Shown here piece after piece: positions 1 to 21,073 of a DNA stretch of 21,073 nt. Each line of letters opens with the position of its first letter. Position 1 is the stretch's first letter. The stretch is taken from positions 1 to 21,073 of IMG/VR virus record IMGVR_UViG_3300025137_000370; one strand, given 5' to 3'. The position numbers and the translations under genes are program-made. Below the pieces are notes generated by a model, which worked only from the letters and a program-made list of their open reading frames with translations, made no database searches and was not told the DNA's origin. Source of the stretch: a virus.

Positions 1-1
1 T

Positions 2-32
2 GGTAGGTTATTCTGTTGCTAAGAAACCTACC
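2..32 (-). other. hairpin after the tmRNA tag frame
   Basis: Minus-strand GGTAGGTT (32-25) pairs perfectly with AACCTACC (9-2) around a 15-nt loop. By position it is either the helix or pseudoknot that ends the coding piece of a two-piece tmRNA, or part of a terminator. The sequence needed to decide lies before base 1. Confidence 0.7.
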
Positions 33-55
33 GAAACTCCATTAACATTTACTGC

Positions 56-94
56 TTACGCAGCAAGTGCCATAGGTGCAAAGTTATCGTTTGC
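56..94 (-). other. tmRNA tag reading frame
   Basis: The resume codon is GCA (94-92) and the frame reads ANDNFAPMALAA then TAA. With the alanine brought by the charged tmRNA the tag would be AANDNFAPMALAA. Its start AANDNF is the one known from alphaproteobacterial tags such as that of Caulobacter, and the end ALAA is the kind of tail recognised by ClpXP. This frame identifies the RNA independently of its fold. Confidence 0.92.
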
Positions 95-176
95 GTTTAG
101 TGTTTTGACCAATAACGGAGTCATCCGACAATTCTCCACTTCTCTATTCCACGCCAGTCGATCCTATTTCGCCCCC

Positions 177-230
177 ATAATAATCCCACTTCCAAGCAGT
201 AATTCAATATCTCATCTAGAAGTGAGATTA
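177..230 (-). other. tmRNA internal spacer removed during maturation
   Basis: This is the 54-nt segment between the CCA end (231) and the mature 5' end (176). Its two ends are complementary over 12 positions, so in the precursor it extends the acceptor stem. In the alphaproteobacterial family this spacer is cut out to give the two-piece RNA. Confidence 0.85.
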
Positions 231-298
231 TGGTGGAGGCGTTGGGTACTGCCCCCAAGTCCTGTACGTCTTTCAATCCGTATCAACGAACTGTATTA

Positions 299-306
299 TA
301 TTTATA
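299..306 (-). promoter_or_regulatory. T4-type late promoter box TATAAATA
   Basis: An exact TATAAATA on the minus strand, the T4 late-promoter consensus, overlapping the -10 of the sigma70-type promoter. If both work, the tmRNA would be made early and late. Confidence 0.5.
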
Positions 307-329
307 CCATAGTTGATTTAAAATGTCAA
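301..329 (-). promoter_or_regulatory. sigma70-type promoter for the tmRNA
   Basis: -35 TTGACA (329-324), exactly 17 nt, -10 TATAAA (306-301) preceded by TGG, an extended -10. An A-tract lies just upstream of the -35. Expected start is near 294, giving an acceptor piece of about 64 nt. It shares its layout with five other sites in this window. Confidence 0.8.
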
Positions 330-342
330 GTACTTTTTTTAA

Positions 343-780
343 TTAAAGTTTAGTTCCTAATGGTGAAATTTTTAATTTACCATGACCAGTAGATAGAATA
401 CACATAAGCCGTTCCTCTACTGGCATTTGTTCTAGAAAAGTATAACTGCCTGTCTTTTGATTTTGTACCAGCATAGACACAATTTGTTTTTGACCTTCGC
501 CTGAATTTTGAATAGCAACTCTACCTATGAATACAGGAACTTCACCATATTGTTCTTTCATTCGATTAAGCATAACATCAATTCTTCCACATACTACAGG
601 TTTTGTACTTGTGATAATTTGGCCAGAAGGAATTTCAAGATTCTCAAAAGGGTTATGGGGTTTTGTCACTTCTTCTTTTGGTTCCTTTACAACATCAGGT
701 TTTGGTTCTGTTTCAGCCGATTGCGTTGTTTGACAACCCACTAGTAGAAACATCGCCATCATTATTGATAGGTGTTTCAT
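343..780 (-). CDS. small lipoprotein, unknown function
   Basis: A 145-residue protein with an N-terminal hydrophobic stretch ending in a lipobox, LVGC (Cys16), so a lipoprotein exported and lipidated by the host. A Pro/Glu/Lys-rich linker (about residues 20-45) is followed by a compact domain of about 100 residues that I do not recognise; it has two cysteines (in VVCGR and LMCIL). The start has a GGAG eight bases upstream. It overlaps the end of the upstream nuclease gene by 68 nt in another frame, so the signal-peptide coding lies inside the nuclease tail. Last gene before the tmRNA promoter. Confidence 0.75.
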   Translation of the reverse strand: MKHLSIMMAMFLLVGCQTTQSAETEPKPDVVKEPKEEVTKPHNPFENLEIPSGQIITSTKPVVCGRIDVMLNRMKEQYGEVPVFIGRVAIQNSGEGQKQIVSMLVQNQKTGSYTFLEQMPVEERLMCILSTGHGKLKISPLGTKL

Positions 781-1435
781 TTGATTTGCTCCATTCTTTC
801 ATAGAATCTTCCAACATAGGAAGATATTCTTTTTTATTTTTAACAAATTCTTGAACAGTACCATCCTCTGTTACTACTAGAATTACAATTTGATTTGTCT
901 TTAAACCAGTTCTTTCTTGAAACATCTCAGCGTATGCGGCAGTCTGAATATAATAATTTTCGTTCCAATCGTCATTACGTTCTCTAGAAGATGTTTTAAA
1001 ATCAATGATAGAAAGAGTATTTTTGTATTCTGCAATACAATCTACACGGCCTGCCACTTTATATTTATCACTATACAGTCCTGCTTCTTGTGCATAGATG
1101 TTATTCACATTTGGTAATGCACGATCTGACAACTGTTTGAATAGACAATAGGGCAAAAAATTCTTCTTATGTTTCTCTTCATCAAACTCGTTGTTAAGAT
1201 AATCTTCACACATATGGTGAACAGCTGTTCCTCTTGCAGAAGAGGTACGTGCAACATAGTTGGCAACATCATTACCAACACGTTTACGCCATTCCCATAA
1301 TCCTTCTTTTTTACGATTGGAAAGAACTGTAGTTATTGAGGGATATTTCTTCCCTTCTGGTGTTACGTAAAATCGTTTACGATTTATCGTTTCTGTTTTT
1401 ACTTCTGGTAGATTCACTGTCTTGTGATTGAACAT
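713..1435 (-). CDS. RecB-like PD-(D/E)XK exonuclease family protein
   Basis: A 240-residue protein with the RecB-type nuclease signature in order: His73 in the AVHHM helix, Asp132 in GRVDCIAEY, Asp145-x-Lys147 in IIDFKTSS, and the QTAAY motif (Gln164 to Tyr168). These residues bind Mg2+ and cut DNA in the family. Similar single-domain proteins are common in T4-like cyanophages; a role in recombination or host DNA breakdown is inference. The last 20 or so residues (Asn/Ser/Gly-rich) overlap the lipoprotein signal peptide and may be dispensable. The ATG lies 59 nt inside the preceding small gene, with a weak GAAAG as ribosome site. Confidence 0.82.
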   Translation of the reverse strand: MFNHKTVNLPEVKTETINRKRFYVTPEGKKYPSITTVLSNRKKEGLWEWRKRVGNDVANYVARTSSARGTAVHHMCEDYLNNEFDEEKHKKNFLPYCLFKQLSDRALPNVNNIYAQEAGLYSDKYKVAGRVDCIAEYKNTLSIIDFKTSSRERNDDWNENYYIQTAAYAEMFQERTGLKTNQIVILVVTEDGTVQEFVKNKKEYLPMLEDSMKEWSKSNETPINNDGDVSTSGLSNNAIG

Positions 1436-1610
1436 TATAATTTACTTTCATATTATATTTCACGTTTGATACATCTGCCCAAACGTCATAGTTTATTTTA
1501 CTTTTGTATTCTTCAAGTTTAGAAATGCCTATTTTAGTTTTAGCTTTATATTTTTCTGGCACTTTACCCCATCCTATCTCTCTATCCCATTGACTTTGAG
1601 TGTACTTCAT
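1377..1610 (-). CDS. small hypothetical protein
   Basis: A 77-residue basic, Tyr/Lys/Ser-rich protein with no recognised domain. Its start overlaps the lysozyme stop as ATGA, which supports translation, and its tail overlaps the nuclease start by 59 nt. The last third is low complexity and could be carried only by the overlap. Function unknown. Confidence 0.6.
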   Translation of the reverse strand: MKYTQSQWDREIGWGKVPEKYKAKTKIGISKLEEYKSKINYDVWADVSNVKYNMKVNYNVQSQDSESTRSKNRNDKS

Positions 1611-2047
1611 ACGTTTCGCATCCTTTCAACAAGACGATCTGCACGATTTGTTACTTGTTTATACCAGCGTGAATCAACCATTTCATCTGCAGCTGCGTTC
1701 CAATCTTTGGCATCTACTCCACGTTTCATACCTTTAAATTTAGATAGTCTAGGTCTACCCATATTAAACATCATATTTGCAATGATGAGTTGGACTTCTT
1801 CTGGTAGATCATCAAAATCATCATATAATTCATGACAATCTAAAATAACCGATTGTACATCATTTTTAAAACAATGGTTAACTCGTTCTTCTGAAACAGG
1901 AGTCCCTACTTCTGCACCATATTCTTCATCAGTATCTATGACCAAGTGGCCAATACCAAAAGTAGCTAACCCAAGATGGTCAAGATACACTTCATAAACA
2001 CAACCTTCATCAGCTGCAACTTCTTCTTGTAATTTTTCTATATCCAC
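1607..2047 (-). CDS. T4-type lysozyme (GH24 endolysin)
   Basis: A 146-residue muramidase that cleaves peptidoglycan. The T4 lysozyme triad is present with exact spacing: Glu14, Asp23, Thr29 (T4: 11, 20, 26), followed by FGIGH. The C-terminal half has FNMG and the SRWYKQVTNRADR stretch, like T4 SRWYNQTPNRAKR. There is no signal peptide, so release would need a holin or another route. The start is GTG at 2045-2047, sharing one base with the phoH stop, with AGGA 8-9 bases upstream. It is either the endolysin or a virion-associated enzyme; a second wall hydrolase is at 5103-5657. Confidence 0.9.
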   Translation of the reverse strand: MDIEKLQEEVAADEGCVYEVYLDHLGLATFGIGHLVIDTDEEYGAEVGTPVSEERVNHCFKNDVQSVILDCHELYDDFDDLPEEVQLIIANMMFNMGRPRLSKFKGMKRGVDAKDWNAAADEMVDSRWYKQVTNRADRLVERMRNV

Positions 2048-2757
2048 TATTCTATTCCTATTCCTAGTTTGGTTTTATTGATAAGATAACTACGAACAAA
2101 ACCAGAGCGAACAATGTCGCCTATAGTAAACTCTGTGCAATTAAATTCTTCCATTTCTTCTAAAATACGGAGAAAATTATGTAAACCATTTTTCTCATTT
2201 GTCTTTTGTAAATCTGTTTGATCAAAATCACCACAAAATACAATTTTAGAATCTTGGCCAACCCTAGTAATAATGGTATCCAATTCGTGAAAGTTTAAGT
2301 TTTGACATTCATCTACTATAACAATAGTATTGTCAAATGTCAATCCCCTTAGAAAAGAAGTTGACAAAAAGAACATCGAACCCTGTCCCTTTAATCTATC
2401 ATACAGAGAATTAAACTGTTGTTCGTTAGGCATCTCAAACATAAACTGTACCATGTTCTGATACGGTACTTGATATAGTGCGGCCTTATCTTCCTCATCG
2501 CCAGGCAGAAATCCAATTTCTCTTGTGGGAATGAGAGAACGAACCAATACAACTCTGTCGTATTTTGTTTTTAAATCAAAAACATCCTGTAGAGCTAGAT
2601 ACAGAGAGACAAAAGTTTTACCTGTTCCAGCACAACCAAATAGAAACTGATTATGTCCTTTTTTCCAAGACGAAAAGACTTGTTTCTGATTGTCGGTAAT
2701 CGGTTTAATAGTAACTAAACTATTGTGATTGATTTCTTTGTTCTTTTTTGTTGCCAT
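2047..2757 (-). CDS. phoH: PhoH-like ATPase
   Basis: A 236-residue P-loop ATPase of the PhoH family, a marker found in most marine T4-like phages. Walker A is GCAGTGKT (41-48), Walker B VIVDECQN (146-153), and a sensor-like TRVGQDSKIVFCGD with DQTD follows (about 164-182). The family is an RNA-related ATPase/helicase relative; its phage role is not settled. The ATG has AGGA seven bases upstream. A TATAAATA box and a folded RNA element lie directly in front. It shares a base with the lysozyme start. Confidence 0.93.
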   Translation of the reverse strand: MATKKNKEINHNSLVTIKPITDNQKQVFSSWKKGHNQFLFGCAGTGKTFVSLYLALQDVFDLKTKYDRVVLVRSLIPTREIGFLPGDEEDKAALYQVPYQNMVQFMFEMPNEQQFNSLYDRLKGQGSMFFLSTSFLRGLTFDNTIVIVDECQNLNFHELDTIITRVGQDSKIVFCGDFDQTDLQKTNEKNGLHNFLRILEEMEEFNCTEFTIGDIVRSGFVRSYLINKTKLGIGIE

Positions 2758-2766
2758 GATATATCC

Positions 2767-2774
2767 TATTTATA
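2767..2774 (-). promoter_or_regulatory. possible late promoter box upstream of phoH
   Basis: Exact TATAAATA 9 nt before the phoH ATG. Initiation about 6 nt downstream would leave almost no leader and would exclude the AGGA site, so either the mRNA is near-leaderless or the box is chance. Confidence 0.4.
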
Positions 2775-2828
2775 TAAGTGAGAGAGGGGATTTTCTTTCA
2801 GGCTTTACCCTACTAACCCCCCCTCTCT
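2775..2828 (-). other. long-loop hairpin with C/G-rich stem
   Basis: Minus-strand AGAGAGGGG pairs with CCCCTCTCT (9 bp) across a loop of about 30 nt with a run of seven G. No T-tract follows, so it is not a standard terminator. It sits between the folded element and the phoH start and may be part of one RNA domain. Confidence 0.5.
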
Positions 2829-2906
2829 GGTGCATGGGCGGATTGACTTCCCAGCTTGCGTAGATGCTGTGCATCCCTTGCTGAAGTTTGATTTCTCGCC
2901 CGCACC
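2829..2906 (-). ncRNA. candidate structured RNA element upstream of phoH
   Basis: A 78-nt noncoding stretch after the stop of the 106-residue gene. Outer stem: GGTGC+GGGCG (2906-2897) with CGCCC, a 2-nt bulge, GCACC (2840-2829), 10 bp. Inside, CTTCAGC pairs with GCT(GG)GAAG, and GATGC/GCATC closes a 3-nt loop. It is far more GC-rich than its surroundings. It does not fit a tRNA (no D-arm or T-loop consensus) and I cannot assign it to a riboswitch or ribozyme class. It may be a leader, a small RNA or a processing signal for phoH. Confidence 0.6.
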
Positions 2907-2910
2907 ATAA

Positions 2911-3231
2911 TTATTTAGTGACTAAAGGTTTCTTTTTTTGATGTTTCCTAATTACTTCCTTTGTCTTTAATGCTTTGTGTGACTCACCAGTTTTATATCT
3001 ATCAGCCAAATGTGAATTAGGATGAGCAGATGCAATTTGACTCATACGTTCTTTAAATCCTTCATCATTCTTAGGGCCGACACCCATAATATGATCACCA
3101 ACAAAAGCAACCGGCACTGGTACTTGTACAATTGTGGAATGAGTCTTTAGGTAGTTTTCTCTTTCATCCATAGACATAAATTCATCGAACTCTTCACCTG
3201 TATTCATATTTCTAAATTTATATGTTGGCAT
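2911..3231 (-). CDS. FmdB-like phage protein lacking zinc cysteines
   Basis: A 106-residue soluble protein beginning MPTYKFRN with a GEEFDEFMSM stretch, the layout of the FmdB regulatory-protein family common in T4-like marine phages (MPTYxFxxxxxGxxFE). The zinc-ribbon cysteine pairs of cellular FmdB are absent. The C-terminus is Lys-rich (about 90-106) and may bind nucleic acid. Role unknown; the family match rests on the N-terminus only. Confidence 0.7.
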   Translation of the reverse strand: MPTYKFRNMNTGEEFDEFMSMDERENYLKTHSTIVQVPVPVAFVGDHIMGVGPKNDEGFKERMSQIASAHPNSHLADRYKTGESHKALKTKEVIRKHQKKKPLVTK

Positions 3232-3274
3232 TATATTTCTTTCTTTTTACACACATTAATTCTTTAATCATTTT

Positions 3275-3433
3275 TCATAGCTTTGCTTTAACATCTAATA
3301 AATCTTCTACTTCTGCAATCCATTCATTGTAGTGTTGCAGAAGTAATGAGTTCATTGGATACTCTAATTCAACCCCTTTTTCGGGATCATTAGAAAAGTA
3401 GGCTAATATTTTTGTTTCAATAATCCTATTCAT
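3275..3433 (-). CDS. small hypothetical protein
   Basis: A 52-residue acidic frame starting MNRIIETKIL and ending DLLDVKAKL. It fills the gap between two better-supported genes in the same direction and has ordinary codon use. A ribosome site AAAGGA lies about 13 nt upstream, rather far. The composition suggests an all-alpha soluble protein. No function recognised. Confidence 0.55.
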   Translation of the reverse strand: MNRIIETKILAYFSNDPEKGVELEYPMNSLLLQHYNEWIAEVEDLLDVKAKL

Positions 3434-3450
3434 TATAATTTTTTATTCCT

Positions 3451-3690
3451 TTATACATCAAGCTCCATTTGCTCATCATTATTTGGTTGTAATTCTGTTA
3501 TACGTTTGTATGCATTTTGCAGCTGTTCTTGAAGCTCTTTTACATTATGTTTTAATATTTTATTTTCTTCTGTCAATATGTCAAGATTATCAGAAGATTT
3601 ACTGAAATTGGGTGTAATTGACTCAATTATTTCCATTCTACCCTCATGCATCTTCCGTAATATGTATTCGTCCCGACTTTCCCTTCTCAC
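3451..3690 (-). CDS. small coiled-coil protein
   Basis: A 79-residue protein, mostly helical. Residues about 35-70 show heptad-like Leu/Ile spacing (ILTEENKILKHNVKELQEQL), so probably a coiled-coil oligomer. The start is GTG (3688-3690) with AGGAG six bases upstream, inside the last 47 nt of the preceding gene. No function recognised. Confidence 0.6.
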   Translation of the reverse strand: MRRESRDEYILRKMHEGRMEIIESITPNFSKSSDNLDILTEENKILKHNVKELQEQLQNAYKRITELQPNNDEQMELDV

Positions 3691-4180
3691 CTGTTTCTCC
3701 TATAAACCATGCTGGTATCTCACGTTTAGTCCAACGTGCAAATCCAGACTTCTCTATTATGTAGTAGTTTTGATATGCAAGAACTGTATCCTCACCCTTA
3801 CACAATTCCGGCATACATTGTGGTGGATCAGTGAGAGGAACACCATGAACGATATTGAGAGGTGGCTTAAACAGAATGTTAAGCAACCTTTCAGTAGCAT
3901 GATGCTTACCATAACGATGAGTATACTCTTTCAATAGAGCATCCATGTGTTTCCACAACCACCTATAATTTTCAGATGATGCACGAACCCAAATGGTACT
4001 AGGATGGTTCTTGTGAGCCATCTTGTACAGTCCAGTTTCATTTGCACGATCATCACCATCAAGAACACGATGAGCAGTAGATAGCATTTGAGCAGACTCA
4101 AGTATCATCTTAACAACGTGCTTGTCGCACATCATTTGAGCTGCAATCACTGGATCACGATCTAGGTAAAAAATGTTCAT
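3644..4180 (-). CDS. conserved phage protein, MNIFYLD family
   Basis: A 178-residue soluble protein. The N-terminus MNIFYLDRDPVIAAQMMCDK and the HVVKMILESAQML stretch are typical of a family widespread in T4-like marine phages. My recollection is that relatives are sometimes named pyrimidine-dimer glycosylases, but I see no resemblance to T4 endonuclease V and do not assert it. Many His/Cys/Asp (Cys18, His21, His37, His55, His59) could bind metal. The start overlaps the 36-residue gene as ATGA; the end overlaps the coiled-coil gene by 47 nt. Confidence 0.78.
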   Translation of the reverse strand: MNIFYLDRDPVIAAQMMCDKHVVKMILESAQMLSTAHRVLDGDDRANETGLYKMAHKNHPSTIWVRASSENYRWLWKHMDALLKEYTHRYGKHHATERLLNILFKPPLNIVHGVPLTDPPQCMPELCKGEDTVLAYQNYYIIEKSGFARWTKREIPAWFIGETGEKGKSGRIHITEDA

Positions 4181-4287
4181 GGTAAGTAACTTTTATCATG
4201 TGAACAATGGTGCCAACATAATGCACAACCAGAGGTTTTAAACCTAGCAATTCTACGTTCTTTCCAAAGTTTTTTTAGTTTTTTCAT
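4177..4287 (-). CDS. microprotein with a Cys/His cluster
   Basis: A 36-residue protein: a basic N-terminal half (MKKLKKLWKERRIARFK) then SGCALCWHHCSHDK, with three Cys and three His in 10 residues, suggesting a zinc site. Both ends are translationally coupled: ATGA with the gene before and ATGA with the gene after. That double overlap is good evidence of a real gene despite its size. Its function is unknown. Confidence 0.65.
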   Translation of the reverse strand: MKKLKKLWKERRIARFKTSGCALCWHHCSHDKSYLP

Positions 4288-4490
4288 CGACCAAATTCTC
4301 CATATCCCATTACAAAATTTTCTGCACAATCCTCAGCATAACTTTCATTGTGAATTGTCATACCACGTAGTTCTGAACGGCCATTCATTTTCATATCTAC
4401 AAAATATTCTTTTTTATCAATATCCCAAAAAACTTTTGCGATACGATCACTATATTCATCTGAACCATAATACGTTGATAATTCTTTCAT
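4284..4490 (-). CDS. small hypothetical protein
   Basis: A 68-residue acidic protein (MKELSTYYGSD...), with a strand-rich middle (KVFWDIDKKEYFVDMKMNG) and CAENFVMGYGEF near the end. It overlaps the upstream oxygenase stop as TAATG and the downstream gene as ATGA. The pattern resembles small unknowns conserved in T4-like cyanophages. Function unknown. Confidence 0.68.
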   Translation of the reverse strand: MKELSTYYGSDEYSDRIAKVFWDIDKKEYFVDMKMNGRSELRGMTIHNESYAEDCAENFVMGYGEFGR

Positions 4491-5110
4491 TAAGGATTCC
4501 TTTTACTATGTGGCACATCAAAAACAAATGTTAATCTGTCTATATCACCTACATTTAAAGCTCTGTGATATTTCTTATTATCAAACCAAAAGAAAGTGCC
4601 TGGCTCAATAACGTGCATTTCAGCTGTATCCATAAGAGCTTCTTGACTTTCTTGACTAGGATGCATAGGTTTAACACCTGACTCATACAGAGGGTCTTCA
4701 CCCACCCAATACTTGTATGTTCCTTGTAAAGATAAATGATACCTGTCTCTGCTATAATAATATTTGCCTTCATCTATATGCCACCCTACTTGATCGCCTG
4801 GCTTTAATCTGAAAAATGCAGCTCGTGAGTGATTATGAAGTTTGTATTTTTTTAGAAATTTTCTTACTTGTTTATATTTATCCCATAAAGGAGTTTTTTG
4901 TTGAAGTTGTGTATTTTTAGGATCACCAAAACCACCACGTTCTGTATCATTAACTACAGCCATCATTAGTGGTAAAAAACCGTATGGTTTTAAATCACCA
5001 GAAGCACCTTTAATGCTACCAGCAACACCCCAATCATTAGGATTATCTAGCACTTGTTGGACAATATTTTTTACATCCACATTACGTTCAATAAACCTAA
5101 AATTACTCAA
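4490..5110 (-). CDS. aspartyl/asparaginyl beta-hydroxylase-like 2OG-Fe(II) dioxygenase
   Basis: A 206-residue cupin-fold oxygenase. The Fe(II) facial triad is His111-x-Asp113 (GWHIDEG) with His182 (KKYHRALN), and Arg192 (DIDRLTFVF) is placed to bind 2-oxoglutarate. The order and the EPGTFFWFDN strand match the Asp/Asn beta-hydroxylase family. Substrate unknown; phage protein, DNA base or host metabolite are all possible. The start is TTG (5108-5110) behind an excellent ribosome site AAGGAGG at 5-nt spacing, and no in-frame ATG near the N-terminus competes. It overlaps the wall-hydrolase end by 8 nt. Confidence 0.83.
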   Translation of the reverse strand: MSNFRFIERNVDVKNIVQQVLDNPNDWGVAGSIKGASGDLKPYGFLPLMMAVVNDTERGGFGDPKNTQLQQKTPLWDKYKQVRKFLKKYKLHNHSRAAFFRLKPGDQVGWHIDEGKYYYSRDRYHLSLQGTYKYWVGEDPLYESGVKPMHPSQESQEALMDTAEMHVIEPGTFFWFDNKKYHRALNVGDIDRLTFVFDVPHSKRNP

Positions 5111-5657
5111 CAGGGCCTCCTTTTTGATGTTTTTCCCAACGATAGAATATGTGATTGCCTATTCTTGTTGTTCTAGTTTTTACTTTTGCCCATGCTGGTT
5201 TAACGTAATCAGCATGATAAAAAGTTGCACCATCAGTTATATCTATAAAATTAATATCATTATAGACTATAGACTTGGCAATTGTCAATATTCTTTTGTA
5301 AGTTTTTTTATCCCTTGGTTCATCAGACTTGCCATCACAATACCAAGAAAATTGACAACGATTTTTTATAGGATAAAACTTTGCATCATTAGGATCAGAC
5401 GTTTGTCGAGTCTTCCAACTTTCTCTTGTTGGCCCTTGATATATAACTCCACAAATTGTATTAGGAAATCTCTTATCTTTTACTCTATTTAGAACAACAG
5501 AAGAAACACCAAGAAGTCCAGCACTACCTTGACCTCTAGCTTCATGATACATATTAAGTGCAAGACACTCAACAGAAACACTTTTATTTTCTGGTGCAGT
5601 TGCAATTGTTGGAGTGAATATAACCAATCCAACCGTAAGTAGTTCAGATAAATTCAT
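5103..5657 (-). CDS. SleB-type cell wall hydrolase
   Basis: A 184-residue exported protein. An N-terminal hydrophobic segment (about residues 5-22) is a signal peptide or anchor. The Hydrolase_2 (SleB/CwlJ) domain follows: catalytic Glu39 in NMYHEARGQ, then SSVVLNRVKDKRFP, the CQFSWYCDG motif and ATFYHADYVKPAW. The family cuts glycan strands as a lytic transglycosylase. With its own export signal it could act from the periplasm without a holin, complementing the GH24 lysozyme at 1607. A 25-residue membrane microprotein is encoded one base upstream. Confidence 0.88.
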   Translation of the reverse strand: MNLSELLTVGLVIFTPTIATAPENKSVSVECLALNMYHEARGQGSAGLLGVSSVVLNRVKDKRFPNTICGVIYQGPTRESWKTRQTSDPNDAKFYPIKNRCQFSWYCDGKSDEPRDKKTYKRILTIAKSIVYNDINFIDITDGATFYHADYVKPAWAKVKTRTTRIGNHIFYRWEKHQKGGPVE

Positions 5658-5658
5658 T

Positions 5659-5736
5659 TTAGAACATTATACAAGCAGCATAAAGCATTCCAAAGATTAT
5701 AGTAATACCCAAAACATCATCAAATTTTATTTTCAT
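5659..5736 (-). CDS. single-helix membrane microprotein
   Basis: A 25-residue frame: MKIKFDD then a hydrophobic helix (VLGITIIFGMLYAACIMF). Its start overlaps the upstream stop as ATGA and its stop lies one base before the wall-hydrolase ATG, so it would be co-translated with it. A holin or lysis-helper role is suggested only by position and the membrane span. Confidence 0.5.
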   Translation of the reverse strand: MKIKFDDVLGITIIFGMLYAACIMF

Positions 5737-5960
5737 TTTAAATTATACTCATATTGTTTGTTTGTTTTGTCAGTTACAACAACTCCACTATCTCTTAATT
5801 TTTTAAGAGAATGATATAAAGTAGAAGTAAATTTTTTACCATTCCAATATGGTGAAAGTCTCCACCAAAATTCCATACGTTTCTTAGTAGACTTACCTAC
5901 TACAAAAAGATAGGATTTAATAAATTCTATTTCTTTAATTGGGGTTGAAGTATAACTCAT
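5733..5960 (-). CDS. small basic protein, possible winged-helix
   Basis: A 75-residue protein starting MSYTSTPIKEIE. The helix-loop-helix LYHSLKKLRDSGVVVTD followed by a short strand (KQYEYNLK) resembles a winged-helix DNA-binding wing; this is a visual guess. I chose ATG 5960 because it overlaps the upstream stop as TAATG; the longer frame to 5984 would need a TTG inside the upstream gene. AGGAG lies about 13 nt upstream of the chosen ATG. Confidence 0.6.
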   Translation of the reverse strand: MSYTSTPIKEIEFIKSYLFVVGKSTKKRMEFWWRLSPYWNGKKFTSTLYHSLKKLRDSGVVVTDKTNKQYEYNLK

Positions 5961-6301
5961 TACAGATAACAAGCTCCTGTCCAACTGATCGGGTATCCAC
6001 CGTCAAGGATATTTCCTCGAGCAGCATTTCGAGCAGGGGCAACCCAACTAGCGGCCATCAAGATATCACCTTTCTTGAATTTCTTATCATTGTCAACACC
6101 GACAACAAATGCTTTCACACTACTATTACAGACAACCTTGATGTACTTCTTACCATACCGAATATCAAAACTATCGGCATAGCCATCACACATACTTTTA
6201 TTGTCCGGCATAAAATTATTGTAATCCTCAATCATTGCAGACTTCATCTTAGAAAGTCCAGACAAAACCGAATTAGCAGTATCTTTTACAAAAACAGTCA
6301 T
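5960..6301 (-). CDS. hypothetical phage protein
   Basis: A 113-residue soluble protein (MTVFVKDTANSVLSGLSKM...). It has helical N- and strand-rich middle parts, three cysteines and a terminal GGYPISWTGACYL. No domain recognised. It overlaps the gene before it as TAATG and belongs to the unit driven by the promoter at 6559-6587. Confidence 0.7.
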   Translation of the reverse strand: MTVFVKDTANSVLSGLSKMKSAMIEDYNNFMPDNKSMCDGYADSFDIRYGKKYIKVVCNSSVKAFVVGVDNDKKFKKGDILMAASWVAPARNAARGNILDGGYPISWTGACYL

Positions 6302-6528
6302 TACACTAACTCCAAAGCACGTTTCAACAATAACATTGCACCATCATCGGTTTCAAAACCTTCCTCAGATGCAAAATCCATAGAACTAGAACTACTCATA
6401 CTTTCTGCAATTCCACAAGTATTCAAGGTATATGCAATACCTTCAGCACTCTTCGACCAACCTTTAAGGTTGAAAGTTCCGGCAAACATCTTAATTCCAC
6501 CGTTATAAGCTTCTAAATAATTAATCAT
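6301..6528 (-). CDS. small hypothetical phage protein
   Basis: A 75-residue acidic protein with a run of five serines (SSSSS) near its middle and a helical tail (DDGAMLLLKRALELV). First gene after the promoter at 6559-6587, with a leader of about 24 nt rich in AGAG. No domain recognised. Confidence 0.68.
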   Translation of the reverse strand: MINYLEAYNGGIKMFAGTFNLKGWSKSAEGIAYTLNTCGIAESMSSSSSMDFASEEGFETDDGAMLLLKRALELV

Positions 6529-6558
6529 CGTTTTCTCTCTCTCTCTTGATTATATCTA

Positions 6559-6587
6559 ATAGTAACACACTCAATAGAGTTTGTCAA
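6559..6587 (-). promoter_or_regulatory. sigma70-type promoter, extended -10
   Basis: -35 TTGACA (6587-6582), 17 nt, -10 TACTAT (6564-6559) preceded by TGT. Followed by TAGATAT as in the copy at 13799. Start expected near 6552, 24 nt before the ATG at 6528. Confidence 0.78.
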
Positions 6588-6615
6588 CAGTTAATTTAAC
6601 TTTTTTGAAATTAAT

Positions 6616-6804
6616 TTAGGCGTAAGCCTCACTCATCCAATCACCACAAAACTCAGTATACAGATCAGAAACATATTCCTCATCCACAACTGCAACTTTG
6701 GTTTTCACATAGGCAATAACATCAGCCTCACACTCAGCACCATTATTCAATGCTTCAACAGTGGCATCTTCTAAGTCCATTGCCCAATCACTCATCTTAC
6801 TCAT
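6616..6804 (-). CDS. small acidic phage protein
   Basis: A 62-residue strongly acidic protein (MSKMSDWAMDLEDATVEALNN...) with two cysteines, probably helical. The open frame extends to 6861 but that part is the promoter itself; ATG 6804 has AAAGGA seven bases upstream and lies about 22 nt after the expected transcript start. A nucleic-acid mimic or host-protein binder is possible but unsupported. Confidence 0.72.
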   Translation of the reverse strand: MSKMSDWAMDLEDATVEALNNGAECEADVIAYVKTKVAVVDEEYVSDLYTEFCGDWMSEAYA

Positions 6805-6832
6805 AACGAATCCTTTCTCTTGATTATTACTA

Positions 6833-6861
6833 ATAGTAACATAACCAGAGAGATTTGTCAA
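6833..6861 (-). promoter_or_regulatory. sigma70-type promoter, extended -10
   Basis: -35 TTGACA (6861-6856), 17 nt, -10 TACTAT (6838-6833) preceded by TGT. A T/A-rich tract precedes the -35. It drives the acidic protein at 6616-6804 alone, since another promoter follows that gene. Confidence 0.78.
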
Positions 6862-6869
6862 GAAAAAAA

Positions 6870-7343
6870 TTAAGCAGATGCCATACGATTTCCTTGAGGA
6901 TATCCTTCGATTTTCATGTAATTTTCATCCCAATCAAATGCTTCTTTGACCACATTATCAGAAAGACCTTTGAATTTACGATGTAAAGTCTTGTCTTTTG
7001 CAGCGACAAGCACTTCAGCATCAGACTCATGCAGACCTTCTAGCAACTGAACAAACATACTCTCACGTTTACTTTGCGTCAAATCTGCATTACCACCTTC
7101 TAGATAGTGAAATAGTTTTCGTGCTTCACCATGAAGATTGGTATGTTCAGTTCCTTCTGGTGCCTCATTTTTCCTATAAGGAACTTCACCTTCTGGAAGT
7201 TTCCACATAATTTTAGGATCAAAGGATGATTTAATCACCATGCGTAATGCAGCTGAATCATATTGTTTTAGAAAAGCAACCTTTTCCTTTTTCGTTTTAA
7301 CCTTAGAAACCTTATCTAAGATTTCAGATATTAATAAGTCCAT
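6870..7343 (-). CDS. conserved T4-like marine phage protein (DUF6433-like)
   Basis: A 157-residue soluble protein. MDLLISEILDKVSKVKTKKE, the KLPEGEVPY segment and VVKEAFDWDENY match my memory of a protein family found next to the RNase H gene in T4-like cyanophages (DUF6433). No catalytic motif is evident. It starts one base after the RNase H stop, so it is very likely co-translated with it. Replication-related role is inference from position. Confidence 0.8.
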   Translation of the reverse strand: MDLLISEILDKVSKVKTKKEKVAFLKQYDSAALRMVIKSSFDPKIMWKLPEGEVPYRKNEAPEGTEHTNLHGEARKLFHYLEGGNADLTQSKRESMFVQLLEGLHESDAEVLVAAKDKTLHRKFKGLSDNVVKEAFDWDENYMKIEGYPQGNRMASA

Positions 7344-7344
7344 G

Positions 7345-8208
7345 TCAAAATTCTCCTATGGATTCTGTGAGATTCTTTAATCTCTTCTTTGTAAAATAAT
7401 TTAGTAGTTTACTACGATCACCATCTGGAGCATTTTGATACTCCCTCATGCAAGCAAGAAAAATCTCCTCTGGTGCTTTAGATAAATCTATCAATTGTTG
7501 GTTTCTCTGAAAATTACGTTTCACTTCACCATCTGGTATAGCCATCTCTACAGGGATTAAAACCTCACCTGTCCATTCTGCAATCTTCTTTTTACCTAAA
7601 GGTTTTTGTCGTAATCCATCAACAAAGGTATTGTCTGGTGATAATACATTCGGAACTCCATCACTTGTATCACCTTTGAGAATATGTTCATCCAAATAGT
7701 GATAAGGATCAAAGCCGTTAATCATTTTCTTTGTGATAGGACTGTATTGAGATACATTCGTAAATCTATGTAACTGAATAAAATCTTTGTCACCAGATAA
7801 AATTAAAGTCTTTCCATTATCATATTCAAGTTCAAGACATAATGCAGCAATTATATCGTCTGCCTCTGCACCATAAACCTCAATATGCTTGTAAGGAAAG
7901 TAGTCTTTTAGTTCCTGTTTAATCTCATTGAGACAACCAAATATTGCATCCCAATCTAGATTAGAACTTTCTCTACTCTTCTTTCGACCAGCCTTATAGT
8001 TTGGAAAGTGGTCACGCCTCCAGTAATGACGAGAATCAAAACAGAGAACTAACTCTCCAAACTCTTGTTTAAATCTACTACGATACATTCTCAACGAATT
8101 AAGTATCATGTGTCGCACCATATTTTCATCTGGTTTTGTAGTCTTATTCATATTCAGATGCATCATCATACTGGCTAATGATATCTGACTCATATCAACT
8201 AAAATCAT
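7345..8208 (-). CDS. rnh: T4-type RNase H (5'-3' exonuclease / flap nuclease)
   Basis: A 287-residue FEN-family nuclease that removes RNA primers and 5' flaps during lagging-strand synthesis. Acidic metal ligands appear in family order: Asp5 (MILVDMS), Asp58 (LCFDSR), Glu115/Asp117/Asp118 (GAEADDI), Asp140-x-Asp142 (SGDKDF), Asp180-x-x-Asp183 (GDTSDGVPN). The last two pairs keep the spacing of T4 D155/D157 and D197/D200. YKAGRKKSR is the arch-helix basic motif. The start overlaps the upstream stop as ATGA. Confidence 0.92.
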   Translation of the reverse strand: MILVDMSQISLASMMMHLNMNKTTKPDENMVRHMILNSLRMYRSRFKQEFGELVLCFDSRHYWRRDHFPNYKAGRKKSRESSNLDWDAIFGCLNEIKQELKDYFPYKHIEVYGAEADDIIAALCLELEYDNGKTLILSGDKDFIQLHRFTNVSQYSPITKKMINGFDPYHYLDEHILKGDTSDGVPNVLSPDNTFVDGLRQKPLGKKKIAEWTGEVLIPVEMAIPDGEVKRNFQRNQQLIDLSKAPEEIFLACMREYQNAPDGDRSKLLNYFTKKRLKNLTESIGEF

Positions 8209-8579
8209 GCTGGTTCTTTTTCCTTACTTCTTAGATAATCAATTACATCTGATACCAGATTATAATCTACATAATAGTCTTTTTTTCCATCTTCTTCTGC
8301 TGTACCACACAACATAAATGCAATATCTTGAAATGGATGTTCTATATCAGCACCTTTGTATACTATCGCTTTTATTAGATCAGTTAAAAACATAATATAT
8401 ACGATACTTTCATCGTCAGGATCATCTGGTGCTATGCCATTTTCTACTAAATTTTGTAAAACATCAACAACGCAGTCACTAGTTATTTGATCACACTCAG
8501 CAAGAACTCTAGCAATTTCAAGTTCTTTTTCAGTTTTATCAATCTTTTTCCAAGGGCCTTCTATAACATCTGCTGTCAT
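8205..8579 (-). CDS. hypothetical acidic phage protein
   Basis: A 124-residue acidic protein (MTADVIEGPWKKIDKTE...), helical through most of its length, with a hydrophobic stretch VYIMFLTDLIKAIVY at about 64-78. ATGA overlaps at both ends tie it to RNase H and to the gene before it. The DVIEGPWKK opening is typical of a small cyanophage family of unknown role. Confidence 0.75.
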   Translation of the reverse strand: MTADVIEGPWKKIDKTEKELEIARVLAECDQITSDCVVDVLQNLVENGIAPDDPDDESIVYIMFLTDLIKAIVYKGADIEHPFQDIAFMLCGTAEEDGKKDYYVDYNLVSDVIDYLRSKEKEPA

Positions 8580-9163
8580 TTTTTATACTTTTTTCTTTTC
8601 TTTTTTGGTAATTCCTCAAAGATACCATGCTCTTCGTTGTGCATTTCCTGTGTATATGTGGAACCCATGTCTGGATAAAATGTACCTACACATCGTTTAG
8701 GTGTTCCATCTGGATAATATGCCATTGCAATATTACGCAATTTAACAGGATGTTCTTGATATTCACCATAAAACATATCTAGATAATCTCCATCACGTAA
8801 GTATTTAATAAGATGCCTAACATAGCCTTCGTGACTACATTGTTTTGCATATGCACCTTTTATTCCTTGCTTAACAGCTCTACGTTCTGAAGCAGCAAGT
8901 TCTTTTTGTGTCTTGATCCATTGTTTAACTTTATTTGGATGAGCACGATGATCATCTGGAAGATTACGCAAACTTTCATGTATACCACTCATACCATAAT
9001 CAGGATTTTTTTCTGCACGTTTCTCTCTTGCTTTTTCAAGACGAGCTGCAGCAGCTTGTTTCTGTTCCTCAGTCATGGGTTTACGTTTCTTACGAACCTT
9101 CTTCTTAGGTTCTACCCATTTACTGTTATCAGTAGATGCTGTAATTTTCTTTACTCTAGCCAT
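8576..9163 (-). CDS. conserved phage protein with basic N-terminus
   Basis: A 195-residue protein. Residues about 15-60 are very Lys/Arg/Ala-rich (KKKVRKKRKP, then an EEQKQAAAARLEKA helix), suggesting nucleic-acid binding; the rest is compact with HEGYVRHLIKYLRDGDYLD and an MAYYPDGTPKRCVGTFYPDM strand pair. It ends in another Lys run. I place the start at ATG 9163 (TAATG overlap, AAAGG seven bases upstream) rather than a TTG seven codons earlier. Function unknown. Confidence 0.75.
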   Translation of the reverse strand: MARVKKITASTDNSKWVEPKKKVRKKRKPMTEEQKQAAAARLEKAREKRAEKNPDYGMSGIHESLRNLPDDHRAHPNKVKQWIKTQKELAASERRAVKQGIKGAYAKQCSHEGYVRHLIKYLRDGDYLDMFYGEYQEHPVKLRNIAMAYYPDGTPKRCVGTFYPDMGSTYTQEMHNEEHGIFEELPKKKRKKYKK

Positions 9164-9468
9164 TAGAATACCTTTATCATCCAATTTACAATACCATTTA
9201 GGAAAATTGCAACTGCAACCGCATTTACAATTATAAGAGCTCTGTCATTCCATATAACAGAAACCCATAACCAACCAGCAAGACCTATTAATTGTAGAAA
9301 CATATTATAGGGATACAGGTCATTAGTTGTCAAGATCATTGCAACGATCAAAACATAAGAAGAAGCCCACTTCAAATACCAACTTAAAGGATGATGTTCC
9401 TTTAATGGTGTTGACGTTGTAGAAGGATTCTCATAGTCTTCTAGTTCTTGTGGTTCTTCAGTTTCCAT
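9163..9468 (-). CDS. membrane protein, DUF6552-like
   Basis: A 101-residue protein: acidic cytoplasmic-like N-terminus (about 1-28), then three predicted membrane segments (about 34-50, 54-72, 77-97) with WNDRALIIVNAV in the last loop. That arrangement matches a small membrane protein family of T4-like cyanophages (DUF6552, from memory). A role in lysis or superinfection control is possible; nothing in the sequence decides. Confidence 0.75.
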   Translation of the reverse strand: METEEPQELEDYENPSTTSTPLKEHHPLSWYLKWASSYVLIVAMILTTNDLYPYNMFLQLIGLAGWLWVSVIWNDRALIIVNAVAVAIFLNGIVNWMIKVF

Positions 9469-9476
9469 AAAATCCT

Positions 9477-9998
9477 CTATAGATAATTGATATTAACATT
9501 TAATCTTCTCTTCACATTAGTAGTAGAAGTGCTATGGTGAGGATGAGTAGGATTAAAAAACAGTATCCTATTAGCAACACTATCAAACTTTTCATTTCCA
9601 ATAATAGTTGCTCCATCACAAGTATTTAATGAAAACACCGCTCCCTTATGTTCTTGTTTCATATCTATATGATCTGGATGATGAACTATCTCTGGAGTTC
9701 TACCATAAAGATTTATTTTAACTCTCATGAGAAGTTTAAAATCTGGCAACTTTTTAAATAGAGGTTCAAACAAATGGTAGTAATCACTATTCTTAGGTGG
9801 TGGTGGCATTATACCATCTTTTGGCATTTCTGCAAGACCCATGTATAACAAATGTATAAAATACATATCATCTTCTTCTTGAGAACCATCAGCAACACTG
9901 TAACTATAATGCCAATTAATATCTGGGCCCTCAACAACATCAGTTATACTTTTAAAGTCTTCTTCAGACAGAAAATTATCAACTGTATGTGGTTTCAT
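9477..9998 (-). CDS. 2OG-Fe(II) dioxygenase, prolyl-hydroxylase-like
   Basis: A 173-residue oxygenase. HxD motif His110-Ile-Asp112, distal His among THPHHST (about 152-155), and Arg164/165 followed by NVNINYL for 2-oxoglutarate. The VFSLNTCDGATIIG segment is characteristic of the version common in marine T4-like phages. Substrate unknown. It is unrelated at sequence level to the Asp/Asn hydroxylase-like gene at 4490. Its ATG overlaps the bS21 stop by one base. Confidence 0.85.
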   Translation of the reverse strand: MKPHTVDNFLSEEDFKSITDVVEGPDINWHYSYSVADGSQEEDDMYFIHLLYMGLAEMPKDGIMPPPPKNSDYYHLFEPLFKKLPDFKLLMRVKINLYGRTPEIVHHPDHIDMKQEHKGAVFSLNTCDGATIIGNEKFDSVANRILFFNPTHPHHSTSTTNVKRRLNVNINYL

Positions 9999-10201
9999 CA
10001 GTATCCAAATTCCTCAAATCTTTTTTCAAGGGCCTTTTTACTTCTACGAATTGCAGCGGCTTTAGACCTTCTTTTCTTTTCACCCTTGGTCATATAAAAC
10101 TCTCGTTCACGCAATTCATTAAAAATTCCCTCTTGTTGAAGTTTATTTTTAAGAACTCGCATAGCTTTATCTACATTATTATTACGAACTGTAACTTTCA
10201 T
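9998..10201 (-). CDS. rpsU: ribosomal protein bS21 homologue
   Basis: A 67-residue protein with the bS21 pattern: strand MKVTVRNNNVDKAMRVLK, then helix with Arg/Lys, REREFYMTKGEKKRRSKAAAIRR and a basic tail. bS21 sits on the 30S platform near the anti-Shine-Dalgarno and aids start selection. Phage-borne bS21 has been reported in pelagiphages and other marine phages. The start overlaps the upstream frame as ATGA. It could replace host bS21 to favour phage messages; that is inference. Confidence 0.93.
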   Translation of the reverse strand: MKVTVRNNNVDKAMRVLKNKLQQEGIFNELREREFYMTKGEKKRRSKAAAIRRSKKALEKRFEEFGY

Positions 10202-10575
10202 CTTCTCTTTCCTGTTGCTGGATCATCCTGTTCTTTTTTAGACAGAACTTGTAATCCACCTTTGTTATAAGCTTGACCAACAACATATTGGCCTGATATA
10301 CCTAATTTATAACTTTCATTTTGTTTAGTACACGGAGTCCAATTAGAAACATCTGTGTTGTCATTGGTGCTCTCGACAGGACTTGAACCTGTGACCCACG
10401 GCTTAGAAGGCCGTTGCTCTAATCCAACTGAGCTACGAGAACCTATTTTCATCTTCTTTAAATACTTTGCGTGTTCTTGCTCAGCAGCAAGTAACGACTT
10501 AGATTTCTTCTGTTTCTTACGTTTACGAGTACTCGTAGTTGTATAATAAACAGGTAATAAATGCATACCACTCAT
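10198..10575 (-). CDS. phage protein whose frame runs through a tRNA gene
   Basis: A 125-codon open frame on the same strand as an embedded tRNA-Arg. Residues 1-44 (MSGMHLLPVYYTTTST, then a Lys-rich helix) look like a conserved cyanophage-type protein. Residues about 45-70 are the tRNA read in frame. Residues about 71-125 (VSNWTPCTK, GISGQYVVGQAYNKGGLQVL, SKKEQDDPATGKRR) again look like a real protein. The end overlaps bS21 as ATGA. Either one protein includes a translated tRNA, or tRNA maturation cuts the message. The ATG is about at the expected transcript start, so leaderless translation is possible. Confidence 0.62.
   Translation of the reverse strand: MSGMHLLPVYYTTTSTRKRKKQKKSKSLLAAEQEHAKYLKKMKIGSRSSVGLEQRPSKPWVTGSSPVESTNDNTDVSNWTPCTKQNESYKLGISGQYVVGQAYNKGGLQVLSKKEQDDPATGKRR
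10365..10442 (-). tRNA. trnR: tRNA-Arg (UCU)
   Basis: Complete cloverleaf: acceptor GTTCTCG/CGAGAGC (one G-U), D-arm GCTC/GAGC, anticodon arm ACGGC/GCCGT with loop CTTCTAA, T-arm ACAGG/CCTGT with TTCAAGT, discriminator A and encoded CCA. The anticodon TCT reads AGA and AGG arginine codons, which an AT-rich phage uses often. It lies wholly inside an in-frame coding sequence on the same strand. Confidence 0.96.
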
Positions 10576-10581
10576 TTTAAT

Positions 10582-10610
10582 ATAATACCATAGTCAAAAA
10601 GATTTGTCAA
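10582..10610 (-). promoter_or_regulatory. sigma70-type promoter, extended -10
   Basis: -35 TTGACA (10610-10605), 17 nt, -10 TATTAT (10587-10582) preceded by TGG, with an A8 tract upstream. It drives the tRNA-containing frame, bS21 and probably the oxygenase. The start point falls at or within two bases of the ATG at 10575. Confidence 0.78.
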
Positions 10611-10617
10611 GTTTTTT

Positions 10618-11082
10618 TTAATTTACTATTTTAATTGTTTTAAAGTCAAAAGTGCTTGTGGGATCATATGGTTCAAGCAACACATTGATATAATCAATAG
10701 CCTCTTCCAAATCCCAAAACAAAGCACCAGACATATCCATAAGTGGATGGTCATGTACACCAACATCATCAGATACAATCACCACTGGTTTCTGCATACT
10801 AAATCCCCAAGCAATCTCAAATGTTGTACCATAAGAATGTCTACGAGCATTGATTTCTTTGGGAAGATATGCAAGAATCAAATCACAGGATTTTGTATCC
10901 ATGTAATTCTTCATAACAATTCTTTTACGTGCTTCTGGATCATCAGCATCTCTTTCTGCACGATAGGGATTTACTCCTGTAATATTATCAGTAAATCCTA
11001 CGTAACATTTCTGTCTCCACTGATTAATCTCATGATTACTGCAACCCTCAATAGGGCCTGCAAGATAAACAAACTTTCTCAT
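10618..11082 (-). CDS. nucleoside 2-deoxyribosyltransferase-like protein
   Basis: A 154-residue Rossmann-like protein. YLAGPIEG at 6-13, NPYRAERD in the middle, DLILAYL (67-73) and SYGTTFEIAWG (83-93) are the hallmarks of the deoxyribosyltransferase superfamily, with Glu89 as the expected nucleophile. The family exchanges bases on, or hydrolyses, deoxynucleosides or dNMPs, fitting nucleotide salvage or host DNA recycling. Its start overlaps the microprotein stop as TAATG. Confidence 0.83.
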   Translation of the reverse strand: MRKFVYLAGPIEGCSNHEINQWRQKCYVGFTDNITGVNPYRAERDADDPEARKRIVMKNYMDTKSCDLILAYLPKEINARRHSYGTTFEIAWGFSMQKPVVIVSDDVGVHDHPLMDMSGALFWDLEEAIDYINVLLEPYDPTSTFDFKTIKIVN

Positions 11083-11153
11083 TATAATAAAAACACTGAT
11101 AAAACCAAATTAGCAACAACAATTCCACCTACAACTGTTAAACCTAAAATCAT
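11082..11153 (-). CDS. 23-residue single-helix membrane microprotein
   Basis: MILGLTVVGGIVVANLVLSVFLL is almost entirely one hydrophobic helix with small-residue packing (GG). A strong ribosome site AAGGAG lies eight bases upstream; the start overlaps the 17 kDa-antigen-like stop (ATGA) and the stop overlaps the next start (TAATG). The tight fit supports a real gene; function unknown. Confidence 0.55.
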   Translation of the reverse strand: MILGLTVVGGIVVANLVLSVFLL

Positions 11154-11692
11154 TGATATATCTCCTTCATTATCCATTCATTATTTTCAAAACAAGCTGT
11201 ACCTTTTACATTTCTCAATTCTTTACCCACTGTAACCTTAGATATAAATTCTCTACAATTACCATTGGTTTTAACTGGGCCTTGAGTAACAGAAAATCCT
11301 TTTTGTGGGTTTTCCCATGTAGACATTTGACCATTACCATTAGTAGATAGTGTTTGTTTTAACAACATTGTAGCATGAATTTGATCTACTTTATCAAAGT
11401 GAGCTCCAATCTCATGTCCTATAACCATACCACCAACTGCAAATGCAGCAGTAGTAAGAGGATTACCACCAGAACCTAGATATGCACCAGCAGCTGCCCC
11501 ACCAATCGCACCTACTTTTGCTTTAGTAAATCCAGATTGTTTGGGAGCCCAAACACCCTTGCCAGGAATGTAGTAATCCTTTGCAGTACAACCTGTTAAT
11601 GGACTACAACCAAGTGAGGGGTTGATACCCGAAGGCATCAAACACCCACTCAGAGAGAGAACTAAAGTACTACTCAGTAGTAGTTTTTTCAT
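11150..11692 (-). CDS. lipoprotein of the 17 kDa surface antigen family
   Basis: A 180-residue lipoprotein, lipobox LSGC (Cys17). After a Cys/Pro-rich linker comes a glycine-zipper segment (about 59-92, GAIGGAAAGAYLG and GGMVIGHEIGA), then a C-terminal domain with WENPQKG, NCREFISKV and GTACFENNEWIMKE, the surface-antigen pattern seen in alphaproteobacterial outer-membrane lipoproteins. Probably acquired from a host and inserted in the outer membrane. A role in superinfection exclusion or envelope remodelling is inference. The start overlaps the LPP20-like gene by 23 nt. Confidence 0.82.
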   Translation of the reverse strand: MKKLLLSSTLVLSLSGCLMPSGINPSLGCSPLTGCTAKDYYIPGKGVWAPKQSGFTKAKVGAIGGAAAGAYLGSGGNPLTTAAFAVGGMVIGHEIGAHFDKVDQIHATMLLKQTLSTNGNGQMSTWENPQKGFSVTQGPVKTNGNCREFISKVTVGKELRNVKGTACFENNEWIMKEIYQ

Positions 11693-12335
11693 TGGAAACC
11701 AACTTCTCCACGTTGACTATTGATTTCGCCTCATCTGATTTTTCAGACTTAGTAACTTCTGCTTCAAGTTCTTTCCAAGCTTTGTTGGAACGCAAACGAG
11801 AGTAGACCATACGATCCTTACGCATACGATTGAAGATGATCTTTGCAGCTTCCTTATCGGAATACTCCAAAAGAACAAATGCACGATACTGTGTTCCAGA
11901 AGGAAAAACATCTACCTTAACAGGACTATACCCTGCAACATCAACATTCGCAATGACATTCTTTGCAACCTTCTCAATCTCTGTCATTACATTTGCATCA
12001 ACATCTGTAGAACCTAGTTTTGCCATCCACGATTTAGTCATGGCTTTAAGTTTACCGTTGATACGGTCTGCAAGAACAACCTTTGCATTAAGAGTTGCAA
12101 TGTCAACTGCAAACTGTAAGTCAGGTGCAGTTGCAGAACCAATCGTAAAGATTGAACCCTTCTTTTCAGGCATCTCTTTGTACCAATCTGGTACGACAGA
12201 AATGGCTGCATTTACTTTTGCAGTTTTGTAAATAACCTCTGGTGTTTGAGTCAAAGGTTTTGGTTCGTTAGATGCACAAGCACTAAGAGCCAGAGCAAGT
12301 ACGGAAACACTTGCTAGTAATTTGGTATTCATCAT
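11670..12335 (-). CDS. LPP20-like lipoprotein
   Basis: A 221-residue lipoprotein with a signal peptide and lipobox LSAC (Cys20). The core DWYKEMPEKKGSIFTIGSA, followed by Ala-rich helices with regular A-x-x-A-x-x-L spacing, resembles the LPP20/FlgT-N family of secreted alpha/beta domains. The C-terminal 50 residues are charged (VTKSEKSDEAKS) and end in TTTE. It is more GC-rich than many neighbours and bacterial in look, which suggests transfer from a host. ATGA overlap with the preceding small gene. Confidence 0.75.
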   Translation of the reverse strand: MMNTKLLASVSVLALALSACASNEPKPLTQTPEVIYKTAKVNAAISVVPDWYKEMPEKKGSIFTIGSATAPDLQFAVDIATLNAKVVLADRINGKLKAMTKSWMAKLGSTDVDANVMTEIEKVAKNVIANVDVAGYSPVKVDVFPSGTQYRAFVLLEYSDKEAAKIIFNRMRKDRMVYSRLRSNKAWKELEAEVTKSEKSDEAKSIVNVEKLVSNEKTTTE

Positions 12336-12475
12336 TTAATCTCCTTCAATGTTTCCACCACACTGTCTCTAGCGCCACCTGGCTCTAGAAACTTATATTT
12401 GACTATAGGTACGACACTTGGGTAATATACACAAATGACAACACCTACAACCATTCCCATAATAAATTTCAGCAT
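12332..12475 (-). CDS. small membrane-anchored protein
   Basis: A 47-residue frame: an N-terminal membrane helix (LKFIMGMVVGVVICVYYPSVVPI) and a short polar tail (EPGGARDSVVETLKEIK). It overlaps the entericidin-like gene as TAATG and the LPP20-like gene as ATGA; AAGGAG at its own end serves as ribosome site for the next gene. Function unknown. Confidence 0.62.
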   Translation of the reverse strand: MLKFIMGMVVGVVICVYYPSVVPIVKYKFLEPGGARDSVVETLKEIK

Positions 12476-12630
12476 TAGTCAGACTTCTTTTCATCTTCAG
12501 ACTTCTTTTCATCTTTGCCAAAATCAATGACTTTTTGACCAACACCTATAATGTCCTTACCAACTCCCTGCATGGTTTGACCACAAGCAGACAGTCCAAT
12601 AGCAAGAACCATTATCATAATATATTTCAT
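12475..12630 (-). CDS. entericidin-like lipoprotein
   Basis: A 51-residue lipoprotein: signal peptide, lipobox LSAC (Cys16), then GQTMQGVGKDIIGVGQKVID, which matches the entericidin A/B pattern (C-x-T-x-x-G-x-G-K-D-x-x-x-x-G-x). Entericidins are small envelope lipoproteins linked to programmed lysis in enterobacteria. The C-terminus carries a two-fold DEKKS repeat, mirrored by a 15-18 bp DNA repeat at 12478-12513. ATGA overlap with the upstream gene. A lysis or envelope role in infection is possible but not shown. Confidence 0.7.
   Translation of the reverse strand: MKYIMIMVLAIGLSACGQTMQGVGKDIIGVGQKVIDFGKDEKKSEDEKKSD
12478..12513. repeat. two-copy tandem repeat of about 18 bp
   Basis: The unit cagacttcttttcatctt occurs twice in a row within the tail of the entericidin-like gene, encoding repeated EDEKKS-type residues. 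A simple slippage-type duplication. Confidence 0.75.
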
Positions 12631-13067
12631 CTTTCACAACTTTCCATCAATTTAACTTTACCAATACTGGTATTCATGTATATTACATTACACTGTTTTC
12701 TACTCTTTGTCAAGTCACAATTTAAACTTTTTTCACTTTTTAATGTTTCTGGTATAATTTCACGCATTATACCTTTCTTTGCACGATCCTCAGCATGAGT
12801 ACAGGCATCCATTTGAGACATATCTGGCCCAAACATATATTCACCCTTTGATGGATACCATTTACCATCAACTCTAGCCTCTATAGACATAACGCATTTT
12901 CGTATGTCTTTTATAGAGGGATTTGATTGAATATTCTTGGATACCACTCTTACACTCTCTATATTACCTTGATAGATAATTTTATTATCTACCTTGTAAT
13001 CACAAGGAGCATCTGCAAAAGCGGTGGTTGAGAAAAGTAGTAGAATGGGTAAATTAAGTCTTAGCAT
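12627..13067 (-). CDS. secreted six-cysteine protein
   Basis: A 146-residue protein with a clear signal peptide (cleavage after TAFA, about residue 18). The mature part has six cysteines (22, 58, 89, 117, 126, 144), enough for three disulfides, consistent with a periplasmic or extracellular protein. MSIEARVDGKWYPSKGEYMF looks like a beta-hairpin. No family recognised. Overlaps the gene before it by 14 nt and the next as ATGA. Confidence 0.72.
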   Translation of the reverse strand: MLRLNLPILLLFSTTAFADAPCDYKVDNKIIYQGNIESVRVVSKNIQSNPSIKDIRKCVMSIEARVDGKWYPSKGEYMFGPDMSQMDACTHAEDRAKKGIMREIIPETLKSEKSLNCDLTKSRKQCNVIYMNTSIGKVKLMESCER

Positions 13068-13293
13068 TCCTTAATACATCAGTGATGATTTCAGAAATTG
13101 GAACTATTTCTTCCTCACCATCCTTGCCGGTTGAAACTCTAATCATACCATCACGTTCCAATATGTGAATTGTATAATCAATTATATCAGCAGCCTTTTC
13201 CTCTGAAATTTTTTTCTTTCCAAAATATTCTCCAACAAAGAAAAATCCCATTAAGGAACCTACTGCAAGTATCGTGTGTGTAAAAATGTCCAT
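13054..13293 (-). CDS. small membrane-anchored phage protein
   Basis: A 79-residue protein: an N-terminal membrane helix (THTILAVGSLMGFFFVGEYFG), then a cytoplasmic helix-hairpin domain (KAADIIDYTIHILERDGMIRV, PISEIITDVL). The TATAAA box ends 6 nt before the ATG, with no ribosome site between, so the message is probably leaderless or the start is also reached from upstream. Function unknown. Confidence 0.72.
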   Translation of the reverse strand: MDIFTHTILAVGSLMGFFFVGEYFGKKKISEEKAADIIDYTIHILERDGMIRVSTGKDGEEEIVPISEIITDVLRNAKT

Positions 13294-13297
13294 GTTT

Positions 13298-13305
13298 TAT
13301 TTATA
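13298..13305 (-). promoter_or_regulatory. T4-type late promoter box TATAAATA
   Basis: Exact TATAAATA overlapping the -10 of the sigma70-type promoter at 13300-13328, the same composite arrangement as in front of the tmRNA. Confidence 0.5.
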
Positions 13306-13328
13306 CTACAGTTAGGGTATTTTGTCAA
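13300..13328 (-). promoter_or_regulatory. sigma70-type promoter
   Basis: -35 TTGACA (13328-13323), 17 nt, -10 TATAAA (13305-13300); no TGn here. The 16 bases AAAAAAAGTACTTGAC ahead of and into the -35 are identical to those of the tmRNA promoter. The -35 contains the stop codon of the 43-residue gene before it. Confidence 0.75.
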
Positions 13329-13456
13329 GTACTTTTTTTAGCTTTTTTTCGACCATATTGCATATGCCACAACCAACTACTAAATCTGCCAGATTTACGG
13401 GCAACCCACATTGCAAAATTACTATTCCAAAACCAGTGTTTGTATCTTTTACTCAT
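13325..13456 (-). CDS. small basic Trp-rich protein
   Basis: A 43-residue protein with five Trp and many Arg/Lys (MSKRYKHWFWNSNFAMWVAR, ending KKAKKST), suggesting membrane-surface or nucleic-acid contact. GGAGG lies seven bases upstream of the ATG, which overlaps the preceding gene by 8 nt. Its TGA stop lies within the -35 box of the next promoter. Confidence 0.65.
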   Translation of the reverse strand: MSKRYKHWFWNSNFAMWVARKSGRFSSWLWHMQYGRKKAKKST

Positions 13457-13769
13457 AATACGCCTCCTCTGTGTAGTATCCAATAGGAGAACCATTCACA
13501 CTAGGAGCAGAATTAATATTACTTATCATCATCCAACTGTAAGAACCATTATCCCACTCAATCTTAACTTCTGGTGAGCATCTTGAATACGCTTCCACTA
13601 CTTTACCTTCCCACAAGGGAATCGTTGCACCGAAATAACCAATAATCTTCGTACCTAGCACCTTTGCGGCGTTCCACTCTTCTGTTTCAAAGAAACGGAT
13701 ATCTGCATTTGTGGTGAATGGGTCAGTATTCTCAGCAATTGCTGTTTCAATGCGTTTTTCGAGGGTCAT
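13449..13769 (-). CDS. hypothetical protein
   Basis: A 106-residue protein beginning MTLEKRIETAIAENTDPF. The WEGKVVEAYSRCSPEVKIEWDNGSYSWMMI segment reads as alternating strands, a small beta-rich fold. The open frame extends to 13808 but the start would fall in the promoter -10 box; ATG 13769 has AAGGA seven bases upstream. No family recognised. Confidence 0.7.
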   Translation of the reverse strand: MTLEKRIETAIAENTDPFTTNADIRFFETEEWNAAKVLGTKIIGYFGATIPLWEGKVVEAYSRCSPEVKIEWDNGSYSWMMISNINSAPSVNGSPIGYYTEEAYYE

Positions 13770-13798
13770 GTCTGTTTCCTTATTTCTCATCATATCTA

Positions 13799-13827
13799 AT
13801 AGTACCATACAAAATAGAGTTTGTCAA
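13799..13827 (-). promoter_or_regulatory. sigma70-type promoter, extended -10
   Basis: -35 TTGACA (13827-13822), 17 nt, -10 TACTAT (13804-13799) preceded by TGG. The first bases of the spacer (AACTCTATT) and the TAGATAT after the -10 equal those of the promoter at 6559-6587, so one is probably a copy of the other. Confidence 0.8.
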
Positions 13828-13837
13828 GAAGAATCTT

Positions 13838-14095
13838 TCATTTTCGTAAATATATTTTGCAATTAGAATAGCCAATGTTAGAATACCATGTCTTATAATC
13901 ACGACTATACACTAATATGTTTGATTTTTTAATAAAAACTCTTACCATTCCATGAGAAGATAGACGATACCTAGAACAAATATCCTTTACTGGCTTAAGA
14001 AGTTGATTCGTGGTTCTCTCAATCACTATATGAAATTTCTCTGCATTAACACTAAACGGCAGTAAAATCATAGTTATGAATATGAGATATTTCAT
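13838..14095 (-). CDS. small secreted protein with two cysteines
   Basis: An 85-residue protein with a signal peptide (cleavage after VNA, residue 18) and Cys40 and Cys79, which may form one disulfide. Strand-like stretches MVRVFIKKSNILVYS and KTWYSNIG suggest a small beta domain. A weak GGG precedes the ATG; a better ribosome site belongs to a short leader frame 22 nt upstream. Function unknown. Confidence 0.65.
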   Translation of the reverse strand: MKYLIFITMILLPFSVNAEKFHIVIERTTNQLLKPVKDICSRYRLSSHGMVRVFIKKSNILVYSRDYKTWYSNIGYSNCKIYLRK

Positions 14096-14117
14096 TTCCC
14101 ATATTTAGATATTTCAT
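14052..14117 (-). other. possible 21-codon leader frame with duplicated start
   Basis: ATGAAATATCTA at 14117 nearly repeats ATGAAATATCTC at 14095, 22 nt downstream in another frame. The first copy has the better ribosome site (AAGGAAATT). Its frame gives 21 residues, ending inside the secreted-protein gene. It may be a coupling leader or just a duplicated start region. Confidence 0.3.
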
Positions 14118-14129
14118 AATTTCCTTCTC

Positions 14130-14630
14130 TCAATGCATTTCTGGATCAGGTATTCCTGTCATACAACTTGTTATCATTACAAAAAATAATTGATTTATTT
14201 GTATTGTATCCCAAACATTAACACCATATTTTTCTTGTAACCACTCATCTTGTAAAGTGTAAGCTTCCTTTTCAAGTTCACCTCTACATTCTACAGTACT
14301 ATCTATGTCGTTCTCATATTGCAAATGATGAACTAACTCATGAAATAAAACTGATTTATCGTGAACAGTTGTTATATCAAAATTTTTATTTAATATGACG
14401 GTTTTATCTATATGATCATATAGAGCTATAGGGCTATTTCTATCTAAATCCCAATCTTTTTTTGCAGCACAAATATCATCGTTACCATTTGGTATTGGAA
14501 CTTGGTTACACCCATAGGCATATGAACGTATGTTCATAGTACTTAGATATTTTATATCTGGAATTTCGGGAATACTATAACCTGTGGCAGTATGAATCCA
14601 CAACATCATAGTAAGGATTATTTCTTTCAT
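14130..14630 (-). CDS. secreted HExxH metallopeptidase-like protein
   Basis: A 166-residue protein with an N-terminal signal-like segment (about 1-18). LFHELVHHLQYEN carries the zincin motif His97-Glu98-x-x-His101, and ECRGELEKEAYTLQDEW about 20 residues on offers a third Glu ligand, as in gluzincins. Four cysteines (41, 54, 115, 155) suit the periplasm. It resembles small DUF6647-type proteins. Degrading envelope or host surface protein is plausible. A TATAAATA box lies 5 nt before the ATG and no ribosome site is visible. Confidence 0.75.
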   Translation of the reverse strand: MKEIILTMMLWIHTATGYSIPEIPDIKYLSTMNIRSYAYGCNQVPIPNGNDDICAAKKDWDLDRNSPIALYDHIDKTVILNKNFDITTVHDKSVLFHELVHHLQYENDIDSTVECRGELEKEAYTLQDEWLQEKYGVNVWDTIQINQLFFVMITSCMTGIPDPEMH

Positions 14631-14635
14631 ACAAG

Positions 14636-14643
14636 TATTTATA
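14636..14643 (-). promoter_or_regulatory. possible late promoter box TATAAATA
   Basis: Exact TATAAATA ending 5 nt before the ATG of the HExxH gene and directly following the stop of the 51-residue gene. If used, the message would start at about the ATG. Confidence 0.45.
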
Positions 14644-14799
14644 TTATGAAAATGTACCTATGGATGTAGGCCAATTATAATCTCTTTTTTGACGAATCCA
14701 CTTACGATACTTTTCTAGTCTAATATCCCAAGCTTCTGTTCTTGTTCGTGAATTACGTAAATCAATTATATGTTGGTAGTATGCTGTAGTCGCACTCAT
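14644..14799 (-). CDS. small basic hypothetical protein
   Basis: A 51-residue protein (MSATTAYYQHIIDLRNSRTR...) with a helical AWDIRLEKYRKWIRQKRDYNWP stretch. AGGAG lies eight bases upstream of the ATG, a strong site, and it stands alone between the coiled-coil gene and the HExxH gene. No family recognised. Confidence 0.68.
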   Translation of the reverse strand: MSATTAYYQHIIDLRNSRTRTEAWDIRLEKYRKWIRQKRDYNWPTSIGTFS

Positions 14800-14812
14800 T
14801 AATAGTTCTCCT

Positions 14813-14839
14813 TTTTCTACAACTACTTATAGTAGAAAA
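14813..14839 (-). other. hairpin immediately 5' of a ribosome binding site
   Basis: TTTTCTAC (14839-14832) pairs with GTAGAAAA (14820-14813) around an 11-nt loop, with an alternative short CTAC/GTAG stem. The AGGAG site of the 51-residue gene starts at the next base. A degenerate TCAACA...TACTAT pair with a 19-nt spacer overlaps it; I do not call that a promoter. Confidence 0.45.
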
Positions 14840-14913
14840 GGAAAAAATAGATTTGTTGATTCTCCCTCTCTGGTATGTATCGGATGCATAACTAAAATAT
14901 TTTGTTAAGTGCC

Positions 14914-15495
14914 CTACTTGGTTTTACCTCTCATACCAGCAAGAGGATTCTCTAGTGCTTTCTTGATTTTGTCATTGATGGTATCTTGTAACTCTTTCAT
15001 TTGAGTCTTTATTCTCTGTTCAAGAGTGTCCATATCGTTCCGTAATTGTTCTCTACGTCTATCGAAACGATCACTACTATCTGTAACTAACTTACGAACT
15101 TTCTTGTCATTAGTTTCTATACTATCTCTCACTAGACGAAATGCTTCTTTACCACGCTTCTCAATATCATCCACTTGCTTGGACATAACGTGAAGTTCAT
15201 CTTTTAGATCATTCTTGATATCTTTTGTATAATCTCTTGCATCTTGAATTAATTCTTCCTTGGATTCTACTTCACTTTTAAGTGATGTCATTTCTTCTCT
15301 TAACACAGCAAGTTTCTTGTCAAATTCAGATAAATCTGGAGCTTCATAACTCTCTATTCTCTCTCTCATATTCATATAGTCTTTATAAAACTCAAAGCCA
15401 CCCCATAGACCACCACCTAACGTGCCAAGTATAGGTAGCAATAACAACATTTTTCCACCTTTGATTTTTGCACCAGCAATTTCTACTTCGGCCAT
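14914..15495 (-). CDS. membrane-anchored long coiled-coil protein
   Basis: A 193-residue protein: short N-terminus, one membrane helix (about 16-36, MLLLLPILGTLGGGLWGGF), then about 130 residues of coiled coil with heptads (DFDKK, ALREEMTSLKSEV, DIEKRGKEAF, TLEQRIKTQMKELQ). It ends with a short flexible tail. AGGAGA precedes the ATG. Last gene of the late unit starting at 17635. A virion or envelope-spanning role is inference. Confidence 0.75.
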   Translation of the reverse strand: MAEVEIAGAKIKGGKMLLLLPILGTLGGGLWGGFEFYKDYMNMRERIESYEAPDLSEFDKKLAVLREEMTSLKSEVESKEELIQDARDYTKDIKNDLKDELHVMSKQVDDIEKRGKEAFRLVRDSIETNDKKVRKLVTDSSDRFDRRREQLRNDMDTLEQRIKTQMKELQDTINDKIKKALENPLAGMRGKTK

Positions 15496-15504
15496 CGGTA
15501 TCTC

Positions 15505-17130
15505 CTATTTGTATTGACTATCTACTAATGCTCTATGAGCAACATCACTGCCTCCAATCATATAATATGCAGCACCTGTATTGTCTGCAATTGCACTATC
15601 TGGTATTCTATCACTGGTAAAGAAATTTGGAATATCGGGTATAAGTTTTTGAGCACTGAAGAATGATCTTGTATTTCCCAAAACACCCATAACAACAAGT
15701 GTTCTCATTTGGTTTGTCGAGTCGTACCGACCCTTATCACCCATATTCTTTACTATCTTATTTGCAACCTTTTGTTTAGCCTGTCTCTTAATTTGTTTTA
15801 CGCTTTTCGATTTACTTTTGTTCCCACCACTTTTTTGTTTGTTGCCACTTCGTACTTCAGACTTAGACTCTTGTTCACTCTCTGCGGCCTCTGGTTCATT
15901 AGAAGAATCTTCATTACTTGATGGTTCATTAGTTTCAGAGGACTCTGAACTTGTTGACTCTGATTCTGATGACTCTGATTCTGATGATGCCTCTTGTTGT
16001 TCTGGTTCTGACGTTTGAGGTTCGGGCTCAGCTTCTGTAGTGGTTTCACCTTGTGGTTCTGTAGATTCTGTATCCATAGATTGTCCAATATCATTATTCA
16101 TCTCCATTTCAATACTTGCAACTTCTACCTGTGCTTCTACCTCAGAAGGCCCTGTACTTACTGGAGTATCAAAAGAAGGAACTTCCATTTCTACTGGGGC
16201 CATTTCTATAGCAGCTTCTATAGTTGAAACATTTACCTCTGGAGTAGATTCAATTTCTACACTAAATGTTTCAATCTCATTTCCTACAGGATCGTTTATT
16301 GTAATATTAATTGTCTGTGGTTCCGTTGCAATATCAGTTGCAGCATCTATCTGTTGATTAACAACTTCCATCGCCTCATCGACAGCAGCTGCAATTATAT
16401 CTAGTGTTGCCTGTGTTGTATAGGTAGCTGTAAGAGATACATTATCAAATCTTGGGCCGCCATATTGATTATTTGTTGCAACACCACTATCTACACCAAA
16501 TAAAGAAAATGTTGCAAATGCACTAGTATATTCATTTTCGGGCACTGTACTAGTAAAATTAAAGGTAGAGGTATCCCATCCTGTCCATGTAATTTCTTCA
16601 TATCTATGAGAAAAGGTATTAAGAATAGTTCCGTTACTATCTGTAACTGTTAAATTAATTTCAAAAGTATCTCTACAATCCCCTTCAGTTGCATTACAAG
16701 CTGGTACAGTCGCATTACTACTATGACTATATACTTGACTACGATAATTAAGATCAAATCCATGATTAATTTGTTCTTGATTCATTTCATTAAATAAATC
16801 TACTGTCTGACTAACTATACCACCTTGTGGGTCTGAGCTCTCGTTTCCTGTTTTTAAGGCATTACCGCCATAAGGGCCGCACGTATTACAAACATAAGCA
16901 TCACCATTTTTAGTCCAATTTGACGGTGAAGTAGTATTTGTATTAGCCTCAAATCCTCTATTTTGTAATAATTGACCAGAGGTGACTTCCTCTGCTTTAG
17001 AAGAATAGGAAGGTAGGAAGACCAAAGAACATACCAACACTACTAAAGACAGTTGCGGCAGGAACCCACCCGAACTCTTCTGGTGCTTCAGTAATTCTCT
17101 CTTCTTCAGAATAGTCATCAGGCTCTTCAT
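15505..17130 (-). CDS. large secreted/surface protein with carbohydrate-binding-like domain
   Basis: A 541-residue late protein. Residues about 25-47 form a signal peptide (SSKA-EE site). Residues about 52-236 look like a galactose-binding beta-sandwich: LLQNRGFEAN and SPSNWTKNG at the start, PRFDNVSLTATY at the end, as in CBM4/9-like domains; it holds several cysteines. Then an Ala/Glu/Val helical region, a Ser/Glu/Thr low-complexity linker (about 350-420), a Lys-rich stretch (about 420-455) and a unique C-terminal domain (RTLVVMGVLGNT..., IGGSDVAHRALVD). It may be a virion decoration or an exported adhesin or receptor-masking protein. Confidence 0.78.
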   Translation of the reverse strand: MKSLMTILKKRELLKHQKSSGGFLPQLSLVVLVCSLVFLPSYSSKAEEVTSGQLLQNRGFEANTNTTSPSNWTKNGDAYVCNTCGPYGGNALKTGNESSDPQGGIVSQTVDLFNEMNQEQINHGFDLNYRSQVYSHSSNATVPACNATEGDCRDTFEINLTVTDSNGTILNTFSHRYEEITWTGWDTSTFNFTSTVPENEYTSAFATFSLFGVDSGVATNNQYGGPRFDNVSLTATYTTQATLDIIAAAVDEAMEVVNQQIDAATDIATEPQTINITINDPVGNEIETFSVEIESTPEVNVSTIEAAIEMAPVEMEVPSFDTPVSTGPSEVEAQVEVASIEMEMNNDIGQSMDTESTEPQGETTTEAEPEPQTSEPEQQEASSESESSESESTSSESSETNEPSSNEDSSNEPEAAESEQESKSEVRSGNKQKSGGNKSKSKSVKQIKRQAKQKVANKIVKNMGDKGRYDSTNQMRTLVVMGVLGNTRSFFSAQKLIPDIPNFFTSDRIPDSAIADNTGAAYYMIGGSDVAHRALVDSQYK

Positions 17131-17136
17131 ATTCAG

Positions 17137-17601
17137 TTACCCCTGAGACTCTTTTTTTTTGAAAACTTTACTATCTGCTGGGGCATCCTCTGAATTTTCT
17201 TCCCAAGCTTTCTTTGCATCATCACCGATTGCACCTTTATAGGGACAAGGAGTTCCAGCCATCCACATAGCATCAAATGCACGAGCATCCTGACACAACA
17301 TAGATACAGCAGCAACCTTCATGCCCATTCCGTACATAGAACGAGCAAGTTTAAGTCTTTCACAATTTTCATCTGTAACAGTTATACCAGATGCAAATCC
17401 TAAAATTTGTGTTTGTATCGCAGCCGATGCAGCACTTTTACACACATCACTATTATTAATAACAATAGATGGAGCAGAGGCAGTTGGTGGTGCTTTATCT
17501 ACTACTGTAGAAGACACCGTTGTATTTGTATCTGCTGCAAATGATATAGAAGGAAGTAGTGCAACAAAAGCTGTCATAACAAAAAGCTTGAGAGCTCTCA
17601 T
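17137..17601 (-). CDS. exported phage protein, conserved in marine myoviruses
   Basis: A 154-residue protein with a standard signal peptide (cleavage SFA-AD, about residue 22). After a Thr/Ser/Val linker, the helical core has four cysteines in the pattern SDVCK, DENCERLKLARSMYGMG, SMLCQDARAFDAMW, GTPCPYKG. I recall similar proteins in T4-like cyanophages, role unknown. First gene after a TATAAATA box, with AAGGAGA before the ATG, so a late gene. Tail is charged. Confidence 0.8.
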   Translation of the reverse strand: MRALKLFVMTAFVALLPSISFAADTNTTVSSTVVDKAPPTASAPSIVINNSDVCKSAASAAIQTQILGFASGITVTDENCERLKLARSMYGMGMKVAAVSMLCQDARAFDAMWMAGTPCPYKGAIGDDAKKAWEENSEDAPADSKVFKKKESQG

Positions 17602-17627
17602 AGGTTCTCCTTATAATATTATACTGA

Positions 17628-17635
17628 TATTTATA
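17628..17635 (-). promoter_or_regulatory. T4-type late promoter box TATAAATA
   Basis: Exact TATAAATA 26 nt before the ATG at 17601, leaving room for a leader with AAGGAGA. This is the best-placed late box in the window; it would drive the three exported/membrane genes down to 14914. Confidence 0.7.
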
Positions 17636-17661
17636 CAACTTAACTAAATTTTAATACGTTT

Positions 17662-18003
17662 TTATTTAGATAAGTCATTGTGCAATTTTACAAAGTATTC
17701 TGCATCTACCACTACTAAAGGTTTTTGATTATTACGTTTAATAAAAACTATAGGTTCATAATCACCAGAGTTTGACTCTGCTTGTTCGTATGACTTCCAT
17801 ACGTTAAGAGATTCTTGGTTCTTACATTCTACAGAATAGGGAAACTTCTCTCTTGCAGCACGAGCCATAATGAGGTCTTCACCACCAGCACCCATACTAC
17901 GAGATTCTACATCTTCGGGATGAACATCTAACTGTTCGATAAGTTGATCACGAACCCATTGTTGAAATCTACGACCTTTTGCTTTTGCACTACTAGTTTT
18001 CAC
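17662..18003 (-). CDS. PD-(D/E)XK-like endonuclease, Holliday-junction-resolvase-like
   Basis: A 113-residue protein. A basic N-terminal helix (KAKGRRFQQWVRDQL) is followed by SRSMGAGGEDLIM (Asp ligand), YSVECKNQ (Glu-x-Lys) and a YEQAE helix, the layout of archaeal-type Holliday junction resolvases and related PD-(D/E)XK enzymes. This fits branched-DNA clean-up in replication or packaging. I choose GTG 18003, overlapping the upstream stop as GTGA; a TTG six codons earlier is possible. Confidence 0.72.
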   Translation of the reverse strand: MKTSSAKAKGRRFQQWVRDQLIEQLDVHPEDVESRSMGAGGEDLIMARAAREKFPYSVECKNQESLNVWKSYEQAESNSGDYEPIVFIKRNNQKPLVVVDAEYFVKLHNDLSK

Positions 18004-18365
18004 AGTCCTACTTGTTCCCAATCAAATTCATCGAAACCTTGATCCCTCGGAAGTGATACGGCATGAGCTTTACATTCACCCTTTCCACCAACATCATTGA
18101 TAAGTACTCGACCTGTATCTGCAAATCCCATGATTAACATATCATAAGGAATATGATGATATCTCAAATCTTTCTCTGTTTTTGCTCGTTCACTTTCTCT
18201 ACGACCTGTGATAATTATAATACGACAACCTTGAACTTCCCATTGTCGCATCTTTTCAACTGCGCCAGGAAGTGATGTATAATCTTTAGTATGTCCGGCT
18301 TGAGGTATTGTATCGTGTTGATAATTTAAAAGTGTTCCGTCAATATCGCATATTATTGTTTTCAT
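18000..18365 (-). CDS. HAD-superfamily phosphatase
   Basis: A 121-residue protein starting MKTIICDIDGTLLNY: Asp7 nucleophile and Asp9 acid of the DxDGT motif. IIIITGRRESER supplies motif II (Thr), and GRVLINDVGGKGE the acidic end. Similar to phage polynucleotide-kinase phosphatase domains and nucleotidases; substrate unknown. I place the start at 18365 (AAAGG eight bases upstream, usual family N-terminus). The frame stays open to an ATG at 18467, adding a basic 34-residue stretch across an A9 run. Confidence 0.8.
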   Translation of the reverse strand: MKTIICDIDGTLLNYQHDTIPQAGHTKDYTSLPGAVEKMRQWEVQGCRIIIITGRRESERAKTEKDLRYHHIPYDMLIMGFADTGRVLINDVGGKGECKAHAVSLPRDQGFDEFDWEQVGL

Positions 18366-18467
18366 AATCTCTACCTTTAATTTTTTTTTACCTGATAAAT
18401 ATTTAGGAACAGGTGGGCCATTCATCTTAATTTTAAACCATTTTTTTAAACGATTTACTGTTTTCAT

Positions 18468-18764
18468 TCACCATCCCATTGCTAATTTGGTTTCTTCTGG
18501 CACCATATCTAAAGTGAAAGGTGGATCAAAAGTTGTAACTATTGTTACTGTTTCTACACCATCTACATATCCAGCCTTTCTTATATCTTCTGCAATAACG
18601 TCTGCAAAACCACAAAAAGCACTTGTCAAGGTATGTGTTATTTCTACGCTCTTATCTTCCTCATTAAAGGCAATGTTATAAATTAAACCAAGATCATATA
18701 CGTTAATACTAATCTCTGGATCAAAAACTTCTTGAAGTTGTTTAATTATTTCTTCTTTAATCAT
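18468..18764 (-). CDS. MIP18/SufT-like domain protein
   Basis: A 98-residue protein, MIKEEIIKQL then VFDPEISINVYDLGLIYNI, the MIP18 (DUF59) signature DPE-x-x-x-x-V-x-x-L-G-L-I-Y; one cysteine (SAFCGFAD) and a final FDPPFTLDMVPEETK. The family helps assemble Fe-S clusters. Start ATG 18764 overlaps the zinc-ribbon stop by 8 nt; an ATG seven codons earlier is also open. Why a phage needs it next to its ribonucleotide reductase is unclear; support of host or phage Fe-S enzymes is inference. Confidence 0.82.
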   Translation of the reverse strand: MIKEEIIKQLQEVFDPEISINVYDLGLIYNIAFNEEDKSVEITHTLTSAFCGFADVIAEDIRKAGYVDGVETVTIVTTFDPPFTLDMVPEETKLAMGW

Positions 18765-18909
18765 CTTCTTCCCACTCCATTTCATCCTCTAATTCTTCAG
18801 AAAGAGTTTCACCACAAAAAACACAATACTGCATAATATAGTATCTTTCGTTTAGATTATGTTTTATTTGATATTCTGCTTCACAAGATTCACAAACTAC
18901 CAACTTCAT
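18757..18909 (-). CDS. small zinc-ribbon protein
   Basis: A 50-residue protein: MKLVVCESCEAEYQIKH, then QYCVFCGETL, two CxxC pairs forming a zinc ribbon, and an acidic tail (EELEDEMEWEEDD). Conserved in T4-like marine phages next to ribonucleotide reductase as far as I recall. Its ATG overlaps the reductase stop as TAATG. It may bind nucleic acid or a protein partner. Confidence 0.8.
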   Translation of the reverse strand: MKLVVCESCEAEYQIKHNLNERYYIMQYCVFCGETLSEELEDEMEWEEDD

Positions 18910-20837
18910 TAGATTTCACAAACACCCGATACACAGGCCAATTCTTGAGCCCCAATTGTCATATCAGTTTTTTCATAATCTCCAAGTTTAGTCCAATCAA
19001 TTTCTTTAGGCATCTTATTCAACAATACTTCAAACTCTTCTTTTGCAACATCTTGATATGGTGCTTGTTTATATGTATGTTCTGAAAATGGAAGGAAACT
19101 CACACCACTCATCATATCAAAATTGTCATATACCCACGCACCAACTTCAAGCCACTCATTCTCTTTGACAGAGATTGTAACTGATGGTTTGTGTTCGCAC
19201 CAGTTTTCTTGATATACTTTCCACAACTTTAGTTGGTCAATTGCACTCATGTCTGTACGAAAGACTGCATCCTTATGAACACTCATAGGAAAAGAAAATA
19301 CTGCTGTATGACTAGGATTCATTACATCGTCTTCTACAGGAAACCCCATGTCTGTCATCATTATTGTAAGAGGGTCTTTCTTATCTCCACGTACTGTACG
19401 AATATAAAAAGGATTGTGTCTTGCATGAATACCAGAAGCTGCATCTACTAACTGACTTACTGTACCAGAAGGTTTAACACAAGTAACTGCAACCGATTGA
19501 TTGATACCAATCTTCTTTGCAAACTCTGCATTAGTTTTTACTGCTTCATCTCGTAAGGTTTGTAACAGAGCTTCCAGTGTTCCTTCTGTAGATGACATTT
19601 TTTTACCATTAAGAAGTTTGTTGTCCATAATACCAGTAAGAGAGACTCCTAAAAGTCTCTCTTCTTCGCAATTATTTCTCCAGACTGATGATACGTACTT
19701 GAAGTTTGTAAGTGTAGATTGAATTGTACCAAGAATGGTGGCAAGTCGCACTTTCTCTAAAAGTGTTTCTCTAGTATCGGTAGGACGCACCACAACTTCT
19801 GAAAGATTACAAAACTCTCTACTACGCAAAATAATTTCTGAACATGGGTTTGTTCCAAAGTCTTGTTCTGAATCTCTACGACCATTCTTTGCAGCTTGTT
19901 TCATTGCACTTTCACGGTTGAAAATACCACGTTCTCCAGACTTGGACTCATAAAGAGATTTCCACTCATCCATAAATGTGCCAATATCTGGTTTCTCTGT
20001 GTAACAAGCACTATTGTTTGCCAATGCACGTTGCGGTTCTGTATTCCACCACTGACCCGACTTAGCCGCTCTCATGCGGTCATCTGAGAGGTTAGAGAGA
20101 CTTATGAGCGCACTTCTTCTTACACCACCTACAACTACTACCTCTGCAATCTTACAAACAAGATCATGACATTCAATAGAGGATAGTTTGCGGCCGTGTG
20201 CATTTTTAAAGATATTAACTGCAAAATTGAATAATGCTTCTAATGGTTCTGGCCCAGATGCTCGACCACCAAAGGTCTTGAGAGGAGCTCCAGCAGGCCT
20301 TACTTTTGATAAATCCCAACGTGGAATTTGACCGATATACAACATACCTACAAGTTCTTTAAGTCCCTTTGCCCACCCAAGCTTAGAATCAGAAATTGTG
20401 ATAGTAGTCTCTGTATGATGAAAGTCATCTGCAACATGAGGTAGTTGTGCAACGTGTTGACGTTCTACACTAAACCCAACACCTGTACCATTCATTAGAA
20501 TATAAAGAATTTCATCAAATGCATGAACACGATTGACTGCAACGTAAGAACAATTGTACCCTGCAATATTTTCACGTTTTAATGCTTCACCGGCCGTCAT
20601 AAGACAACGCATTGATGGCATGATAGCTAAATCAAGAACAGCATTCTCTAATTCTTTTCTTACGCTATCGGTTAAATTAAAATCATGTAGTTCTTTTAAA
20701 TGTTCCTTGAAAAAATCAAAATACCTTGCAACTGTTTCATCCCACGTTTCCCTTCTTCCTTTATCCGGCAACCAACGTGAGTATCTTGATAGGTGAATAA
20801 ATTCTTGGTAGGGTGTAGGTAAGTAGTTATTGGGCAT
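18909..20837 (-). CDS. nrdJ: adenosylcobalamin-dependent ribonucleoside-triphosphate reductase (class II)
   Basis: A 642-residue class II reductase making dNTPs with a B12 cofactor. Counterparts of the Lactobacillus enzyme are visible: Cys96 and Cys343 as the redox pair, Cys332 (GTNPCSEI) as the radical cysteine with Glu334, and Cys635/Cys640 (CVSGVC) as the C-terminal shuttle. Spacings 332-343 and 635-640 equal those of 408-419 and 731-736 in that enzyme. VGGVRRSALISL and CVKPSGTVSQLVD are further hallmarks. About 100 residues shorter than the Lactobacillus protein, much of it between the first and radical cysteines. The ATG overlaps the primase end by 11 nt. Confidence 0.93.
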   Translation of the reverse strand: MPNNYLPTPYQEFIHLSRYSRWLPDKGRRETWDETVARYFDFFKEHLKELHDFNLTDSVRKELENAVLDLAIMPSMRCLMTAGEALKRENIAGYNCSYVAVNRVHAFDEILYILMNGTGVGFSVERQHVAQLPHVADDFHHTETTITISDSKLGWAKGLKELVGMLYIGQIPRWDLSKVRPAGAPLKTFGGRASGPEPLEALFNFAVNIFKNAHGRKLSSIECHDLVCKIAEVVVVGGVRRSALISLSNLSDDRMRAAKSGQWWNTEPQRALANNSACYTEKPDIGTFMDEWKSLYESKSGERGIFNRESAMKQAAKNGRRDSEQDFGTNPCSEIILRSREFCNLSEVVVRPTDTRETLLEKVRLATILGTIQSTLTNFKYVSSVWRNNCEEERLLGVSLTGIMDNKLLNGKKMSSTEGTLEALLQTLRDEAVKTNAEFAKKIGINQSVAVTCVKPSGTVSQLVDAASGIHARHNPFYIRTVRGDKKDPLTIMMTDMGFPVEDDVMNPSHTAVFSFPMSVHKDAVFRTDMSAIDQLKLWKVYQENWCEHKPSVTISVKENEWLEVGAWVYDNFDMMSGVSFLPFSEHTYKQAPYQDVAKEEFEVLLNKMPKEIDWTKLGDYEKTDMTIGAQELACVSGVCEI

Positions 20838-21073
20838 TTATCTTTCTCCATGTTGTAAAACGTATCTTTGCTGATACGGTTTGGAATGTGTTTTCTTCAA
20901 TCATCTTCTGTATTTCTTCTTTTGTATATCCACCAAGAATCATATCATTAATATCTTTGTGTTTCATAATCTCAGGCCATAAACAAATTTTATGACCATG
21001 ATTTATAGTTTTTTCTATCTGTTTTAGTAACTCCTTATTTCTAGGTTCATTGTCAAATATTACTGTAAAGTCA
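20827..21073 (-). CDS. DNA primase C-terminus, T4 gp61-like (partial)
   Basis: The last 81 residues of a gene running off the right edge. FTVIFDNEPRNKELLKQIEK, then a KICLWPE strand, DINDMILGGYTKEEI and FTTWRKIN match the TOPRIM half of the T4 gp61 primase family, which makes RNA primers with the gp41 helicase. DNEPR is the metal-binding acidic motif. The stop lies 11 nt inside the reductase gene, so the two are co-translated. Confidence 0.85.
   Translation of the reverse strand, partial: DFTVIFDNEPRNKELLKQIEKTINHGHKICLWPEIMKHKDINDMILGGYTKEEIQKMIEENTFQTVSAKIRFTTWRKINAQ

Follow-up and report, generated by a model that had tools for sequence, protein, structure and literature searches.

Comparison of phage-encoded permuted tmRNA genes indicates that the sequence separating the two tmRNA halves, the spacer, can be exchanged like the content of a slot, as it may be unrelated between relatives whose halves are nearly identical. 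We consider it probable (roughly three chances in four) that this spacer represents a cargo slot, in which small genes, many of them for membrane proteins, move in and out, so that one transcript would be both tmRNA precursor and mRNA, and tmRNA processing and cargo translation may be coupled. If this is true, a split tmRNA with selected small open reading frames (ORFs) in its gap would be a non-coding RNA gene that also carries protein genes, a role that the permuted form allows, and the question is raised whether maturation of the tmRNA is linked to translation of the cargo. This family-level spacer pattern matters more than the single gene from which the analysis set out. That gene, located at one end of a 21,073-nt stretch of viral DNA (hereafter "the window"), has a 54-nt spacer that would represent the non-coding state of the slot. 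It is very likely a functional-looking permuted ssrA of a T4-like marine phage, which would mature into two pieces and serve in ribosome rescue.

The permuted tmRNA gene and its phage contig

An earlier note, made from the letters of the window alone, had claimed a permuted two-piece tmRNA on the minus strand and proposed a covariance search with the Rfam alpha_tmRNA model. This search yielded a match well above the gathering threshold (RF01849; 147.5 versus 50 bits, E = 6.1e-41), covering the full model (positions 1-355 of 355; window 333-2, not truncated), and the tmRNA_permuted model also matched over its full length (RF04321; 117 versus 47 bits, E = 1.2e-22; model positions 1-213 of 213; window 291-56). 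The E-values, together with the full-model coverage for alpha_tmRNA, exclude a chance match; ARAGORN, when run on the window, did not call the gene. Both halves are complete in the window, and the earlier description proved correct to the base, i.e., the CCA end (231) is transcribed ahead of the GGGGGCG 5' end (176), and the matched acceptor stem, the self-complementary spacer and the tag frame all lie where they had been placed. As a promoter-like element sits at 329-299, the gene region is taken as approx. 1-330, with the following features:

324-329, minus strand: TTGACA, a -35-like box 17 nt ahead of TATAAATA; TTGAC with this spacing is recurrent upstream of phage permuted tmRNAs
299-306, minus strand: TATAAATA at the -10 position, overlapping TATAAT at 300-295
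231-294, minus strand: acceptor (tRNA-like 3') piece, from the RF04321 and RF01849 alignments, with its start predicted from the promoter
242-258, minus strand: T-arm (258-242; pairs 258-254/246-242), inside the acceptor piece
231-241, minus strand: acceptor 3' strand (241-235), A234 and CCA (233-231), reading CTCC-A-CCA and ending at 231
177-230, minus strand: spacer between the halves, 54 nt, from folds and an ORF scan
2-176, minus strand: coding (mRNA-like) piece, with 5' GGGGGCG at 176-170 and its 3' end at the limit of the covariance model (RF01849, 333-2)
56-94, minus strand: tag reading frame, GCA...GCG TAA, encoding ANDNFAPMALAA
2-32, minus strand: 3'-terminal hairpin formed by GGTAGGTT and AACCTACC around the conserved loop AGCAACAGAA, at the end of the RF01849 match and closing at position 2

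All seven positions of the acceptor stem (176-170/241-235) are paired, and the third pair, G174-U237, is the alanine identity pair G3-U70. The spacer is predicted to form a 16-pair helix that extends, or stacks on, the acceptor stem (fold of 241-170: -33.7 kcal/mol, z = -7.1; tmRNA precursor fold: z = -5.3), and an ORF scan of these 54 nt found nothing beyond 3 codons. The coding piece reads GGGGGCGAAATAGGATCGAC from position 176. Its tag frame (94-56; GCA AAC GAT AAC TTT GCA CCT ATG GCA CTT GCT GCG TAA, i.e., ANDNFAPMALAA-stop) spans the Ala resume codon, a degron-like end and the stop codon TAA.

The window's proteins match T4-type DNA primase, ribonucleotide reductase, T4 RNase H (C-terminal domain), PhoH, phage lysozyme and phage exonuclease. 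These proteins and the neighborhood (T4-type replication genes, viral relatives) agree with the T4-like phage contig that had been claimed; as the window is a 21-kb fragment, the absence of other genes from it means little. The tmRNA gene touches the first base of the window, i.e., the contig edge, which would suit a piece of host ssrA, contamination of the contig or an edge misassembly, and the earlier note had itself allowed for a host chromosome or a misassembled host ssrA. However, a separate viral contig (L159) shares 99.9% identity with window 1-1952 (1,952 bases) and extends beyond this edge into further phage genes, among them ORFs resembling ThyX (thyX) and a single-strand DNA-binding protein of the T4 type (both named by eye, without a profile search), and the gene is thus neither a host fragment nor a misassembly. 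As the neighborhood was also seen in at least five other viral contigs and both halves are complete, we regard an origin from host DNA or misassembly, already refuted by L159, as vanishingly improbable.

The gene order PhoH, lysozyme, exonuclease, small lipoprotein-like ORF and tmRNA is common to four other loci (L011, L140, L188 and L323), and the order PhoH, exonuclease and tmRNA is also found in the OM43 phage Melnitz and the SAR11 phage HTVC008M. Melnitz is the nearest cultured relative for both PhoH (69%, as compared to 63% for HTVC008M) and exonuclease, followed by HTVC008M, and a SAR11 host is therefore unproven; the ribonucleotide reductase is nearest to that of SAR116 phage HMO-2011. 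The window also encodes a tRNA-Arg(TCT) (10365-10442, minus strand), as has been reported for Melnitz, and in two other loci a tRNA gene follows approx. 10 bases after the tmRNA (L125, 7962-8034; L175, 2327-2399). A plasmid search gave no match.

Exchange and coding capacity of the spacer

Among the matches listed in pattern scans of IMG/VR, both tmRNA halves were found in 369 of the 422 loci analyzed, a set gathered mostly for matching, so that this proportion is not a frequency. In L140, both halves are 100% identical to those of the window (71 and 95 nt compared) and the neighboring proteins are only 51-93% identical, while the 31-nt spacer is unrelated. L196 has halves 97-98% identical to those of the window and the same tag, with a 159-nt spacer encoding MKNPLVREVSKWMFKAYILWSICADITLLAGIIYLIFF. 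Among the matches listed, 102 of 304 pairs of loci with near-identical halves differed by at least 30 nt in spacer length. Pairing between the two ends of a spacer exceeds that of shuffled spacers.

Many of the longer spacers appear to be protein-coding. Among the matches listed, 146 of 277 distinct spacers had at least 90 nt, and an ORF covered at least 70% of the spacer in 106 of these 146, as compared to a mean of 13.65 and a maximum of 19 in 40 dinucleotide shuffles. Codon-aligned comparison gave pN/pS ratios of 0.26, 0.24 and 0.26 for the three largest spacer-ORF families (30, 13 and 11 members, respectively) and of 0.12, 0.16 and 0.15 for three smaller ones; a few groups with two or three members showed higher or uninformative values. 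As grouping by protein similarity could favor low pN/pS ratios, substitutions between spacers of the same length were also counted by position modulo 3, with no frame chosen. The counts were strongly uneven for spacers of 159 nt (P = 1e-7), 177 nt (P = 1e-5) and 247 nt (P = 6e-10), and the bias was weaker or not significant at other lengths. A Shine-Dalgarno (SD)-like sequence was located no more than 14 nt from the CCA in 58 of 120 coding spacers, as compared to 12 of 157 others. Since in about half of the coding spacers the SD-like site directly follows the CCA, where the spacer helix forms, tmRNA processing and cargo translation may be coupled.

Members of the cargo family MSEEKKNG... (73 aa) were found at 68 viral loci, i.e., between tmRNA halves at 7, with only an acceptor-like match at 1, and without either half beside the ORF at 60; a few of these 60 mostly free-standing copies directly adjoin a tmRNA. 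The family MVKITKEN... (20 loci) is located mostly in the spacer, with both halves found at 11 loci and one half at 4 more.

Small spacer ORFs were seen in L091, L151, L196, L519, L074, L018, L021, L052, L404 and others, several families being under purifying selection and some clearly hydrophobic. The start of a HAD-like protein encoded elsewhere in the window (18000-18467, minus strand; ...PKYLSGKKK) resembles spacer ORFs of Melnitz (MFKWLSK...; ...PKYLSG) and of L163 (...IKYLSG). A contig assigned to a Muricauda metagenome-assembled genome (MAG) (L124; NHBR02000136.1) carries, at approx. 1989-2283, a permuted tmRNA with a spacer ORF from the phage spacer family ICINNYS; it is probably a phage contig binned into that MAG. 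A PHROGs search with the spacer ORFs gave no convincing match, tblastn of three spacer proteins against cultured phages gave none, and the spacers of cultured Roseobacter, Rhodobacter and Mesorhizobium phages (93-109 nt) showed no convincing ORF.

Promoter, tag and possible function

A TTGAC 17-19 nt before a box starting with TA was present in 173 of 285 distinct tmRNA upstream regions, and in 123 of these 173 the box was TATAAATA, which is identical to the T4 late-promoter box; as the sequences are related, these counts are not independent. In front of ordinary ORFs at these loci, TTGAC was mostly followed by TATAAT-like boxes; TATAAATA occurred there 116 times on the sense strand as compared to 35 times on the other, with a correctly spaced TTGAC in only 4 of those cases. 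We read this pattern as a tmRNA promoter that may be usable by both the host sigma-70 and the phage late system. Such a paired TTGACA/TATAAATA promoter suggests early as well as late expression, which bears on the purpose of a phage tmRNA; for Melnitz, by contrast, a purely early promoter was proposed (PMC9004378). A second promoter-like element of the form TTGACA-N17-TATAAATA is located at window 13298-13328 (minus strand), with 4 bases between it and the start codon (ATG) of an ORF for 79 aa (13293-13054).

Control of the tmRNA by a glutamine riboswitch was considered and rejected, as the aptamer is located after and not before the tmRNA both in Melnitz (L002, 10402-10450) and in L029 (1019-1072). 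As it follows the tmRNA, the riboswitch would more likely act on the next gene, as opposed to the control of the tmRNA stated in the Melnitz abstract (PMC9004378). Searches around the gene in the window and in L159 detected no such riboswitch.

Among 143 tags read in viral permuted tmRNAs by a search that demanded a final Ala plus A/V/I/S, 124 ended in LAA, 10 in IAA and 4 in VAA. A gene for SmpB was looked for in 28 virus records and found in none, so that host SmpB must serve. Overall, the full tag frame with its LAA end, the conserved halves and the missing SmpB fit a tmRNA that would use host SmpB, AlaRS and proteases. Transcription would start near 294, from the sigma-70-like -35 and T4-late-like -10 promoter, and the acceptor stem and spacer would fold into one long helix, from which host RNase P and 3'-processing enzymes would excise the spacer. 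The two products, an acceptor RNA with CCA (231) at its 3' end and a coding RNA with its 5' end at 176, would stay joined by the acceptor stem. Once alanylated and in complex with host SmpB, the molecule would enter ribosomes stalled on truncated mRNAs, which are probably frequent as the phage breaks down host nucleic acid; ANDNFAPMALAA would be added to the stalled product, the ribosome freed, and the stub directed by its LAA end to host ClpXP-type proteases. We infer transcription, processing, charging, rescue and benefit from the observed sequence, position and conservation and from the predicted structure.

Different accounts of the gene's role were weighed against this evidence. Tags vary widely on otherwise near-identical RNAs (ANDNFAPMALAA, ANDNFASQDFALAA and ANDNFVFEDYALAA), as might be expected if the tag had been retuned to give proteins a different fate (protection or slower degradation) and did not merely supplement the host tmRNA. 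However, the C-terminal LAA is kept in most tags, and we consider retuning unlikely. Far less credible is a decoy or inhibitor of host trans-translation, comparable to the tRNA-like-domain-only tmRNA of mycobacteriophage DS6A that ties up SmpB; while the phages encode the RNA without SmpB (28 virus records) and tmRNA is inhibited by a truncated molecule of a similar kind (PMC4131195), a tag would be superfluous in a decoy, and here the tag frame is retained in full, including its degron-like end. We likewise give very little credence to a functionless passenger copy that imprecise excision or integration left behind at a host ssrA site, even though ssrA often serves as a site of integration and gene exchange with a prophage was brought up in the Melnitz paper (PMC9004378), as identical halves amid proteins that differ by 7-49%, and a conserved promoter of its own, speak for selection. 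Supplementing ribosome rescue during the destruction of host mRNA thus appears to be the likeliest benefit.

Relation to known tmRNAs

The earlier note's view that a permuted tmRNA in a T4-like phage is little described does not hold, given the T4-like marine phage Melnitz, for which a permuted two-piece tmRNA was reported in 2022 (PMC9004378), the accompanying survey predictions, and HTVC008M. That survey of 18,146 phage genomes gave 53 unique two-piece tmRNA predictions, of which 50 belong to phages sampled from marine or aquatic sources, and permuted tmRNAs were reported for 17 of 47 Melnitz-cluster contigs (PMC9004378). The window's gene is one more member of this described set. The interchangeable, often coding spacer is a new observation, of which the window holds the non-coding form: a 2025 tmRNA database paper (PMC11915505) names nothing but a tRNA gene and a repetitive element as content of such intervening sequences, and no report of spacer ORFs was found in the literature searched, which left most subscription papers outside.

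The permuted ssrA of Melnitz (MZ577095-MZ577098; PMC9004378) shares with the window's gene the alpha-type permuted form, a similar locus after PhoH and exonuclease, and the TTGACA...TATAAATA element. It differs in its tag (ANDNYVPVDYALAA as compared to ANDNFAPMALAA), in its 142-nt spacer with an ORF that is preceded by an SD-like site and runs into the coding half, and in the glutamine riboswitch after the tmRNA, a riboswitch that was not found in the window's sister contig L159. In Pelagibacter phage HTVC008M, tmRNA_permuted matched NC_020484 at 145161-145370 (L123, 8379-8588), where the record has no tmRNA annotated; this gene shares the permuted form, a similar gene order and a self-paired spacer (49 nt) with the window's gene, but has the tag ANFNEYALAA and is without the TTGACA-TATAAATA element just upstream. 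Compared to the alphaproteobacterial two-piece tmRNA (Caulobacter type; RF01849, RF04321), part order, consensus, T-arm and tag position are the same, whereas the window's copy is phage-encoded. The one-piece tmRNAs of the mycobacteriophage Bxz1 group and Bacillus phage G (PMC4131195) are likewise phage-borne, but are not described there as permuted and hence are without a spacer between the CCA and the 5' end.
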